A stretch of 64,000 nt of DNA. Origin: Chryseobacterium herbae. Its GTDB lineage: Bacteria; Bacteroidota; Bacteroidia; Flavobacteriales; Weeksellaceae. Shown here piece after piece: positions 1-64,000 of this stretch (the stretch's first letter is position 1; every line of letters begins with the position of its first letter). Both the position numbers and the translations under genes were made by a program. The notes under the pieces were generated by a model. That model saw nothing but the letters and a program-made list of their open reading frames with translations, was not told the origin of the DNA and ran no database searches. Location: positions 186,001 through 250,000 of the forward strand of contig NZ_JAOAMU010000002.1 of assembly GCF_025154075.1 (NCBI RefSeq), given 5' to 3'.

Positions 1-314
1 GAAACTACGGAAGTGCTTCGTATGATGTTTACGTTTTTAATTCTACCAGAAATCAATTTGTCTTAAGTAAAGAACTTACCGAAATTGGCAGCTCCTACCA
101 GGGAATGTTTGATGTAGATCCCAAACGTAAAAGATTAACCACTTACGCAAGATCCGGCGCTTCTTTACTGTACACCTACGAATATCAGGTGATCCCAAAT
201 AAAGGACTCGATCTGGTTTACGAAAAAATAAGAGATATGAGCGAGGAACCGGCTAAAGTCACTATAAAAGAGAAGATCAATAACAAATGGGTGGTTAAAA
301 AAACAACCGAATAG
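1..314 (+). CDS. C-terminal part of a secreted protein resembling XAC2610-type proteins (partial)
   Basis: An open frame runs into the window from the left edge (codons begin at base 3) and ends at the TAG at 312-314. The visible part starts NYGSASYDVYVFN and continues through FVLSKELTEIG and a DVDPKRKRL stretch. This pattern, a 'measured value versus baseline' beta-structure, resembles the C-terminus of XAC2610-related periplasmic proteins; that match is from memory. The N-terminus and any signal peptide lie outside the window. The internal ATG at 105 is not a credible start, because good coding sequence precedes it. Confidence 0.7.
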   Translation, partial: NYGSASYDVYVFNSTRNQFVLSKELTEIGSSYQGMFDVDPKRKRLTTYARSGASLLYTYEYQVIPNKGLDLVYEKIRDMSEEPAKVTIKEKINNKWVVKKTTE

Positions 315-318
315 TCTG

Positions 319-480
319 AACTAGAGTTGGAGAGTCAGAGAGTTTTCGAGTTTCGAGTTGACCGGTTTTGAGAGTAGTCAGGTTTTAGTGTTGAAAATAC
401 AAATCACTGTTAATCTTTCTCTCAGCCTTTACCTCAGTCTCAACCTTATTAATTGAGGTTACCAAACTCTCTGATACCAC
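319..480. repeat. Word-like imperfect inverted repeat between genes
   Basis: The left part is rich in GAGAGT/GAGTT words and the right part in their complements. The exact pair tcagagagtt (335-344) and aactctctga (465-474) shows the arms can fold on each other. No coding potential is seen. It belongs to the set of locus-specific word palindromes found elsewhere in the window. Confidence 0.5.
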
Positions 481-528
481 ATAAAACAAAATACTTTATC
501 CCAATTCGGATTAAATAATAAAAAAGAA

Positions 529-1119
529 ATGAAAATACAGAAGGAGATCGATTTTATCCTGGCAGTAGATGCCTTGAAAAACGTACAGCGAAGAAATTAC
601 AATGCCGATGATTCCAGAAGAGAAAATACAGCAGAACACTCATGGCAGATCATTATCCTGGCGCAGATTCTTTATCCATACGCTAAAAACCGCGCGGATA
701 TTGATCTTTTAAGGGTCATAAGAATGCTCTCCATCCATGATCTGGTAGAAATAGAAGCCGGAGATACTTTCCTTTTTGATGAAAAAGCCATGGTCGGGAA
801 ATTTGAAAGAGAAAAGATTTCAGCTCAGAAAATCTTTGGAATCCTGGATGAACCTTTACGTACAGAGTTCTTTGAATTGTGGCTGGAATTTGAGGAAGAA
901 AACACGCCGGATGCTATTTTCGCGTGCTCTATTGACCGTATCATGCCATTCATCTTAAATTCCCACACTTCAGGAAAAAGCTGGACAGAAGCCGGTGTGA
1001 CTGAAAAACAGATCAGAAATATGCTGGAAAATGCCATTACAAGAGCATCTGATGAGATGGGAGAGGCTTTTGAAACGCTGCTGAACAGAAGTTTGGATAC
1101 AGATAAGGTAGTCAGATAG
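529..1119 (+). CDS. HD domain protein, YfbR/HDDC2-like nucleotidase
   Basis: This 196-residue protein carries an HD metal site: His37 in ENTAEHSWQ, His70-Asp71 in MLSIHDLVEIEAGD, and a late Asp in SIDRIMP near residue 139. The arrangement fits the short YfbR/HDDC2 branch of HD phosphohydrolases, which hydrolyse deoxynucleoside 5'-monophosphates in the cytoplasm. The EIEAGDT segment after the HD pair is typical of this branch. The gene stands alone and ends in front of a GC-rich palindrome. Substrate is inferred from the family only. An antisense frame over the 3' half is a shadow. Confidence 0.85.
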   Translation: MKIQKEIDFILAVDALKNVQRRNYNADDSRRENTAEHSWQIIILAQILYPYAKNRADIDLLRVIRMLSIHDLVEIEAGDTFLFDEKAMVGKFEREKISAQKIFGILDEPLRTEFFELWLEFEEENTPDAIFACSIDRIMPFILNSHTSGKSWTEAGVTEKQIRNMLENAITRASDEMGEAFETLLNRSLDTDKVVR

Positions 1120-1173
1120 ATTGATTGAAAAGCAAAATAAGGATTGTTAAATTGCTGTTTTTGCAGATTATAG

Positions 1174-1210
1174 AGTGTTTCAGGGCGGCCGCAGGCCGCC
1201 CTGAAACACT
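1174..1210. repeat. GC-rich palindrome, copy 1 (17-bp perfect arms)
   Basis: The arms 1174-1190 and 1194-1210 are exact reverse complements around the 3-base loop gca. The centre contains the octamer GCGGCCGC. It lies just downstream of the HD-domain gene. It could act as a terminator, but no clear T-run follows on the plus strand. A near-identical palindrome lies at 1496-1528. Confidence 0.85.
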
Positions 1211-1495
1211 TAGACATCATTGAATTCTATTAATATAAAAGGTAGTCCATTTATTTGCAGACTCAAAACCGACCTAAGAAACTGTAGCGTTAAAAAAATG
1301 AATTCTGTGAACGTTAAGAAAACTCTTTTGTTTGAGTGCGGAACAAAATGTGATTCTTAATATAGATGGCTACCGCACGAGTTTAGAGTTTTTAGAGAAC
1401 AGATTTCATTTTTAGTGCAAGTTTCTAGTCTTGAATTTTTGGTTCATTTTGCTTCAAGGCAAAAGAACAAATTAAAATGAATTTAATCTAGTAAT
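1211..1495. repeat. Non-coding segment between twin palindromes
   Basis: About 285 bases between the two GC-rich palindromes, without a credible gene. It includes strings such as gatggctaccgcacgag and cattttgcttcaaggcaaaag, which I recall as recurrent intergenic sequence in Flavobacteriia. That recollection was not checked. The region separates two convergent genes. Confidence 0.4.
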
Positions 1496-1528
1496 GGTTT
1501 CAGGGTGGCCGCAGGCCGCCCTGAAACC
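1496..1528. repeat. GC-rich palindrome, copy 2
   Basis: The arms 1496-1510 and 1514-1528 pair with one G-T wobble around the same gca loop as copy 1. The core cagggtggccgcaggccgcc is copy 1 with one base changed. It lies immediately downstream of the minus-strand thioesterase stop. Confidence 0.85.
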
Positions 1529-1534
1529 CATCAA

Positions 1535-1918
1535 TTATAGTATTCTGATTGGCTTCTTAGATTCATCAATCGCCACAAAAGTAAAATCCCCCACAATGGC
1601 TCTTTCTCTTTCATAAGAGTACATTTGCTCCGTGTAGATCTCTACATTCACCTTCATACTGGTTTTTCCAACGTAAGAAACCTTCCCGATCAGTTCTACA
1701 ATAGTTCCTGCCGGAATGGGCTTTTTAAAGTCGATTTTATCGCTGCTTACGGTAACCACTCTTTTTCTGGCAAAACGGGTAGCTGTGATAAAAGCTACTT
1801 CATCCATCAGCTGCATGGCCGTACCTCCGAAAAGAGTATCGTAATGATTGGTTGTGTTTGGGAAAACCGCTTTAAAAATTCTGGTTTCGGATGCTGCAAT
1901 TCTTTCTTCTGTAGTCAT
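1535..1918 (-). CDS. Acyl-CoA thioesterase, hotdog fold (YciA-like)
   Basis: A 127-residue single hotdog domain. The N-terminal part has NHYDTLFGGTAMQLMDEVAFITATRFA, the YciA/BACH-type signature with the catalytic Asp near residue 39. SDKIDFKKPIPAGTIVELIGKV follows, as in acyl-CoA hydrolases. It should hydrolyse acyl-CoA thioesters in the cytosol; chain-length preference cannot be read from sequence. The start is an ATG with an A/T-rich leader. A cobalamin riboswitch lies about 130 bases upstream on the same strand with no other gene between, so the gene may be under B12 control. It may equally be a bystander next to an orphan riboswitch. Confidence 0.9.
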   Translation of the reverse strand: MTTEERIAASETRIFKAVFPNTTNHYDTLFGGTAMQLMDEVAFITATRFARKRVVTVSSDKIDFKKPIPAGTIVELIGKVSYVGKTSMKVNVEIYTEQMYSYERERAIVGDFTFVAIDESKKPIRIL

Positions 1919-1973
1919 ATTTCATTATTATATTAATGCGAAATGAAATAGATCAAAATAACAGAACAATGAC

Positions 1974-1996
1974 AGGAATCATAGAAATTCCTGAAG
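1974..1996 (-). other. Small hairpin between riboswitch and thioesterase gene
   Basis: On the minus strand the words CAGGAAT and ATTCCTG face each other across TTCTATG, giving a 7-bp stem. Only a weakly T-rich stretch follows, so a terminator role is possible but not convincing. Confidence 0.35.
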
Positions 1997-2048
1997 CAGT
2001 CCATCAGATCAATAAACTTCAAATCGCGAAAGTTTTTTGTTTAAAGAA

Positions 2049-2215
2049 ATAGGCAGGTCTCCTGACTTGTAACATCTTTTATCTCCTTCCCGTGCCCTGC
2101 ACAGTGGATTCTTGATAAAGACTTCAGTTACTTACAGTTGCGCGACAGTCCGTGATTTTCACACGGTTCCCTTTTAATCTGCGTTAAGCAGAACCAGTTT
2201 CTGTGATGAATAAGC
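2049..2215 (-). promoter_or_regulatory. Cobalamin (AdoCbl) riboswitch
   Basis: Read on the minus strand, the segment shows the conserved blocks of the cobalamin element in order. These are a GGGAA block followed by a GTG..ATCACGGACTG stem, the CGCAACTGTAA block, then CCACTGTG and GGCACGGGAAGG. It ends with AAGTCAGGAGACCTGCCTA. These are the B12-box features of this RNA class, which represses cobalamin uptake or B12-bypass genes when AdoCbl binds. In Bacteroidota it usually precedes a TonB-dependent receptor. Here the next minus-strand gene is the thioesterase at 1535-1918. Confidence 0.93.
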
Positions 2216-2265
2216 GTTAAACTTTTTCAGGGCAAAAATAAGAATATTACAGCGAAAAACAGTAA

Positions 2266-3063
2266 TTATTCCGGACTATTGTAAATAATCTGGCTCATCA
2301 CCCTTCCTTCCTTGATGGCCCAGAGCGTGACATACCTGTTCTCACCGGAACCATTGATCATATAAAGATAGATGTGATCATTGTCAAGAGCCGTTACCCC
2401 GACATTACTGAAATCCATAGTAGGCTGGAACATATTTTTAATAGCTTCCCTTACAAAAACAGAACCTCTTCCTGGCTGCTGAATTCGGATCGATTTAATC
2501 TCCGTCATTCCTTCAGGAAGCGTGTCCTTGATTCCCCACGGTTTTATTTTATCAATGGTAAGGATCTTTCCGTCCGTATCTTTTTCCTGCTTTCTGTAAC
2601 CTGCATTAGAAGGATAAACATCGATCACCACTTTGGTTCTTTGAGATGTTGGTATTTTAGGATTGCTGTTATCGGTAAAAATAAGTGATTTTCCGTTCTT
2701 GGATTTCGAAGGCGTAAATTGAGGCAGCTGGTCAATAAAGGCAATACGCTCTTTATTAACCATCCCTTCCTTCTCAAGATTCTCATATCTCACGAAAGGT
2801 TTTTCTTCATCCTGTTTTTCCGGATATTTGATCCAGATCCATTCCGTTTCTCCCGGAGCAGGTTTTACATAAACAAATACATCCCCCTTACGCATACGGA
2901 TCTTGTCTACGATTTTTCTGTAGTTATCCTTGTGGACACGCACATTGGCGTAGCCTTCCTCAGCTTTTACAACACCGAAAGGAACTTTATTCTGTCCTTT
3001 GACAAATGTTAAAGAAAAAAGACTGAAAGCGGAGAGGTACAATGCTCTGTTTACGGAAATCAT
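2266..3063 (-). CDS. Secreted SH3-like protein of unknown function
   Basis: A 265-residue protein with an N-terminal signal peptide ending near VKGQ (residue 24). The segment GYANVRVHKDNYRKIVDKIRMRKGDVFVYV (residues 38-67) resembles a bacterial SH3 repeat, normally written as VNLRSGPS...V..I..G. The rest is beta-rich and unassigned. The same layout occurs in the 236-residue protein at 52871-53581 (GYVNLRKEADGKSDIVGKI), so the two are likely distant paralogues. It stands alone, divergent from the FN3/GEVED gene. Export to the periplasm or surface is inferred. Confidence 0.75.
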   Translation of the reverse strand: MISVNRALYLSAFSLFSLTFVKGQNKVPFGVVKAEEGYANVRVHKDNYRKIVDKIRMRKGDVFVYVKPAPGETEWIWIKYPEKQDEEKPFVRYENLEKEGMVNKERIAFIDQLPQFTPSKSKNGKSLIFTDNSNPKIPTSQRTKVVIDVYPSNAGYRKQEKDTDGKILTIDKIKPWGIKDTLPEGMTEIKSIRIQQPGRGSVFVREAIKNMFQPTMDFSNVGVTALDNDHIYLYMINGSGENRYVTLWAIKEGRVMSQIIYNSPE

Positions 3064-3278
3064 CTGATGAAATTTTTTGATCCCTCAAATATATAAATTA
3101 AATGTTTTTTTGATCAGTAAAATATAACAGGATTTAATTAAAATTATCAATTTGCTCTGAAAAACTTATTTCCTGATCAAATAATACTTAGTTGTTTTTA
3201 TGTAAATGCAATAAAAATGTAATGATATGTGAATAATTTGAATTATTTTTCAGAACAAAATCCATAAACAAAATAAAA

Positions 3279-4349
3279 ATGATAAAAAATCTACTTTTTA
3301 TACTTCTGCTTTTTTCAACAGCAGTACAATTTCAGGCAGCCGGCAGAATGGAAAATATTCGCACAAAATCTGCCTTCACTATACCGACGAACTTGGTGGC
3401 TTCCAACATTACTTTTACTTCTGCTGATATCACGTGGGATCCTATACCCGGAGCTACAGGGTATACCGTAAGATGGCGGGCTACAACATCCGGGGTTTGG
3501 CTAACGATGAATATTCCCGCCGGGATCAACTCTGTTAATCTGAACGGACTTACCCCCTGTACAGGACAAATAGTTCAGGTGATTGATAATGCGTCCGGAG
3601 ATGTATCTTTTCCGTTAGGTTTTTATACCCATCTGAATTACTGCCAGTCCAGATCTTTAACTCTGGGAGCACTGTATTTATCGAACGTTACGGTAACTCC
3701 TTCCGGAGGACTTCCTGCGATGGTAAATCCCTCAGTGACTTCCAATTATACGGATTTTCGTATGAGCCCACCAACCCATATACAGCTTGGGGTGGGCTCG
3801 TTAAATAATATTTTATCCGTAACACCCACCTGGGCAGGTATACCGGAGACAGCTTATGTAAAAGCTTGGATAGATTTTAATGCGAATGCAATTTTTGAAG
3901 CTTCGGAAATGATAATTTCTACTACTGTAGACTCTACCAATCCTAAAGCCTTTACATTTAGTGTTCCTCCTTTGGCCAATATAACCGAATGCGGAACAGC
4001 AATGAGAGTTATACTCAGCCAAACAGTAGTGGCTGATCCATGCGGAACATTTGCGTATGGAGAAGTGGAAGACTATAAAGTAACTTTTGTGAACACGAAT
4101 CTTGCTGTAAATGAAACTACGAAATCCAAAGACATCACCATCTATCCAAATCCTGCTTCAGAAAGTTTACATATTTCAGGGCTTTCATCAGACACGTGCT
4201 ATGAGATTTTTTCAGCTTCAGGTCAAAAAACAGGAGAAGGCAGAACATCTGAGAATACGGTAGATATTCGTCATCTTGCTAAAGGAATTTACTTTATTCA
4301 GCTTAAAAATAAAGAAAATACAACCCGTCTGAAATTCATCAAAAAATAA
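3279..4349 (+). CDS. Type IX-secreted protein with FN3 and GEVED domains
   Basis: 356 residues. A signal peptide ends near FQAAG (residue 22). A fibronectin type III domain follows (about 35-120; TNLVASNITFTSADITW, GATGYTVRWR). A GEVED domain follows (about 125-270; YCQSRS at its start, DFRMSPPTHIQLGVGS, then YGEVEDYKVTF at its end). Residues 280-356 are a type IX sorting domain, with YPNPASESLHI and a terminal basic FIKK. The protein should be exported by Sec, sent through the type IX system and held at the surface or released. GEVED domains are common in flavobacterial adhesins and proteases; no catalytic domain is present. Confidence 0.88.
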   Translation: MIKNLLFILLLFSTAVQFQAAGRMENIRTKSAFTIPTNLVASNITFTSADITWDPIPGATGYTVRWRATTSGVWLTMNIPAGINSVNLNGLTPCTGQIVQVIDNASGDVSFPLGFYTHLNYCQSRSLTLGALYLSNVTVTPSGGLPAMVNPSVTSNYTDFRMSPPTHIQLGVGSLNNILSVTPTWAGIPETAYVKAWIDFNANAIFEASEMIISTTVDSTNPKAFTFSVPPLANITECGTAMRVILSQTVVADPCGTFAYGEVEDYKVTFVNTNLAVNETTKSKDITIYPNPASESLHISGLSSDTCYEIFSASGQKTGEGRTSENTVDIRHLAKGIYFIQLKNKENTTRLKFIKK

Positions 4350-4369
4350 AGAAAAAGTAAAAAAAATAA

Positions 4370-4400
4370 AATAGCGCTGAAAAATTCAGCGCTATTTTTT
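4370..4400 (+). terminator. Rho-independent terminator
   Basis: The stem aatagcgctga / tcagcgctatt (11 bp) is followed by a T-run, 20 bases after the stop of the FN3/GEVED gene. Confidence 0.9.
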
Positions 4401-4439
4401 ATAAAGTTAAAAGTCGTAAAATCCACAAAAAAGTAAATC

Positions 4440-4500
4440 CTCAACCTATCATTATCAAATCATCTTATTACCCCACATCATCACATCACCGAATCGTCGC
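4440..4500. repeat. CATCA-rich word repeat
   Basis: A short stretch built from ATCA/CATCACATC words lies just downstream of the minus-strand mutS2 gene. A similar stretch lies at 8310-8375. Function unknown. Confidence 0.4.
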
Positions 4501-4501
4501 A

Positions 4502-6649
4502 TCAAATCCTCTCCAACTCATCCGCATTAATCGTCGTCTTAAAACTACCATAATTCACGGTCACCTTATTTTTGGAAATTTTCTCAATGGTTCCTACGCT
4601 AGTGCTTCCCGGAATACGGACACGCTGTCCTTCTTTCATCCATACCGCGCGGTCAGTTTTGCGTTTCTCTTCCAGTTTTTCATTGGTTTCAGCAATTTTT
4701 TCAATCACATCTTCCTTTTTAAGCTGTTGGGTGATTTTTCTTTTAACCACCTGAAGACGTTTTGACTCGTCTTTATCAGCTCCGGTTTTTCTGAATTTCT
4801 CCTGCTCAAGAATTTTTACAAAGTCTTTTACAACATCTTTTCTGGATCTCCCGTTGACATAACCGTCGATGAATGTTTCAATTTTATTTCCGAACTGAAG
4901 CTTACGGTGTTCCTCTTCATACAGTTTTTGGAAATTAAACAGTTTCTGTTGCAATTGGTCATTCAGTTTCTGAAGGTTGTCGCGTTTGTCTTCTACAGAT
5001 TCTTTTCGTTCGGCAAGATCGGTTTTCAGTTTTTCAACTTCAAATTTTTCCTGCTGAAGTTTTACAATCGTTTTATCAAGATTGACGATATCATGTTCAA
5101 CTTTCTTTTTAGCCGCATGAATAATAAATCTTGGAATTCTGTTTTTTTCTGCTACCTCAAAGGTGAACGAACTTCCTGCCTGTCCCACTTCCAGCTTATA
5201 CATCGGTTCCAGTGTTTCTTCATCGAAAAGCATCGCTGCATTTTCAGCATTCGGAAGCTCTTCGATAACAATTTTGATATTCGTGTAGTGCGTTGTAATT
5301 ATAGCAAAACTCTTTTTATCATAGAAATACTCCATGAAACTTTCTGCCAGTGCACCACCAAGCTCAGGATCTGATCCCGTTCCGAATTCATCGATAAGAA
5401 GCAGCGTATTAGCATCAGCTTCACGAATGATTCCTGCCATTTTCTTAAGCCTTGACGAATAGGTAGACAAATGGTTCTCAATAGACTGATTATCTCCGAT
5501 ATCTGTCATGACCTTTTCAAAAAAGAACATCTCAGATCTTGGATGCACAGGGACCAGAATTCCACTTTGGATCATCAGCTGAAGTAGTCCGACTGTTTTC
5601 AGAGTGATGGATTTTCCTCCTGCATTCGGTCCGGAAATACAGATGATTCTGTTGTGATCCGTCAATGACAGGCTCTGGGAGTGAATCGTTTTGTTTTCTG
5701 CTTTATTTCTGAGCCATAACAGTGGATGAAAAGCATCTTTCAGTTTTAAAGTTCTGTGACGGTTGATCTTTGGAAGAATTCCATTGACCAGTTCTGCAAA
5801 TTTTGCTTTGGCTCTCGTCAGGTCAAGATCAAAAATATAAGCCTGGTATTGCCATAGCTGAGGTTGGAATTCTGCCAGTTCAGCAGTGAGTTTTCGTAGT
5901 ATTTTATCTATTTCTTTTTTCTCTTCCTCTTCACTTTCCTTCAGCTTGAAGTAATGTTTTACAACACTATCCGGCTGCATGTAGGTAATAGAACCTGTTT
6001 TTGAAATTCCTAAAATCCTTCCGGCCACTCTTTTCTTAAACCCGGATTTTACAGCTAAAACCCTCATGTCTTCAATAATCGTTTCCCGGATATCATCCAG
6101 AAATTCGCTTTGTCCATAGTTGAATAGCGCACGGTTGAAATTTTCCTGAATCGCTTTTTTCGCGAGCTGGATTTCAGCCCTAAGTTCTTTCAGAACAGGA
6201 GAGGCATCACTTTTCACTTCTCCGAACCGGTTAAAGACCTTATCTACCTTATCAATGATTTCTTTTTTAAACTCCAGCTCAGAAACGTCGCCTAGCAAAG
6301 TAGGGAAGGTGTCCGGCATGGTTGGGAAAAATTTCTGTAGTTTTCCTATCTGCTCAGTTAAAGTTTTTATTTTGATGAAAGCACTGTTTTCCAGACGGTA
6401 ATTTTCAATCAGCATCACTTTCAGCTCACTTTCGATATCTTCATACTCATCGAATGGAATTGCATTTGAACTTTCAAAACTCGAAAGATATTCCGACGTT
6501 TTTTTTAATAAAAGTTCCGCCTCGTCAATTTCCATGGGACGAAGTTGAAGAATTTTTTCTCTCGTTTTCGGAGAAAAGGCAAATGGAGAGATCTCCGCGA
6601 GCAATTGCGGAAACTCTAATTCGTTTAAATCTTCTTTATTTATATACAC
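4502..6649 (-). CDS. mutS2: MutS2-family ATPase without a Smr domain
   Basis: A 715-residue MutS-family protein. The N-terminal half is a helical core and lever. The ATPase follows with Walker A GPNAGGKS (340-347), Walker B LLLIDEFGTGSDP (416-428), the STYSSRL signature (395-401) and a TTHY switch histidine near 454. A long coiled coil runs from about residue 500 to 640, and a KOW-like basic tail ends the protein. MutS2 proteins act on recombination intermediates and, in Firmicutes, on stalled ribosomes. Bacillus-type MutS2 carries a C-terminal Smr nuclease, but here the protein ends after the beta-rich tail with no Smr motif. I believe this shorter form is common in Flavobacteriia. Confidence 0.9.
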   Translation of the reverse strand: MYINKEDLNELEFPQLLAEISPFAFSPKTREKILQLRPMEIDEAELLLKKTSEYLSSFESSNAIPFDEYEDIESELKVMLIENYRLENSAFIKIKTLTEQIGKLQKFFPTMPDTFPTLLGDVSELEFKKEIIDKVDKVFNRFGEVKSDASPVLKELRAEIQLAKKAIQENFNRALFNYGQSEFLDDIRETIIEDMRVLAVKSGFKKRVAGRILGISKTGSITYMQPDSVVKHYFKLKESEEEEKKEIDKILRKLTAELAEFQPQLWQYQAYIFDLDLTRAKAKFAELVNGILPKINRHRTLKLKDAFHPLLWLRNKAENKTIHSQSLSLTDHNRIICISGPNAGGKSITLKTVGLLQLMIQSGILVPVHPRSEMFFFEKVMTDIGDNQSIENHLSTYSSRLKKMAGIIREADANTLLLIDEFGTGSDPELGGALAESFMEYFYDKKSFAIITTHYTNIKIVIEELPNAENAAMLFDEETLEPMYKLEVGQAGSSFTFEVAEKNRIPRFIIHAAKKKVEHDIVNLDKTIVKLQQEKFEVEKLKTDLAERKESVEDKRDNLQKLNDQLQQKLFNFQKLYEEEHRKLQFGNKIETFIDGYVNGRSRKDVVKDFVKILEQEKFRKTGADKDESKRLQVVKRKITQQLKKEDVIEKIAETNEKLEEKRKTDRAVWMKEGQRVRIPGSTSVGTIEKISKNKVTVNYGSFKTTINADELERI

Positions 6650-6736
6650 AGTGCAAATTTAGTGAGAAAATGTGAATGTTAATTTGAAAATCAATTAATT
6701 TGAGAATTTGGAACCAGGGTAATGCATTCATTTTAG

Positions 6737-6744
6737 TAAATTTG
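6737..6744 (+). promoter_or_regulatory. -7 box (TAAATTTG) of the GNAT gene
   Basis: Matches the Bacteroidota TAnnTTTG element and ends only 4 bases before the ATG at 6749, predicting a very short or absent 5' leader. Confidence 0.55.
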
Positions 6745-6748
6745 GAAG

Positions 6749-7258
6749 ATGAAACTGGAAACCGAACGCTTAATTTTAAAAAACATCAACGAAACCCATG
6801 TTGAGGATATTCTGAGAATTCGCAGCAACGAAGTCACTAATCAGTTTGTGAAAAGGAATTCTCCCAAAAACAATTATGATGCTCTGCAGTTTATTTTAAC
6901 GATAAAAGAGAGAACGCAGAATAATCAGACTGTTTATTTTGGAATTAGCTTTAAAGATCAGCTCAATCTTATTGGAACCATCTGTCTCTGGAATTTTTCA
7001 GAAGACAGGAAAACGGCTGAGGTAGGCTATGAATTATTACCCGATTATCACAGAAAAGGAATAATGTCTGAAGCCTTAAAAACGGTTTTGGCATATGGTT
7101 TTAATGAAATACACTTACAGGAAATTGTAGCCATTACCAGCAAATTCAATGAAAACTCGAAAGGTCTTTTGCTAAAGCATCATTTTGTTTTGGAAGAAGG
7201 AAAAGTAGATGAAGGTTTTCCGGATAATATCATTTTCAGTTTAAAGAAAAATAAATGA
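6749..7258 (+). CDS. GNAT family N-acetyltransferase (RimJ/RimL type)
   Basis: A 169-residue GNAT domain. It opens with the RimJ/RimL hallmark [19 protein letters not shown], has a central strand ending [20 protein letters not shown] (acetyl-CoA loop with HRKGIM) and finishes with the [13 protein letters not shown] segment common to the Acetyltransf_3 group. It transfers an acetyl group from acetyl-CoA to an amine, possibly a protein N-terminus or small molecule; the acceptor is unknown. It is divergent from mutS2 and lies 46 bases upstream of the acyltransferase-3 gene. The -7 box almost touches the ATG. It is 6.7 kb from the graspetide genes, so a link to them is not supported. Confidence 0.85.
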
Positions 7259-7304
7259 TTTTTTATTCAGATCAATCAGAACTGCAGAACTTTTATTTTG
7301 TAAC

Positions 7305-8306
7305 ATGAGAAACGAAATAAAATCATTAACGGGGCTTAGAGGTATTGTAGCGCTTTGGGTCACGTTTTTCCATTTCACTTATTTTAAAAGTTTCTGGATC
7401 CAGTCTGTGATCGGGAAAGGCTATGTGGCTGTAGACATTTTTTTTGTACTCAGTGCTTTTCTGCTGGCTGTGTCCTATTCCGGAAAATTTCAGCAATTGA
7501 CTTTTGACGGAGTGAAGACATTTTATAAAAAAAGAATCAACAGGATTTATCCGGTCTATTTTGTCTCTGTCGTTTTCATCGCCCTTTTTATCGCAAAAGA
7601 TCCTTCCTGGTCTGAGTTTTTAATCAATGCAGGACTTTTGCAGTGTTTTTTCAATCCCAATTATTCATTTAATGAAGTCTATTGGTCATTAAGCACCGAG
7701 TGGATGTGTTATCTCATCTTTCCTTTTATGCTCCGGGCTATACTCCGGGATAGGATAAACAGCTGGTTTCTTATTGTGTCAGGATTGGTTTTGAGAGGCG
7801 TAATTTCTTATCTGCCGGATATGTATTTTGACCATTCACCGATTACCATCAACAGATCTTCGCAATATCTTGATGTCGTTTTTGGAGCAGGTTCTTTAAT
7901 ACGAACGATATCTTCCTATTTAATAGGAATCGGAATTGCATTTTTACCGGAATTGAAACTAAAGAAAACTAATCTTTTCGTGTATGGGATTGTTATTTTA
8001 TTTTTATTGCTGCTGTACACGGGAAGAGGGGTATTCTTTATTCCGTTGCTGTCTGCAATGATCATAAAACATCTGTATTCGGAAAGAAAAAGCCTGGTCA
8101 AAACGTTTTTAGAAACAAAAGCGGTTTACTTTTTAGGCAATATTTCGTATTCACTGTATATCATTCATTATATCGTAAGAAAGCAGAATATTGTCATTGC
8201 AGATTCCTACTATTTTAATAATTTTCTTCTGATCGGCTTTTCCATATTGCTGTCCTATTTTTCTTACCTACTCATTGAAAAAAGAATAAAAATATTTAAA
8301 ACATAG
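7305..8306 (+). CDS. Acyltransferase family 3 membrane protein (OafA/YrhL-like)
   Basis: 333 residues with about ten hydrophobic segments. The N-terminus [18 protein letters not shown] contains the family RG..A..V..FH motif with the presumed catalytic His23, followed by [14 protein letters not shown]. Such proteins move acyl groups, usually acetyl, onto lipopolysaccharide, capsule or other extracellular glycans from the cytoplasmic membrane. The length is near the usual size of the domain without an added SGNH domain. The acceptor is not predictable because no glycan genes adjoin it. A near-consensus -7 box (TTATTTTG, 7293-7300) lies just before the ATG. Confidence 0.88.
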
Positions 8307-8376
8307 CGCACCCAGTCACATCAACACATTATCAAATCATCAAATCAACATATCGCCACATCATCACATCGGCAGA
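8307..8376. repeat. CATCA-rich word repeat
   Basis: Built from ATCAAATCA/CATCACATC words, like the stretch at 4440-4500. It precedes the ung promoter. No gene seen. Confidence 0.4.
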
Positions 8377-8408
8377 TTTGGTCATCCAGTAATTAAAGGA
8401 TATTTTTG
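8377..8408 (+). promoter_or_regulatory. Promoter of ung (TTTG-N20-TATTTTTG)
   Basis: A TTTG at 8377-8380 and TATTTTTG at 8401-8408 are separated by 20 bases, matching the Bacteroidota sigma-ABfr promoter. The ung ATG lies 30 bases further on. Confidence 0.75.
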
Positions 8409-8437
8409 TACTATTAACACATTTTCATATCAATCTC

Positions 8438-9079
8438 ATGACCTGGACAGAAGTTTTAGCCCCGATAAAAAGTACAACCTATTTTACAAACCTTTGGGAA
8501 AAAGTAAAACAGGAATATGCCACCACCAAAGTATTTCCGCCTAAAAACCAAATCTTCAGAGCACTGGAAATAACACCTTTTGAAGATGTTGAGGTCGTGA
8601 TTATCGGTCAGGATCCTTATCATAATGATTTTCAGGCTAACGGTTTGTGCTTTTCTGTTTCCGAGCAGGTAACAGCACCGCCTTCCCTTAAAAATATTTT
8701 TACTGAACTGAAAGATGACGTAGGGGTGGAAAGAACATCAAAAGAACTGGATGACTGGGGAAAACAGGGTGTTTTATTATTGAATGCTACGTTAACGGTT
8801 CGTGCCCATACACCGAACTCTCATAAAGACTTAGGTTGGGAAAAATTCACAGATTTTGTCATCAAGGAAATTTCAGATAAAAAAGAGAATGTGGTTTTTG
8901 TTCTTTGGGGAGCTTTTGCACAAAAAAAAGCCGAACTTATTGACCCGGCTAAGCATTTTATTTTAAAATCGGCGCACCCATCACCGTTTTCTGTGTACAG
9001 AGGATTTTATGGAAGCAAGCCCTTCTCAAAGATCAATGAATATCTGATCTCAAAAGGGAAGAAGCCTATTTCCTGGTAG
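8438..9079 (+). CDS. ung: Uracil-DNA glycosylase, family 1
   Basis: 213 residues, close to the usual size. All family-1 motifs are visible: GQDPYH (57-62) with catalytic Asp59, LLNATLTV (114-121) and the DNA-intercalation loop HPSPFSV (180-186) with the second catalytic His180. The enzyme excises uracil from DNA and begins base excision repair in the cytoplasm. The first ATG lies 30 bases after a well-matched promoter. The 3' end overlaps the convergent lipoprotein gene by 14 bases, so the two transcripts collide without a terminator between them. Confidence 0.97.
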   Translation: MTWTEVLAPIKSTTYFTNLWEKVKQEYATTKVFPPKNQIFRALEITPFEDVEVVIIGQDPYHNDFQANGLCFSVSEQVTAPPSLKNIFTELKDDVGVERTSKELDDWGKQGVLLLNATLTVRAHTPNSHKDLGWEKFTDFVIKEISDKKENVVFVLWGAFAQKKAELIDPAKHFILKSAHPSPFSVYRGFYGSKPFSKINEYLISKGKKPISW

Positions 9080-9581
9080 GGTTCGGATTCGCAGCTCCGT
9101 CCGCTTTTTTGATGGTAAGGGCAACTTTATATTTTCCTTCCAAAGCTTTTACACCGCCCTCTGATTTTGGGAAAGGAGTGATCTCTTTCAGGGAAATGGT
9201 ATATCCGTTGAATTCTTCAGACATATAATAATTCCTGCCTGCATTGTCTGATGAAGCCAGGAGCAGAACGACTGGTCTTGTATAGGTTCCCATCACTTCG
9301 ATCTGTGCTACGGCAACTCCGGCCCAGATACAGTTGACGCCTTCAGGACATCGGCTGTCCTCAGAAACTCCTTTGAATGTGACATTCATTTCGTACTCTT
9401 TCAGGAATTTATTTTCGCCCTGATTAAGGTAGATGACGCCTTCTTTTTGTACCGAAGACTTGGGACCACTGGTATTAGCAGTTGTTCCGGAAGTTGAGTC
9501 CGGCGTTTTCGTTTTCTTTTGGGCATTGCATCCTGCTAAGGTTAGCATTCCCAGACTGAATATAATGGCTTTGTGAAACAT
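9066..9581 (-). CDS. Lipoprotein of unknown function
   Basis: 171 residues. A lipobox LAGC places the lipidated Cys at residue 18. A Ser/Thr/Lys-rich linker runs to about residue 45. The remaining beta-rich domain contains SEDSRCPEGVNCIWAG, with a CPEGVNCIWAG pair of cysteines seen in a family of small Bacteroidota lipoproteins thought to bind ligand or metal; the function is not established. The C-terminus overlaps the 3' end of ung on the opposite strand. Likely held in the inner or outer membrane facing the periplasm. Confidence 0.8.
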   Translation of the reverse strand: MFHKAIIFSLGMLTLAGCNAQKKTKTPDSTSGTTANTSGPKSSVQKEGVIYLNQGENKFLKEYEMNVTFKGVSEDSRCPEGVNCIWAGVAVAQIEVMGTYTRPVVLLLASSDNAGRNYYMSEEFNGYTISLKEITPFPKSEGGVKALEGKYKVALTIKKADGAANPNPTRK

Positions 9582-9677
9582 AATTTATTTTTTATAGAGT
9601 TCGAAAATACCTTAGCTAAGATTTTAAAACTTGCCTAAGATACTGAGACGAGTAACTTCCATCCTCCCTCTTCCAAT

Positions 9678-10169
9678 CTAAATAACATTAAGCATATCTA
9701 AAACTACTACCAAAAACATTGCCACACCTACCACAAGACTGAATCCAGTTCCGTAAATAAATCCGATAAATGCCCCTTTCGTTGATTGCAAAGCTTTGTT
9801 CATATCCTTGCTGTCATGAAGAAGTTCCCCGATAAATACCCCCGCAAACATTCCAATCAGAAAGCCTAAAGGAATAGGAATAAAAATTCCTACAATTGTT
9901 CCAATGATAGATCCGATGCTTCCCCAACGTGTTCCTCCGTATTTTCTGTTTGTTTTTGCCGGAATAACATAACTTAAGACAGCAGAAACTGCAGTGAGAA
10001 TTCCAAATGCCCAGATATAAATCATAGGAAGATCCGCATCGGTCCCGAATTTATAAATCAGAAGTCCGCAGATGCTTAATAAAAGCCCTGGAAGGACGGG
10101 CAGGAACGTTCCCAGTATTCCCACAAACAGTAAAATAAGGCAGAGAATATTAATTAGCGTTGTATCCAT
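9678..10169 (-). CDS. DUF456 family membrane protein
   Basis: 163 residues, almost entirely hydrophobic, with about four to five membrane segments. The GTFLPVLPGLLLSICGLLIY start and the glycine-rich GGTRWGSIGSIIGTIVGIFIPIPLGFLIGMFAGVFIGEL segment are typical of DUF456, whose glycine-zipper repeats suggest packed helices. The biochemical role is unknown. It stands alone, divergent from the MscS-type channel gene. Confidence 0.85.
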   Translation of the reverse strand: MDTTLINILCLILLFVGILGTFLPVLPGLLLSICGLLIYKFGTDADLPMIYIWAFGILTAVSAVLSYVIPAKTNRKYGGTRWGSIGSIIGTIVGIFIPIPLGFLIGMFAGVFIGELLHDSKDMNKALQSTKGAFIGFIYGTGFSLVVGVAMFLVVVLDMLNVI

Positions 10170-10278
10170 TCTTTAAAATTATCAATGCAAGATAGGAAAA
10201 AAGAAGATTTACAGAAGCCTTTTGAATATTTGGGATGAAAATTGATTGTCAATAGTAACATCATCATTCTTAATTTTA

Positions 10279-10286
10279 TAAATTTG
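10279..10286 (+). promoter_or_regulatory. -7 box (TAAATTTG) of the MscS gene
   Basis: Matches TAnnTTTG and ends 5 bases before the ATG at 10292, so the mRNA leader should be very short. Confidence 0.5.
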
Positions 10287-10291
10287 CTGTA

Positions 10292-11560
10292 ATGAAAGAC
10301 GAGATACAGGATACTAAAAGTTTTTTACAGGAAATAAGTGATCAGCTTTACATCTATATCAGCCAGGTAACACCCGGCGGAATGGATTGGATTGTTCATA
10401 TTATTGTCAAACTGGCACTGCTTTGTGCCGTGTTTTTAGTGGTAGATTTTGTGTTTAAATTTGCTATCAATTTTATCTTCAGATTTTTCCGGAATGATGA
10501 GAAATATCCAATCATCCGATCTATCTACCAGTCTAAGATCTCTAATTCCGTAGCTCATTTTGCCGCACTTTTGGTGGTAGGAGGAATACATCCTTCCATA
10601 TTTCCTGCAACGGCACTCCCTAAAACCAATATTTTCATCAACAGATCCATCAATTTAGGCCTCGTGCTTATTCTTGCCGGAATGTTATACAGATCATTAA
10701 CAGGTTTCAGGTATTATTTCACCATAAAACAGGACTTCTACAAGATCATGGCACTGAATGCGATTTCGGAAACCGTAAAGATCCTTGGGATTTTCATCTT
10801 TTCTGTGGTGGGACTTTGTGTGATATTTGGAATTAAAGGAACGACGATTGTAGGAAGTTTAGGAGCCATTACCGCAGTATTGGTGCTTGTTTTCAGAGAT
10901 ACGATTTTAGGTTTTGTAACCGGAATACACGTTGCAACCTCTAAAAATTTAAAAGTAGGAGACTGGGTAAGCATTCCGAAATACAGCATTGAAGGAAATA
11001 TTACCGATATCAGCCTTCTGACAACGAAGATCACCAATTTCGATAAAACCGTTTCCACAATTCCCACCTACGATTTGCTGACAACAGAGATTAAAAACCT
11101 TCAGGTGATGTCTGAATCCAATACCAGAAGAATCAAGAAATCGGTCTATTTTAATATCAATTCTTTTAAATTTTTAAATGAAGAAGATATTGAACGGTTA
11201 AAAGATATCAACCTGATCTCAGATTATCTGGAAGAGAAAACACTGGAAATTGAAAAAGAAAAACAAAATCTGGAACATAACGATAAAACAATCAACGGAA
11301 GACAGTTGACCAATATCGGGGTTTTCAGATATTATGCTCAAAAATATATAGAAAACGATCCTGATATTGATCAGGAGGGAGTCAGAATGGTTCGTCAGCT
11401 CGATATTACGCCGCAGGGACTTCCTCTTGAAGTGTACTGTTTTGCAAATGATTCCAAATGGGATCACTTTGAACAGATTCAGGCTGATATTTTTGACCAC
11501 TTGCTTGTAGCTTCCAAAGAATTTGATCTTCAGGTGATGCAGGTGAGTATTAAAGTGTAG
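10292..11560 (+). CDS. Mechanosensitive ion channel, MscS family (YbdG-like)
   Basis: 422 residues. Roughly four to five membrane helices occupy residues 25-205. The pore-lining helix and start of the beta domain read TTIVGSLGAITAVLVLVFRDTILGFVTGI (about 185-215), then NLKVGDWVSIP and GNITDISLLTTKI, the standard MscS core. A long soluble C-terminal region with an inserted charged segment (ISDYLEEKTLEIEKEK) matches the YbdG/MSL-like size class rather than small MscS. It should open under membrane tension during hypo-osmotic shock. It is a single-gene unit, divergent from DUF456. Confidence 0.9.
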   Translation: MKDEIQDTKSFLQEISDQLYIYISQVTPGGMDWIVHIIVKLALLCAVFLVVDFVFKFAINFIFRFFRNDEKYPIIRSIYQSKISNSVAHFAALLVVGGIHPSIFPATALPKTNIFINRSINLGLVLILAGMLYRSLTGFRYYFTIKQDFYKIMALNAISETVKILGIFIFSVVGLCVIFGIKGTTIVGSLGAITAVLVLVFRDTILGFVTGIHVATSKNLKVGDWVSIPKYSIEGNITDISLLTTKITNFDKTVSTIPTYDLLTTEIKNLQVMSESNTRRIKKSVYFNINSFKFLNEEDIERLKDINLISDYLEEKTLEIEKEKQNLEHNDKTINGRQLTNIGVFRYYAQKYIENDPDIDQEGVRMVRQLDITPQGLPLEVYCFANDSKWDHFEQIQADIFDHLLVASKEFDLQVMQVSIKV

Positions 11561-11764
11561 AATAGAGAAGTTAGAAGCTAGAGACTAGAAGTTAGTAGGA
11601 TTCGATTGCTTATTCTGATCTGGCTTTAGAGATATAGAAGTATACCCAAAACTAATTTCTAACCTCTACTATCTAATTTCTCGAAAAGTAATAATAATGT
11701 GATATAGAAGTACGCTCAAAAGCTAACATCTAACTTCTACTATCTAACATCTATAAATAAAGAA
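11561..11764. repeat. Word-like inverted repeat (TTAGAAG / CTTCTAA words)
   Basis: The left part uses GAAGTTAGAAGCTAGAGACTAGAAG-type words; the right part is made of their complements CTAATTTCTAACCTC and CTAACATCTAACTTC, repeated twice. The whole segment can fold into a long imperfect hairpin between the channel gene and pdxJ. Confidence 0.6.
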
Positions 11765-12484
11765 ATGACAAAGCTAAGCGTAAACATTAATAAAATTGCG
11801 ACATTAAGAAATGCCAGAGGAGGCGAAACGCCAAGTGTAACAGAGGCAGCCGTGAAGATCCAGGAATTTGGAGGACAGGGAATCACTATCCATCCGAGAC
11901 CAGATGAGAGGCACATTACAAGAAAAGATGTCTACGATCTGAAGCCATTGGTAACCACTGAATTCAACATTGAAGGAAATCCGCACCGCTCTTTTATTGA
12001 TATGGTTCTGGAAGTAAAGCCGGAGCAGGTAACGTTGGTCCCTGACGCAGACGATGCTATTACCTCCAATGCAGGATGGGATACCAAGAAACACTTGGAC
12101 TTTCTGACAGAAATTATCGCAGAGTTTAAAAACGCAGGAATCCGCACTTCTATTTTTCTTGATCCTCTGCCAGAGCTGGTAGAGCACGCTGCAAAAACGG
12201 GCGCCGAAAGAATAGAACTGTATACCGAAGCCTACGCGAAAAATTACCTTACCAATAAAGAACAGGCTATAAAACCTTATTACGATACCGCCGTTGCTGC
12301 TACAGAATTCGGATTGGGAATTAATGCAGGTCATGACTTAAGCCTTGAAAATTTAAAATACTTTGCCGATAATATTCCAAATCTACTTGAAGTATCCATC
12401 GGTCATGCTTTGGTTTCTGAAGCACTGTATATGGGACTTGAAAATACGGTTCAGGCGTATTTGAAACGTTTGGCAAAATGGTAA
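11765..12484 (+). CDS. pdxJ: Pyridoxine 5'-phosphate synthase
   Basis: 239 residues, the usual PdxJ length. It starts KLSVNINKIATLRNARGG, the phosphate- and substrate-binding N-terminus. HPRPDERHI (43-51) supplies the conserved active-site His/Arg residues, and the C-terminal part has GINAGHDLSLENL and EVSIGHALVSEAL. The enzyme condenses 1-deoxyxylulose 5-phosphate with 3-amino-2-oxopropyl phosphate to make pyridoxine 5'-phosphate, the last ring-forming step of the DXP-dependent vitamin B6 route in the cytosol. An alpha/beta hydrolase follows after a 121-base word-repeat spacer. Confidence 0.97.
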   Translation: MTKLSVNINKIATLRNARGGETPSVTEAAVKIQEFGGQGITIHPRPDERHITRKDVYDLKPLVTTEFNIEGNPHRSFIDMVLEVKPEQVTLVPDADDAITSNAGWDTKKHLDFLTEIIAEFKNAGIRTSIFLDPLPELVEHAAKTGAERIELYTEAYAKNYLTNKEQAIKPYYDTAVAATEFGLGINAGHDLSLENLKYFADNIPNLLEVSIGHALVSEALYMGLENTVQAYLKRLAKW

Positions 12485-12605
12485 AGGAGAAATTAGAAGT
12501 TAGAATTTAGAATTTAGTATGAAAGACGCACTTTAAATATTCAACCTCTAATTTCTAGCTTCTAACCTCTAACTTCTAGTTTCTAACCTCTATAATTAAA
12601 AAAAA
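12485..12605. repeat. Word-like inverted repeat (TTAGAAG / CTTCTAA words)
   Basis: GAAATTAGAAGTTAGAATTTAG on the left is followed on the right by CTCTAATTTCTAGCTTCTAACC and CTAACTTCTAGTTTCTAACC. It uses the same words as 11561-11764, so this type flanks pdxJ on both sides. Confidence 0.6.
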
Positions 12606-13385
12606 ATGGACATCTTAAACTCAAAAATATTTGGCGAAAATCTTACGGTTACGCCGCTTCTTGTATTTCACGGGCTGTTTGGAATGCTGGACAACTGGGG
12701 AAGTTTTGGAAAAGACTTGGGCGAATATCTTCCCGTACACTTAATCGACCTTAGAAATCATGGGCGAAGCTTTCATTCCGAAAGTATGTCGCATGATGAT
12801 CTGGCAGATGATATTGCTGGATATATGGATCATTACGGAATTCAGAAAGCTCATGTTTTAGGACATTCTTTAGGTGGAAAGGCCGTGATGCAATTTGCTT
12901 TGAAATACCAGGAAAGGGTAGATAAGCTGATCGTAGTAGATATTTCACCAAAAGCTTATCCTCCGCATCATCAGGGAATCATCAAAGCTCTTGAAACGGT
13001 AGATTTAAATACTGTAGGTTCAAGAGGTGAGGTGGAAACGGTTTTGAGTCAGTACATTCCTGAAAAATCTACGATACAGTTTTTAGCAAAAAACCTATAT
13101 TGGGATGACAACAAAAAGCTGAACTGGAGGTTTAATCTTAAAACTTTATCTGAAAAATATAACGAGTTTGTTTCGAATGCCGTAAAATTTGGTGTTTTCG
13201 AAGGTGATTCTTTATTTATTGCAGGCGCAAAATCAAATTATATCCTTCCACAGGATGAATACGGGATTAAGCAGCAGTTTCCAAAAGCAAAAATTGTCAC
13301 TGTAAAAAATGCAGGACATTGGGTTCAGGCTGAAAATCCGGTTGATTTCGCGAATGTTGTAAAGGAATTTCTTGATTTACATTAA
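12606..13385 (+). CDS. Alpha/beta hydrolase (YbfF-like esterase)
   Basis: 259 residues. LLVFHGLFGMLDNWGSFGKDL near the N-terminus provides the oxyanion region, and GHSLGGKAVMQFA (about 86-98) holds the nucleophile Ser. The catalytic His lies in NAGHWVQAENP near residue 239; the acid is probably the Asp in DEYG or nearby. This matches the YbfF group of short acyl esterases. The substrate is unknown. It follows pdxJ on the same strand and precedes the graspetide genes by 115 bases. I see no reason to include it in the peptide pathway, though a hydrolase beside a cluster lacking a protease deserves a note. Confidence 0.85.
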   Translation: MDILNSKIFGENLTVTPLLVFHGLFGMLDNWGSFGKDLGEYLPVHLIDLRNHGRSFHSESMSHDDLADDIAGYMDHYGIQKAHVLGHSLGGKAVMQFALKYQERVDKLIVVDISPKAYPPHHQGIIKALETVDLNTVGSRGEVETVLSQYIPEKSTIQFLAKNLYWDDNKKLNWRFNLKTLSEKYNEFVSNAVKFGVFEGDSLFIAGAKSNYILPQDEYGIKQQFPKAKIVTVKNAGHWVQAENPVDFANVVKEFLDLH

Positions 13386-13500
13386 TTAAATTCCGCCTAT
13401 TCAATTATTTAGTTAAAATTTTCTTAAAATAAGATAATATTTCCCCACGTATTGAAATTTTTGTACTTTAGTTTTACAAAAAAGCTAAATATATTAACTT

Positions 13501-13746
13501 ATGGAAAAGAAAAACTCAAAAAAACCTTTCTTTGCTTCATTTTTAGAGAAACAAATTAATGATCCTGAGAAAATTCAGGGCGGTGGAATTACGGCACCTA
13601 CTGTAGATACTATTACTGTACCGACAAGAGATGTTGTCATTACATCACAACTTGTGGACAACGCGACATTGCCTTTAAGAGATCAGGTGGTAACAATGAA
13701 GTACCCGTCTGACAGTGATGAGGGTGGTGAATTAGAAATGTTGTAA
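13501..13746 (+). CDS. Multicore graspetide precursor A1 (chryseoviridin-like)
   Basis: 81 residues. The leader contains KKPFFASFLEKQ (residues 7-18), the helical motif bound by microviridin ATP-grasp ligases, then DPEKIQ and a GGG (27-29) that probably marks the leader/core border. The core has four Thr-x4-Asp modules, TAPTVD (31-36), TVPTRD (39-44), TSQLVD (48-53) and TLPLRD (56-61), and ends with TMKYPSDSDE (65-74), which matches the microviridin core TxKYPSD. By analogy to microviridin, T65 should link to D71, S70 to D73 and K67 to E74. Each earlier module should form one small macrolactone. The product is likely a protease inhibitor. Confidence 0.93.
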   Translation: MEKKNSKKPFFASFLEKQINDPEKIQGGGITAPTVDTITVPTRDVVITSQLVDNATLPLRDQVVTMKYPSDSDEGGELEML

Positions 13747-13789
13747 TCAGCATTACAACGAAATATTTTTTTAACCCAACTCAATAATC

Positions 13790-14026
13790 ATGAAAGACGA
13801 AAATTCAAAAAAGAAGCCTTTTTTTGCTTCATTCCTGGAAAAACAGATCAAAGATCCGGAAACCATTCAAGGGGGTGGAATTATTACAAGCACTGACAAC
13901 GACATCGTTACTGTTCCTTCAAAAGATAATGTTACAGCACAGATTTTTGATCATGTGACAAGTCCGAACAAGGATCTGTTGGTTACTATGAAGTATCCTT
14001 CAGACGGTGACGAAGATCTTGTTTAA
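13790..14026 (+). CDS. Multicore graspetide precursor A2 (chryseoviridin-like)
   Basis: 78 residues with the same leader (KKPFFASFLEKQIKDPETIQ) and GGG at 28-30. The core modules are TSTDND (33-38), TVPSKD (41-46), TAQIFD (49-54) and TSPNKD (57-62), then the microviridin-like end TMKYPSDGDED (66-76). The modules sit on a strict 8-residue period (33, 41, 49, 57). The first module is unusual because D36 also lies inside it, so its ring size is uncertain. The 43-base gap to A1 resembles the gap to A3 (both have ATATTTT..TAACC), pointing to tandem gene duplication. Confidence 0.93.
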   Translation: MKDENSKKKPFFASFLEKQIKDPETIQGGGIITSTDNDIVTVPSKDNVTAQIFDHVTSPNKDLLVTMKYPSDGDEDLV

Positions 14027-14077
14027 ATTTCTGTACACAAGAAATTACAAACATATTTTAACCAAAACTAAATTATT

Positions 14078-14305
14078 ATGAAAGACAAAAATTCAAAAAA
14101 GAAGCCGTTTTTTGCGTCATTCTTAGAAAAACAACTGAAAGATCCTGAAACAGTAAAAGGAGGTGGTATCATCACAATTCCTGAAAGAGATGTGATCACG
14201 AAGCCAGTGGTAGATAACGTAACTTCTCCTCAGGACGACCTGATGGTGACAATGAAATATCCATCTGACGGAGATGACGATGCTCCAACAGTTCCATTAG
14301 ATTAG
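14078..14305 (+). CDS. Multicore graspetide precursor A3 (chryseoviridin-like, variant tail)
   Basis: 75 residues. The leader matches its siblings (KKPFFASFLEKQLKDPETVK, GGG at 28-30). There are only three Thr-x4-Asp modules, TIPERD (33-38), TKPVVD (41-46) and TSPQDD (49-54), before the terminal core TMKYPSDGDDD (58-68). The amide acceptor expected from microviridin alignment is Asp67 here instead of Glu. Uniquely, the peptide continues as APTVPLD to a C-terminal Asp75, a possible extra Thr71-to-Asp75 ring. A strong hairpin terminator follows about 40 bases after the stop. Confidence 0.92.
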   Translation: MKDKNSKKKPFFASFLEKQLKDPETVKGGGIITIPERDVITKPVVDNVTSPQDDLMVTMKYPSDGDDDAPTVPLD

Positions 14306-14341
14306 GACGTACAATATTAATCGTATTAATACAATCATATC

Positions 14342-14372
14342 AAAGGAAACTTACCATTAAGTTTCCTTTTTT
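14342..14372 (+). terminator. Terminator/attenuator between precursor and ligase genes
   Basis: The arms aaaggaaactta (14342-14353) and taagtttccttt (14358-14369) pair perfectly around a 4-base loop, followed by T residues. It sits inside the cluster, 37 bases after precursor A3 and just before the first ligase ATG. Partial read-through would give many precursor transcripts per ligase transcript. Confidence 0.88.
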
Positions 14373-14387
14373 AATAAAAAGCGGCAC

Positions 14388-15344
14388 ATGATTCTCTGCA
14401 TCACCCACTCAAAGGATTTTTACAATATCGATATCTTTTTTGAATATCTTACTTCCAAAAATATTCCATGGTTCAGACTGAATTCTGACCGTATGAACCA
14501 TTTCCAGAAGATCAGTGTGAATGAAAATTCATTTGAACTCACCGATGAGTCCGGAAATACGATACATTCCAAAGATATTCAGGCAGTATGGCACAGAAAA
14601 GCCTGGGGAATAAACACGCCCGAAGAACTGGATGAAGAGTACAGAAAAATATTCCTGAGCGGATACGCGAGCCTTCGCTATAACCTGATCACCGTCCTGG
14701 AAAACATTCCATGGATCAATCCTTTTGAGAATGAAAGAAAGATAGACGGAAATAAAATGCTTCAGTTAAAACTGGCCAAAGAAAGCAGCCTCACGATTCC
14801 TGAAACTATTTTTTCTAACGATGAAGAAAAGATTACTGCCTTTTTTCATGAATTCTGCGGCGGAAAAGCAGTGGCTAAACTTCACAGCCTGACAGCAAAG
14901 ACCATGAACGGAGAAAATCTGATCTCAACCATGATCATTGAAGAAGATACTCTGGAGAATATTTCAGACATCACGTATTGTCCGATGATCTTCCAGCCCT
15001 ACATTGACAAAGCTTACGAATTGAGAATTGTTTATCTGGCCGGAGATTTCTTTACGGGAAAGATCAACAACAGCGAGAATGTCGACTGGAGACTGGCTAA
15101 TGGAGATTATACCTGGTCAGCCTATGAACTTCCGGAACATATAAAGTCAGGTCTTACGTCTATGATGGAAGAAATGGGACTTTATATCGGAGCCATTGAC
15201 ATGATCCGAGGAAAAGACGGGGAATATTATTTCCTGGAAGTGAATCCACAGGGAGAATGGGGAATGCTTCAGAAAGAGCTGGATTTTCCCATTGCAGAAA
15301 AAATTGCCGATAACCTTATAAAAAGAATCAATACCCATGAATAA
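14388..15344 (+). CDS. ATP-grasp ligase, MdnB/MvdC type (predicted omega-amide forming)
   Basis: 318 residues, the usual size of microviridin ligases. The N-terminal domain has CITHSKDFYNIDIFFEYL and AVWHRKAWGINTPEELDEE. The ATP-grasp part has AVAKLHSLTAKTM, TYCPMIFQPYIDKAYELRIVY, and the metal-binding end GAIDMIRGKDGEYYFLEVNPQGEWGML. VNPQGEWGML resembles MdnB/MvdC, which forms the Lys-to-Glu amide, rather than MdnC with its GEFFWL. It should therefore cross-link the lysine in TMKYPSD. It follows the internal terminator and overlaps the next gene by 8 bases. Assignment to amide formation is from alignment by eye with remembered MdnB sequence. Confidence 0.9.
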   Translation: MILCITHSKDFYNIDIFFEYLTSKNIPWFRLNSDRMNHFQKISVNENSFELTDESGNTIHSKDIQAVWHRKAWGINTPEELDEEYRKIFLSGYASLRYNLITVLENIPWINPFENERKIDGNKMLQLKLAKESSLTIPETIFSNDEEKITAFFHEFCGGKAVAKLHSLTAKTMNGENLISTMIIEEDTLENISDITYCPMIFQPYIDKAYELRIVYLAGDFFTGKINNSENVDWRLANGDYTWSAYELPEHIKSGLTSMMEEMGLYIGAIDMIRGKDGEYYFLEVNPQGEWGMLQKELDFPIAEKIADNLIKRINTHE

Positions 15345-16341
15345 AATACTAATCATTACGCATACTGCTGATAATTTTTCAATTGAAAAAGTAACAGAAT
15401 ACATAGAGAAAAACGGTTGCGAGGTCATCCGTTTCGATGTAGACCTGTATCCTATAGAAAACAAACTGTCCACCATTTTTCAGGATGGAGAATGGGTAAG
15501 TATCCTTGAGACTAAAGATAAAAAGTACCGTCTGGATGATATTGCTGCTGTTTGGTACAGAAGAGCTTACAATATCGGAAACGGACTGCAGGAAGAATTG
15601 GAAAAAAAATTCTACGGGGCTGCCATGGGCGAGATCCGCAACACACTTTTCGGGTTTATAGAGTCTGTAGATGCTTATGCGTTGGGAAAACCGGGTGTTT
15701 ACAGAAGACTGGATAGTAAAGAAGAACAGCTGAAAATTGCAGTTAAATTAGGACTTAAAATTCCTGAAACCTGCCTGACAAATAATCCTGAAGAAGCCAG
15801 ACAGTTCATCCTTAAGCATCAGAACGTAGTGGCAAAAATGCAGACGGGTTTTGCAATTTATGAAGACGGTGTGGAAAGTGTTGTTTTCACAAATGTGGTG
15901 AATGAAGATAAGCTTGAAGAACTGGATTCATTAGTGTATTGCCCGATGCAGTTCCAGAAAAAGATAGAAAAGAAAAGAGAACTTCGTGTTACCATTGTAG
16001 GACAGGATGTTTATGCATTTGAAATAGATTCCCAGCAGTCTGAAGATGCTAAAGTGGACTGGAGAAAAGATGGTGTCAACCTATTAACGAAATGGGAGAG
16101 AACAGAACTGCCTGCAGATGTTGAATCAAAACTCCTTGAACTTTTAGATGTTTACAATGTGGATTACGGTGCGATAGACATCATTGTTTCCCCTGAAGAC
16201 GAATATTATTTCATTGAGATCAATGCAGCAGGTGAATTTTTCTGGCTGGATAATTTAACGGAAGAAAATATGATTTCCAAAAGCATCGCAGACGTACTTT
16301 GCGACAAAGCTCCAAGAAGAAACAATATGGTTATGGCTTAA
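15337..16341 (+). CDS. ATP-grasp ligase, MdnC/MvdD/CdnC type (predicted omega-ester forming)
   Basis: 334 residues. It starts KILIITHTADNFSIEKV, has AVWYRRAYNIG, KMQTGFAIYEDGVESVVFTNVV, VYCPMQFQKKIEKKRELRVTIVG, and the catalytic end GAIDIIVSPEDEYYFIEINAAGEFFWL. The GFAIY, ELRVTIVG and GEFFWL strings match MdnC/MvdD, the lactone-forming ligase of microviridin. They also match what is known of CdnC of chryseoviridin, which makes successive Thr/Ser-to-Asp esters on multicore precursors. It should activate Asp carboxylates with ATP and close the rings in all three precursors after binding the PFFASFLEKQ helix. The start ATG lies inside the preceding gene (8-base overlap), implying coupled translation. 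Confidence 0.92.
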   Translation: MNKILIITHTADNFSIEKVTEYIEKNGCEVIRFDVDLYPIENKLSTIFQDGEWVSILETKDKKYRLDDIAAVWYRRAYNIGNGLQEELEKKFYGAAMGEIRNTLFGFIESVDAYALGKPGVYRRLDSKEEQLKIAVKLGLKIPETCLTNNPEEARQFILKHQNVVAKMQTGFAIYEDGVESVVFTNVVNEDKLEELDSLVYCPMQFQKKIEKKRELRVTIVGQDVYAFEIDSQQSEDAKVDWRKDGVNLLTKWERTELPADVESKLLELLDVYNVDYGAIDIIVSPEDEYYFIEINAAGEFFWLDNLTEENMISKSIADVLCDKAPRRNNMVMA

Positions 16342-16366
16342 AAAAGGTCATCACTAATTCATACCC

Positions 16367-16400
16367 AAAAGCCCTTTTGTCAATCTGAAGGGCTTTTTTT
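16367..16400 (+). terminator. Terminator ending the graspetide operon
   Basis: The stem aaaagccctt / aagggctttt is followed by a T-run, 26 bases after the stop of the second ligase gene. It closes the cluster and separates it from the epimerase operon. Confidence 0.92.
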
Positions 16401-16640
16401 GTCTTTTAGAATGAAAGTTTTTCATCAAAGTTTTCATAATTGACCATTCACATGCAAAGCAAAATTCACCATTGACTTTACACAAATCAAACAGATTTTT
16501 TATCACGACAAATAAAATCTTTGATTTTTTATTTAAAGCTTAAGTGTACTTTCTATGCGTAATGCATGAACTTAAAAAAATAACTTAAGTGTTTAAAAAA
16601 CTTTTGTCTCTTTTGTAGTTTAAAAAAATATTCTATCAGC

Positions 16641-16688
16641 TTAACCAAAATTACATGTGAAGACCAAAATAATGATAATATTGGTTAA
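16641..16688. repeat. Inverted repeat upstream of the epimerase operon
   Basis: ttaaccaaaatta (16641-16653) and taatattggttaa (16676-16688) are reverse complements with one mismatch. It lies about 80 bases upstream of the promoter and could be an operator or a hairpin. The rest of the 478-base gap is AT-rich without a gene; it includes acttaagtgt/cttttgt words also seen near 57.4 kb. Confidence 0.45.
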
Positions 16689-16766
16689 ATTAAGCGGAAT
16701 TCTGCTTTAAAAATCGCAAATTTGCATAAGGCGTTTTTCATAAAATCCTGACAGGAAAATGAAGAA

Positions 16767-16795
16767 TTGCCGGATAGAAAATATTGTTATATTTT
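16767..16795 (+). promoter_or_regulatory. Promoter of the epimerase operon (TTG-N18-TATATTTT)
   Basis: TTG at 16767-16769 and TATATTTT at 16788-16795 are 18 bases apart, one base off the TAnnTTTG consensus. The ATG follows 24 bases later. Confidence 0.55.
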
Positions 16796-16819
16796 AGTCA
16801 GCAATCAAGTAAATAATTA

Positions 16820-17833
16820 ATGATTTTTGTAACGGGTGCAACCGGAATCCTGGGAAGGGTGATCGTTTTGGAACTTCTTAAAAAAGGGAAAAACGTGCGT
16901 GCTTCCAAAAGACCGGGCAGCAATTTAAACGATGTAAGGCATTCTTACGGTTTCTATACAGAGAATCCTGATGATCTTTTCAGTAAGATTGAATGGGTAG
17001 ACGTAGATTTCGATGATATTGATGCTCTGCAGAATGCATTAAAAGGGGTAGATGAGGTCTATCACTGTGCCGCCAAAGTAAGTTTCCATCCTCATGATGA
17101 AAAAGAAATGTACCATACCAATGTGAAGGGTACAGAAAATCTGCTGTTTGCCTGTGAAGGTTCGGATGTGAAAAAATTTCTTCACGTCAGTACCATTGCG
17201 GTTCTGGATATTTTTAACGAAAACGGAGAATTAGACGAAAGTTCTGAATTTAATCCTAAAGAAGAACATTCTGCTTACGCCATTTCAAAGCACCTTGCTG
17301 AGATGGAGGTGTGGAGAGCTTCTGCGGAAGGTTTGAATACCATCATCGTCAATCCGGGAATGATCATCGGAAGCGGAAACTGGGGCCAAAGTAGCGGAGA
17401 TATTTTCCCAACGTTTGAAAAGAATGGCTTTACATTTTCCGGCGGAACCAGTTATATTGATGTAAGAGATGCAGCTCAGATTTCCATTGATCTGATGGAA
17501 AAGAATGCTTTCGGAGAACGTTTTATTCTGATATCCGAAAACAAAAGATATGCAGATCTTGGGAAACAGATCCGTTCACAACTTGGATTGAAGGAAGCAA
17601 AAATCCTTTCAAAATTCCAGTTAAATCTCGGAAGACTGGCTAATATCCTTTTCGGCTGGCTGATTCCGAAGCTGAGAATCATTACAAAATCCAATATTGA
17701 ATCCATATCATCCCTTAACACCATTTCCAATCAGAAGATTAAAAAAGAGATCGATTATCAGTTGATTCCTGTAAAGGAAAGTGTTGATTTTCATCTTAAA
17801 AATTATATTAACGACAAAAAGCTGAATTCATGA
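16820..17833 (+). CDS. NAD(P)-dependent epimerase/dehydratase, 3-beta-HSD-like
   Basis: 337 residues, extended short-chain dehydrogenase fold. It opens with VTGATGILGRVIVLELL, the Rossmann TGxxGxxG motif, has DEVYHCAAKVSFHP and the active-site YAISKHLAEME (Tyr-x3-Lys). The C-terminal substrate domain is less conserved. The family acts on sugar nucleotides, dihydroflavonols or sterol-like compounds, so the substrate is open. The stop overlaps the ATG of the acyl-CoA ligase gene (ATGA), so the two are co-translated. Pairing with an acyl-CoA ligase hints at lipid modification. Confidence 0.87.
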   Translation: MIFVTGATGILGRVIVLELLKKGKNVRASKRPGSNLNDVRHSYGFYTENPDDLFSKIEWVDVDFDDIDALQNALKGVDEVYHCAAKVSFHPHDEKEMYHTNVKGTENLLFACEGSDVKKFLHVSTIAVLDIFNENGELDESSEFNPKEEHSAYAISKHLAEMEVWRASAEGLNTIIVNPGMIIGSGNWGQSSGDIFPTFEKNGFTFSGGTSYIDVRDAAQISIDLMEKNAFGERFILISENKRYADLGKQIRSQLGLKEAKILSKFQLNLGRLANILFGWLIPKLRIITKSNIESISSLNTISNQKIKKEIDYQLIPVKESVDFHLKNYINDKKLNS

Positions 17834-19599
17834 ATGTTGCAGCAGCAATTATCCTAAAAAATGTAGAAAAACATCCGGTGAAATCCGCGATAGGCTTTAA
17901 AAAGAAAGATGAGGCGTGGAAAGAACTGAGCTGGAAAAAATTCGGTGAAATTGTTTTTAAGACTGCTAATGCACTGAAAAATGCAGGAATTCAGGAAAAT
18001 GATAAAGTAGCGATCTACTCAGACAATTCTTCGGAGTGGATGATCTTTGATCTGGCCTCAATGGCGATTGGCGCCATCAATGTACCTGTGTATTCAACCA
18101 ATAATGCAGAACAGGCGGAATATATCATCAATGACTCTTCAGCAAAAGCTGTATTGGTGGGCAGTCAGGAGCAGTATGATGCATGTCTGGAAATTTTGAA
18201 GAAAGAAGAGAATCCATTGGAAACCATCATTGTTTCTAAAAAATCAATCTGGATCAAAAAAGAATTCAACAGTTTTTATCTTGAAGATTTCATCGCCAAA
18301 TCGTCTTCTAAACTGGAGATCTGTCATAAAGAAAATGACGACACAGCCACGCTGATCTATACATCCGGAACCACTGGAACTCCAAAAGGGGTGATGCTTA
18401 CTCACGGAAATTTCATCAAGGCTTTCGATTCTCACTTCGAGTTTTTTAAATTTAAAAACTTTGAGGAAGAGCTTTCCCTGGCATTTTTGCCGTTGAGCCA
18501 CGTTTTCGAAAGAAGCTGGAGCCTGCTTTGTCTTTATGGTGGAGCAAGGGTATATTTCCTGGAAGATCCGAAGAATATTGCAAAAACGCTGGAAGAGGTG
18601 AAACCCACGATGATGTGTGCGGTACCGAGATTTTTCCAGAAAGTATATGCCGGAGTTTTAGAAAAAGCCGAAGAGGGTTCATCGCTGAAGAAGAAAATCT
18701 TCGATTGGGCGCTGGCAACAGGATGGCAGACTGCAGAACTGAGAAGAAATGAACAGGTGATTCCTTTTGGATTAAAATGCAAAGAATCAATCGCTGATAT
18801 GCTCGTTTTCAGCAAAATTAAAGAGAAGATGGGCGGAAGATTGTGGTTCTTGCCTTGTGGTGGAGCATCACTGTCGCCGGAAGTGACAAAGTTCTTTGAT
18901 TCCGTAGGCATTCACGTAACAGTTGGTTATGGACTGACAGAAACTACAGCCACACTGACACTTTTCCCATTGACCCATTTTGAACATGGAACCAGCGGAA
19001 AACCTTTACCGGGTGTAGAAATCCGTATCGGTGAAAATGACGAGATCCAGGCTAAAGGAAACGGAATCATGAAAGGCTATTACAACAAGCCGGAAGAAAC
19101 CCAGAAAGTTTTCACGGAAGACGGATGGTTCAAAACCGGAGATGCCGGAAAATTTGACGATAAAGGAAATCTGATCATCACAGACCGGATCAAGGATCTG
19201 ATGAAAACCTCCAACGGAAAATACGTCGCTCCACAGCAGATTGAAAATCTTCTGACCAATAATAATTTCATCCAGCAGATCATGCTGGTCGCAGAAGGAA
19301 GACAGTTTGTTTCCGCACTTATTGTTCCGAATTTTGAGTTTTTACAGGATTATATTAAAAAGAACAACATTCCTTTTACCAATTGGGAGACTGCTGTAAA
19401 AGACGACAGCATTGTTGCTTTGTATAAAGAGAAAATTAAAGAACTACAGGTTCATCTGGCAGATTATGAAAAAGTGAAGAAATTCACGCTGATGCCTGCT
19501 GAATTTGATATCAATACCGGTGAAATCACCCCTACATTGAAGGTTAAGAGAAATGTAGTGCTTAAAAAATATGCGGATATTATAGAGAAAATGTATTAG
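17830..19599 (+). CDS. Long-chain acyl-CoA ligase (AMP-forming)
   Basis: 589 residues, typical of long-chain fatty acid CoA ligases. The AMP-binding motif TLIYTSGTTGTPKGVMLTH lies at about 173-191, with GYGLTETTATLT (A5) near 363, WFKTGDAGKFDDKGNLIITDRIKDLMKTSNGKYVAP (A7-A8) near 435-470 and the PTLKVKRN A10 lysine close to the C-terminus. It activates a fatty acid with ATP and couples it to CoA in the cytosol, probably membrane-associated. It overlaps the epimerase gene by 4 bases and is followed 78 bases later by the mevalonate decarboxylase gene. Confidence 0.94.
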   Translation: MNVAAAIILKNVEKHPVKSAIGFKKKDEAWKELSWKKFGEIVFKTANALKNAGIQENDKVAIYSDNSSEWMIFDLASMAIGAINVPVYSTNNAEQAEYIINDSSAKAVLVGSQEQYDACLEILKKEENPLETIIVSKKSIWIKKEFNSFYLEDFIAKSSSKLEICHKENDDTATLIYTSGTTGTPKGVMLTHGNFIKAFDSHFEFFKFKNFEEELSLAFLPLSHVFERSWSLLCLYGGARVYFLEDPKNIAKTLEEVKPTMMCAVPRFFQKVYAGVLEKAEEGSSLKKKIFDWALATGWQTAELRRNEQVIPFGLKCKESIADMLVFSKIKEKMGGRLWFLPCGGASLSPEVTKFFDSVGIHVTVGYGLTETTATLTLFPLTHFEHGTSGKPLPGVEIRIGENDEIQAKGNGIMKGYYNKPEETQKVFTEDGWFKTGDAGKFDDKGNLIITDRIKDLMKTSNGKYVAPQQIENLLTNNNFIQQIMLVAEGRQFVSALIVPNFEFLQDYIKKNNIPFTNWETAVKDDSIVALYKEKIKELQVHLADYEKVKKFTLMPAEFDINTGEITPTLKVKRNVVLKKYADIIEKMY

Positions 19600-19677
19600 A
19601 AATAAAGCTTGATCAACCCAAGGAGTAAAGTTCCTTTTGTGGTTCAATAAAAGAGTTTTATTATTTTAAATCAGACT

Positions 19678-20736
19678 ATGACAACACAAGAATTTCTAGG
19701 AAAACAAAATTTCACCATCCATACTCAGATAGTTTCAGACAGCTGTCCGTCCAATATTGCCCTGATCAAATACTGGGGTAAATATGAAAACCAGATCCCT
19801 GCCAACCCGAGCATCAGTTATACGCTGAATCATTGTAAAACCAATACTTCTATGGAATTTTTGGCGGATGAACCTTTCTCGGTACAGACTTTTTTAGCAG
19901 GAAATGAAGAGGTGAAATTTGCCGAAAAAATTGAAAAATACTTCAAAAATATCGAAGAGTATCTTCCATGGATTCTGAAAGGAAAATACATCATCAGAAC
20001 AGAAAATACATTTCCGCACAGTTCCGGGATCGCGAGTTCTGCTTCAGGATTCGGAGCTATTGCAAAATGCCTGATGAAGCTGGATGGAATTTTTTCCAAT
20101 GAACTTTCTGAAGAGGAATCATTAAGAAAAGCTTCGTTTCTGGCAAGATTAGGAAGCGGAAGCGCCTGCAGAAGCTTATACAACGGCTTGGTGGTCTGGG
20201 GAACTTCCGATGAGGTGGAAGGAAGTTCAGACTTATTTGCTGTACAATATCCGGATGCTGAAATTCACGATATCTTTAAAAATTTCAATGACTGGGTTTT
20301 ACTGATTCATGAAGGGCAGAAAAGTGTCTCTTCTACGGTAGGACATGGTCTGATGAACACCAATCCTTATGCAGAAAGAAGATTTCAGGAAGCAAGAGAG
20401 AATTTTGTTCCGATGAAAGAGATCTTAAAAAACGGTGATATGGAACGTTTCATCAAATTGGTAGAACATGAGGCGCTTACACTCCACGCGATGATGATGA
20501 TGAGTGATCCTGCCTTTATCCTGATGAAAACCGGAACCATGGAAGTCATCAATAAGGTCTGGGATTTCCGTAGAGAGGCTGGTCTTCCCTTATTCTTCAC
20601 ACTTGATGCCGGAGCCAATGTACATTTGCTGTTCCCGAACAACGGATCAGAAGATCAGATCAAAACTTTTATCGAAACCGAATTACTTCAGCATACTCAA
20701 AAGAATGGAGTCGTAAAGGATGTGATGACGTTCTAA
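19678..20736 (+). CDS. mvaD: Diphosphomevalonate decarboxylase
   Basis: 352 residues in the GHMP kinase superfamily. The hallmark SCPSNIALIKYWGKY (20-34) and PANPSISYTLN (41-51) are followed by the phosphate loop PHSSGIASSASGFGA (about 118-132) and a DAGANVHLL segment near the C-terminus. It converts mevalonate 5-diphosphate to isopentenyl diphosphate with ATP, the last step of the mevalonate pathway used by Flavobacteriia. Other mevalonate genes are not in the window. It may be read through from the acyl-CoA ligase gene. The ATG at 19678 has an A/T-rich leader. Confidence 0.95.
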   Translation: MTTQEFLGKQNFTIHTQIVSDSCPSNIALIKYWGKYENQIPANPSISYTLNHCKTNTSMEFLADEPFSVQTFLAGNEEVKFAEKIEKYFKNIEEYLPWILKGKYIIRTENTFPHSSGIASSASGFGAIAKCLMKLDGIFSNELSEEESLRKASFLARLGSGSACRSLYNGLVVWGTSDEVEGSSDLFAVQYPDAEIHDIFKNFNDWVLLIHEGQKSVSSTVGHGLMNTNPYAERRFQEARENFVPMKEILKNGDMERFIKLVEHEALTLHAMMMMSDPAFILMKTGTMEVINKVWDFRREAGLPLFFTLDAGANVHLLFPNNGSEDQIKTFIETELLQHTQKNGVVKDVMTF

Positions 20737-21125
20737 AAAGAAAAAAACAGCAGTTCTTTACTGCAAATAAAATATAAACATCTGTGTAATTCGTGAAAAT
20801 TGTGAGAAAAAACCTCCCGCAGATTTCACGGATTGCGCAGATTCTTTTTTTGTAAAACTTTAGGCTAAGCTAAGCTGATTTGACGGTTCTCTAACACGCT
20901 CACTTACTCGAATCAATGCCAATTGATTTCTCTTTGCAATCTTAAAATTTTACATTCAAAAAATCAACCTTTGTGTGGTAAATAGCAATAAAGAAATACA
21001 CTTTAAATTTAGGATAAAATATTAATCTAAATAACAGGCAAAAAATAGGCTTTGTGCTGATACGTTGATATAGTTAAATGTTTAATAATCGCAAGGGTAG
21101 ACAAAGTTCTTTTGAAATGAAACAA
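20737..21125. other. Intergenic region without a gene
   Basis: About 390 AT-rich bases between mvaD and the inverted-repeat element. It contains a small gcagttctttactgc hairpin just after mvaD and a cgcagatttcacgga word shared with the 57.3-57.5 kb duplication. No credible reading frame. Confidence 0.5.
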
Positions 21126-21310
21126 TTTTAATAAAGATAAACAAAGGCATTTCATTTAAAAAAGTAAAACAAATAAATTGTGAAATCCTCAAAAATTTAG
21201 AGGTTCTTATTTTAATAAAAATCCTGTATTTCGGAAATAAGTGAAACGCCTTTGTCTACCTTATTTTAAAGAAATTAAAATCAATTCTTTGTTTTTCTTT
21301 GCGTGAAATA
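21126..21310. repeat. Inverted-repeat element, copy 1 (MITE-like)
   Basis: About 185 bases, mostly identical to 44913-45096. The left end ttttaataaagataaacaaaggc and right end aagtgaaacgcctttgtctaccttatttta are near-complementary. The inside holds a small cctc..gagg hairpin and the conserved string tgtatttcggaaataagtgaa. The outer tail attctttgtttttctttgcgtg is shared by both copies. Found in only two places in this window. Confidence 0.75.
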
Positions 21311-21342
21311 AAGCCTATATAGCACTTTTATTAGTGAATGTT

Positions 21343-22005
21343 TTAAATAAAAGGCGTATTCAGGAAATCATTGAAAGGCTTCATCAGTTTAAAAATCTTC
21401 GTTATATTTTTCGCTGCATTTTTATCCATAACTTCCTCATCTTTCAGGTTATAAACCACAATAAAGTTTTTCAGCTTTAAATAGTCTCCCATCGGATCTT
21501 CCTTTTCAAACCCCTGAGGAATTTTTTTCAGTTGATCATCCTGATCAAGCTCCGGGAAATGTTTCTTAAAGTCCTTCTGATTGATGATTTTCAGAAAATC
21601 GTCTCCATATAATGAGATTTCCTTTCTTACTTCTTTCAGAACGGAAGATTCAGGCATATAAATACCACCGGCAAGAAAAGATTTTCCAGGTTCCATATGA
21701 AGATAGTAGCCACCTTTCTGACTGCCTTTTCCCATCCCTAAAGAGGCTCCGAAATTGGTTTTATACGGGATCTTATCTTTTGAAAATCTAGTGTCCCTAT
21801 AAATTCTGAACAATGCTTTTTTACCGTCAAGCTTACCTAATTCTTCATCGAATTCAGCCATTTCTTTGATCAGTTCATCGAGAAAAGAGATGACGTTTCC
21901 CTGAGATTCTGTGTAAAGGTTTTTATTTTCTGTAAACCACTCACGGTTGTTATTGTTGGTCAGGTCTTTTAAGAATGTAAAAGTTTCGGGCTTTATGATA
22001 CTCAT
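21343..22005 (-). CDS. DUF2461 family protein
   Basis: 220 residues covering the whole DUF2461/TIGR02453 family. It begins TFLKDLTNNNNREWFTENKNLY, followed by FRIYRDTRFSKDKIPYKTNFGASLG and GGYYLHMEPGKSFLAGGIYMPE. These three blocks are the family signature. The biochemical function is unknown. It is a single minus-strand gene whose 3' end lies just beyond the inverted-repeat element. Confidence 0.92.
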   Translation of the reverse strand: MSIIKPETFTFLKDLTNNNNREWFTENKNLYTESQGNVISFLDELIKEMAEFDEELGKLDGKKALFRIYRDTRFSKDKIPYKTNFGASLGMGKGSQKGGYYLHMEPGKSFLAGGIYMPESSVLKEVRKEISLYGDDFLKIINQKDFKKHFPELDQDDQLKKIPQGFEKEDPMGDYLKLKNFIVVYNLKDEEVMDKNAAKNITKIFKLMKPFNDFLNTPFI

Positions 22006-22188
22006 ATTTTTGAAAGTTTAGTGTGGGGAAGGGTGTGATTTTATTTAACCAAGTTAAAAAATAAACTCAGGCTGACCAAGAATTAAGCGGGTGTATTTTT
22101 ATTTTTGATCAACCAGAATGGCATGTTAAATCTTAAAAATACGAAAAAATAAAGCTGTAATCTGATGAAAAAAGGAATTTAGTGTAGA

Positions 22189-22319
22189 ATCCGAGAAAAA
22201 TAATTGTAACTTTGAATAAGGTTCAAAATGATAGTAAATCGAACATTCTTAAAGGATTAGAAAATCTCGGAATGCCACCATGGATACTGGAATATTTCGG
22301 CGATAACAAATCATGGTAA
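22189..22319 (+). pseudogene. Short peptide-coding remnant or frame-disrupted small gene
   Basis: A frame without a good start reads DSKSNILKGLENLGMPPWILEYFG and ends NKSW at the TAA 22317-22319. The composition looks protein-like, and a -7 box TAACTTTG (22207-22214) lies just upstream. The natural ATG (22228) is out of frame: ATGATAGT gives a 10-codon stop, whereas one extra base (ATGGATAGT) would give a clean 30-residue peptide. It may be a single-base deletion, a sequencing error or a relic. Confidence 0.35.
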
Positions 22320-22542
22320 TAAAAAGAAAAATTTACATTCGATGATCCTATTTTTGAAAATTCATAAATAATACAGAAAAAATCAATCCAATTTAATAAA
22401 AAAAAATAATGTTTAACATGTTTTTAACGCAAAGGCCATTTTTTTGGATTTAATTTTTTAAAAATTAAAAATATATTAAAGGATTCTGAATTAAACTTTA
22501 CATATTTAGAACTTTATTCAAAAACAAGTCAAATATTTGTTG

Positions 22543-22550
22543 TATATTTG
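22543..22550 (+). promoter_or_regulatory. -7 box (TATATTTG) of the DEAD-box helicase gene
   Basis: A full match to TAnnTTTG, 20 bases before the ATG at 22571. No strong TTG is seen at the usual distance upstream. Confidence 0.55.
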
Positions 22551-22570
22551 CAAAAATTTTAAAATATTTA

Positions 22571-24298
22571 ATGAATTTATTTACGGAGTCCAATTTAAGT
22601 CCTGATATCCTTAAGGCAGTTGGCGAACTGGGTTACGAAAGCCCGACAGAAATCCAAAAACAGACTATCCCTTTCATTCTTTCAGATATTCGCGATTTGA
22701 TCGCACTTGCGCAGACAGGGACAGGCAAAACAGCAGCGTTTTCGCTTCCGATTTTGGATATGATTGACGAAACGAGTCGCAAAATCCAATTTTTGGTGCT
22801 TTGTCCGACACGGGAATTATGTCTTCAGATTTCTAAAGACATAAAAAATTATTCCAAGTACATGAAAGACATCAAAACCACAGCGGTTTACGGTGGAAGC
22901 AGTATTATGGATCAGATTCGTTCTTTAAAGGACAAGCCACAGATTATTGTGGGTACTCCGGGAAGAGTAATCGACCTTATCAACAGAAAAGCACTTGATT
23001 TTTCTGCGATTCATTGGTTAGTTTTAGACGAAGCTGATGAAATGCTTTCTATGGGTTTCAAAGACGAGTTGGAAACAATTCTTAGAGAAACACCGGATAC
23101 AAAGCAAACTTTCTTATTCTCGGCAACGATGAATAAAGAAGTGGAGAGAATTTCTAAAAATTATCTTACCAATCCTCACCGTATTTCTGTGGGTTCTATT
23201 AACGAGGTTAAGAAGAATATCAAACACGAATATTACGTAGTAGGATACCGTCAGAAAAAAGAAGCTCTTAAGCGATTGATTGATGCGAACCCGAACCAGT
23301 ATTCTATTCTTTTCTGTAGAACAAGAATGGAAACTCAGGAGGTTGCTGATTTCTTAATGCAGAACGGTTATGCGGCAGATGCCCTTCACGGGGATCTTTC
23401 TCAGGCGCAGAGAGATACAGTAATGAAGAAATTCAGACTGAAAAACATCGATATTCTTGTAGCGACTGACGTTGCAGCAAGAGGATTGGATGTAGATTCA
23501 TTGACTCACGTTATTCACTACTCTTTACCGGATGATCCTGAAGTTTTTGTACACAGAAGCGGAAGAACAGGTAGAGCAGGGAAAGATGGTATTTCAATCT
23601 CTTTGATCAAGCCTGAAGAAAGCAGAAAATTAAAGCAAATAAAATCTACAACGAAAATTGATATCGTTGAGAAATTTATTCCAACGGGTGATGATATTAT
23701 CAAAGCTCAGGTGGGAGGTGTTTTTGAAAAATTATTTACAGAACACGAAGAAGATATCTTTGAATTCAATGATAGCTTAATCCCTGATTTGAGTGCGTTC
23801 ACCAAAGAAGAGCTGGTACATAAATTACTACAGTTCCAATTGAAAGATCTTGCTCTTTACTACAAAGATAAGCATGACCTTGCTGAGCAGAAACTGAGCA
23901 GCAGAGATGATGACTATTCAAGAAGAGACAGAGGACGCGATAGAGATAGAGACAGCAGAGGAAGAGATCGTGACCGTGGAGATCGTGACGTAAGAGGAAG
24001 CAGAGATGGCGGAAGAGAACGTGGCGGAAAACCTAGAAGAAAGAATGAAAACATGGTAAGATTCTTCTTCAACCTAGGAAAAAAAGATCAATTGAAAAAA
24101 CTTGATGTTTTGGATATTATTAATAAAGCGACTTCACCAGCTGGAGGTAGCAAGAAAAGAGCAGAAATTGGTGATATTGAAATTTTAGAGAAATTCTCTT
24201 TCTTTGAAATTGAAAAATCATTTAAAGGAGAGCTTTTGAATAATATTGCATCAATGAAATTCAAAGGAAAAGATATGAGAGCTGAAGAAGCAAATTAA
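22571..24298 (+). CDS. DEAD-box RNA helicase, CsdA/DeaD type with DbpA-like C-terminus
   Basis: 575 residues. The helicase core has [14 protein letters not shown] (Walker A), TPGRVIDL, VLDEADEMLSMGF (DEAD), FSATM, and HRSGRTGRAGKDG in the second RecA domain. After the core comes a charged linker of Arg/Asp/Gly repeats (about 455-500), which should bind RNA loosely. It ends with a DbpA-type RNA-binding fold from VRFFFNLGKKDQLKKLDVLDIINKA. It unwinds RNA in the cytoplasm, probably in ribosome assembly or cold adaptation. A terminator follows the gene. The 565-base upstream gap is AT-rich and holds only the small remnant at 22189. Confidence 0.94.
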   Translation: MNLFTESNLSPDILKAVGELGYESPTEIQKQTIPFILSDIRDLIALAQTGTGKTAAFSLPILDMIDETSRKIQFLVLCPTRELCLQISKDIKNYSKYMKDIKTTAVYGGSSIMDQIRSLKDKPQIIVGTPGRVIDLINRKALDFSAIHWLVLDEADEMLSMGFKDELETILRETPDTKQTFLFSATMNKEVERISKNYLTNPHRISVGSINEVKKNIKHEYYVVGYRQKKEALKRLIDANPNQYSILFCRTRMETQEVADFLMQNGYAADALHGDLSQAQRDTVMKKFRLKNIDILVATDVAARGLDVDSLTHVIHYSLPDDPEVFVHRSGRTGRAGKDGISISLIKPEESRKLKQIKSTTKIDIVEKFIPTGDDIIKAQVGGVFEKLFTEHEEDIFEFNDSLIPDLSAFTKEELVHKLLQFQLKDLALYYKDKHDLAEQKLSSRDDDYSRRDRGRDRDRDSRGRDRDRGDRDVRGSRDGGRERGGKPRRKNENMVRFFFNLGKKDQLKKLDVLDIINKATSPAGGSKKRAEIGDIEILEKFSFFEIEKSFKGELLNNIASMKFKGKDMRAEEAN

Positions 24299-24317
24299 TA
24301 CTCATTCTACACTATAC

Positions 24318-24342
24318 AAACCGGCTTTTAGCCGGTTTTTTT
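24318..24342 (+). terminator. Rho-independent terminator
   Basis: The stem aaccggct / agccggtt is followed by a T-run, about 20 bases after the helicase stop. Confidence 0.9.
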
Positions 24343-24447
24343 GTTTGATAATCAGGTGTTAATCGTATGTTAACAAAACTTAATGTCATATAGTTTCAGG
24401 GCAAATCCTTTTTTAGGAAATTTGCAGCAAATTATAAATACATAAAA

Positions 24448-25086
24448 ATGGGAATTGGTAATATTTTCCACGCTTTTCAACCAAAAGATAAAATCTTCTT
24501 TGTGCTTTTTGAAAAAGTAACGGAGAATTTAGTGGCAATGTCTGAAGACTTTAACAACGGGATCAGAGATTTCGATCTTAACGACGACACGATGTTAAAA
24601 AGAATGAGCGACTATGAACACAAAAATGATGAGCTTACACATGAAATTTTCATTGAACTAGGAAAAAACTTCATTACGCCGTTCGACCGTGAAGATATTC
24701 ACACCCTGGCAACCGGCCTTGATGATATCGCTGATTACATCTACGCTTCCACAAAATACATCTTCTTATACAAATCGCCTGAGATGAAAGCATATTCAGA
24801 TTTCTCACTCCTGATTAACAAGGCATGTCTTGAGATTCAGAATGCCATGAAAAATCTTAAAGGATTTAAGAATATGGATCAGGTAAAAGAAGCTTGTATC
24901 AAAGTAAATTCTATTGAAAACATCGCAGATGACCTGCTTTCCAATTCAATGGTAGATTTATTTGAGACCAATGATGCCATCAACATTATCAAAATCTCAT
25001 CTGTACTTAATTATCTTGAAATAGTAACTGACAAAGCTGAGGATGTTGCCAACACGATTGAGAACATCATGATTAAATACGCTTAA
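24448..25086 (+). CDS. DUF47 family PhoU-like protein
   Basis: 212 residues, all-helical, matching the PhoU-related DUF47/TIGR00153 family in length and in segments such as MSDYEHKNDELTHEIFIEL and PFDREDIHTLATGLDDIADYIYAS, whose acidic residues can bind metal. These proteins are partners or regulators of PiT phosphate transporters. Here the PiT gene follows 19 bases downstream on the same strand, the classic pairing. It probably acts on the cytoplasmic side of the transporter. Confidence 0.92.
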   Translation: MGIGNIFHAFQPKDKIFFVLFEKVTENLVAMSEDFNNGIRDFDLNDDTMLKRMSDYEHKNDELTHEIFIELGKNFITPFDREDIHTLATGLDDIADYIYASTKYIFLYKSPEMKAYSDFSLLINKACLEIQNAMKNLKGFKNMDQVKEACIKVNSIENIADDLLSNSMVDLFETNDAINIIKISSVLNYLEIVTDKAEDVANTIENIMIKYA

Positions 25087-25105
25087 ACAATTATAACTAA
25101 CAGAA

Positions 25106-26248
25106 ATGGAATTTCCGATTTTACTTACGGTTATTATTGCCTTAGCTTTAATTTTCGATTATATTAATGGTTTTCATGATGCAGCCAACTCCATTGCCAC
25201 CATTGTATCTACAAAGGTTTTAAGCCCTTTTCAGGCTGTACTTTGGGCGGCTCTTTGGAATTTTGCAGCTTTCTTTATCGCTGCTTATATTATTGGAGAA
25301 TTTAAAATTGGTAATACAATTGCCAAAACGGTCAATGAGAACTTTATTACATTAGAAGTAATATTTTCCGGTCTTATCGCTGCGATAGCTTGGAATCTTT
25401 TAACATGGTGGTTTGGAATTCCATCATCATCATCACATACTTTGATCGGTGGATTTTTAGGAGCTGCCCTGATGCATGCTTTTATGATGGATTATCACGA
25501 AGTTGTGGCTACTCACCCTGATTTAGGAACATGGGAGACTATTAAAGCAGCCTGCTCTCAGGTTGCCCAGCAAAGTGTTGTTAAATTTGATAAAGTGATT
25601 CCTATTTTCCTGTTCATTTTTATGGCTCCGATTATTGGGATGATTATTTCAATTATTATCACTTTAATTATTGTTCATCTTTATAAAAGATCAAATCCGT
25701 ATAAAGCAGATAAATCATTTAAGAGACTACAGTTGGTGTCTTCAGCTTTGTTCAGTTTAGGACATGGTTTGAATGATGCACAGAAAGTAATGGGTATTAT
25801 TGGAGCAGCGATGATCTACTATCACGTCAATATGCTTAAGGATCCTGTTTATCTTAGTATTGAATCTGCAGCCCGTTTTGATTATTTTGCCCAGCATTAT
25901 ATTTGGGTTCCTTTGGTTTCTTTCATTGCCATTGCATTGGGTACTATGAGTGGTGGTTGGAAAATCATCAAAACAATGGGAACTAAGATTACAAAAGTAA
26001 CTTCACTGGAAGGAGTAAGTGCTGAGACAGCAGGAGCAATCACTTTGTTCATTACTGACCATTTTGGTATTCCTGTATCTACAACGCATACCATCACCGG
26101 TTCTATCATCGGAGTAGGATTAACGAAGAGAATTTCTGCCGTGAGATGGGGAATTACCGTAAGTCTTCTTTGGGCTTGGGTATTAACAATTCCTATTTCG
26201 GCAATTGTTGCTGCGATTACTTATCTTGCTGTAACGTTTTTAACTTAA
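25106..26248 (+). CDS. Inorganic phosphate transporter, PiT family
   Basis: 380 residues with about ten membrane segments. The two PiT signature repeats are visible: DYINGFHDAANSIATIVSTKVL (about 18-39) and GHGLNDAQKVMGIIGAAM (about 218-235), together with PSSSSHTLIGG and PVSTTHTITGS. These carry a metal-phosphate complex with protons or sodium across the inner membrane. It lies in an operon with the DUF47 gene and is followed by a terminator. Confidence 0.95.
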   Translation: MEFPILLTVIIALALIFDYINGFHDAANSIATIVSTKVLSPFQAVLWAALWNFAAFFIAAYIIGEFKIGNTIAKTVNENFITLEVIFSGLIAAIAWNLLTWWFGIPSSSSHTLIGGFLGAALMHAFMMDYHEVVATHPDLGTWETIKAACSQVAQQSVVKFDKVIPIFLFIFMAPIIGMIISIIITLIIVHLYKRSNPYKADKSFKRLQLVSSALFSLGHGLNDAQKVMGIIGAAMIYYHVNMLKDPVYLSIESAARFDYFAQHYIWVPLVSFIAIALGTMSGGWKIIKTMGTKITKVTSLEGVSAETAGAITLFITDHFGIPVSTTHTITGSIIGVGLTKRISAVRWGITVSLLWAWVLTIPISAIVAAITYLAVTFLT

Positions 26249-26273
26249 TTTTAAAGTTGAAATATATAATATA

Positions 26274-26302
26274 AACTTTGTCCTTCGGGGCAAAGTTTTT
26301 TG
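26274..26302 (+). terminator. Rho-independent terminator
   Basis: AACTTTGTCC and GGGGCAAAGTT pair with one T-G wobble around TTC, followed by a T-run, 25 bases after the phosphate transporter stop. Confidence 0.85.
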
Positions 26303-26325
26303 TTTTATAAAGCCTCGAAAAATTG

Positions 26326-26333
26326 TATTTTTG
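26326..26333 (+). promoter_or_regulatory. -7 box (TATTTTTG) of the polyprenyl synthetase gene
   Basis: A consensus -7 box 18 bases before the ATG, with a TTTG at 26299-26302 about 23 bases upstream. Confidence 0.55.
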
Positions 26334-26351
26334 TTCAAATTATAAGATTTT

Positions 26352-27323
26352 ATGGAATTTTTAGACAGATACCAGCAGATCGTTGCTGAAGCCATTACGA
26401 AGTATACTTTTAAAGACAAGCCTGCAGAACTTTATGATCCGATGAACTACATCATTTCCCATGGCGGAAAACGTCTTCGTCCCATTATGGTACTAATGGC
26501 GTGCGACCTGTTCGGCGGAGATCTTAAACAGGCGATAAAACCGGCATTGGCAATCGAATTTTTCCATAATTTCACCCTGATCCATGATGATATTATGGAT
26601 GAGGCACCCTTAAGAAGAAATAAACCTACCATCCATACCCTGCACGGAATTAATGTAGGGATTCTTTCCGGAGACGGACTGATGCTAAAAGCGTATAAAT
26701 TTTTTGAAGATCTTGAACCTGAAATTTTCAAGGCATGCATCAGAATATTTACCCATACCGGACTTCTTCTTTGCGAAGGACAGCAGTATGACATCAATTT
26801 TGAAACTCAGGAGGACGTAACGTATGATGACTACATCAGAATGATTACGTACAAAACAGGAGTTCTGAGTGCATCTTCATTTGAAATAGGAGCGCTTATT
26901 GCAAGAGCTAATTTTAAAGATGCCAAAGCTATTTTCAATTTCGGAAAACATATCGGTATCGCATTCCAGATCATGGATGATTATCTTGATGTATTCGGAG
27001 ACCAGGCTCAGTTTGGGAAGAAACATGCCGGAGATATTTACGAGAACAAAAAAACCATTCTGTACCTTTTAGCGAGAGAACATGGGACAGACGAAGAAAG
27101 AAAAGAATTGGATCACTGGTATGGTAAAAAGACCGATAATATTGATAAGGTATACGGCGTAGAAAAGATCTTCAGAAGAACGAAAGTTGATGAGAAAGCA
27201 TTACGTCTGATCCAAAAACACAACGAGATCGGGCAGAGCTATCTGGAGAAGATCAATATCCCGGAAGACAAGAAAAAACCTTTTGCCGAACTGGCCAATT
27301 ACCTGTTGAGAAGAGAAAGCTAA
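26352..27323 (+). CDS. Polyprenyl diphosphate synthase
   Basis: 323 residues, trans-isoprenyl diphosphate synthase fold. GGKRLRPIMVLMACDL supplies the Lys/Arg pair, HDDIMDEAPLRRNKPTIH is the first Asp-rich motif (DDIMD) and FQIMDDYLDVFGD the second. The enzyme chains isopentenyl units onto an allylic diphosphate to build farnesyl, geranylgeranyl or longer products. The length fits, but chain length cannot be read with certainty. It heads an operon-like run of five genes (GSCFA, DUF4269, TatD, membrane protein) and is functionally linked to the mvaD gene upstream. Confidence 0.93.
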   Translation: MEFLDRYQQIVAEAITKYTFKDKPAELYDPMNYIISHGGKRLRPIMVLMACDLFGGDLKQAIKPALAIEFFHNFTLIHDDIMDEAPLRRNKPTIHTLHGINVGILSGDGLMLKAYKFFEDLEPEIFKACIRIFTHTGLLLCEGQQYDINFETQEDVTYDDYIRMITYKTGVLSASSFEIGALIARANFKDAKAIFNFGKHIGIAFQIMDDYLDVFGDQAQFGKKHAGDIYENKKTILYLLAREHGTDEERKELDHWYGKKTDNIDKVYGVEKIFRRTKVDEKALRLIQKHNEIGQSYLEKINIPEDKKKPFAELANYLLRRES

Positions 27324-27415
27324 TAAGATCGTAGGTGATAGGTAGCAGGTTGCAGGTCTCATAGTCCATGGATTATCACCTGCCACCTGCTATCTGCTAT
27401 CTGCTACCTAATACA
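27324..27415. repeat. Word-like inverted repeat (GTAGCAGGT / ACCTGCTA words)
   Basis: aggtgataggtagcaggttgcaggt on the left is followed on the right by tcacctgccacctgctatctgctatctgctacct, so the spacer folds into a long imperfect hairpin with a short centre. It uses different words from the pdxJ repeats but has the same design. A longer upstream start for the next gene would translate this repeat. Confidence 0.6.
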
Positions 27416-28375
27416 ATGAAATTCAGAACCGAAGTAGACATTCCCCCATCGGAAAAAAAGATTGATGTTGAAGATAAAATATTTTCAATAGGATCATGTT
27501 TTGCTTCAGAAATGACAGATTTATTGGGCCAGGGACAGCTTCAGACAGTCAATAATCCTTTTGGAACTATCTTTAATCCTTTTTCGATCAGTAATGCGGT
27601 CAAAAGGCTTCATGATTCGGAGTTTTATACCGAAGATGAGCTGATCACATTTAACGATGAATTTATCTCTCTGGATCATCACAGCAGCTTCGACAGAAGA
27701 TATATCCACCAGACGCTTGATAAAATCAATGCAGGGATAGAAGTGGGAAACCGCTTTCTGCAGGATGCAGGCTGGGTAATCATCACCTATGGAACTTCAT
27801 TTATTTATGAATTCATTCCAAAGAAAAAACTGGCCGCCAATTGTCACAAAATTCCGCAGAAGTTCTTTGAAAAAAGACTGCTTTCGCATCAGGAACTTAC
27901 AGATTCCATATATAATACGGTTTTAAACCTGAAAGATATCTGCCGCGACGATGTACAGATCCTGTTTACTGTTTCTCCGGTCCGCCACACCAAAGATGGA
28001 ATGATTGAGAACCAACTGAGCAAATCCAAACTGATCACAGCCGTACATGAAGCGATTTTACAGCTTGAAAACTGCCATTATCTTCCCGTTTATGAGATCT
28101 TAATGGATGATCTGCGCGATTACCGTTTTTACAAGGAAGATCTGATTCATCCGACTTCACAGGCTGTCAATTACATCTTTGATAAGTTCGGGGAAGCCTG
28201 TTTTTCTGATATGACGAAAAGTTTTATCAAGGAAAGTTTTAAGATCAATAAAGCACTGGAACATAAAACAGAAGACGATAAGGACCCGAAATATATTGAA
28301 TTCAGGGAAAAGCTTGATGCAAGAATTGAAGCTCAGCGCGAAAAAGTAAGACACAAAATATTTTTAAATGATTGA
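27416..28375 (+). CDS. GSCFA domain protein
   Basis: About 319 residues from the ATG at 27416. The motif IGSCFASEMTDLL near the N-terminus names the family, a SGNH/GDSL-hydrolase relative in which the Ser and the late D..HPTS..VNYIF block (DLIHPTSQAVNYIF) supply the catalytic residues. GWVITYGTSFIYEF and FTVSPVRHTKDG fit. The substrate is unknown. An in-frame ATG at 27368 adds 16 residues but translates the word-repeat spacer, so the later start is chosen. The 3' end overlaps the DUF4269 gene by 8 bases. Confidence 0.9.
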   Translation: MKFRTEVDIPPSEKKIDVEDKIFSIGSCFASEMTDLLGQGQLQTVNNPFGTIFNPFSISNAVKRLHDSEFYTEDELITFNDEFISLDHHSSFDRRYIHQTLDKINAGIEVGNRFLQDAGWVIITYGTSFIYEFIPKKKLAANCHKIPQKFFEKRLLSHQELTDSIYNTVLNLKDICRDDVQILFTVSPVRHTKDGMIENQLSKSKLITAVHEAILQLENCHYLPVYEILMDDLRDYRFYKEDLIHPTSQAVNYIFDKFGEACFSDMTKSFIKESFKINKALEHKTEDDKDPKYIEFREKLDARIEAQREKVRHKIFLND

Positions 28376-28895
28376 TTTTACTAATATTGAATACCTGAAA
28401 TCGGGCAATGAAAGACAGAAAAGAGCCTATGATGTCCTGAAAAAATATCAGGTTTTTGAAAAATTAAAAGACTATTCTCCAGTTCTGGCGGGAACAATTC
28501 CCATTGAAATTGATATCGAAAGCAGTGATCTGGATATTATTTGCGAAGTAGATCTTGAATGTGAAGAAGACTTTTTAGATGAAATCGCTATGAGGCGATT
28601 AATGCCGGGAGATACAGATGTAAAAGTTGAAAATATTGTGGTACGCGGAGAAAAAAGCATCGTCCTGAACTTTATGCTTGAAGAATTTCCCATAGAGATT
28701 TTCGGACAAAATACGCCTTCCATTGAACAGAATGCTTACCGTCATATGGTGGCAGAATACAGAATATTACAGGAAAAAGGAGAAGATTTTAAACATGAAA
28801 TAATAGAACTGAAGAAACAGGGAATAAAGACAGAGCCGGCTTTCGGCCTGCTGATGGAACTGGAAAACCCTTATGAAGATCTGTTAAAATTTTAA
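28368..28895 (+). CDS. DUF4269 family protein
   Basis: 175 residues. LAGTIPIEIDIESSDLDIICEV resembles a nucleotidyltransferase-like strand with paired acidic residues, and VLNFMLEEFPIEIFGQNTPSIEQNAYRHMVAE is the family's conserved middle. The function is unknown; a nucleotidyltransferase fold is my inference from the G..P...D.D..SSDLDI pattern. It overlaps the GSCFA gene by 8 bases and lies 4 bases before tatD, so it is firmly inside the operon. Confidence 0.88.
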   Translation: MIDFTNIEYLKSGNERQKRAYDVLKKYQVFEKLKDYSPVLAGTIPIEIDIESSDLDIICEVDLECEEDFLDEIAMRRLMPGDTDVKVENIVVRGEKSIVLNFMLEEFPIEIFGQNTPSIEQNAYRHMVAEYRILQEKGEDFKHEIIELKKQGIKTEPAFGLLMELENPYEDLLKF

Positions 28896-28899
28896 AAAA

Positions 28900-29664
28900 A
28901 TGATTGATACACATACCCATTTATACGCAGAAGAATTTGATGAAGACAGAAAAGAAGCCATTCAAAGGGCAGTAGACAAAGGAATCACGAAGTTTTATCT
29001 TCCTGCTATCGATTCCGAATCCCACGGAAAAATGCTTCAGCTGGAAACAGAATATCCAGGGCAGATCATTTCCATGATGGGGCTTCATCCATGTTATGTA
29101 AAGCCGGAATCCTGGGAAAAAGAACTTGAAACCGTTAAAAACTACCTGGACGAAAGAGATTTTCCTGCGATAGGAGAAATTGGGATCGACCTTTACTGGG
29201 ACAAAACGACACTGGATATTCAGGTTAAAGCTTTTGAACAGCAAATCGACTGGGCCATCGAAAAAGACCTTCCGATCGTCATCCATACAAGAGAAAGCTT
29301 TGATGAAACATTCGAAGTGCTAGAAAGAAAGAAACATCCGAAACTTCGAGGTATTTTTCATTGTTTTTCAGGAGATCTGGAACAGGCGAAACACGCCATT
29401 GATCTCAATTTCATATTGGGAATAGGAGGTGTAGTGACCTTTAAAAACGGAAAAATTGATCAGTTTCTGAATGAAATTCCTTTGGATAAAATCGTTCTGG
29501 AAACGGATTCACCTTACCTTGCTCCGGTTCCACACAGAGGAAAAAGAAATGAAAGCTCTTACCTTGATCTGGTAGCCGGAAAACTGGTCAATATCTACGG
29601 CAAAGACTTTACAGAAATCGACAGAATTACGACGGAAAACGCAGTAAGAATTTTTGGAAACTAA
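28900..29664 (+). CDS. TatD family metal-dependent hydrolase
   Basis: 254 residues, the normal TatD length. The metal ligands are visible in order: IDTHTHLYAEEFDEDR (His-x-His), GEIGIDLYW (Glu), PIVIHTRESFDETF (His), GIFHCFSG (His) and LETDSPYLAPVPHRGKRNE (Asp). The family comprises magnesium-dependent DNases acting on DNA ends in repair or degradation. It sits in the middle of the polyprenyl synthetase operon, 4 bases after DUF4269 and 9 bases before the membrane protein gene. Confidence 0.94.
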   Translation: MIDTHTHLYAEEFDEDRKEAIQRAVDKGITKFYLPAIDSESHGKMLQLETEYPGQIISMMGLHPCYVKPESWEKELETVKNYLDERDFPAIGEIGIDLYWDKTTLDIQVKAFEQQIDWAIEKDLPIVIHTRESFDETFEVLERKKHPKLRGIFHCFSGDLEQAKHAIDLNFILGIGGVVTFKNGKIDQFLNEIPLDKIVLETDSPYLAPVPHRGKRNESSYLDLVAGKLVNIYGKDFTEIDRITTENAVRIFGN

Positions 29665-29673
29665 GAATTTCAG

Positions 29674-30828
29674 ATGGATAGAATTTTAACTTATACGAAA
29701 AACGGCGCGGCAAGCAGTTTCATGCTATTTGCAGTCTATTTTGTGATTAATTTTTTATTCCTGACCAAATACGGCATCCGGCAGTCAATTGTTCCGCTCA
29801 GTATTTTGGTTGTTGCCTTTGTTGCAGTCCATCTTTTTTTGTTTTTTCTGATAAAAAATGAACTGTTGTCCAAAAAAATCAATGTAAAATTCATCTATCT
29901 GTTAACGGGTATTTTAGGAGTGGGGTATATTGCTTTATGCCATATCTTAAAAGATCCGTTTCAGTTGAATATAGACCGATGGCAGACGCTGGATTTTTCG
30001 TTAGATTACTGGATTCACGGGAAATATATTTATGATACCCGTAATTTCATGGGGAATTTATCCTCTTATCTTCCCGGTCAGCTTTTGCTGGCTCTTCCTG
30101 CCTATCTTTTGGGAAATGTCGGCTATCTTCAGGTAGGTGCTTTTCTATTGTTTTCTTACGCTGTTATGTTGGAATTTAAAAGTAACCTGATCAGGTTCAC
30201 AGCGATATTGATGTTGGGAATGTCCCTTTCCTACATTTATGAAGCAGTCTGCAAAAGTGATTTTATTTCTTCTTTTATTTTCGCAGCGGCATTTATCCTT
30301 TTCTGGCATAGTAAGTTTAAAGATAATTATTTTCAGAAACCGGTACTTTTGGGGATATGCCTCGGTATTTTATTTCTGACCCGTAGTGTAGCCGTTATTC
30401 CACTGATTATTTTCTTGTTGAAACCTTTTTTAGCAACAGATACAAAACGTAAAATAAAAACAGTGGCAGTCTTTCTGCTAACCGTAGCTATATTGTTATT
30501 GACCGTTTTTTTTCCAGCTAAAGATCTGGATTACATTATAAAGTACAACCCACTGACTCTTCAGGGGCAGAGCAATAAATTTGTTATGCTGGTTTTTCTT
30601 GCAGCAGCTGTGTTGGCATCGTTTTATGTCAGAAAAATAAATGATGTATTCTATTTTTCAGCATGCATTGTTTTTTTAACGATGGTAGGTTTTGTATTGG
30701 AAAAGTATCTGGTTTTTGGATTGGGCTTTCAGGATAACCTTTTTTCAACCACGTATCTGGCGGCATGCCTTCCTTTCAGCATTATTGCTTATTGCTTTTC
30801 AGTTCGGAAAGAAGTCGAAAAAGCTTAA
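29674..30828 (+). CDS. Polytopic membrane protein, possibly GT-C glycosyltransferase-like
   Basis: 384 residues with about eleven hydrophobic segments. I do not recognise a named family. Between the third and fourth segments the stretch FQLNIDRWQTLDFSLDYWIHGKYIYDTRNFMGNLSSYLPGQLLL resembles the first outer loop of GT-C mannosyltransferase-like proteins, where acidic and aromatic residues gather, but a clear DxD is absent. It is the last gene of the operon, 9 bases after tatD. If it is a glycosyltransferase, a polyprenyl-linked sugar donor would suit the polyprenyl synthetase at the operon head. That is inference. Confidence 0.65.
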   Translation: MDRILTYTKNGAASSFMLFAVYFVINFLFLTKYGIRQSIVPLSILVVAFVAVHLFLFFLIKNELLSKKINVKFIYLLTGILGVGYIALCHILKDPFQLNIDRWQTLDFSLDYWIHGKYIYDTRNFMGNLSSYLPGQLLLALPAYLLGNVGYLQVGAFLLFSYAVMLEFKSNLIRFTAILMLGMSLSYIYEAVCKSDFISSFIFAAAFILFWHSKFKDNYFQKPVLLGICLGILFLTRSVAVIPLIIFLLKPFLATDTKRKIKTVAVFLLTVAILLLTVFFPAKDLDYIIKYNPLTLQGQSNKFVMLVFLAAAVLASFYVRKINDVFYFSACIVFLTMVGFVLEKYLVFGLGFQDNLFSTTYLAACLPFSIIAYCFSVRKEVEKA

Positions 30829-31268
30829 TTAATTCTAATTCACGAATAAATTTTCACGTAAAGTCAATGCCGGAAATGCAGTACAGCTTTCCAGGTATTT
30901 GGAGGCTGCTAAAACTTTAAAAACTCCGCTATTTCTTTACGTACTAAAAAAACTATCAAAACCGACTGTATTGATAGAAAATTCTACTATCCACCGCATT
31001 GAATAACGAATTTATATTATTTTGAATCCTGTTTCACTCCCAAACATGTCTTAATCTGGAATCTTCAGGTTGTATTCAAGAATCTTATTGAACTGCCAGC
31101 TTAGCATGAAAAATAATTTGTATAACAGCTGTTTTTAAATAGTAAACTCACATGGTTGAGATATTTTATTGTTAACTTTTTTATTTTCAACTATTTGGTA
31201 TTCAGTTTTTTGATAATTAATTGTTGTTAATCGCTGTCAGGGAATCGCTGAAGATTTACTTTAAATAA
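30829..31268. other. Intergenic region without a gene
   Basis: About 440 AT-rich bases before the subtilase promoter. No hairpin with a T-run and no credible frame was found. Confidence 0.5.
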
Positions 31269-31276
31269 TATCTTTG
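31269..31276 (+). promoter_or_regulatory. -7 box (TATCTTTG) of the subtilase gene
   Basis: A consensus -7 box 82 bases before the ATG, giving a leader of about 75 bases. A CTG at 31248-31250 is a weak -33 candidate. Confidence 0.5.
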
Positions 31277-31358
31277 AAACAGATCGAAAATAAAGCTTTA
31301 CATAAAATAAAATCTGTTCAATGTGAAGTATAAGTAAACACAAACTATTCAACTTATT

Positions 31359-33302
31359 ATGAAAAAAAGAATTATTTTGTTAGGTGCTGTCATGGCTGCC
31401 GGCGTTGCAGTCACGAATGCCCAAACCCGTGAAGAACTTGCCCTAATCGTGGAAAAAACCAATGTCTCCGAACTTGGAAGGATGGCAAAAGAGAGTGAAA
31501 TACGGTTTAAAAGCGAAAAAAGGGAAGCTCTTCTATTCGCTAAGAAGAATAACATTCCTGTAATTATCGAGAACAAGGATGGCTCTATGTCTGAATTGAT
31601 GAAAATAGTCAATGGGAACCCCATTTACTATACCAATAGCAATACGGCTGCTGCAAAATCAACAAGAGCCAATCATTTACATCAGGGAGGCAGCTTGGGC
31701 CTTAGTCTTGCCGGAGAAAATATGACTGCCAATGTCTGGGATGGCGGCGGTGTCAATATTGGCCATCAGGAATTTGGCGGTCGGGTAACCATTGGAGATA
31801 ATGCAACGCAAAATAGCAATACAATGAATAATAGGCACGCTACCCACGTGTCAGGAACTATAGGGGCAGCCGGAGTAAAAGCGACGGCAAAGGGAATGGC
31901 TCCTAGGGTTACTATTAAAACATATGATTGGAATAATGACCTGTCTGAAATAAGTACAGCTGCTTCTCAGGGGCTTTTAATTTCCAATCATTCTTATGGG
32001 TACAGACCTGATCTTGTGGAGGACTGGAATTTCGGGGCTTATATTACGGAGTCAGCCAAAGTGGATGAAATTCTTTTTAATGCACCCTATTATGTAATAT
32101 GTAAGGCGGCTGGAAATAGTGGTTCAAGCGGTTATAATGCCAGTGCACTAGGTGGATCTTCAACTGCTTTTGATAATCTTAGTGACACTGCCACATCAAA
32201 AAATGCAGTTGTAGTGGCTAATGCCCAGGATGCCTCGATCGATAGTAATGGAAAGTTAACATCAGTATCTATTAACTCTTCCAGTAGCCAGGGTCCTACT
32301 GACGATTTACGCATCAAACCGGATATTACCGGAAATGGAACAAGTGTTTATTCCTGCACAGCTTCTTCCCAAATAGCTTATGAATCAATGACTGGTACTT
32401 CAATGGCTTCTCCCAATGTTACCGGAACTTTAATTTTAGTTAATCAGCATTTCAAAAACGTAACCGGAAGTTATATGCTTGGAGCAGCATTAAAAGGTCT
32501 TGCCCTTCATACTGCAGATGATGCAGGAGCAGCTGGTCCGGATGTCAATTTCGGATGGGGACTGTTGAATGCGAAAACTATGGCTGAAACCATCAACAAT
32601 CGTAATACAATCGCTCTAATTTCAGACAAAAGTCTGGCAGGTGGGGCTAAGGAAACAGTTTATATCAATTCTGATGGAGTTACTCCTATAAAGGCATCCA
32701 TTTCATGGTATGATCGTGCCGGAGCTATACAAACCTCTGCTTCACATCTTAACAGTACCACAAAGAGACTGGTTAATGATCTTGATCTTCGTATTGTAAG
32801 CAGCTCTAATGCAAGTACCTATTATCCGTGGACTCTTACTTCAAGATCTGCCAATGCCAAGCAGGATAACAACAGTGATAACTTTGAACGTGTAGATGCC
32901 GGAGTACTTCCTGCAGGACAATATGCAGTGACTATTACACATAAAGGAACATTAACCGGAGGCTCGCAGAATTATACTTTGATTGTGACCGGTAAAGCTA
33001 ATCCTGTTGCAGCGGTTTTAAAATCTTCTGAGATTAAAAATTCTTTAATAGAAGCAACTGCAGCTAATCTGATGAGTGTATATCCGAATCCCGCTAAAAA
33101 CGAAATTAATGTACGTCTTAAAGCTAAAGGAGACCAATCATTAATGTTGAATGTTTTTGATGCTTCAGGAAAACAGGTTCTTACTCAGAAAGCAGCTGAA
33201 GGTGTTAATAAAATCGATATCTCACGTATCCCGGCAGGTGCTTATATCCTTTCTGTGGACGGCGGGAAAGAAAAACTTACCCATAAATTTATTAAACAAT
33301 AG
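31359..33302 (+). CDS. Type IX-secreted subtilisin-like serine protease (S8)
   Basis: 647 residues. A signal peptide ends near VTNAQ (residue 21). A short pro-region runs to about 105. The S8 domain shows Asp128 in NVWDGGGVN, His163 in RHATHVSGTI, Asn253 in AAGNSG and Ser348 in GTSMASPN, so the triad and oxyanion hole are complete. A C-terminal P-domain-like region runs to about 550. Residues 570-647 form a type IX sorting domain (YPNPAKNEINV, then a terminal KFIKQ). It should be a surface-held or released protease. A terminator follows. Confidence 0.94.
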   Translation: MKKRIILLGAVMAAGVAVTNAQTREELALIVEKTNVSELGRMAKESEIRFKSEKREALLFAKKNNIPVIIENKDGSMSELMKIVNGNPIYYTNSNTAAAKSTRANHLHQGGSLGLSLAGENMTANVWDGGGVNIGHQEFGGRVTIGDNATQNSNTMNNRHATHVSGTIGAAGVKATAKGMAPRVTIKTYDWNNDLSEISTAASQGLLISNHSYGYRPDLVEDWNFGAYITESAKVDEILFNAPYYVICKAAGNSGSSGYNASALGGSSTAFDNLSDTATSKNAVVVANAQDASIDSNGKLTSVSINSSSSQGPTDDLRIKPDITGNGTSVYSCTASSQIAYESMTGTSMASPNVTGTLILVNQHFKNVTGSYMLGAALKGLALHTADDAGAAGPDVNFGWGLLNAKTMAETINNRNTIALISDKSLAGGAKETVYINSDGVTPIKASISWYDRAGAIQTSASHLNSTTKRLVNDLDLRIVSSSNASTYYPWTLTSRSANAKQDNNSDNFERVDAGVLPAGQYAVTITHKGTLTGGSQNYTLIVTGKANPVAAVLKSSEIKNSLIEATAANLMSVYPNPAKNEINVRLKAKGDQSLMLNVFDASGKQVLTQKAAEGVNKIDISRIPAGAYILSVDGGKEKLTHKFIKQ

Positions 33303-33322
33303 TAGTATATCATTTTATAGAA

Positions 33323-33357
33323 AAATAGGCTATCTGATTCAGATAGCCTATTTGTTA
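33323..33357. terminator. Bidirectional terminator
   Basis: aaataggctatctga / tcagatagcctattt form a 15-bp near-perfect stem with T-runs on both strands. It serves the subtilase gene (+) and probably the RhlE helicase gene (-). Confidence 0.9.
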
Positions 33358-33408
33358 TTTTGTTTCTACACCCAATACAGAATATTTGATCGTAAAATAA
33401 CTTATGAT

Positions 33409-34701
33409 TTATTTTTTTCTGGTGAAATTCTTATTCTTAGGTTTCTTGGTTCCTGTAGGAGCGCTGCCAGCTGGCTTATTATTGTTATTCTGGGGTTTCG
33501 GAGACCTTGGTCTTCTGTCACCACCAGCGGCCATAGGCTTGTTGTTGGAATCTCTTTTCTGTGCGATCAGATTTTCGGTATGGAAAGGATGATCCTTTAC
33601 CACAGGAATTTTCTTCCCGATCAGTTTCTCTGTATTTCTTAAGTTTAAAAGATCCAGACTGTCTACAAAAGAGATAGAAGATCCTTCAGCACCGGCTCTT
33701 CCCGTTCTTCCGATTCTGTGAACATACGTTTCGGAAACGTCGGAAAGTTCGAAATTGATCACATATTTCAGTTCATCAATGTCAATACCTCTTGCAGCAA
33801 TGTCTGTAGCGACCAGAATCCTTGTTTTTCCGGACTTAAAATTACTCAGGGCATTCTGTCTTGCATTCTGAGATTTATTCCCGTGAATGGCTTCTGCTGA
33901 GATATTATCTTTCTGAAGTTTTCTTGCAATTTTGTCGGCACCGTGTTTCGTTCTGGAAAATACCAGTACAGAATCAGCGATCTCGTTCTCCAGAATATGA
34001 GAAAGAAGGTTCAGTTTGTTATCTTTATCTACAAAATAAACTGCCTGCTTGATCGTTTCTGCAGTGGAAGAAACCGGAGTTACTTCTACTTTTACAGGAT
34101 TATTCAGGATAGAGTCTGCCAGTTTCTGGATTTCAGAAGGCATGGTTGCAGAAAAGAATAATGTCTGTCTTCTCTGTGGAAGAAGTTTGATCACTCTTTT
34201 TACGTCATGCACAAAGCCCATGTCAAGCATTCTGTCAGCTTCGTCAAGAACAAAGATCTCAATGTTCTTTAAGCTGATGATCCCCTGAGCGATAAAATCG
34301 AGAAGTCTTCCGGGAGTTGCTACCAGAATATCGATGCCTTTTCTCAGGGCAGCTTCCTGATTTCCCTGCTTTACACCTCCGAAAATAACGAGTTGTTTTA
34401 GCGGAAGATATTTTCCGTATGCATTAATGTTTTCCTCGATCTGGATGGCAAGTTCTCTTGTCGGCGTTAAGATCAGGGCCTTTATATGATTATTTTTGGT
34501 CTTATTCTTTGATAAATTCTGTAGGATAGGAATAGCAAACGCCGCTGTTTTTCCTGTTCCTGTCTGTGCACACCCTAAAAAGTCGCTGCCTTTTAAGATT
34601 TCAGGGATAGATCTCTCCTGAATGGGCGTGGGATTCGTATATCCCTGTTCTTCAATTGCTTTAGCAATAGGTTCTATTAAGTTTAGGTCTGTAAAATTCA
34701 A
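33409..34701 (-). CDS. rhlE: DEAD-box RNA helicase, RhlE type
   Basis: 430 residues. [15 protein letters not shown] (Walker A), [37 protein letters not shown] and [13 protein letters not shown] are all present. The core is followed by a short basic, Asn/Lys/Pro-rich tail ending [12 protein letters not shown], typical of RhlE proteins, without the DbpA fold seen in the other helicase at 22571. It should remodel RNA during ribosome assembly or decay in the cytoplasm. It is a single minus-strand gene. The symbol rests on overall resemblance. Confidence 0.9.
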
Positions 34702-34788
34702 ATGAACTGTTTTTTTAATTTAAAATAAAATTCCCTCAATGTGAAGGAATTATATGGTACAAAGGTAGTCTAAATATTTTTAAGCGGA

Positions 34789-35277
34789 TCATTTTAGTTT
34801 TGTCCACTGCTGGTTATGTCTCAGGTCTTCAATGAAGAGATAGACTTTTCTCAGCTTTTCACTTCCTCTTTTGCCGTAGTCTTCTACATTTTTGGAAGTT
34901 CCATCCGTAAAATTAATCCTCAGATATGAAGTGGAAAGATCTGTGATATTTCTTGATCCGTACTTATCCTGAAGGTTTTTAACATCAAGATCGTTCAGTA
35001 AAGAAACGAGTTTGTTGTAATCAGATTCTTTAATTACGGCTTTAAAAGTTCCTTCCCTTGGTTTTGAAAATTCACCTTTAGAAAAATCTTTAGAAAAATT
35101 AAAATGCTCGGCTTCCAGTATGGCCGTCCTGTCTGGATTGATGGTCATCGTGAAAATAGGGCAGGATCCAAAACATGCACCTGCCTGATATTCAATTTTG
35201 GAATATTTTGATTCCGTTTTTTGTGTCGTGCACGAAAATAAAAATATCAGTGCACAAAGGCTTAATACATATTTCAT
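34789..35277 (-). CDS. DUF6438-type lipoprotein
   Basis: 162 residues. The lipobox LFSC gives a lipid-modified Cys near residue 16. The domain starts SKIEYQAGACFGSCPIFTMTINPDRTAILEA, which is the DUF6438 hallmark: CFGSCP followed by a strand and a G/N-D turn. The function is unknown; the C-x3-C pair might form a disulphide in the periplasm. It lies 66 bases downstream of the secreted 257-residue protein gene on the same strand and may be the last gene of the obg group. Confidence 0.85.
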   Translation of the reverse strand: MKYVLSLCALIFLFSCTTQKTESKYSKIEYQAGACFGSCPIFTMTINPDRTAILEAEHFNFSKDFSKGEFSKPREGTFKAVIKESDYNKLVSLLNDLDVKNLQDKYGSRNITDLSTSYLRINFTDGTSKNVEDYGKRGSEKLRKVYLFIEDLRHNQQWTKLK

Positions 35278-35342
35278 AGGGAATGGTTTCTCTGGGGTGT
35301 TTCAATAATTATTCCAAATAGAGTCTGCTTCAGTAGTGAACT

Positions 35343-36116
35343 TTACTCCAGAGATGAAACGCAGCAGCCTTTAGTGAATGATAATCGTAACAGTACCGGG
35401 TCAATATTCATTGATTCATAGTACTTTGTTCTCTTTTTAGCGGTGTTGTAATAAGAATAGCTCTTGATTTCCCCTTTGTCAAAGGATATTTTATTCTTGA
35501 AGAATAAAGGTTCCATATCAAACAGGATATTGTTATTGAAGTCCTTATCCGTATTGGCAATGTCGAGTTCAATCACTGCGACATTCGTTTTTCCTTTATG
35601 AATAAGGTTGTACTTATAATGAATCAGATCGTTTTCCGCTTTCTTTTCCACCAATTCCAATACCTGATCGGTTTTTGCCTTTTTTCTTTTCCTGATATCG
35701 GCAATTTCCGACTCCAAAGGAATATCACCCTTGAAATAATCGAAATTTCCGGGTTTAATCTCTTTGTTTTCGTCTTTGATCAGAACAGGAAGAACAGGAT
35801 TGGTATCTTTTTTTAAATTATAAATGAAACCGTTTCTGCTGTTGTTAAAAGACAGAACAGACAGGTCAACGTCATTCGTGTAGTATTCGATCACCTCATC
35901 CACTTCATTACTTGTACCCTGATCAGCAATTTTATGGTATGTTAATCTTTTGTTGAATTCAAACCTGAAAAACGCTTTATCATTAAAAGGTGCAGGTTCA
36001 TCCAATCTGGGTGCTTCCATGAATGAATCACCACCCTGAGCATGTGCTGAGGAAGGCAGAAGAAATGAAACAAAAATAACAGCGGGTGCTGTTATTTTCT
36101 TTAATGAGTGTATCAT
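35343..36116 (-). CDS. Secreted protein of unknown function
   Basis: 257 residues with a signal peptide ending at AHAQG (about residue 26). The rest is beta-rich and charged. EAPRLDEPAPFND follows the cleavage site, a long central region has no known motif, and the C-terminus RLSFTKGCCVSSLE contains adjacent cysteines. I do not recognise a family. The gene begins only 3 bases after obg on the same strand, so it is translated from the obg message. Likely periplasmic or outer-membrane associated. Confidence 0.75.
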   Translation of the reverse strand: MIHSLKKITAPAVIFVSFLLPSSAHAQGGDSFMEAPRLDEPAPFNDKAFFRFEFNKRLTYHKIADQGTSNEVDEVIEYYTNDVDLSVLSFNNSRNGFIYNLKKDTNPVLPVLIKDENKEIKPGNFDYFKGDIPLESEIADIRKRKKAKTDQVLELVEKKAENDLIHYKYNLIHKGKTNVAVIELDIANTDKDFNNNILFDMEPLFFKNKISFDKGEIKSYSYYNTAKKRTKYYESMNIDPVLLRLSFTKGCCVSSLE

Positions 36117-36119
36117 CTT

Positions 36120-37103
36120 TTATCCGTGAAGTTTTTTCCAGATTGCATCTTTCAGTTCTACAAGGCCTTCTCCCGTAACACCGGAGAAGAATAACGGTTT
36201 TCTGTTTTCCGGGAATTCAGCTGAGATTTCTTTTTTCAGCTCTTCATCAAGAAGGTCCGATTTAGAAATCGAAATGATGAAATCTTTATCCAGAAGTTCA
36301 GGATTGTATTCCGTTAATTCATTTTCCAGAATTTTAAACTCCTGAAAATGACTTTCAGAATCAGCCGGAATTAAGAATAATAAGATGGAATTTCTTTCAA
36401 TATGTCTTAAGAATCTGTGTCCTAAACCTTTTCCTTCAGCAGCACCTTCAATGATCCCAGGGATATCAGCCATTACAAATGATTTGTAATTTCTGTAATC
36501 CACAATACCAAGATTGGGAGTCAATGTCGTAAATGCGTAATTAGCGATCTTTGGTTTGGCAGCTGATACAGAAGCAAGAAGGGTAGATTTTCCGGCATTT
36601 GGAAAACCAACTAAACCTACATCGGCCAAAATTTTAAGCTCGAAAACCACAAATCCTTCCTCACCATCCATTCCTGGCTGTGCATATCTTGGGGTTTGGT
36701 TGGTAGAAGATTTGAAGTGCTCATTTCCTTTTCCTCCTTTTCCTCCAAGCATCAAAGTGATTTCCTGTTTATCTTCAAGAATTTCGCCGATAATTTCTCC
36801 TTCTTCATTTTTAGCGATCGTCCCGATAGGAACATCGATATAAATATCAGCACCGTCAGCACCGGTCAGCTGGCTTTTCGCTCCGTTTTCACCACGTTCC
36901 GCTTTGATGTGGCGGGTGTATCGAAGTGGAAGTAAAGTCCATTCCTGAGCATTTCCTCTCATGATGACGTGTCCGCCACGACCTCCGTCGCCTCCATCCG
37001 GACCGCCTTTAGGAATATATTTTTCACGGCGAAGGTGGGCAGAACCTGCACCTCCGTGTCCGCTTTTACAATGGATCTTTACGTAATCTACAAAGTTAGA
37101 CAT
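36120..37103 (-). CDS. obgE: Obg family GTPase
   Basis: 327 residues, the usual bacterial Obg core without a long C-terminal extension. The glycine-rich Obg fold at the N-terminus has [34 protein letters not shown]. The G domain follows with GFPNAGKST (G1), TTLTPNLG (G2), [10 protein letters not shown] (G3) and ISKSDLL (G4). Obg binds the 50S subunit and links ribosome assembly to growth and stress. It lies downstream of adk on the same strand, a neighbourhood also seen in other Bacteroidota. Confidence 0.96.
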
Positions 37104-37170
37104 ATAGTTTGTGTTGCGGGTTGCGGTTTACGGGATTCGAATTTTTCCAATCCCGTACACCATATACCGA

Positions 37171-37749
37171 TTATTTAATTTTTTCGACTTCAGCGAAAAG
37201 CTTTTGGGAAATTTCAGCAATTTCTCCTACGCCGTTTACTTCAACATATTTTCCCTGTTGCTTGTAAAGTTCGGCTACTTCTGCTGTTTTAGTATAATAT
37301 TCTTTAATTCTGATTTCAATGATCTCTACATTGCTGTCGTCAGATCTTCCGCTGGTTTCACCTCTTTTCAGAAGTCTCTCCACTAAAGTTTTGTCTTCTA
37401 CCACGAGGGATAGGCAGATATCAATCTTGTCGTTCAGTTCCTCTTTTACGATGGTTTCCAAAGCTTGCGTCTGAGCCGTAGTTCTTGGGTAGCCGTCAAA
37501 GATAAATCCGTTGGTATCGGTTGGCTTTCTAAGCTCGTCGATCAGCATATCCGTTGTTACCTGATCCGGAACCAGTTCTCCCTTATCGATGTAAGACTTA
37601 GCTAGTTTTCCAAGCTCGGTATCGTTTTTCATGTTGTATCTGAAAAGGTCACCTGTTGAAATTTGCTTTAAGTTGAATTTTTCGATCAGGTTTTGAGCTT
37701 GTGTTCCTTTTCCACTTCCTGGAGGGCCGAACAGAACAATGTTTATCAT
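37171..37749 (-). CDS. adk: Adenylate kinase
   Basis: 192 residues, the short form lacking the zinc-type LID. GPPGSGKGTQAQNL (P-loop, residues 7-20), STGDLFRYN, GYPRTTAQTQAL and the LID segment RGETSGRSDDSN are all present. It interconverts ATP and AMP with two ADP in the cytosol. It lies between hpt and obg on the minus strand; hpt upstream is separated by a word-repeat spacer, obg downstream by 67 bases. Confidence 0.97.
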   Translation of the reverse strand: MINIVLFGPPGSGKGTQAQNLIEKFNLKQISTGDLFRYNMKNDTELGKLAKSYIDKGELVPDQVTTDMLIDELRKPTDTNGFIFDGYPRTTAQTQALETIVKEELNDKIDICLSLVVEDKTLVERLLKRGETSGRSDDSNVEIIEIRIKEYYTKTAEVAELYKQQGKYVEVNGVGEIAEISQKLFAEVEKIK

Positions 37750-37904
37750 AATGTTAAAGGGCTTCTGGCGATGGGCAGCTAGCTTTTGGCTTTTACCATT
37801 AGTCTAACCTGCTTTTAGCCTCTAGCGTTTTTAAGTTATTATTAAATTAATTTCTTTATTTTACTTTTTTAGGCTAAAAGCTATCAGCTAATAGCCAACA
37901 GCGT
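37750..37904. repeat. Word-like inverted repeat (GCTTTTAGCC / GGCTAAAAGC)
   Basis: gcttttagcc (37811-37820) and ggctaaaagc (37872-37881) are exact complements. The flanking words gcagctagcttttggc and ctatcagctaatagccaacagc extend the pairing imperfectly. It separates hpt from adk. Confidence 0.6.
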
Positions 37905-38459
37905 TTAATGGTTGATTTGTCCCTCTTCCAGTTGATACAGATTGGCAAGGTTTCTTCCTATCTCATCATAATCAAGTCCATAACCAAGAACAAACTTATT
38001 TGGAATTTCTTTTCCGATATAATCCAGTTTGAAATCTTTCTTGTATACATCCGGTTTCAATAGGAATGAAGCCAGTTTTACAGACTTCGGACGTTGTGTT
38101 TCTGTGAAATATTTGAATAAGCTTTCAACCGTGTTTCCGGTATCTACGATATCTTCCACAAGAATGATGTGACGGTCTTTCACGTCTTTAGTCAGTTCCA
38201 TTTTCTGGTAAACGATCCCTGTAGATTCAGTTCCTGCATAAGAACTCATTTGAATGAAAGCAATCTCGCATTCACCGGGATAATATTTTAAAAGATCTGA
38301 GAAGAACATGATCACCCCGTTCAGAACCCCGATGAAAACAGGAACTTCATCCTTGTAGTCTTCATAAATCTTTAAAGCTGTTTCTTTTACAATTTGCTGA
38401 ATCTCGGCGTCCTTCAAATAAGGAACGAAAGTTTTGTCGTGAACTTTAATGCTTTCCAT
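37905..38459 (-). CDS. hpt: Hypoxanthine phosphoribosyltransferase
   Basis: 184 residues. The PRPP-binding loop HIILVEDIVDTGNTVESL (about 95-112) and the preceding ECEIAFIQMSSYAG are as expected for Hpt. The C-terminal VLGYGLDYDEIGRNLANLY matches the nucleobase-binding end. It salvages hypoxanthine and guanine to IMP and GMP with PRPP, in the cytosol. A -7 box (TAACTTTG on the minus strand, 38486-38479) lies about 20 bases upstream of the ATG. Confidence 0.95.
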   Translation of the reverse strand: MESIKVHDKTFVPYLKDAEIQQIVKETALKIYEDYKDEVPVFIGVLNGVIMFFSDLLKYYPGECEIAFIQMSSYAGTESTGIVYQKMELTKDVKDRHIILVEDIVDTGNTVESLFKYFTETQRPKSVKLASFLLKPDVYKKDFKLDYIGKEIPNKFVLGYGLDYDEIGRNLANLYQLEEGQINH

Positions 38460-38478
38460 AAAAAATTTTAGTAGTTGG

Positions 38479-38486
38479 CAAAGTTA
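38479..38486 (-). promoter_or_regulatory. -7 box (TAACTTTG) of hpt
   Basis: On the minus strand this matches TAnnTTTG and lies 20 bases before the hpt ATG. Confidence 0.55.
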
Positions 38487-38510
38487 CGGTTTTTTGATCA
38501 AAATCTTTTC

Positions 38511-38737
38511 TACTTTTGCACCCGATTTCATAATGCCCCGTTTAAAGAGGATGCATTAAAAATTTTAGCAATATAAAATCTGTGATTATATTCAATTGTC
38601 CCGTCAATTCTACGATTGGCCATCTTTCAGAAGGAGGGTAATTCTGATCTGACAAATTTTAGTCAATCTCAAAACAGGGTAAAAGTCATATGTTTTTTAT
38701 CAGGAAAAAGAGGATTGGTAAGAATTTGTTATCTTTG
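38511..38737 (+). promoter_or_regulatory. Two plus-strand -7 boxes upstream of the ABC-F gene
   Basis: TACTTTTG (38511-38518) and TATCTTTG (38730-38737) both match TAnnTTTG. The second would give a leader of about 100 bases for the ABC-F gene; the first would make a leader or RNA of over 300 bases. No structured RNA family was recognised between them. Confidence 0.45.
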
Positions 38738-38786
38738 CAGTTCCAAAACTCAATTATACAGACATGTAGGATTTAATTTCTTTTCA

Positions 38787-38825
38787 ATGTTATCAAACAG
38801 TGACCGATGCGTTGCTGATGTTTAA
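38787..38825 (+). CDS. Possible 12-codon leader peptide before the ABC-F gene
   Basis: ATG at 38787 opens a frame reading MLSNSDRCVADV and stops at TAA 38823-38825, 20 bases before the ABC-F start. It lies downstream of the -7 box at 38730. ABC-F resistance genes are often controlled by translation of such leaders, but this gene's role in resistance is unproven and short frames occur by chance. Confidence 0.25.
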   Translation: MLSNSDRCVADV

Positions 38826-38845
38826 TTATTACTAAGAAATAAATC

Positions 38846-40435
38846 ATGATTTTACTGCAAAATATGTCCTACGGGTTTCCGGGAGGAGACCTTCTGTTTA
38901 ATTCTATCCATTTAACAATACCAGCTCATACAAAATCGGCGCTTGTCGGAAGTAATGGTGTAGGGAAATCTACATTGCTGAAGATGATGGCCGGGGAAAT
39001 TCAGCCATCAGAAGGGAATATAACCGTTAAAGGCGATATATACTATGTTCCGCAGATGTTCGGGAACTTTGATCATCTTACCATTTCAGAATGTCTTAAA
39101 ATTGACCAAAAACTGAATGCTCTCCAAAAGATTACCAGTGGTGAAGTGGACGAAGCGTATTTTGAAATATTAAATGACGACTGGGATATTGAAGAACGCT
39201 GTCAGACCGCTTTACATGACTGGAAACTTGAAGGTCTGAAATTGAACCAGAAACTGGAAAGTCTGAGCGGAGGTCAGAAAACAAAAGTTTTCCTGGCAGG
39301 AATTCAGATCAATAATTCTGACCTTATTTTACTGGATGAACCTACAAATCATCTCGACCTTGAAGGCAGAAAACTCTTATACAGTCTTATCGAAAAAATG
39401 GATGCTCAGGTCGTTATGGTGAGCCACGACCGCACACTGCTGAATCTTGCTGATACCATATTTGAATTAAGCAATCAGGGGATTTCAACGTATGGTGGCA
39501 ACTACGATTTTTATGCTGAACAGAAAGAAATAGAGGAGGGAGCACTTCATAATGATATTCATGCGAAAGAACGGGCTTTAAAAAAAGCAAAGGAAAAAGA
39601 ACGCGAAACCATAGAACGGAAGCAAAAGTTGGATGCAAGAGGAAAACAGAAGCAGGAAAAATCCGGAGTCGCAAGAATTATGATGAACACCCTCCGCAAT
39701 AATGCTGAGAAAAATACATCCAGATTGAAAGGAGTTCATGCTGAAAAGATCAGTGGGATTTCCTGTGATCTTCGGGATTTGCGTTCCTCTTTGAAAAACT
39801 CTAATCAGATGAAAGTGAATTTCAATGATTCCAATCTGCATTCCGGAAAAATATTGATTAGTGCAGACGATATTAATTTCAATTATGGGACTGAAACTCT
39901 TTGGAAAAATAATATCAATCTTGAGATCCGTAGTGGAGAGAGAATTTCAATTAAAGGATCCAATGGTTCCGGGAAAACGACCTTGCTGAAAATGATGTTA
40001 GGTAATCTAGATCCGTCAGAAGGGAAAATTACGAGATCAGAGTTTAATACGATTTATGTTGATCAGGAATATTCTCTGATTGGCCAGGATATCAGTGTTT
40101 ATGATTTTGTTCAGGAATTTAATGACAGTGCAATGCAGGAATCCGAGGTGAAAACACTGCTGTCCAGATTTCTGTTTGGAAAGAAAACCTGGGATAAAAA
40201 ATGTGGAGTTCTAAGTGGAGGAGAACGGTTGGGGTTGCTTCTGTGTGGACTTTCTATCAGTAGTAAAGCCCCGGATATAATCATCCTGGATGAACCTACG
40301 AATAATCTTGATCTGCAGAACGTGGAAATATTGACGGCTTCTATTAAGGATTATAAAGGGACATTGCTGGTGATTTCCCATGATGAGATCTTTCTGGAGG
40401 AGATAGGAGTGGAAAGGGAGATTGTTTTGGATTAG
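38846..40435 (+). CDS. ABC-F family ATPase
   Basis: 529 residues with two ATP-binding cassettes and no membrane segments. Cassette 1 has GSNGVGKST, LSGGQKTKVFLA and LILLDEPTNHLDLEG. A basic linker rich in Lys/Arg/Glu follows (about 235-300). Cassette 2 has GSNGSGKTT, LSGGERLGLLL and IILDEPTNNLDL. ABC-F proteins act on the ribosome, either as translation factors or by displacing antibiotics. The linker is long, but target-drug prediction from it is not safe. The leader of about 100 bases with a short frame hints at attenuation. Confidence 0.92.
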   Translation: MILLQNMSYGFPGGDLLFNSIHLTIPAHTKSALVGSNGVGKSTLLKMMAGEIQPSEGNITVKGDIYYVPQMFGNFDHLTISECLKIDQKLNALQKITSGEVDEAYFEILNDDWDIEERCQTALHDWKLEGLKLNQKLESLSGGQKTKVFLAGIQINNSDLILLDEPTNHLDLEGRKLLYSLIEKMDAQVVMVSHDRTLLNLADTIFELSNQGISTYGGNYDFYAEQKEIEEGALHNDIHAKERALKKAKEKERETIERKQKLDARGKQKQEKSGVARIMMNTLRNNAEKNTSRLKGVHAEKISGISCDLRDLRSSLKNSNQMKVNFNDSNLHSGKILISADDINFNYGTETLWKNNINLEIRSGERISIKGSNGSGKTTLLKMMLGNLDPSEGKITRSEFNTIYVDQEYSLIGQDISVYDFVQEFNDSAMQESEVKTLLSRFLFGKKTWDKKCGVLSGGERLGLLLCGLSISSKAPDIIILDEPTNNLDLQNVEILTASIKDYKGTLLVISHDEIFLEEIGVEREIVLD

Positions 40436-40516
40436 ATGGTGTTCTAGTGATGTTTTTTTGCTCCCGCTGATTCCGCTGATTTTGCAGATGTTTGTGTTTT
40501 ATTGGCTATTGATTTC

Positions 40517-40547
40517 AACCTTATAGGTTTTTAAAACCTAGAAGGTT
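40517..40547. repeat. Short palindrome (aaccttataggttt / aaacctagaaggtt)
   Basis: The two 14-base arms (40517-40530 and 40534-40547) pair with one mismatch around tta. It lies in the 464-base gap after the ABC-F gene, which has no gene. Similar palindromes are frequent between flavobacterial genes, as far as I recall. Confidence 0.55.
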
Positions 40548-40727
40548 TGAGCGTGAAAAGTATTTACTGTTGGATTATCGCAAAGGCGCAAGGGATTATT
40601 AAAAGTGTATTTTTAAGGCGCAAGAAAATCGAAGATTTTCAGCATGGTTGAATATGTAGATAAGTATTCGGTAATAAATATTCAGTTAACGGTATTCAAT
40701 TTTATCGGAGATGAAATTTTTACATTT

Positions 40728-40822
40728 TTGTCATTGTGAGGAGTGTAACGACGAATCAATCTCATGCTGTATATTTTGATGATCTGAATTAGATTGCTTC
40801 GCCTACGGCTCGCAATGACAAA
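40728..40822. repeat. Palindromic repeat of the GTCATTGCGAGGAGCG type
   Basis: ttgtcattgtgag (40728-40740) pairs with ctcgcaatgacaa (40810-40822), and gaatcaatct (40754-40763) pairs with agattgcttc (40791-40800) further in. This layout matches a dispersed palindromic repeat I recall from many bacterial genomes, whose ends read GTCATTGCGAGGAGCGAAGC. Two arm positions differ from the perfect pairing. Confidence 0.65.
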
Positions 40823-40899
40823 GTTTTCTATGAACCAGACTATTTAAATAGAATAGGGGAATCCGACTATCTATTGGTAAAGATGGAGTAATGTTTAGT

Positions 40900-41835
40900 T
40901 TATAAATGCTTTGAAATCCACTGAAATATTTCATTGAAGACCTCTTGTCTGATTTCCTCATTTAATATTTCGTGGCGCATGTTGGGATAAATTTTGGCAC
41001 TGATATCTTTAAACCCATCCTGCTTTAAATAATCAACGGTTTTCATGACTCCTTTGCTGAAATCTCCGATCGGATCATTCTGTCCACTGACAAACAGAAG
41101 AGGGAAAGATTTTGGAATAGAAACTGCCCAGTTTCTTGCCGTAGCTTTTTTATAAATACTGAACAGAGCATAAAATGCATTGTTTGTAAAAGGAACTCCG
41201 CAAAGTTCATCTTCAGCAAAAGCTTTTCTGTTGGCCAGATTCAGGCTCAGCCAGCTTGTATCGCTGAAGTCTTTATCTTTCTTAAAGGGCTTATTATTGA
41301 CTGTATTAAAAAGGGTATTGAGATACGTAGGATAATGTGGTGCTATTTTATTGGCTAGTGAGAGATATCCATTGATTAAGTTGATACCCGCCAAAGGACC
41401 TCCGGTTCCAGTGATAATTGCTCCAGTAAATTTACCACCAGCTCTCTGAAGAAGACAGCGTGTCACAAATGATCCCATAGAATGGCCAAGCACAAAATGA
41501 GGAACATCCGGATATTGATGTATAAGATGGTCGCCCATTGCTTCAGCATCGGAAATAAGCTTTTCATCCGGTTGCTTCAGTTGAAAAAATCCGATGTCTT
41601 TTTTATCCTTCACCGATTTTCCGTGTCCCAGATGATCATAGGTAAGAACGGCTATTCCCTGATCTGCAAAATAGTTTGCGATTTCAGCATATCTTCCGCT
41701 GTGTTCCTGCATACCGTGGATGATCAGCAAAGTAGCTTTTACAGGAACTTGATTGGGCGTGAAAAGGGTGTGGAAGAGCTTTGTTTCGCTGGCGGGAGAT
41801 GGGGAGAGGTAGGAAGATGTTTGTGATGATCTCAT
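40900..41835 (-). CDS. Alpha/beta hydrolase, monoglyceride lipase-like (serine aminopeptidase S33 family)
   Basis: 311 residues. LLIIHGMQEHSGRYAEIANYFADQGIAVLTYDHLGHGKS is the signature of the Hydrolase_4 group, followed by FVLGHSMGSFVTR with the nucleophile Ser. FVSGQNDPIGDFS holds the acid Asp, and MRHEILNEE the catalytic His. The group includes monoacylglycerol lipases and lysophospholipases. A minus-strand -7 box (TATCTTTG, 41877-41870) sits about 35 bases upstream, supporting the long start, though homologues may begin nearer ETKLFHTLF. No signal peptide is evident. Confidence 0.88.
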   Translation of the reverse strand: MRSSQTSSYLSPSPASETKLFHTLFTPNQVPVKATLLIIHGMQEHSGRYAEIANYFADQGIAVLTYDHLGHGKSVKDKKDIGFFQLKQPDEKLISDAEAMGDHLIHQYPDVPHFVLGHSMGSFVTRCLLQRAGGKFTGAIITGTGGPLAGINLINGYLSLANKIAPHYPTYLNTLFNTVNNKPFKKDKDFSDTSWLSLNLANRKAFAEDELCGVPFTNNAFYALFSIYKKATARNWAVSIPKSFPLLFVSGQNDPIGDFSKGVMKTVDYLKQDGFKDISAKIYPNMRHEILNEEIRQEVFNEIFQWISKHL

Positions 41836-41938
41836 GGTGGGAGGAGCTTTGGTTATTTTGGTATACGACCAAAGATACTGAATAAATAAATTTCATTGAA
41901 GATCAGCGGAGGTTTTTATAATGATTGAAATTTTTAAT

Positions 41939-42238
41939 CTATTCATCCAATCTCATTGAAATATCCATTTGCTGATGAAGAATTCTGATGATTTCAATTT
42001 CATCATCTTTTAAATTGATTTTATAAAATATAAAGTGTGATTTTACTCTGGATCGGAAATATCCTTTTCTGATTTTACTGTAATCTTTTCCGGATTTTGG
42101 ATTTTTAGATAGGTATTCAATTTCATTGAGTAGCAAATCAAAATAATGGTCTGCTTGCTTTAAAGACCAATTCTCGAAAGTATATAGCCATATTTTTTCT
42201 AAATCATCTGATGCTTCCTTACTTATTCTGTAATTCAT
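41939..42238 (-). CDS. parE: ParE-family toxin
   Basis: 99 residues in the RelE/ParE fold. It starts MNYRISKEASDDLEKIWLYTFENWS and continues with YLSKNPKSGKDYSKIRKGYFRSRVKSHFIFYKI, the conserved core strands, then IIRILHQQMDI at the end. ParE toxins poison DNA gyrase; RelE relatives cut mRNA. This sequence looks ParE-like. Its ATG overlaps the antitoxin stop by 4 bases, so the pair is co-translated. It ends an AT-rich accessory unit that includes a DUF4238 gene. Confidence 0.9.
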   Translation of the reverse strand: MNYRISKEASDDLEKIWLYTFENWSLKQADHYFDLLLNEIEYLSKNPKSGKDYSKIRKGYFRSRVKSHFIFYKINLKDDEIEIIRILHQQMDISMRLDE

Positions 42239-42486
42239 GATTCAGCAGAATGTTTTTGATGAAGATTCTTGAGAAATTCTTTGCGGTCAAAATTCTCAAC
42301 AAATCCAGATTTTTCTCCTTTTTTTAATTCGTTGATCAATTCTTTTTTCCTAGATTCTTCATATTCAAACAATCTCAATGCATTTCTTATCACCTCACTT
42401 GCTGACGAGTATTTTCCAGATTTTATTTGTTCACTAATGAAATTATCAAAATAATCTCCTAATAATATGGATGTATTTTTTGCCAT
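42235..42486 (-). CDS. parD: ParD-family antitoxin
   Basis: 83 residues from the start at 42486. KNTSILLGDYFDNFISEQIKSGKYSSASEVIRNALRLFEYEE is the ribbon-helix-helix domain of ParD; RKKELINELKKGEKSG onward is the toxin-binding tail. It should bind and neutralise ParE and repress its own promoter. An in-frame ATG at 42513 would add nine residues; the later start is preferred because ParD proteins begin at MAKNTS-like sequence. The DUF4238 stop lies 27 bases upstream. Confidence 0.9.
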   Translation of the reverse strand: MAKNTSILLGDYFDNFISEQIKSGKYSSASEVIRNALRLFEYEESRKKELINELKKGEKSGFVENFDRKEFLKNLHQKHSAES

Positions 42487-42513
42487 TGTGTTAATTTTTA
42501 TCAAATGTACCAA

Positions 42514-43401
42514 TTATTGGTATTTAATCAAAAAAAAATATATTAAGTTATTGAATAGTATTTCTTTGTATTGAACTAGAGAATAATTATGTTCTTTATC
42601 AAGTTCCATTAAAAAATCAATATAACTTTCATCATTAGTTGCTAAATAATTTGTTGACTGCTTTAATAAGATTAAATCTATTAAATGATGTAATTGATGA
42701 TTGAATTTTTGGGTTAAATTTCTTTTCACAAAAATTCTATTTTTTGAAATAGGGAAAATATAATCATCTTCATATACTTTGATGTCATTACTTTTACTGA
42801 AAATTATTGGAGAATCAGAGCAAATTGAGGGTAATTCTTTTGGTCTACTAAATATGTGATATTGCGTGTTGCAATTAAATCCACGAATAGAATCTAATAA
42901 AGAATTATAAAGTTTATATGCTTTGTAAAATTGAGGTTCATTTTTAAATTCTTCACTTAATTCCTCATTGTGATTACCATTTTTATCAATGATTTTAAGA
43001 CCTAATTCTTCAAGGTTATATTTTTTAATATAATCTTGAAGAATATTTCTATTAAATGGAGATCTCCAATAAATTTGGCTTACAAAATTATTAAGATAAG
43101 GCATATCTTTTTCACTAACACCAAATCTATTTCCAAAAGTGTTGGAATTAATGCGTTGAAAAATCTTGGCGGTACTGTTGTCAACTTTTTCATAAAATTT
43201 TTCCATGAAATCATTTTCTCCAAAATCTGTTACAATGGTATTATCTTTTAGTATATAAAAATGAGAAGAAGGAGAAAAAAGTTTTCCTTTTTGCTTGAAT
43301 TTTTTTGTTTTTACGTTGAAGATTTTAAATTGTTCATTTTCATTTGTAAATCCTTTAAGATAAAAGACGGGTAAGAAATGATGTTTTTGAGATTGACTCA
43401 T
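42514..43401 (-). CDS. DUF4238 family protein
   Basis: 295 residues. QSQKHHFLPVFYLKGFTNENEQFKIFNVKTKKF at the start is the DUF4238 signature (HH.LP..YLK.F....). A middle part has ENDFMEKFYEKVDNSTAKIFQRI, and SICSDSPIIF plus YLATNDES resemble the family's later blocks. The function is not established; members occur in accessory islands. The gene is visibly more AT-rich than its neighbours and lies 27 bases upstream of parD on the same strand, so it may be translated with the toxin-antitoxin genes. The unit may have been acquired recently. Confidence 0.87.
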   Translation of the reverse strand: MSQSQKHHFLPVFYLKGFTNENEQFKIFNVKTKKFKQKGKLFSPSSHFYILKDNTIVTDFGENDFMEKFYEKVDNSTAKIFQRINSNTFGNRFGVSEKDMPYLNNFVSQIYWRSPFNRNILQDYIKKYNLEELGLKIIDKNGNHNEELSEEFKNEPQFYKAYKLYNSLLDSIRGFNCNTQYHIFSRPKELPSICSDSPIIFSKSNDIKVYEDDYIFPISKNRIFVKRNLTQKFNHQLHHLIDLILLKQSTNYLATNDESYIDFLMELDKEHNYSLVQYKEILFNNLIYFFLIKYQ

Positions 43402-43567
43402 CTTTATAGTTATAAATAAATCAAATATAATGATGATGAAGTAAAATACTATTATAACTAAAAATTATAATTATGATTTCCACCCACCCCAAAATAAAAT
43501 CCCCCCATAATTTGCCCACCCTATTTTTAAAAAGTAATTTTGCATGAATCTAAAATAAAAGAAAAAT

Positions 43568-44854
43568 ATGTCAACTTACGTAGTTGTAGGTCTTCAATAT
43601 GGAGATGAAGGTAAAGGAAAAATCACGGATGTTTTATCAGCTAAATCGGATTATGTAGTTCGTTTCCAGGGTGGAGACAACGCTGGTCACACGGTTTATG
43701 TAGGTGAAGAGAAATTTGTTTTGCACCTTCTCCCTTCAGGAGTTCTACAGTGCAAAGGGAAGTGTATCATTGCGAACGGAGTAGTGGTAAACCCAAAATC
43801 TTTCATTAGAGAGGTTGGCCAGATTGAAAGCAAAGGCTTGAGAACTGACCACATTTTTATCAGCAGAAGAGCGCATGTGATCATGCCTTACCACATTCTT
43901 TTGGATACTTACCGTGAAGAAGAACACGGAGGAACACAAATCGGAACCACGAAAAAAGGAATCGGGCCATGTTATGAAGATAAGATCGCAAGAATCGGTA
44001 TCAGAATGGTAGACCTTTTAAACCCGGAAATTTTAAGAGACAAAATTGAGAAAAACCTTAAGGTTAAAAACTCTCTTTTCGAAAAATATTATGGGAAACC
44101 GACTTTAGACGTTGAAGAAATTTACAACGAATTTTTAGAAATAGGAAAACAGCTTCAGGACAGAATCGTAGATACAGAAGTTGAACTGAATGAAGCCATC
44201 AGAGACGGTAAAAACGTTCTTTTTGAAGGAGCTCAGGCATTAATGCTTGATATCGACTTCGGAACATACCCGTACGTAACTTCATCTTCTCCATCTACAG
44301 GAGGAGTTTGTACAGGAGCGGGAGTTCCGCCAACATCGCTTCAAAACCTTATCGGGGTGGCAAAAGCATACTGTACAAGAGTTGGAAACGGACCTTTCCC
44401 ATCTGAGCTTGATAATGAATTAGGAGAAAAGATCAGACAGATCGGTGGTGAATTTGGTGCTACAACCGGTAGACCGAGAAGAACAGGTTGGTTAGACCTT
44501 GTTTCTTTAAAGCACGCTTGTATGATCAACGGAATCAACAACCTTGTTATTACTAAATTAGACGTTCTTACAGGAATCGAAAACTTAAAGATCGTAACGC
44601 ATTATAAAACAGAAGACGGAAAAATCATCGATTATTTCACTTCTTCAACTGAGAAATTATACAACTACGAACCGATTTATCAGGATCTGCCAGGTTGGAA
44701 CGAAGATCTTACACAAGTAAGAAGCTACGACGAACTTCCTGACACGGCTCAGAAATATATCGAGTTCATTGAGAAATACCTTGGAATCAATGTATACTTA
44801 GTTTCTGTAGGCCCTGAAAGAAGCCAGAACATCATCAGAAAAGAATTATTCTAA
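43568..44854 (+). CDS. purA: Adenylosuccinate synthetase
   Basis: 428 residues, standard length. It begins VVVGLQYGDEGKGKITDVLS, the GDEGKGK phosphate-binding loop, with RFQGGDNAGHTVYV next, then GTTKKGIGPCYEDK, EGAQALMLDIDFGTYPYVTSSS and TTGRPRRTGWLDL. The enzyme joins IMP and aspartate using GTP, the first step from IMP to AMP. It is transcribed alone; a strong terminator follows. Together with purK and purE in this window it belongs to purine synthesis, but the three are not in one operon. Confidence 0.98.
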   Translation: MSTYVVVGLQYGDEGKGKITDVLSAKSDYVVRFQGGDNAGHTVYVGEEKFVLHLLPSGVLQCKGKCIIANGVVVNPKSFIREVGQIESKGLRTDHIFISRRAHVIMPYHILLDTYREEEHGGTQIGTTKKGIGPCYEDKIARIGIRMVDLLNPEILRDKIEKNLKVKNSLFEKYYGKPTLDVEEIYNEFLEIGKQLQDRIVDTEVELNEAIRDGKNVLFEGAQALMLDIDFGTYPYVTSSSPSTGGVCTGAGVPPTSLQNLIGVAKAYCTRVGNGPFPSELDNELGEKIRQIGGEFGATTGRPRRTGWLDLVSLKHACMINGINNLVITKLDVLTGIENLKIVTHYKTEDGKIIDYFTSSTEKLYNYEPIYQDLPGWNEDLTQVRSYDELPDTAQKYIEFIEKYLGINVYLVSVGPERSQNIIRKELF

Positions 44855-44871
44855 GAATAATCCAACAATAG

Positions 44872-44908
44872 AAAAAGCCGTTTCATTATTTGTGAAACGG
44901 CTTTTTTA
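44872..44908 (+). terminator. Rho-independent terminator
   Basis: aaaagccgtttca / tgaaacggctttttt form a 13-bp stem with a T-run, 20 bases after purA. Confidence 0.93.
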
Positions 44909-44912
44909 TGTT

Positions 44913-45096
44913 TTTTAATAAAGATAAACAAAGGCTTTTCATTTAAAAAGGTAAACAAAAACGCTGGAAAAATCTCAAAAATTCAGAGGTTCCAGTTTTG
45001 AGTAAAGATCTTGTATTTCGGAAATAAGTGAAACGCCTTTGTTTATCTTAATTTAAGGAAACTAAAATTAATTCTTTGTTTTTCTTTGCGTGAAAA
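44913..45096. repeat. Inverted-repeat element, copy 2 (MITE-like)
   Basis: Homologous along its full length to 21126-21310, with the same ends (ttttaataaagataaacaaaggc and aagtgaaacgcctttgtttatctta). It keeps the central tgtatttcggaaataagtgaa string and the tail attctttgtttttctttgcgtg. Its ends pair better than those of copy 1. It starts right after the purA terminator. Confidence 0.75.
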
Positions 45097-45117
45097 ATAT
45101 CGTCAAGGCTGGTTAAA

Positions 45118-46200
45118 TTATCCCTCCGTTACTACGGCATCACGGTCTCCGTCCTCTTCTTTTCCTTCCTGGATCATTTCTTCTGCCTCCGCTTTTTCTT
45201 CCGAAGTGGCTTCTTCAACTTCCTCTTCCTGTTCGTCGTTGTGATGATCAATGAAAAATTCACAATACACTGGAAGGTGGTCTGATCCGAAATTTTCAAG
45301 AGTTTTAAGTTCTTTGATGAAAATATCTTCACTGTGGAACATTAAATCGATCGGAAATCTCAGCAAAAGATATTTGGCGTGAAAAGTAGATACAAAGGAA
45401 CGCCCGATCCTCGGATCGATCAGATGACTGGTTTTTCTGAATAAAATAGATGATTTTGACCATGCCACATTATTAAAATCTCCGACAACAATGACAGGTT
45501 CTTTAATGTCTTTAACCCGTTTCGCAGCACTTAATAAATCACCGTCTCTTTCTTTTGAAGTTTCCTCTTCCGTAGGACTTGGCGGCGGCGGATGCACCCC
45601 AAAAAAGACAAATGAAAAACCGTCTTCCGTCTTCAGATGAACTTCAATACTCGGAATATCATCAGCCACAAAATAATGCGTCTGTGCACTTTTAATCTCA
45701 AGCTTTGAGTAGAAATGCATTCCGTACGTATTTTCAAGCGTCACCTTATGATGAAAAGGATAATCTTTTTCAAGAACGGTCATTGCTTTTTCCCAGTCGC
45801 CATTACTTTCCATCGTCATAAAGACCTCAGGTTTATGTTTCTCAATAAGTTGAATAAACCGATCATATTCCTTATTAAACTGGTAAACATTAGCAGAAAT
45901 AAAATGCAGCTTTTTAGAAGACTGATGTTGCCGTTTATGCTTTTTAACAGGATAAAGCGGAGTGTATTTGACCAACGTTACACCATGATGAACAAACAGT
46001 AAAAGTAAAAGCCCCTGTCCGTACCAGAAATTTTGAGGATGATCTATCAGAAGTCCTACAATAAACGTAATCACAACAACATACGTAATCTGGATCTTAC
46101 CAAATTCCGGAACTCTGAATACCCAATGCGCATTTTGAATTTTAGGTAATAGCGTTAACAAAACCAGTAATGCAATTAAAAACAAATAAATTCCCCACAT
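45118..46200 (-). CDS. Membrane-anchored endonuclease/exonuclease/phosphatase family protein
   Basis: 360 residues. Two to three hydrophobic segments fill the first 85 residues. The EEP domain follows: HFISANVYQFNKEYDRFIQLI, VFMTMESNGDW with a metal-binding Glu, VIVVGDFNNVAWSKSS (Asp/Asn) and NFGSDHLPVYCEF (Asp-His near residue 318). The C-terminal 40 residues are strongly acidic and Glu-rich (EEEVEEATSEEKAEAEEM), an unusual tail. The domain cleaves phosphodiesters in nucleic acid or lipids; the substrate is unknown. It is probably anchored in the inner membrane with the enzyme outside. Confidence 0.87.
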   Translation of the reverse strand: MWGIYLFLIALLVLLTLLPKIQNAHWVFRVPEFGKIQITYVVVITFIVGLLIDHPQNFWYGQGLLLLLFVHHGVTLVKYTPLYPVKKHKRQHQSSKKLHFISANVYQFNKEYDRFIQLIEKHKPEVFMTMESNGDWEKAMTVLEKDYPFHHKVTLENTYGMHFYSKLEIKSAQTHYFVADDIPSIEVHLKTEDGFSFVFFGVHPPPPSPTEEETSKERDGDLLSAAKRVKDIKEPVIVVGDFNNVAWSKSSILFRKTSHLIDPRIGRSFVSTFHAKYLLLRFPIDLMFHSEDIFIKELKTLENFGSDHLPVYCEFFIDHHNDEQEEEVEEATSEEKAEAEEMIQEGKEEDGDRDAVVTEG

Positions 46201-46332
46201 AATGTCAAATAAACGGATAAAAATAATCTATTTCCAAATAATGGAGCGCAATTCACTTTTTAAACTTTGTTAATTTTAATTATTTCAAGGATTTTTTCCT
46301 AATTTTATTGAATCAGATTAATTGATAACCCT

Positions 46333-46773
46333 ATGAATAAACTTGCTGCACTAGCTTTATTGTTTTGTACATTCTGTTTCGGACAACAGAATCAGGACAT
46401 TGAAAAACCCATCCGTAGTCTTTTTCTGGGCATGAAAAATGCTGACCCGGAACTGATGAAATCTGCTTTTTCGGAAAACGCTGTTTTACAGACCATCACA
46501 AAAGATGGAACCGTAAAAAATGAAAACATACAGGAATTTATCGCTTCTGTTTCCAAGTTTTCAAAAGACGATCTGGATGAAAAAATAATCATCGATGCCA
46601 TTCACATGGATGGCGGGCTTGCCAGTGTGTTTACGCCCTATTCTTTTTATCTCAAGGGAAAATTTTCACATTGTGGAGCGAACAGTTTTCAGTTGGTGAA
46701 ACAACAGAACGACTGGAAAATTCAGTATATCATCGATACCAGAAGAAAAGAAAACTGCAGAGAAATAAAATAG
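46333..46773 (+). CDS. Secreted NTF2-like protein
   Basis: 146 residues. A short signal peptide ends near CFGQQ (residue 19). The mature part, FLGMKNADPELMKSAFSENAVLQTITKDG and FHCGANSFQLVKQQNDWKIQYIIDTRRKENC, has the cone-shaped SnoaL/NTF2-like pattern used by many small enzymes and binding proteins. No catalytic residues can be named. It lies 52 bases upstream of the VOC gene on the same strand and divergent from the EEP gene. Likely periplasmic. Confidence 0.8.
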   Translation: MNKLAALALLFCTFCFGQQNQDIEKPIRSLFLGMKNADPELMKSAFSENAVLQTITKDGTVKNENIQEFIASVSKFSKDDLDEKIIIDAIHMDGGLASVFTPYSFYLKGKFSHCGANSFQLVKQQNDWKIQYIIDTRRKENCREIK

Positions 46774-46825
46774 CTCGATTTTAATGTCAGCATTGGAAAA
46801 TGTATAAGAAATATTTAAAGATAAA

Positions 46826-47203
46826 ATGAAGATCCATCACATCGCCATCATATGTTCAGATTATGAAGTTTCAAAGAAATTCTATACTGAAGTGATAGGG
46901 CTTAATATCATCCGTGAAGTGTACCGTGAAGAAAGACAATCCTACAAACTCGATCTGGCTATCGGAGACCACTATGTCATTGAGCTTTTTTCATTCCCCA
47001 ATCCGCCGGAAAGACCTTCCCGCCCTGAATCTTGTGGTTTAAGACATCTGGCGTTTTCTGTAGACAATGTTGGAGCTAAAAGAGATGAACTCATAGCCAA
47101 AGGCCTTACCTGTGAAGACATCCGGATAGATGAATACACCGGAAAAAAGTTTTTCTTTACTCAGGATCCGGATAAGCTTCCGCTGGAATTTTATGAAATG
47201 TAA
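46826..47203 (+). CDS. VOC family protein, GloA2/YaeR-like
   Basis: 125 residues with two beta-alpha-beta-beta-beta repeats. The metal ligands of the glyoxalase fold are visible: His5 (KIHHIAIICSDYEVSKKFY), Glu53 (HYVIELF), His74 (GLRHLAFSVDNV) and Glu121 (LPLEFYEM). FPNPPERPSRPES is typical of the YaeR/GloA2 branch, which is often annotated as an SMU1112c/YaeR-like glyoxalase. The substrate is unknown. It may be co-transcribed with the NTF2-like gene and converges on the DUF1634 gene 3 bases away. Confidence 0.92.
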   Translation: MKIHHIAIICSDYEVSKKFYTEVIGLNIIREVYREERQSYKLDLAIGDHYVIELFSFPNPPERPSRPESCGLRHLAFSVDNVGAKRDELIAKGLTCEDIRIDEYTGKKFFFTQDPDKLPLEFYEM

Positions 47204-47206
47204 AAA

Positions 47207-47590
47207 TTAGTGTGCGTAACCTGTAAAAAAGCTGATCGCCATAATCACGAGAACAATAGAAGAAATGACTACATACACGTAGTCTTTTTCTTTTAAATAC
47301 CCGATCAAAGCGAAGATAATCCTTACCAGAGGCGTAAAAATCAGCAGTAAAATTCCCAGCTGAATAATGGCCATTCCTTCTCCTTTACACAAAGAATTCC
47401 AGAACATTCCCCATACTTTTTCGGAAGAGGAACCCATATCAAGGCTGGTGTATTTTTTTGGCATTTTAAAACCTTCCACGAAGAGTTTGATAAAGCCTAC
47501 CAATGAGGTCACGACAGACAAAATAACGCCAAGTCTCAGAAGATTTCCTACCGAACGGTTCAGATCTACATCTGTAAAATTCTTTTTCAT
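47207..47590 (-). CDS. DUF1634 family membrane protein
   Basis: 127 residues with three membrane segments. The N-terminus DVDLNRSVGNLLRLGVILSVVTSLVGFIKL and the LILLIFTPLVRIIFALIGYLKEKDYVYV segment are typical of DUF1634. These proteins almost always accompany a TauE/SafE transporter. Here the start codon overlaps the TauE/SafE stop by one base (TAATG), so the two are translationally coupled. A regulatory or accessory role in the transporter is inferred from this pairing only. Confidence 0.9.
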   Translation of the reverse strand: MKKNFTDVDLNRSVGNLLRLGVILSVVTSLVGFIKLFVEGFKMPKKYTSLDMGSSSEKVWGMFWNSLCKGEGMAIIQLGILLLIFTPLVRIIFALIGYLKEKDYVYVVISSIVLVIMAISFFTGYAH

Positions 47591-48420
47591 TATCTGAAGC
47601 TTTTATTGATACCGTTATACATCATATACACAGATAGAATAGTGATCACGATGGCAAAAAATACTTTTAATTTCTTTGTTTTCGAAACCATTAAAGTTTT
47701 TGAACCAATAAAACTTCCTACCACCACACCGATCAGTACCGGAGCTACAATCACAGGAATGATCTCACCTCTCTGGAAATAGATCAGGGCACTGGCCACT
47801 GCTGTTACACCAATCATAAAGTTACTAGTTGTTGTAGAAACTTTGAACGGCAGTTTCATCATATTGTCCATCGCCAATACCTTAAGCGCACCGGAACCGA
47901 TTCCTAAAAGTCCGGACATCGCACCGGCAAACATCATCATTAAAAATCCCGGAACGGTATTTCTTGCAGAATAACTTTTTAAAACCCCTTTATCAGGAAA
48001 AGTTCCGTAAAGTTTCAGTTTTTCTTCAAGACTTCCTTTAATTAAAGGTTCCTGATGATCAGGTTTTCCTTTAAGATTTAAAATAACAGTCAATAAAAGG
48101 ATACTGGCAAAGATAATCCCGATGGTATTGGGATTAAGCATTCCGGAAACGAGAGCTCCCATAATAGCGCCTGCCGTAGTTCCGATCTCCAGAAACATTC
48201 CTATGCGCATATTGGTAAAACCTTCTTTGACGAAAGCTACCGCCGCACCGGAGGAAGTTCCGATCACAGAAATTAAAGAAGCACCGATTGCATAATGCAT
48301 AGGAACGCCGAAACCCAGCGTTAATAAAGGAATAATGATAACTCCTCCTCCCAAACCCGTAAGTGAACCTAAAAGACCGGCTGAAACCGCGCCGAGGAAC
48401 AGAATAATGATTTCTGACAT
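47590..48420 (-). CDS. Sulfite exporter TauE/SafE family protein
   Basis: 276 residues with about eight membrane helices in two similar halves. GSLTGLGGGVIIIPLLTLGFGVPMHYAIGASLISVIGTSSGAA at the N-terminus and SGLLGIGSGALKVLAMDNMMKLPFKVSTTTSNFMIGVTA in the second half are the paired TauE/SafE signatures. Family members export sulfite, sulfoacetate or other small anions; the actual substrate is unknown. It is coupled to DUF1634 downstream and divergent from DUF1543. Confidence 0.92.
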   Translation of the reverse strand: MSEIIILFLGAVSAGLLGSLTGLGGGVIIIPLLTLGFGVPMHYAIGASLISVIGTSSGAAVAFVKEGFTNMRIGMFLEIGTTAGAIMGALVSGMLNPNTIGIIFASILLLTVILNLKGKPDHQEPLIKGSLEEKLKLYGTFPDKGVLKSYSARNTVPGFLMMMFAGAMSGLLGIGSGALKVLAMDNMMKLPFKVSTTTSNFMIGVTAVASALIYFQRGEIIPVIVAPVLIGVVVGSFIGSKTLMVSKTKKLKVFFAIVITILSVYMMYNGINKSFR

Positions 48421-48480
48421 GCTACAAATATAAAACTATTGCCTTACTCTGCCAAACGTTTAAAAAAGATAAATTTGACG

Positions 48481-48488
48481 TATTTTTG
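48481..48488 (+). promoter_or_regulatory. -7 box (TATTTTTG) of the DUF1543 gene
   Basis: A consensus -7 box ending 5 bases before the first ATG, so the leader is very short if that start is used. Confidence 0.5.
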
Positions 48489-48493
48489 TAGTT

Positions 48494-49057
48494 ATGAAAA
48501 GTGAAATGAAATTATTTTATATCATTCTCGGTGCAACGCCCAAGGGCAGGAATATCGAGCAGCATGACGTGTTTTTCGGGATCGCAGAAAATCTTAAAGA
48601 TCTCGTTCCTGATATGAAGGATTTCTGGAGAGAAGCCGAAGGAAAGATCCATTTAGACTGTCATCAGGAAGTAAAATTCGCAGATGGATATGAGGTGAAG
48701 ATCGTTGAAAAAACAGATCAGCCTTCTGAAAATCAACTGTATTTTCTTAATTTGGGAGGGTACAAGAGAGGCTTTTTTGAAGAATTTCACGAGCAGCATC
48801 TGATGGTCGGACAATCGATGGGAGAGATCATCAAAAGGGCAAAAGCTACGGAATTTTATGCAACGATGGGGTTTGAAGGTGCTGTAAGCCATGTGGATGA
48901 CAAACACGGTGTTGATATCGATGATATTTTTAATGTCAATGATATCCTTCCTGAAAAAATGAAAGAAAAATATTCCATCGTACTGACAAAATCTGATGTA
49001 GAAAATCAGGAAAACCCAATGGGATTGGGATATTTAAAGATTGATAAGGTTCAATAA
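48494..49057 (+). CDS. DUF1543 family protein
   Basis: 187 residues. LFYIILGATPKGRNIEQHDVFFGIAENLKDLVPDMKDFW is the DUF1543 signature, and the second repeat-like half (NQLYFLNLGGYKRGFFEEFHEQHLMVG) matches the family. The function is unknown. The ATG at 48494 is almost on top of the -7 box; an in-frame ATG at 48506 gives MKLFYIILGATPKG, the more usual start for this family. It lies 43 bases upstream of purK on the same strand. Confidence 0.9.
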   Translation: MKSEMKLFYIILGATPKGRNIEQHDVFFGIAENLKDLVPDMKDFWREAEGKIHLDCHQEVKFADGYEVKIVEKTDQPSENQLYFLNLGGYKRGFFEEFHEQHLMVGQSMGEIIKRAKATEFYATMGFEGAVSHVDDKHGVDIDDIFNVNDILPEKMKEKYSIVLTKSDVENQENPMGLGYLKIDKVQ

Positions 49058-49100
49058 AGCTTTCCATTAAGAAAATCTAATAGAAAAAATAAAAGTAAGA

Positions 49101-50213
49101 ATGAAAATAGGAATTTTAGGAGGCGGACAGCTGGGAAGAATGCTGATACAAAGCGCACTGAAATACGACGACGAATTTTATACGCTGGATCCGGCATCTG
49201 ATGCACCGTGCAACAATATTTCCCACTTTACCCAGGGAAATTTCAATGATTATGAAACGGTACTGAACTTCGGGAAAGATAAAGATGTGGTGACTATCGA
49301 AATAGAACATGTGAATGCGGATGCTTTGGCCGAGCTTGAAAAGCAAGGCGTAAAAGTCGTTCCGAATGCTGCTATCATCAAAACCATTCAGCAGAAGATC
49401 CTTCAGAAAGAATTCTACAAAACCTATGATATTCCAAGCCCTGAATTTCAGGTGGTGTGGAACAGTGATGAAAAGATTATGATGCCGCTGCCGTTTGTGC
49501 AGAAAATGAATACGGGAGGTTATGATGGTAAAGGGGTTCAGGTGATCAGAACAGAAGAGGATTATCAGGATTTATGGAAGGAAGCTTCAGTAATCGAAAG
49601 TCTGGTAGACATTGACAAAGAACTTTCCGTGATCGTTGCCAGAAATGAAAACGGCGAAACAAAAACGTTTCCTGTCACCGAAATGGTCGCTGATCCTAAG
49701 TTAAACCTGTTGGATTTTAATATCTGTCCAGTATTTTTAAGCGAAGATATTCAGAAACAGATTGATTCCATTACTGAGAAATTTCTGAATGCAGTCAATT
49801 CTCCGGGACTGTTCGCCATCGAATTATTCCTTGATAAAGAAGGAAAAATTTGGGTGAATGAAACCGCTCCGAGATTGCACAATTCCGGTCACCAAAGCCA
49901 GGAAGGAAATGCGAATTCCCAGTTTGAGCAAATGTACCGCGTTGTGAAAAACCTGCCTTTAGCTGACACGGATGCTTTCGGATACAGCGGAATGCTGAAC
50001 CTTGTAGGCGCAGAAGGACACGCCGGAAAAGTGATCTACGAAGGAATGGATAATGTTCTGAAACTTCCAAAAACCTACATCCACTTATACGGAAAAACTG
50101 AAACGAAACCCGGAAGAAAAATGGGGCACATCAATGTGCTAGCTGATTCCAGAGAAGAGTTGATGGAAAAACTGGTGAAAGTGAAAGCAATGGTGAGAGT
50201 GATCGCTGAATAA
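49101..50213 (+). CDS. purK: N5-carboxyaminoimidazole ribonucleotide synthase
   Basis: 370 residues, ATP-grasp fold. KIGILGGGQLGRMLIQSA opens the protein, as in all PurK. VQKMNTGGYDGKGVQVI is the ATP-grasp loop, ELSVIVARNENGETKTFPVTE follows, and NETAPRLHNSGHQS (about 252-265) is the catalytic end. It converts AIR, bicarbonate and ATP to N5-CAIR, which PurE then isomerises; purE is 10.6 kb away in this window rather than adjacent. It is followed by a terminator. It may be read from the DUF1543 promoter. Confidence 0.97.
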   Translation: MKIGILGGGQLGRMLIQSALKYDDEFYTLDPASDAPCNNISHFTQGNFNDYETVLNFGKDKDVVTIEIEHVNADALAELEKQGVKVVPNAAIIKTIQQKILQKEFYKTYDIPSPEFQVVWNSDEKIMMPLPFVQKMNTGGYDGKGVQVIRTEEDYQDLWKEASVIESLVDIDKELSVIVARNENGETKTFPVTEMVADPKLNLLDFNICPVFLSEDIQKQIDSITEKFLNAVNSPGLFAIELFLDKEGKIWVNETAPRLHNSGHQSQEGNANSQFEQMYRVVKNLPLADTDAFGYSGMLNLVGAEGHAGKVIYEGMDNVLKLPKTYIHLYGKTETKPGRKMGHINVLADSREELMEKLVKVKAMVRVIAE

Positions 50214-50235
50214 GATTTAGACTTAAAATAAATAT

Positions 50236-50271
50236 AAAAAGAGCTGTAATAATGATTGCCGCTCTTTTTTT
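50236..50271 (+). terminator. Rho-independent terminator
   Basis: aaaaagagc / gctcttttt with a weaker inner stem and a T-run, 23 bases after purK. Confidence 0.8.
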
Positions 50272-50302
50272 ATGTGGTTTTGTCAACGTTTTTCCATCCG
50301 CT

Positions 50303-50836
50303 TCATTGAATATTTACGTCTTCCAGTTTAATGTGTGATGTTTTAATCTTTCCAATTTCTGTTTCCATATCAAGACCATATTTATCTGTAAAAATCCAGA
50401 ATTCTTTGGGATCATTTGAATCCTGTGCGATAAAAAAGTTGAAATTTCCTGCAGGCGAAATCACCTGAATTGCTTTTTTATCCATTGGATGACTATGGTT
50501 GGTGGAAATATCTTTGAGTTTCAAAAGTTCATTTTTTAATTCCTCTGTCTGCAACGATCCAAAATCTGCACTGTCAATTACTATTTTGGTTTTAGGATCC
50601 GCGAGTATGCCTATTACTTCATTCCGGATATTCTTTACGACCATGTTTTGAACAATGATTAATAAAAGTACTAAAATAAAAGTCTGAATAAATAAAGCGA
50701 TACCAATGACTTTTGCCATATCATTTTTAAACAGGCGGGTCAACATGGCAATAATCAATCCAATCGCTGCAATAGCAAATGAGAACGGTAATAATGAGAT
50801 TAAAAAAGAGTAGAATGTTTCAAGATTTTCGGTCAT
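50303..50836 (-). CDS. Membrane protein of unknown function
   Basis: 177 residues. Two hydrophobic helices at about 12-34 and 43-66 are followed by a soluble domain with no motif I recognise (ILADPKTKIVIDSADFGSLQTEEL...). It is the last gene of a minus-strand run of exported or membrane proteins (50.3-57.2 kb). The soluble domain's side of the membrane cannot be fixed from sequence. Confidence 0.7.
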   Translation of the reverse strand: MTENLETFYSFLISLLPFSFAIAAIGLIIAMLTRLFKNDMAKVIGIALFIQTFILVLLLIIVQNMVVKNIRNEVIGILADPKTKIVIDSADFGSLQTEELKNELLKLKDISTNHSHPMDKKAIQVISPAGNFNFFIAQDSNDPKEFWIFTDKYGLDMETEIGKIKTSHIKLEDVNIQ

Positions 50837-50914
50837 AAGGAAGTTTTAATAAAAGCAGAGTCAGAAATAATAAACCTTCTTGACAGTGAATTGATTTTAA
50901 TCAGTAGCTATTAT

Positions 50915-51727
50915 TTATAACGGGTCCTTAGTTTTCTCAATGGAATCTTTTTTATAATTGTACTTCATATAGATTCCCAGAGCTGGCGAATAAACAGAAA
51001 ACTCTTCAAGTTTTGTTAAAGGAGCGTAAAGTTTAAACGTACAGATGTCCGTTGCGGAGATGAAAGGATTTGTTCTTAAGTGACTGTGGGTAGCCATGGT
51101 TAGAGTGCCATTCTCTCCCTGAGTAAATGCTGGAATAAGCCTTGAGTGAAATCTTTGATTGGAGGTAATCTTACCTTCTTTATCAGTAATAAACAGATAA
51201 TCGTTCCCAAATGGAATTACCCCTGACTGAGAAGTCCCGGGAATCAGATATACTTTATAATTTTCGTTGATTGGAACTATGATAATATTAAGATTATAAC
51301 CTTCCGGTACGCCCACTTCATATTTTGGATCTGATAACTGAGAAATAACCGTACTACGGATTTTATTTATATTCAGCTCTGTTTGATTGGGTTTTCTGTG
51401 TTGCATATTTTCTCTGACAGGCTTCCTTTGGCTGTTTTTGAATGAGTATTCAGCAACAACCAGATTCTGGTCTTTATTCAGAAAAACGGTTTTTACAGTA
51501 TCATTACTCTTGTAGGTCAAATAACTTTGAGCGATCTCATGTAATTTTTTATTTGCAGCCATAAGATCACCGGAGTTCCATGATGCTATTTCATGAGAAT
51601 ATAATAGATTACCTTCTGCTTTAATGGAATCCAGTTTTTGCTGAAATTCCTTTTCTGAATATTTATTTTCCTGTGCAGAAATCATTAGAGACATAACGAT
51701 AAAAAGGACTGCTGTAATTTGTTTCAT
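50915..51727 (-). CDS. Secreted protein with a JAMM-like HxHx7SxxD motif
   Basis: 270 residues. A signal peptide ends near MISAQ (residue 19). The N-terminal half has helical, charged sequence. In the C-terminal half, His214, His216, Ser224 and Asp227 in THSHLRTNPFISATD fit exactly the metal-binding pattern of JAMM/MPN+ proteases, H-x-H-x7-S-x2-D. Before it come FGNDYLFITDKEGKITSNQRFHSRL and after it FSVYSPALGIYMKYN, resembling the strands around that site. The usual upstream catalytic Glu is not obvious. Whether it is a real protease is uncertain; no family was recognised. Confidence 0.7.
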   Translation of the reverse strand: MKQITAVLFIVMSLMISAQENKYSEKEFQQKLDSIKAEGNLLYSHEIASWNSGDLMAANKKLHEIAQSYLTYKSNDTVKTVFLNKDQNLVVAEYSFKNSQRKPVRENMQHRKPNQTELNINKIRSTVISQLSDPKYEVGVPEGYNLNIIIVPINENYKVYLIPGTSQSGVIPFGNDYLFITDKEGKITSNQRFHSRLIPAFTQGENGTLTMATHSHLRTNPFISATDICTFKLYAPLTKLEEFSVYSPALGIYMKYNYKKDSIEKTKDPL

Positions 51728-51780
51728 AGATTATTTTTCTACGCTAAAATACAAAAAATGTTTGCTCAAACTCAATTGAT

Positions 51781-52155
51781 TTATTGATTGAAAATATGTG
51801 ATGATTTAATTCTAATCCAAAATATTATTTCCCAAAATACTATAGAACTTGCGGCATTGGTAAGAATTGCAGTCATGATACCATAGTCATCCCATTCCGG
51901 TGCAATTTTCAGCAGCCACGTCAGATTGGCCATAGCTAAAGAAAGGAATGCTACAGACAATCCACTTATGACGCTAAAAATGATTTTCCATTTTAAAACA
52001 ATAAAAGCAAACAGTGAATTTAAAATTCCAAAGCCTAAACCCGTCACAAGTTCAAATTGATCGGTATTTAAAATATCGTCCAAAGCAGCAATCGGTACTG
52101 CAAGAAAACAATAAACTATAAAAAGAAGAATATAGGAGAGAAATCTCTTTTTCAT
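51781..52155 (-). CDS. Small four-helix membrane protein
   Basis: 124 residues with four hydrophobic segments. The N-terminus MKKRFLSYILLFIVYCFLAVPIAALDDIL begins the first, and LGFGILNSLFAFIVLKWKIIF, VISGLSVAFLSLAMANLTWLL and ILTNAASSIVFWEIIFWIRI the others. No motif or family recognised. It lies 53 bases upstream of the JAMM-like gene on the same strand. Confidence 0.7.
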   Translation of the reverse strand: MKKRFLSYILLFIVYCFLAVPIAALDDILNTDQFELVTGLGFGILNSLFAFIVLKWKIIFSVISGLSVAFLSLAMANLTWLLKIAPEWDDYGIMTAILTNAASSIVFWEIIFWIRIKSSHIFNQ

Positions 52156-52209
52156 TATAATGTAAGGCTAAATAGATGGAAATAAAACTCTGTTTGTAAA
52201 ACTAAGCTT

Positions 52210-52845
52210 TTACTTAATATCTTTCTCCTCCACTTTTTCAAAATCCTTCTTTTCTTCATTCCAGACAAAAGCATGATAATACACATTCTCGTCTTCAGGA
52301 GACTCTTTGCAGATGCTGGCTATAAAAAGTCTGCTGTTCAGATCGAAGATCGCCCGGTCTTCTGCAAACATGCAGGAAGTTTCTTCGCCTAAAGGAAGTC
52401 CATAGATCTTCCCATCACGCACATCCATCATCATTCCCATGATACAACTTGTTCCGCATCCGAAAATTACGGTGATGTAGTAGCTGGCAAAATCAGGAGT
52501 GCCGGCAGCATAGGCATCCTTAATTCTTGTTCTGAAATTGTAAACACCTTCATCATTGGAGAAATCAAGTTTTGCTTTTTTGACGAATTTATAGTTCTTT
52601 GAGGGGAATTTATTGAAAGCAAATTGATAGGAAATTACAGTGTCTTTCGTTTCTGCTTCCTCAGACTTTATATGTTCAGGCTCTTTTATCGTGACTGAAT
52701 CTGTTTTTATTTCCTGTGGAGGTGCTGCCACTACAGTATCAGCGACAGAAGGCTGTGTAGCTTCATTTTTGACGGGTTCTTTTTTTTCCTTGCACGAAAA
52801 TAAAACGATAGCCAATAATGGGATGAGTAATGAGTTGATTTTCAT
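52210..52845 (-). CDS. Lipoprotein of unknown function with FGCGTSC motif
   Basis: 211 residues. The lipobox LFSC puts the lipidated Cys at residue 18, followed by a Pro/Glu/Thr-rich linker to about residue 70. The folded part contains FASYYITVIFGCGTSCIMGMMMDVRDGKIYGLPLGEETSC, where the CGTSC cysteines and the DxxxGKxYGLP pattern define a family I have seen in Bacteroidota and Proteobacteria without a function. It is likely attached to a membrane facing the periplasm. Part of the 50.3-57.2 kb run. Confidence 0.78.
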   Translation of the reverse strand: MKINSLLIPLLAIVLFSCKEKKEPVKNEATQPSVADTVVAAPPQEIKTDSVTIKEPEHIKSEEAETKDTVISYQFAFNKFPSKNYKFVKKAKLDFSNDEGVYNFRTRIKDAYAAGTPDFASYYITVIFGCGTSCIMGMMMDVRDGKIYGLPLGEETSCMFAEDRAIFDLNSRLFIASICKESPEDENVYYHAFVWNEEKKDFEKVEEKDIK

Positions 52846-52870
52846 GGATGTTTTTTTTTAGATGTTCTTG

Positions 52871-53581
52871 TTAGAAAGGCATGATGAGTGTTTTTCCTTT
52901 ATACGCTCCGTTTTCTATTGTAAAAAGAACGGCATATCCTCCGGCTCCATCTGAGTTCACCATGTTGATGTACAAAGTTTCATGTTCTGAATCAAAATAG
53001 CACGCAGCAGATTCAGTATTGATATTGAATAGGTTTTCAATCTCCTTTGGGGGAATCTGAAGTGTTTTCCCACCTATTTTCACAGAGATCGATTGATAGT
53101 GAGTCTGTGGAATAGTTCCATCCGTTCCCCAGATCTGCTGGCCTTTAAATTTATCCTCAACTTTATAATCTTTGTAATCAGTGGTTGAAAAATACTTTTT
53201 GTTTTCCTTATAGTTGAAAGGCTCAGATTCAATAGTAACGGTGATATTTTTTGAATTAAAAACTGCTTTGTTTTCGTTAATAGAAACCGCAGGAACCGAT
53301 TCGTAGGATTCTATAAACTTAACTCTTGAGCTGTGAATGTATCCTGACAGATTTTTCCCATTTTTATCGGTGTAATCAGCGTTAAGCCAGTTCTTGTTAT
53401 CTTCAGGACTGAAAATATAAAGGATCTCATCCGAATTGATCTTTCCAACAATATCACTTTTTCCATCGGCCTCTTTCCTCAAATTCACATAACCGTCTTT
53501 ATCAACGATCTTTGCAAATTGAGCCAACGAAAATTGGAAGCCTAAAGCAGCAGCCAGCAGGATTATTTTATTTGTTTTCAA
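52871..53581 (-). CDS. Secreted SH3-like protein, paralogue of the 2.3-3.1 kb gene
   Basis: 236 residues. A signal peptide ends near FSLAQ (residue 20). The bacterial SH3 segment is clear: KIVDKDGYVNLRKEADGKSDIVGKINSDEILYIF (about 24-57). The remaining beta-rich domain has no known motif. The architecture repeats that of the protein at 2266-3063, with conserved GYVNLR/GYANVR and similar length, so gene duplication is likely. It begins just upstream of the lipoprotein gene on the same strand. Confidence 0.78.
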   Translation of the reverse strand: MKTNKIILLAAALGFQFSLAQFAKIVDKDGYVNLRKEADGKSDIVGKINSDEILYIFSPEDNKNWLNADYTDKNGKNLSGYIHSSRVKFIESYESVPAVSINENKAVFNSKNITVTIESEPFNYKENKKYFSTTDYKDYKVEDKFKGQQIWGTDGTIPQTHYQSISVKIGGKTLQIPPKEIENLFNINTESAACYFDSEHETLYINMVNSDGAGGYAVLFTIENGAYKGKTLIMPF

Positions 53582-53719
53582 ATGCTGTTTTTATCAGTTA
53601 AAATTAATAATTTATTATTTATAAATTTAGATTAAGTGATTTAATATCAGTGCGAAATAAGCTGGATTTCCTCTTTTGAACTTCATTAACTTCCCTCTTC
53701 GAGCTTCAAACTTCCTTTC

Positions 53720-55843
53720 TTATTTAAATATCTTCTGAATCACATTTCCAATCTCCATAAAATCTCCATGGTTGCCTACAGAACGAATCTCCGGACTGTT
53801 TTCGTCAAATTCTGAGAACGGGAAGATCAGGAGATAATTGTTATCACTTAAATATCTGTTCAGTAATTCAGGAATAAGTCTCATTCGTGGAATATAGGAC
53901 TGCATGCCGCGTTTGGCCATCAGAACAATCAAGGCTTCATCTTCTTTCAGCTTTGCAGCGGTTTTTTCACCGTCCTGCCAGGTGCTCATAATGATGAATT
54001 CTGCTTCTATATTGGCTTTTTTAACGATATTTTGAAGAATGTCCAGAATGTTTTCGGGAGCATAAAAAACAACTGTGGCGCCGGAATTTCGGGCTACATT
54101 CCACACTCTCAGAAGGGCATGGAAAAATCCTGCTTCCTTATGAGCATTTTCCGGGATCATCACTGCATATTTCTTAATCGTGGAAAGAGGCTGTGCTGCA
54201 TGATAAACGAGTACATTCACATCATCATTCTGCAGATATCCGTTGTAGAGATTATACACAAAAGAAGGAGAGAAACCTTTTTCATCCTCAAGTCCGATGA
54301 TAAGATCTGTGATATTCTGTTCTTTGATTACATTTTTAACTCCATTGATCACATCGTTGTCATATCTCTTAAGCGTCTGCATCTTAACATCCGCAGCAGA
54401 AGCTGCATCTGCGGCCTGATGAAGAAGTTTTTCCGCATTTTTCACTGAAGATTCATTTTTATCTTCATTAATGACATTTAAAGCAAAGAGATTTTCCGTA
54501 TTTGAATGTGCTTTGATCAGGATTCCCAGATTTACCATTCTGTCTACCGTTTCCTCATGATTGATCGCCAGCAGGATATTTTCCTCTTCATGACTGTTGC
54601 CGGAAACCGTATCTTCATTGTCGCTTTCCGCAATCTTTTGGGCACTTGCCATTGAAATGAATGAAGAAATTGTACAGGAAATCAGGATCAATAGAATACT
54701 TCCGTTCAGGACGTGTTCATTCAATAGTCTTACCGGTTCGCCGGTTTCTGTTTCGGAAAGGATGATGTTGTATCCTACCATAACCGATGCTAATGTTGCA
54801 GCTGCAGAAGCGGAACTCAACCCGAAAATCAGTTTTCCTTCCTCTTTGGAAAGCCTGAACGTCTTTTGGGTCATGACCGCTGAAATATATTTTCCTCCGA
54901 TGGAGGCAACAAGCATAATTCCTGCCACTTCAAGCGTTTCCCAGCTTTTAAAGAAAACCTTGAAATCGATCAGCATTCCTACACTGATCAGGAAGAACGG
55001 AATAAAAATGGCGTTTCCTACAAATTCCACCCGGTTCATAAGGGATGAGGTATGCGGAATCAGTCTGTTTAAAGCCAATCCGGCAAAGAACGCCCCTATA
55101 ATGGCTTCTACACCGGCAAGTTCAGCCAGCATAGCCGCCAGATAAATCATCACCAGCACAAAAATATATTGCGAAATTTTATCATCCACCTTTTTGAAAA
55201 ACCACCTTCCGATAATGGGAAATATGATCAGTACAATCAGGGCAAATACAATAAAGGAAACGGAAAGTTTTACCCAGAATTCTGTCCCTACATCACCTTG
55301 CGACATTCCCACAATCACGGCAAGCACTAAAAGGGCAAGAATATCAGTGATCATCGTTCCACCGACTGTAATATTGACCGCCTTATTTTTTGCAATGCCC
55401 AATTTACTGACCAAAGGATAGGCGATAAGGGTATGCGAAGAAAAAAGACTGGCAAAAAGAATAGACGTTAATACAGAAAAATGAAGGAGATAATAACCTC
55501 CCAGATATCCGAGGACGAAAGGAACAATAAAAGTATAAAGCCCAAACGTAAGGCTTTTCCATTTATTCTTTTTGAAATCTCCCATATCGATCTCTAATCC
55601 TGCCAGAAACATGATGTAGAGAAGTCCCGTAGTTCCGGTAACCACAATGCTGCTGTCTCTGGCCAGTACATTGAATCCATTTGGCCCTATCACCGCACCT
55701 GCAATGATCAGCCCCAAAAGATGAGGTACTTTTATTTTGTTCAAAAGGAGGGGAGCGGCAAGGATGATGACCAGGACCAACAGGAACTTTAATACCGGAT
55801 CTTCTATAGGAAAACTCAGATTATGTATACTCAGTAAAATCAT
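53720..55843 (-). CDS. Cation:proton antiporter with universal-stress domains (KefB-like)
   Basis: 707 residues. The first 400 form a CPA2 antiporter: about twelve helices with GLIIAGAVIGPNGFN, GLLYIMFLAGLEIDM and a membrane Asp pair region (TDILALLVLAVI). After it come two universal-stress-protein-like domains to the end (NILLAINHEETVDRMVNLGILIKAH and YAVMIPENAHKEAGFFHALLRVW) in place of a TrkA-N domain. It should exchange Na+ or K+ for protons in the inner membrane. The lipoprotein gene lies only 8 bases upstream on the same strand. Confidence 0.92.
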   Translation of the reverse strand: MILLSIHNLSFPIEDPVLKFLLVLVIILAAPLLLNKIKVPHLLGLIIAGAVIGPNGFNVLARDSSIVVTGTTGLLYIMFLAGLEIDMGDFKKNKWKSLTFGLYTFIVPFVLGYLGGYYLLHFSVLTSILFASLFSSHTLIAYPLVSKLGIAKNKAVNITVGGTMITDILALLVLAVIVGMSQGDVGTEFWVKLSVSFIVFALIVLIIFPIIGRWFFKKVDDKISQYIFVLVMIYLAAMLAELAGVEAIIGAFFAGLALNRLIPHTSSLMNRVEFVGNAIFIPFFLISVGMLIDFKVFFKSWETLEVAGIMLVASIGGKYISAVMTQKTFRLSKEEGKLIFGLSSASAAATLASVMVGYNIILSETETGEPVRLLNEHVLNGSILLILISCTISSFISMASAQKIAESDNEDTVSGNSHEEENILLAINHEETVDRMVNLGILIKAHSNTENLFALNVINEDKNESSVKNAEKLLHQAADAASAADVKMQTLKRYDNDVINGVKNVIKEQNITDLIIGLEDEKGFSPSFVYNLYNGYLQNDDVNVLVYHAAQPLSTIKKYAVMIPENAHKEAGFFHALLRVWNVARNSGATVVFYAPENILDILQNIVKKANIEAEFIIMSTWQDGEKTAAKLKEDEALIVLMAKRGMQSYIPRMRLIPELLNRYLSDNNYLLIFPFSEFDENSPEIRSVGNHGDFMEIGNVIQKIFK

Positions 55844-55851
55844 AGGTGTTT

Positions 55852-56418
55852 TTATTTGGTGGAACGTACTAATTCGACAGAAAATCTGGCGGTACAGCCA
55901 TTGTCAGCCGTCACGGTTCTGGTTCCTTTTATTTTATTGGAAGAGATGTCATTCAGAAGGACGTTCATCTCAACACTTTTTTTAGCTGTGGAATCGGTTT
56001 TGAATGAAAGTCTGATTTCATTATTCTCATACTTTCCGGAGTACAGCCGTACGAGATTGTTATTGTTAACGATCTTGGTCACCAGTTGGGTAGAGTCGCT
56101 ATCAAATTCCCAGGTATCAGTACGCTGGTCGCCTACTGCATAATCGCTGCAGTTGGATTCCGTGCAGATTACCTTTCCGTTCCAGGGGCCGGAAATACCT
56201 GAAGGCCATGCAGCAATCACTACAGAATCTTTCTTTGAAAAAATACTGTCTCTCATTTTGATGAGTGCCTGGTATTCGGATTCTTTTTTAGCGAATATTT
56301 TTTCTTTTTCGAGCAATTGTTTTTCTCGTTTCGTCAGACTTTTTTCTTTTTCCTTATAATCACAGCTGATCATTAGAAAAGAACCGACAAAAAGGATAAA
56401 AAATGTGTTTTTTAGCAT
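55852..56418 (-). CDS. Lipoprotein of unknown function
   Basis: 188 residues. A lipobox MISC puts the lipidated Cys at residue 19. A charged coiled-coil stretch follows (EKEKSLTKREKQLLEKEKIFAKKESEYQAL), then a beta-rich domain with WNGKVICTESNCSDYAVGDQRTDTWEF. No family was recognised. Its stop lies 8 bases before the antiporter start, so the two are in one operon. A helper role for the antiporter is possible but unproven. Confidence 0.75.
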   Translation of the reverse strand: MLKNTFFILFVGSFLMISCDYKEKEKSLTKREKQLLEKEKIFAKKESEYQALIKMRDSIFSKKDSVVIAAWPSGISGPWNGKVICTESNCSDYAVGDQRTDTWEFDSDSTQLVTKIVNNNNLVRLYSGKYENNEIRLSFKTDSTAKKSVEMNVLLNDISSNKIKGTRTVTADNGCTARFSVELVRSTK

Positions 56419-56517
56419 ATTGTAAATGTTGGCGTAAACAATATAAGAAAAAATCAGGAAAATATAAAATTCAGCGGCTCATATTGGCTTCAATACGGAA
56501 AAATTGACAAGACCATT

Positions 56518-57219
56518 TTAATACTCTATAGGAATAAGGACAATCCCTGAAACATCAAAACCATTCACATTAGTTTTCCATGTGGGTGATTTTTTAACGA
56601 TTTCTATAAGTTTAGTTTTTATATTGTCTGCAATGCTGAGGTTTCTGATTTCTATAAAAGAAGCGGAGCCTTTAGGATCTATATCCAAGACCAAAACAGC
56701 ATTTCCACTATCTTTCTTTTTAAATTTCTGATCCAAAACAGGATAGATGTTTTTTTCTACCCATTGATATAGCGCGGTTTCTCCACCTTCAAATTCCGGA
56801 TGCGGAGGCTTGTTGTCTTTAAACTTGGGTGGAAGGTCATTGGGATAAGCGCTCAGACTAAGATTTTCTTTGATCAGTTTAAGACTTCCTTTTTTGTTTG
56901 GGCTGTATATTTTTTGATTGATCTTATTGGATTTAAGGTCAATATCTATAAAATGGATTTCCGTATCATTGATCCGGTAAAATCCCCGGTGAGTTTCTTC
57001 ACTGGAGGCATTTTTTACCAATGCATTTTCCTTGATAGTATCCCCTTTATTTGGAATCAGGTACAGTTCTTTGGATGTTGACTGGTCTTTTTTGTTCTGA
57101 AGATAAATGTCGTAATTAAAGCTTTTCAGTTTTACATTTTCTCTGAGTTCAGTCTGCTGTGCAAAATAAAATAGCGGCGTCAAAAGTAATGAAATGGTAA
57201 ATAATTGGTGTTTTGGCAT
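56518..57219 (-). CDS. Secreted TonB C-terminal domain protein
   Basis: 233 residues with a signal peptide (LFYFAQQ near residue 21) rather than a long transmembrane anchor. The C-terminal 95 residues fit the TonB/energy-transducer domain: PPHPEFEGGETALYQWVEKNIYPVLDQ, then GNAVLVLDIDPKGSASFIEIRNLSIADNIKTKLIEIVKKSPTWKTNVNGFDV. Many Bacteroidota proteins carry this domain without a classical TonB role. The first half is unassigned. It is the first gene of the minus-strand run. Confidence 0.82.
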   Translation of the reverse strand: MPKHQLFTISLLLTPLFYFAQQTELRENVKLKSFNYDIYLQNKKDQSTSKELYLIPNKGDTIKENALVKNASSEETHRGFYRINDTEIHFIDIDLKSNKINQKIYSPNKKGSLKLIKENLSLSAYPNDLPPKFKDNKPPHPEFEGGETALYQWVEKNIYPVLDQKFKKKDSGNAVLVLDIDPKGSASFIEIRNLSIADNIKTKLIEIVKKSPTWKTNVNGFDVSGIVLIPIEY

Positions 57220-57313
57220 GTGATCAGTGTTGGTGGAACCAAGATAGGGAATATAACGTAATCGGGAATGTTTTTAGGAAATCTTAAAATTTTTCAAAGT
57301 TTTTTTTGCTAAT

Positions 57314-57658
57314 TATTTATTGACCACAGATTTCACAGAAGACCACAGATGATTGAGAATATTTTTACGGCTTTGTTATTATAAAAATCTAGGATTTTGA
57401 AAAACTTAAGTGTTCTTTTATGCAGTTTTATAGTCAACTTCAATTAACTAAAGTGCTTAAAAACTTTTGTGGTTATTATTTATTTCCCACAGATTTCACG
57501 GAGAAACACAGATGATTGAGAATATTTTCTACAGCTTTGTTATTATAAAAATCTAGGATTTTTTGAAAAACTTTTGTGCTCTTCTACGCGATTTTATAGT
57601 CAACTTCTATTAATCTAAAGTGCTTGAAAAAACTTTTGTGCCTTTTGTGGTTGAAATA
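57314..57658. repeat. Tandem direct duplication of about 165-180 bp
   Basis: Copy A (about 57314-57477) and copy B (about 57478-57658) share long strings: cacagatgattgagaatattt, ctttgttattataaaaatct and ttttatagtcaactt. They also share aaagtgctt and acttttgtg. Copy B has small insertions. No coding potential. The words cacagatttcac and aacttaagtg also occur elsewhere in intergenic DNA here. Confidence 0.85.
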
Positions 57659-57687
57659 AGCGCTGCCACATTTTGCAATTTCTTTTC

Positions 57688-58593
57688 TTAATCCACCTTC
57701 TGCCTTGTAAACATTCCTGGTTTGTAATTAATAATAAAAACACCACAGATAATCATGACCGCAGCAAGGATAAATTTAAGGGAAATGTTTTCATCCATGA
57801 TCAACCAACCTAAAAATATGGCAATAATAGTATTCACGTAAGCAAGTATAGAAACCTGCACAGGAGATATTTTGGTTAAAGCATAATGGAACGCAAAAAA
57901 TGCTGCGACAGAACCGAAAACAGACAGATAAATCATCGCTGAAATACTTTTTAAAGACCAGTTTCCGAAGTTATAGTTCTCTGAAAACACTAAGGCGAAA
58001 ATAACCTGTACAACGCCTGCAAAGAGAAACTGATAAAACAGGTTCAGGGTAATATTGCCGCTTTGTATATTAAGTTTCTTGGTGAAAATAGTTCCTGAAG
58101 CCCATCCTGCAATGGCACAGAAAAGAAAAATCATTCCCATTCTGTAATCCGGATTGGCAAGGTCCTGAATACCGTCCCAGAAAATAAAAAGAATCCCGCT
58201 GAAACACAGCAAAACACCGGCCAGCGCTCTGAAACTGAATTTCTGCAAACCGACTGCCAGACTTCCCAGGAACACCAGAATTGGAGAACAGGCACTGATC
58301 AATGAAGCCAGACTGCTGGAGACGGTTTCCTCAGCTACGGTGGTCATTCCGTTGGCTACGATCAGCATCAGAGAAGCGAAAACAATCTGATAGCCTAAGT
58401 TTTTCCAACCTATCCATTTAAACTCTTTTCTTGAAAGAAGAACGACAAGCATTATAATTGCTGCCAGAAACTGGCGAATCCCCGCCACAAACCATGCAGG
58501 AATAGTTTCCACCGCAACGCGTATTGCCAAAAATGTAGTTCCCCAAACCATGGCAACGGTGAGAACGGCAAAAAGAAGTTTGTAATCTTTCAA
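57688..58593 (-). CDS. EamA family (DMT) transporter
   Basis: 301 residues from a TTG at 58593, with ten hydrophobic segments in two EamA repeats. VWGTTFLAIRVAVETIPAWFVAGIRQFLAAIIML and SLKFILAAVMIICGVFIINY are typical ends. Members move metabolites or drugs across the inner membrane; the substrate is unknown. A GTG at 58614 extends the frame by seven codons, but a -7 box TATATTTG (58623-58616) overlaps that region, which favours the TTG start KDYKLLFAVLTVAMVWG. The gene precedes a palindrome separating it from the oxidoreductase gene. Confidence 0.86.
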   Translation of the reverse strand: MKDYKLLFAVLTVAMVWGTTFLAIRVAVETIPAWFVAGIRQFLAAIIMLVVLLSRKEFKWIGWKNLGYQIVFASLMLIVANGMTTVAEETVSSSLASLISACSPILVFLGSLAVGLQKFSFRALAGVLLCFSGILFIFWDGIQDLANPDYRMGMIFLFCAIAGWASGTIFTKKLNIQSGNITLNLFYQFLFAGVVQVIFALVFSENYNFGNWSLKSISAMIYLSVFGSVAAFFAFHYALTKISPVQVSILAYVNTIIAIFLGWLIMDENISLKFILAAVMIICGVFIINYKPGMFTRQKVD

Positions 58594-58615
58594 GGTAAGT
58601 GAATCGTATAACACA

Positions 58616-58623
58616 CAAATATA
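58616..58623 (-). promoter_or_regulatory. -7 box (TATATTTG) of the EamA gene
   Basis: On the minus strand it matches TAnnTTTG. It lies 22 bases before the preferred TTG start and only 1 base before the alternative GTG. Confidence 0.5.
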
Positions 58624-58700
58624 CCTGTTCTGAAATGAATTTTATGGGTACAGTTTGTGGGATTTTCACTGATACAGATGAGGAAGCAGAATGGGAGAGG

Positions 58701-58828
58701 GAAGAGGGAGGCTGGAAGTTACTGATGGTCGTTTGATGACTACAGTTCTTATAAAGTAATTGAAAATAGAATGAGGCTATAGTTATCCTCTTAAACGTCA
58801 TAACTTCCATCTTCCAGCCTCCCTCTTC
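58701..58828. repeat. Long inverted repeat with 18-bp perfect ends
   Basis: gaagagggaggctggaag (58701-58718) and cttccagcctccctcttc (58811-58828) are exact reverse complements; the 92 bases between pair partially. It is the clearest of the word-like palindromes and lies between two minus-strand genes. Confidence 0.8.
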
Positions 58829-58829
58829 C

Positions 58830-59816
58830 TTACTTTTCACAACAGATCACTATTTTCCCAGTTGCTTTTCCACTTTCCAGCAATGAATACGCATCATCTG
58901 CCTGTTCCAATGAATAGGATTGGGAATGGAGCTGAACTTTTACTTTTCCGGTTTCCATGAGAAGGGCTGCTTCTTTTAAAATATCTCCGTGGTGTTTTTT
59001 TCTTTCTCCGGACAAAAGAGGATAGAGGGTGAAAACTCCGGAGTACTTTGCATTCCGGAAAGACAGAGGAGCTAGGCTGTGTGTCCCCCATCCGAGAATA
59101 CTTACCACATGTCCCGTATATTGTTTTACAGCACGAAAAGAATCATCCAGTACGCTGCCTCCAACCGTGTCAACAACGGCATCGAAGCCCAATCCGTTGG
59201 TGTATTGCTGCACATATTGATCAACGGATAAAGTGGTGTAATCAATAGGTTCCGCGCCATATTTTCTGATCTGATCTGAACTGTTTGGTTGTACCGTTGT
59301 ATACACTTTTGCTCCTTTTGCCACAGCGATTTGTACTGCCATATGACCTACACCTCCGGCTCCTCCGTGAATCAATACCGTCTGGCCACTTTGAATATTG
59401 ATCTGATCTGCGAGTGCTTCCCACGCGGTAATAAATATCAACGGTATTGCGGCAGCTTCCTGAAATGAAATGCTTTTTGGTTTTAAGCTAATGTGTTCCG
59501 CATCGGCTGTAATGTATTCCGCTAAAGTTCCCTGATGATCACCAATACCGCCTACCATACCGAAAACTTCGTCACCCATTTTAAAATCATGAACGTTTTT
59601 CCCTGTTTCTATGACAATTCCTGACATATCGATTCCCAATACTGCGGGAAGATTAACTTGAGCGTGAGCAGCCTGGCCGTTTTTAATTTTCAGGTCTAAA
59701 GGATTCAATCCGGCAGCTTTTATCCTGATTAAAACCTGATGGTCTTTGGGGATGGGCTGATCAATATCTTTCATGACGAAAGGTTTTCCAAACTCTTCTG
59801 TGATAAGAGCTTTCAT
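58830..59816 (-). CDS. NADP-dependent quinone oxidoreductase-like protein (zinc-free MDR)
   Basis: About 328 residues from the ATG at 59816. ITEEFGKPFVMKDIDQPIPKDHQVLIRIKAAGLNPLDLKIKNG is the N-terminal MDR domain; VLIHGGAGGVGHMAVQIAVAKGA is the NADP-binding GGAGGVG motif. No zinc-ligand cysteines are seen, fitting quinone oxidoreductases. An in-frame ATG at 59843 adds nine residues. It should reduce quinones or enones with NADPH in the cytosol. It is divergent from an AraC regulator 113 bases away, which may control it. Confidence 0.9.
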   Translation of the reverse strand: MKALITEEFGKPFVMKDIDQPIPKDHQVLIRIKAAGLNPLDLKIKNGQAAHAQVNLPAVLGIDMSGIVIETGKNVHDFKMGDEVFGMVGGIGDHQGTLAEYITADAEHISLKPKSISFQEAAAIPLIFITAWEALADQINIQSGQTVLIHGGAGGVGHMAVQIAVAKGAKVYTTVQPNSSDQIRKYGAEPIDYTTLSVDQYVQQYTNGLGFDAVVDTVGGSVLDDSFRAVKQYTGHVVSILGWGTHSLAPLSFRNAKYSGVFTLYPLLSGERKKHHGDILKEAALLMETGKVKVQLHSQSYSLEQADDAYSLLESGKATGKIVICCEK

Positions 59817-59929
59817 TGTTTTGGTGTTAAGATCTGAATTCATTGTTTTCTTTTTTGATCATACAAATTTCTGAACTTTACCATCTTGAAATGTTGTATT
59901 TTTACATGATTAAAGGGTATAATATTGTC

Positions 59930-60760
59930 ATGAAAAAAGATTTTATTCACGAACCGTTTGAACTGGATTTAAAAGAACCGGTGGATGTCTGTCCAAGAGG
60001 TGGACACAGCGTCAGTTTTTTTGAATTGGTTTATATTGTTTCAGGAACGGGAATACAGGAGATTAACGGGAATGAGTTTCCTTACCGCGAGGGAAATCTA
60101 TTTCTGCTTGTCCCGGAAGATGCTCATCACTTTACTTTTAAAACAAAAACCCAGCTGTTTTTTATAAGATTCAATAAAGTGTTCCTTCAGACCAAGCCTA
60201 TGACAGCGACTTTCCTGAAGCGGCTTGAACAGACGTTTTCCAATCATACTTTCCAGGGACCTGTGATCAAAGGGAGGGATAATGAAAGGTTGATGGGGAA
60301 TCTAATGGAGAATCTGATGATGGCAATGAAAAGTAAGAATCTTTATACTGGTGAAATGATTCAGCTGCTGGTGCAGGCTGTTCTTACTGGGGTTGCTCAG
60401 AACCTGATGAAGGAAGATATGGTAGAAGTGAACGAAATGACTGATCACAAAGCTGCAACTATCATTCAGTATGTGCATGGGAATATTTATGATCCTAAAA
60501 AACTGACCGGGGAACATATCAGCAGTCTGTTTGGGATTTCCAAAACCTATGTTGGACGCTATTTTAAAAATAATACAGGAAAAACGTTAAATGAATATGC
60601 TACCCAATATAAAATACGCCTTATCGAAAACCGTTTAAAATACAGTGATATGCGCATCAGTGAAATAGCTGACGAATTCGGGTTTACAGATAAAAGTCAT
60701 CTGAACCGCTTTTTCAAAAAGCTGAAAGGAGTGTCGCCGTCCGCATTCAGGAATGAATAG
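59930..60760 (+). CDS. AraC family transcriptional regulator
   Basis: About 276 residues from the ATG at 59930. The N-terminal cupin-like sensor contains HSVSFFELVYIVSGTGIQEINGNEFPYREGNLFLLVPEDAHHF. The C-terminal double helix-turn-helix (about 180-276) has GEHISSLFGISKTYVGRYFKNNTGKTLNEY and DMRISEIADEFGFTDKSHLNRFFKKLKGVSPSAFR, the AraC signature. It should sense a small molecule and act on a nearby promoter, most likely the divergent oxidoreductase gene. A frame open from 59843 would add 29 residues of poor coding quality. Confidence 0.92.
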   Translation: MKKDFIHEPFELDLKEPVDVCPRGGHSVSFFELVYIVSGTGIQEINGNEFPYREGNLFLLVPEDAHHFTFKTKTQLFFIRFNKVFLQTKPMTATFLKRLEQTFSNHTFQGPVIKGRDNERLMGNLMENLMMAMKSKNLYTGEMIQLLVQAVLTGVAQNLMKEDMVEVNEMTDHKAATIIQYVHGNIYDPKKLTGEHISSLFGISKTYVGRYFKNNTGKTLNEYATQYKIRLIENRLKYSDMRISEIADEFGFTDKSHLNRFFKKLKGVSPSAFRNE

Positions 60761-60792
60761 CGCTGTGATTTTAAAAAAAGACATTTATTCTT

Positions 60793-60800
60793 TATCTTTG
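60793..60800 (+). promoter_or_regulatory. -7 box (TATCTTTG) of purE
   Basis: Matches TAnnTTTG, 21 bases before the ATG at 60822. Confidence 0.6.
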
Positions 60801-60821
60801 AAGATCTAATAAAATTTGAAG

Positions 60822-61325
60822 ATGGTAGGAATTATTATGGGCAGCCAGAGCGATCTGCCGATCATGGAACAGGCTGCTAATTTTTTGAAAAGCCTTGATA
60901 TTCCATACGAACTGACGGTAGTTTCGGCGCACAGAACACCGGAAAGGATGTTTGATTATGCTAAAACAGCACAAGAAAGAGGCCTGAAAGTGATCATCGC
61001 AGGAGCAGGAGGAGCCGCACACCTTCCGGGTATGGTAGCGAGTTGTACAACTTTGCCGGTAATCGGAGTTCCGATTCTGTCAAGCAATTCTATTGACGGC
61101 TGGGATTCTGTACTGTCTATCCTTCAGATGCCGGGTGGAATTCCTGTGGCAACGGTTGCTTTAAACGGAGCGCTGAATGCCGGAATTCTGGCAGCTAAAA
61201 TTTTAGGAACCGGAAACCAGAAGATTGCTGAAGATCTTCAGAAATATCAGGATGCTTTGAAAGATAAGGTCTTGGGAACGGTTGATGATATTAAAGCTCA
61301 ACACCCCAATCCATACGATAAATAA
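60822..61325 (+). CDS. purE: N5-carboxyaminoimidazole ribonucleotide mutase
   Basis: 167 residues. [17 protein letters not shown] (with the class I GSxSD motif), [13 protein letters not shown] (catalytic His) and [15 protein letters not shown] are diagnostic of PurE. It moves the carboxyl group of N5-CAIR to C4, completing the step begun by PurK. A TTG two codons upstream (60816) is in frame, but the ATG at 60822 fits family starts. A bidirectional terminator follows. Confidence 0.97.
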
Positions 61326-61335
61326 CATTAATAAT

Positions 61336-61368
61336 AAATTACCCCGCTACATGTAACGGGGTAATTTA
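61336..61368. terminator. Bidirectional terminator
   Basis: aaattaccccg / cggggtaattt form an 11-bp stem. It lies between the convergent purE and BspA-like genes, next to the stop of each, and has A/T tracts on both sides. Confidence 0.85.
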
Positions 61369-61369
61369 T

Positions 61370-62995
61370 TTATTTCTTAATGAATTTGAGGATTTGTGAT
61401 CCACGATCGGTAGTGAGTTGCAATATATAATTTCCACTTGTTAAGGAACCGACATCGATATAATCTCTGTCCAGTACGTTTTGAAGTGCTATTCTTCCCG
61501 AGCTGTCAAAGATTTTGTAACTGCGGCCTCCTTTTAGATTTTTGATGTAAATGATTTGGTCTGCAGGATTGGGAAATAAAGTGACAGAATGAGTAGACTG
61601 TACATCCGATACCCCTAAAAATCTACATTCTCCTGCAACATCTCCTAACAATCCCCACCCTTTGTTAATAAGCGTATCCCTAAATGCCGAAACATCAGAA
61701 GAATAGGCGAACGGAGTAAGTGCTCCCAGCATGATATTATTAGGTGTATTTGAATTGATAGCCCAACCTCTCAGTGTTCTGCTGTAGTTGCTACAGTCCA
61801 TCCCGCTTTCAGAGATCATCCTAAATGCTGATGTTAAAGATGTTAGGTTCCAGACCTCGAGTGATTGATTGAAACTTGAAGCATTTGAAAATAAATAACT
61901 CATATTGGTTACATTATGAGTGTCCCATGTGTCCAGAGGCTGGTTGAAACTGCTGGCACTATCGAAAGAGGTATCCATATTGGTGACTTTACTCACATTC
62001 CATGTTTGCAAAGGCTGGTCAAAGGCTGTATTGCCATGAAATATATGTTCCATATTATTGACGTTTGAGGTGTCCCATGTAGCCAGAGATTGGTTAAATA
62101 CTGGAATGAAATGAAACATATAAGCTATATTTTTTACTTTGGAAACATTCCATTGATCCACTGGCTGATTGAAGGATTCGCATGACGCAAACATATAGGA
62201 CATGTCGGTTACATTGGAAACATTCCAGCTATTCAGATTTTGGTTGAATGCTTTTCTTACATTGAACATAAAACTCATGTTTTCTGCAGAAGAAGTATCC
62301 CAGGAGCCAATGGGTGGATTGAATAGATCCGTTGGCGTATTGATACCGACAGTAACAGAATATCCGAACATGGATCTGAAATTTTTAATTGTAGAGGTAT
62401 TCCAGCTAGCCATAGAAGGATTTCCGAAGAACTTGTGTGCATTGTGAAACATATAGGAAGCATCGGTGACTCCGGAGAGATCCGGTGCATCCGTTGCAGT
62501 CATGTTCATATTTTTACATTCCACAAAAGCTGCATTCATAGAATCCCAGTGAATTTTTCCCCACTGTTCGATGTCAACCAGTTTTTCTGCGCTGCCAAAA
62601 AGCTTCCACGAGGTTACAATGTGTTGAAAGACATAGGTATTTGGGGTTCCAAATTGCAGCTGTCTGAATGTTCCGTTTCCATTGCTGACTTTTAGTCTGT
62701 AAAACGTCGTTGAGGGATCGGGGTTTAACGGTGTTCCGAAATCTATGAGAATCTGTAGGGCAGAGGTGACATTCTGCAGGGTACCGGAATGTTGCGGATA
62801 TCCGACCTCTTCCCAGGTAATCGTGAAATTTTCTCCTTTCCCGGGAAACCATATTTGAGTGTTAGTTGCTGCAACCGGAGCATTAACGGGCGAGGAGACT
62901 GCATTAGGTTTCCAGATTGTAATAAATTCATCTTGGGCCTTAATACATTGAAATAATAATACTATTAGAATAAATGGTAGAATTTTTTTAATCAT
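61370..62995 (-). CDS. BspA-like leucine-rich surface protein with type IX sorting domain
   Basis: 541 residues. A signal peptide ends near QCIKAQ (residue 21). From about 175 to 420 lie eight to nine repeats of the DUF285/BspA kind, each about 25 residues, as in FNQNLNSWNVSNVTDMSYMFASC and FNQPLDTWDTHNVTNMSYLFSNA. A unique segment follows. Residues 470-541 form the type IX domain (LFPNPADQIIYI, SGNYILQL, FIKK end). Similar repeats mediate adhesion in oral Bacteroidetes and other hosts' bacteria; adhesion here is inferred. It may have been assembled by repeat expansion. Confidence 0.93.
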   Translation of the reverse strand: MIKKILPFILIVLLFQCIKAQDEFITIWKPNAVSSPVNAPVAATNTQIWFPGKGENFTITWEEVGYPQHSGTLQNVTSALQILIDFGTPLNPDPSTTFYRLKVSNGNGTFRQLQFGTPNTYVFQHIVTSWKLFGSAEKLVDIEQWGKIHWDSMNAAFVECKNMNMTATDAPDLSGVTDASYMFHNAHKFFGNPSMASWNTSTIKNFRSMFGYSVTVGINTPTDLFNPPIGSWDTSSAENMSFMFNVRKAFNQNLNSWNVSNVTDMSYMFASCESFNQPVDQWNVSKVKNIAYMFHFIPVFNQSLATWDTSNVNNMEHIFHGNTAFDQPLQTWNVSKVTNMDTSFDSASSFNQPLDTWDTHNVTNMSYLFSNASSFNQSLEVWNLTSLTSAFRMISESGMDCSNYSRTLRGWAINSNTPNNIMLGALTPFAYSSDVSAFRDTLINKGWGLLGDVAGECRFLGVSDVQSTHSVTLFPNPADQIIYIKNLKGGRSYKIFDSSGRIALQNVLDRDYIDVGSLTSGNYILQLTTDRGSQILKFIKK

Positions 62996-63093
62996 ATGTT
63001 AATATTTATTTGATAAATATATAAAAATTAATAAAAATCTGCAAATAGTGAATTATTGATTCGTATCTCTTACTTTTTTTAAAGATGAAATGA

Positions 63094-63121
63094 AAAAACG
63101 CTCCGTATGTTGGAGCGTTTT
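63094..63121 (-). terminator. Rho-independent terminator of yiaA
   Basis: aaaacgctcc / ggagcgtttt with a T-run on the minus strand lies just after the yiaA stop (63132). Confidence 0.9.
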
Positions 63122-63131
63122 AATTTTAATT

Positions 63132-63524
63132 TTATTCCTGGGTCATATTGTCCCGGGTGTTTTTCTGGACGGAAATAGCTCCGAAAAGGGCGAGGAGGAA
63201 TGCAAATGCATAAAACCCTTTCTCACTCGGAAGTATAGTGGCATTCCAAAGTCCGATAGCCAATAATACAATAGAAGAAAGTGTTGCAAACCAACAGATC
63301 CCATAATAGATATCCGTCACCTGAATGTTTTCTAATTTGTCACGAACCGCTTTCTGTAGAGAGACTACAGCAAAAAGACCGTACAAAAGGATGGTAAAAT
63401 AATATCCTTTTTCATTCAACAGCATTTCAGCCCTGGCAAGGCCTACGATGAAGCCTATCATTCCTGCTCCCAATGCTACCCAAGATGCGGCTACGAATGC
63501 ATTCGATACTCTTTGTTTTTTCAT
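63132..63524 (-). CDS. yiaA: YiaA/YiaB family inner membrane protein
   Basis: 130 residues with four membrane helices in two similar halves: VAASWVALGAGMIGFIVGL..AEMLLNEKGYYFTILLYGLFAVVSLQKAVRD and CWFATLSSIVLLAIGLWNATILPSEKGFYAFAFLLALFGAISVQKNTRD. The repeated E-K-G-[YF]-Y/A and SxQKxxRD ends are the YiaAB signature. The function is unknown. It is a single minus-strand gene. Confidence 0.92.
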   Translation of the reverse strand: MKKQRVSNAFVAASWVALGAGMIGFIVGLARAEMLLNEKGYYFTILLYGLFAVVSLQKAVRDKLENIQVTDIYYGICWFATLSSIVLLAIGLWNATILPSEKGFYAFAFLLALFGAISVQKNTRDNMTQE

Positions 63525-63639
63525 GTATTTTCTGTTTTATTTGAGAGGGCTAATATATTCATTTTTTATAAATATAGATCTGCCAAAAGGGAAATATGGG
63601 AAAAACCCGGAACAGAGGTCTTATTTGACTTTAAGTTTT

Positions 63640-63689
63640 GGCTAAAGCCGGTTGATTTTGTTTTATATAAAAACGGACTAAAGTCCGTT
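63640..63689. repeat. Pair of short palindromes (ggctaaagcc, aacggactaaagtccgtt)
   Basis: ggctaaagcc (63640-63649) and aacggact-aa-agtccgtt (63672-63689) each fold on themselves. I recall the GGCTAAAGCC / GGACTAAAGTCC pair as common between flavobacterial genes. No gene is present. Confidence 0.5.
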
Positions 63690-63756
63690 CCTATTGAATA
63701 CTTATAAGGATGATGATCCAAAACTCATAACTCATAATTCATCATTCAAAATTCCA

Positions 63757-63850
63757 CATCTTTCCCCTAGCCCCGATAGTAGCGGTTACCCCACAGCAGG
63801 AATGGTTAAGCATTGGCGCGAGGAGTATGAGCGGATAGCGGGAAACAGCT
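63757..63850 (+). ncRNA. Possible Flavo-1-like structured element
   Basis: cccctagccccgatagtagcgg near the 5' end and gagcggatagcgggaaacagctc near the 3' end form hairpin-capable blocks. I recall this pairing from intergenic RNA-like repeats in Flavobacteriia and think it may be the Rfam Flavo-1 motif; this could not be checked. The middle part (about 63781-63820) is variable. It lies just before the terminator of the next minus-strand gene. Confidence 0.4.
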
Positions 63851-63854
63851 CATA

Positions 63855-63879
63855 AAAAAACTCCCCAAATTGGAGAGCT
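63855..63879 (-). terminator. Terminator of the partial minus-strand gene
   Basis: On the minus strand CTCTCC and GGGGAG pair around AATTT, with one T-G wobble, and are followed by seven T residues. Confidence 0.75.
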
Positions 63880-63884
63880 TATTA

Positions 63885-64000
63885 TTATTGAGTAATATAT
63901 TCGTAATTATACTGAGCGGAAAGGCTTCCGTTGGCTTCTTTTGAGATCACCTGAACAGGTAAACCGTAGCTGTTGTACTGTATGGTGGAAGTTCTGGTTT
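63885..64000 (-). CDS. C-terminal end of an unknown protein (partial)
   Basis: The minus-strand frame enters from the right edge and stops at TAA (63887-63885). The last residues read TSTIQYNSYGLPVQVIS and AQYNYEYITQ. The YNSYGLP...YNYEY pattern resembles a YD-type repeat as found in Rhs-like or other beta-repeat surface proteins, but too little is visible to decide. A hairpin terminator follows. Confidence 0.6.
   Translation of the reverse strand, partial: TRTSTIQYNSYGLPVQVISKEANGSLSAQYNYEYITQ

Follow-up and report, generated by a model that had tools for sequence, protein, structure and literature searches.

Cyanobacterial mdn clusters carry dedicated transporter and acetyltransferase genes. 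Marinostatin has the core TMRYPSDSDE and, to our knowledge, neither modules ahead of this core nor a lactam. The paper on chryseoviridin is said to describe four five- or six-residue rings ahead of a microviridin-like core. Chryseoviridin loci were published with the core motif TxKxPSDxD[DE] and with the same flanking genes as those found here, according to the main text of PMC8939145. The window analysed in this work, 64,000 nucleotides of a contig from Chryseobacterium herbae, carries a cluster which we assign with high confidence to this chryseoviridin type (cdn) of multicore graspetide clusters. As far as the consulted parts of PMC5934393 describe them, cyanobacterial microviridins, including the multicore system AMdnA/AMdnC, share with it the leader motif, the TxKYPSD core, two ATP-grasp ligases and several cores per precursor. 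However, AMdnA repeats the whole microviridin core according to the same parts, whereas in the window single six-residue modules are followed by one cage. The transporter and acetyltransferase of the mdn clusters are absent between the window flanks. Transport-related genes are placed in a predicted region of 22 genes in another Chryseobacterium by a portion of PMC8151938, but none lies between the flanks here.

Gene content and identity of the cluster

The features of the locus are as follows.

12606..13385, plus strand: flanking alpha/beta hydrolase at the edge of the insertion site, outside the system (profile matches and genome comparison)
13501..13746, plus strand: precursor 1, 81 aa; leader to GG ends at 13584; four modules, TAPTVD (13591-13608), TVPTRD (13615-13632), TSQLVD (13642-13659) and TLPLRD (13666-13683), all plus strand; cage TMKYPSDSDE (13693-13722)
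13790..14026, plus strand: precursor 2, 78 aa; leader to GG ends at 13876; four modules, TSTDND (13886-13903, atypical), TVPSKD (13910-13927), TAQIFD (13934-13951) and TSPNKD (13958-13975), all plus strand; cage TMKYPSDGDE (13985-14014)
14078..14305, plus strand: precursor 3, 75 aa; leader to GG ends at 14164; three modules, TIPERD (14174-14191), TKPVVD (14198-14215) and TSPQDD (14222-14239), all plus strand; cage TMKYPSDGDD (14249-14278)
14342-14369, T-run to 14372, plus strand: intercistronic hairpin AAAGGAAACTTA-CCAT-TAAGTTTCCTTT, probable attenuator (conservation over 141 loci)
14388..15344, plus strand: CdnB-like (MvdC-type) ATP-grasp ligase, probable lactam-former (TIGR04185; match to AMdnB 7M4S)
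15337..16341, plus strand: CdnC-like (MvdD-type) ATP-grasp ligase, probable ester-former (TIGR04184; match to 7MGV)
16367..16397, plus strand: hairpin with T-run after cdnC, probable operon end (script search)
16820..17833, plus strand: flanking NAD-dependent epimerase/dehydratase at the edge of the insertion site, outside the system (profile matches and genome comparison)

By open reading frames, three precursors and two ligases, and nothing else, lie between the flanking genes. The three tandem small genes with a common leader and a common TMKYPSD plus acidic end, as given in the preliminary description, were found at 13501-14305, followed by the two ATP-grasp genes (14388-15344 and 15337-16341), and the three to four Thr-x4-Asp modules stated per precursor were counted as four, four and three. 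All three precursors have the leader PFFASFLEKQ, of the general form PFFAxFLExQ, ending in GG and the C-terminal core motif TxKxPSDxD[DE], with Glu as the last cage acid in precursors 1 and 2 and Asp in precursor 3. They scored 70, 73.3 and 72.3 bits with the microviridin precursor model NF033738 (cut-off 26) and 38.4, 36.6 and 35.3 bits with Pfam PF12559, Inhibitor_I10 (cut-off 21). The best family for the CdnB-like ligase was TIGR04185, at 402.2 bits just below the cut-off of 425, and its match to AMdnB 7M4S had an E value of 2.4e-55. The CdnC-like ligase, whose gene starts 8 bases before the end of cdnB, scored 487.6 bits with TIGR04184 (cut-off 475). The comparison with the chryseoviridin cdn cluster, which the same description had proposed, gave 81% identity between this second ligase and the crystallised CdnC of C. 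gregarium (PDB 7MGV); its chryseoviridin-like naming, with one MdnB-like and one MdnC-like ligase, is therefore right. In the whole genome, NF033738 matched the three window precursors and nothing further, and PF21068 matched CdnB and CdnC only, so that no second cluster was found.

The cdn cluster of C. gregarium DSM 19109 (L164), a product of which is 100% identical to 7MGV, agrees with the window in leader, module spacing and cage, in the pair and order of ligases, in the flanking hydrolase and epimerase, and in the same hairpin before cdnB. It differs in having four precursors instead of three, and in its ring interiors. A long acidic-proline tail marks its precursor 3, whose first module is readable as five or six residues. 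The rarity that had been assumed for such clusters did not hold: the type is already published (PMC8939145), and precursors are present in 144 of the 173 Chryseobacterium genomes, with none in 32 other genera of the family. The cluster thus adds a member to an already published type, and the type itself is not new. The locus set used below comprises 141 loci with 323 cores. Precursors were collected by the leader pattern, and therefore one without the pattern would be missed; in L071 a single precursor lies within a long gap, which may contain a missed or broken one.

We infer the route to the products, i.e., all bonds, cleavage and export, as well as inhibition and the action of the hairpin, and take over rings and cage by homology to the known system. 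The common leader would recruit the ligases. CdnC would close every Thr-x4-Asp module to one six-residue omega-ester ring and would also make two esters in the C-terminal TMKYPSD core, while a bond made by CdnB between the Lys of this core and the last acid would complete a tricycle like that of microviridins. Precursors 1, 2 and 3 are predicted to lose 7, 7 and 6 waters, respectively. Cut at the first GG, their linear cores have calculated monoisotopic masses of 5699.880, 5316.623 and 4981.446, which these losses would lower to 5573.806, 5190.550 and 4873.383. The leader would be removed at GG, and the peptides would be exported by machinery encoded elsewhere. A profile search of the genome gave three C39-peptidase matches, on other contigs. 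The products probably inhibit serine proteases.

The hairpin between precursors and cdnB

A hairpin with a T-run stands between the last precursor and cdnB in all 141 loci. The stem has 12 pairs (z -3.40 in the window), seven of which are invariant over the loci. Under a strict rule the hairpin was recovered in 134 of 141 loci, against none of the 184 gaps between precursors and one of 141 shuffles, which preserve base composition only. The strict pattern was likewise found in none of the 29 Chryseobacterium genomes without the cluster. A generic terminator scan listed four sites, all on the minus strand (shuffle mean 2.2), and neither this hairpin nor the one after cdnC was among them; no Rfam family matched within 13380-16850 at E values of up to 1.

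We consider it rather likely that the hairpin is an attenuator, a partial terminator which sets the ratio of precursor to ligase. Hairpin and T-run would end part of the transcripts, leaving many precursors per ligase. Less likely, though a serious possibility, the hairpin does not attenuate but simply stabilises the 3' end of the precursor mRNA, marks a site where this mRNA is processed, or serves as a DNA operator. Its sequence forms a 9-4-9 palindrome, and change is nearly absent from the inner stem (the seven invariant pairs), in contrast to the terminator-like stems after cdnC, which comprise 93 distinct sequences among 112 from the same loci. Terminator function needs structure alone, and a nearly frozen stem sequence exceeds this need. 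Against these readings, each locus has its T-run immediately after the hairpin, with 4 to 7 T among the following 8 bases, the outer pairs switch from A-U to G-C, and one outgroup cluster has at the equivalent place a hairpin of different sequence with a U-rich tail. Of five covariation measures, two (pairs with double change and further pair types) were no higher than in shuffles, and one slid control reached the same covariation score as the observed hairpin, so that the double changes rest on two outer pairs. It is rather doubtful that the hairpin goes beyond passive attenuation and serves as a sequence-specific element of operon control, recognised by a protein which the cluster itself may encode and which couples ligase to precursor supply. 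Such recognition, if true, would explain why the inner stem is nearly invariant while the stems after cdnC drift freely.

The conserved hairpin offers a place at which control of the ratio of peptide to enzyme can be tested directly, and it may cut ligase expression when the cluster is moved to another host. Terminator, stem-loop and attenuation are not mentioned in the main text of PMC8939145, where the word hairpin occurs once, in a reference title. Narrow phrase searches of the open-access literature did not find this hairpin described. In lasso peptide clusters a terminator-like inverted repeat between precursor and biosynthetic genes was proposed to be regulatory, according to portions of PMC5974421; its place, in the gap between the precursor gene and downstream genes, is like that in the window, but lasso peptides are another class, and the inner stem of the window hairpin is nearly frozen across the genus.

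The 5' leader of precursor 1 also contains a candidate hairpin. A sigma-70-type promoter scan, with 9 sites against a shuffle mean of 12.0, and a Bacteroidetes-type promoter pattern, which occurs before precursor 1 in 4 of 141 loci, were both uninformative. No tRNA was found in 11000-22000.

Cage and ring modules across the genus

Positions 3 and 10 of the 323 cages occur in three combinations only, Lys/Asp (159), Lys/Glu (158) and Arg/Ala (6). Arg thus replaces the cage Lys, and Ala the acceptor acid, in one and the same set of six precursors, and this joint loss supports a Lys-acid lactam in the remaining precursors; natural variation in this way supports which residues form the third cage bond. 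It seems improbable that the C-terminal core is a bicyclic diester only, as in marinostatin, with Lys free and CdnB having another role or none. In the parts of PMC5934393 consulted, AMdnC can form as many as two lactones in each core without a second ligase, in line with a bicycle. However, CdnB is present in 141 of 141 loci and open along its full length in all but L071 (short) and L154 (one stop), and Lys and acceptor acid are both kept in 317 of the 323 cages and both lost in the other six. The marinostatin core is nearly the same as the C-terminal core of precursor 1, and the six Arg/Ala precursors are closer still to marinostatin. These six resemble one another and may represent one event.

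Thr and Asp stand at the Thr-x4-Asp spacing far more often than expected by chance: the 323 cores contain 1023 such pairs, whereas 200 shuffles gave 197 on average and 237 at most, and none of nine other Thr..Asp spacings (1-4, 6-10) rose above its own shuffle maximum. The 141 loci hold 1065 modules of 332 kinds. The products had been regarded as likely new, which stands for cores 1 and 2, without an identical copy among the 141 loci, but not for core 3, identical in L034 and L037. Two core sequences absent from the remaining 140 loci are thereby added to a natural library of ring-chain peptides, which have a constant ring scaffold and variable loops. Among aligned relatives, with pS at 0.41 to 0.68 and so near saturation, pN/pS was 0 to 0.07 for leader, ring Thr/Asp and cage, 0.26 to 0.44 for ring interiors, 0.20 to 0.44 for linkers and 0.23 to 0.57 for short tails; the precursor 2 set was limited to those 14 of 21 genomes that have three precursors as well as the motif HVT, which left seven aside. 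Positive selection on ring interiors was considered and is not shown by their ratios, which are in a similar range in linkers and tails.

The first module of precursor 2, TSTDND, is atypical, and relative L038 reads TNTDNG at this position, therefore without the module Asp. It is very improbable that any window precursor is a duplicate in decay which has ceased to give product, since none of the three frames is broken and each precursor set shows strong constraint on leader, ring residues and cage (the pN/pS of 0 to 0.07 above), despite the irregular TSTDND and a truncated first precursor, its cage missing, in two relatives (L154 and L156). An extra ring after the precursor 3 cage (PTVPLD, Thr-x3-Asp) was rejected on 21 aligned relatives: its Asp is gone in L044 and L046 and its Thr/Ser replaced in L042 and L053, whereas ring Thr and Asp of precursor 3 are invariant in the same 21.

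The chromosomal site

The cluster occupies one chromosomal site. The hydrolase flanks it in 141 of 141 loci and the epimerase, as far as the retrieved stretch reaches, in 132. The site is empty in all 29 Chryseobacterium genomes without precursors, where hydrolase and epimerase adjoin with gaps of 120 to 588 bp (determined by hand; the epimerase match of G118 is in two pieces). The search for empty sites took 31 genomes, and two (G135 and G156) were set aside because they carry precursors, on broken contigs. A tailoring role of hydrolase and epimerase was rejected, since the two are neighbours in these 29 genomes without the cluster. The hydrolase tree has 171 rows, 143 with the cluster present and 28 with it absent, G107 being without a locus. 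On this tree, with changes counted without direction, presence and absence of the cluster need 7 changes, at least three of which are forced by well-supported branches.

The cluster of the window and its chromosomal site

The window lies in a genome of 5.13 Mb (G000:C5:186001-250000). Its three precursors were arranged head to tail, upstream of both ATP-grasp genes, and the features of the cluster are as follows:

13501-13746, precursor 1, four Thr-x4-Asp modules, C-terminal end TMKYPSDSDE
13790-14026, precursor 2, four Thr-x4-Asp modules, C-terminal end TMKYPSDGDE
14078-14305, precursor 3, three Thr-x4-Asp modules, C-terminal end TMKYPSDGDD
14342-14369, hairpin AAAGGAAACTTA-CCAT-TAAGTTTCCTTT with a T-run after it, between the last precursor and cdnB
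14388-15344, first ATP-grasp gene, CdnB-like
15337-16341, second ATP-grasp gene, CdnC-like

All three precursors passed microviridin models from both NCBIfam and Pfam, and the two ligase genes overlapped by 8 bases. The CdnC-like ligase passed the MvdD model (487.6 bits, cut-off 475) and shared 97-98% identity with CdnC of named Chryseobacterium loci and 81% with 7MGV, the CdnC of known structure. Since the product of the C. gregarium locus L164 and 7MGV have the same sequence (100% identity), the window was hereby compared with the original chryseoviridin cluster. The nearest relatives of the CdnB-like ligase were MvdC and AMdnB, with a score of 402.2 bits against the MvdC model, slightly below the cut-off of 425.

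PMC8939145 describes the same locus in 47 species close to C. gregarium, with the same motif and the same pair of flanking genes. As motif, flanks and locus are already described there, the window cluster belongs to the known chryseoviridin kind. The preliminary description expected likely new products; cores 1 and 2 had no identical copy among the other 140 loci compared, both L034 and L037 had an identical core 3, and in L034 the identity extended to all of precursor 3. The cluster is a real, intact and ordinary member of its kind, with two cores absent from 140 relatives.

Of the 320 genomes of the taxonomic family, 144 had precursors of the microviridin/chryseoviridin family, and every one of these belonged to a single genus out of 33, Chryseobacterium (144 of 173 genomes). 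A sample of 395 genomes from the phylum gave eight with precursors, seven from Chryseobacterium and one other (G375). In all 29 precursor-less Chryseobacterium genomes the hydrolase adjoined the epimerase directly, with a gap of 120 to 588 bp; these flanking genes are a fixed site, outside the system. To explain presence and absence of the cluster on the hydrolase tree takes 7 changes, and at least 3 of these are forced.

In 142 of the 173 Chryseobacterium genomes the CdnC-like protein had a match that was complete or almost complete. The set of 141 loci comprised 140 regions fetched from these and the window; G061 was excluded, being split over contigs. In that genome, contigs C1 (466145) and C20 (59697) held five precursor matches and two copies of the hairpin pattern, with cdnC split between contigs, possibly representing a second cluster or an assembly duplicate.

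Scaffold and loops of the precursors

The 141 loci contained 325 precursor frames: one in 28 loci, two in 59, three in 39, four in 13 and five in 2. The cage was present in 323 frames. Upstream of it, Thr with Asp five places on occurred 1023 times, against a shuffle mean of 197 and maximum of 237 (200 shuffles), and none of the other nine Thr-Asp spacings exceeded its own shuffle maximum in these loci. Precursors carried one module in 1 case, two in 31, three in 162 and four in 129, and the 1065 modules were of 332 kinds. Both ligase genes were open over their full length in 138 loci, the exceptions being cdnB in L071 and L154 and cdnC in L173. The cdnB of L154 carries an in-frame stop. In L173 (genome G016) the cdnC frame shifts after about 60 residues, and its precursor and cdnB look intact. 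The first precursor of L154 and L156 has only 43 aa, the leader and the core start without a cage, and is a decaying gene copy.

In the clade of 21 genomes to which the window belongs (14 of them used for precursor 2), leaders had a pN/pS of 0.04 to 0.07, the Thr and Asp of the rings 0 to 0.04 and the cage 0.02 to 0.05. Values were 0.26 to 0.44 for ring interiors, 0.20 to 0.44 for linkers and 0.23 to 0.57 for the short tails, and the ligase genes gave 0.138 (cdnB) and 0.053 (cdnC). The precursors combine a rigid scaffold and freely varying loops; positive selection was not demonstrated in this clade.

The last two cage residues were Asp-Asp in the ligase-proximal precursor of 128 of the 141 loci and Asp-Glu in 145 of the other 182 precursors; the third ring may therefore vary in size among paralogues. 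Cage positions 3 and 10 were Lys/Asp (159), Lys/Glu (158) or Arg/Ala (6), with no other combination: the lactam donor Lys and the supposed acceptor acid disappear together. The six Arg/Ala precursors, with the cage T[ML]R[YF]PSDSDA, are each the first of their locus (L111, L114, L136, L140, L157, L158), and their mutual likeness may reflect a single event. Judged by its residues, this cage is predicted to give a marinostatin-like bicycle, Lys cages still being made by the same cluster.

The hairpin before cdnB

Folding of the window gap gave a z of -3.40, and none of 200 shuffles was equally stable. Under a strict rule (stem of at least 7, at least 5 T within the next 7), a hairpin was found before cdnB in 134 of 141 loci, versus 1 of 141 composition-shuffled gaps; the 184 precursor-to-precursor gaps, with a shorter median length (41 vs 83 nt), had none. 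The 3' arm, [TC]AAGTTTCC, was present in all 141 loci; the 8 bases after AAGTTTCC include 4 to 7 T, and 18 to 25 nt separate the end of AAGTTTCC from the cdnB start. Across 101 distinct sequences 98.3% of cells were paired and 7 of 12 pairs were invariant. Double changes numbered 43 cells against a shuffle mean of 17.6, coming from two outer pairs; two of five covariation measures did not surpass shuffles in these sequences, and the covariation score was equalled by one slid control. As matched control, 112 of the 141 loci had a stem 3' of cdnC, and these stems fell into 93 kinds. The window hairpin was not listed by a generic terminator scan and had no match in Rfam.

The pattern GGAAACTTA-N2-8-TAAGTTTCC, in a version one base longer at each end, had a single site in the genome that carries the window. 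The pattern was found in 129 of 171 Chryseobacterium genomes searched, and the 42 lacking it comprised every one of the 29 genomes with no cluster, plus 13 that bear the cluster with variant arms. Among the matches listed, G061 had two copies and G092 one outside its cluster. We consider it rather probable that the hairpin is a partial terminator holding ligase below precursor, a reading which leaves its near-frozen sequence within the genus unaccounted for. PMC5974421 notes a comparable inverted repeat in lasso peptide clusters. A narrow phrase search of open-access literature and the main text of PMC8939145, a scope outside which the original chryseoviridin paper falls, found no earlier description of the hairpin.

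Outside the genus, L313 of G375 (1411-1656, minus strand) encodes a single precursor of microviridin type next to CdnB-like and CdnC-like genes; it has two cages, and a lone Thr-x4-Asp module comes before each. Between the precursor and the CdnB-like start lies a hairpin, GUUGAGCAAUGC-CAUG-GUAUUGCUCAAC, with a U-rich stretch (z -2.55; 4 of 200 shuffles equally stable), a placement that uses the start fitting the relatives, as a longer start puts the hairpin inside the frame. In this single case the position is the same as in Chryseobacterium, but the sequence is different.

Proposed maturation and the upstream element

The observed part of the mechanism comprises genes, spacing, homology, constraint and hairpin. 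By analogy with the family, the leader would guide CdnC to close the esters, CdnB would form the lactam, and cleavage of the leader at GG would give a product expected to inhibit proteases. Other contigs of the window's genome, C8, C12 and C13 (L306, L308 and L307, respectively), encode three large proteins with a C39 peptidase domain, in open frames 733 to 741 aa long; these are candidate enzymes for cleaving at GG and exporting the product in trans. Directly before precursor 1, at about 13470-13500, lies an AT-rich block, TTTTTTGTACTTTAGTTTT...AAAACTAAATAT, well conserved in the window and 20 relatives. It is possibly a promoter or a 5' leader element, and a small hairpin can form there in the window's clade.
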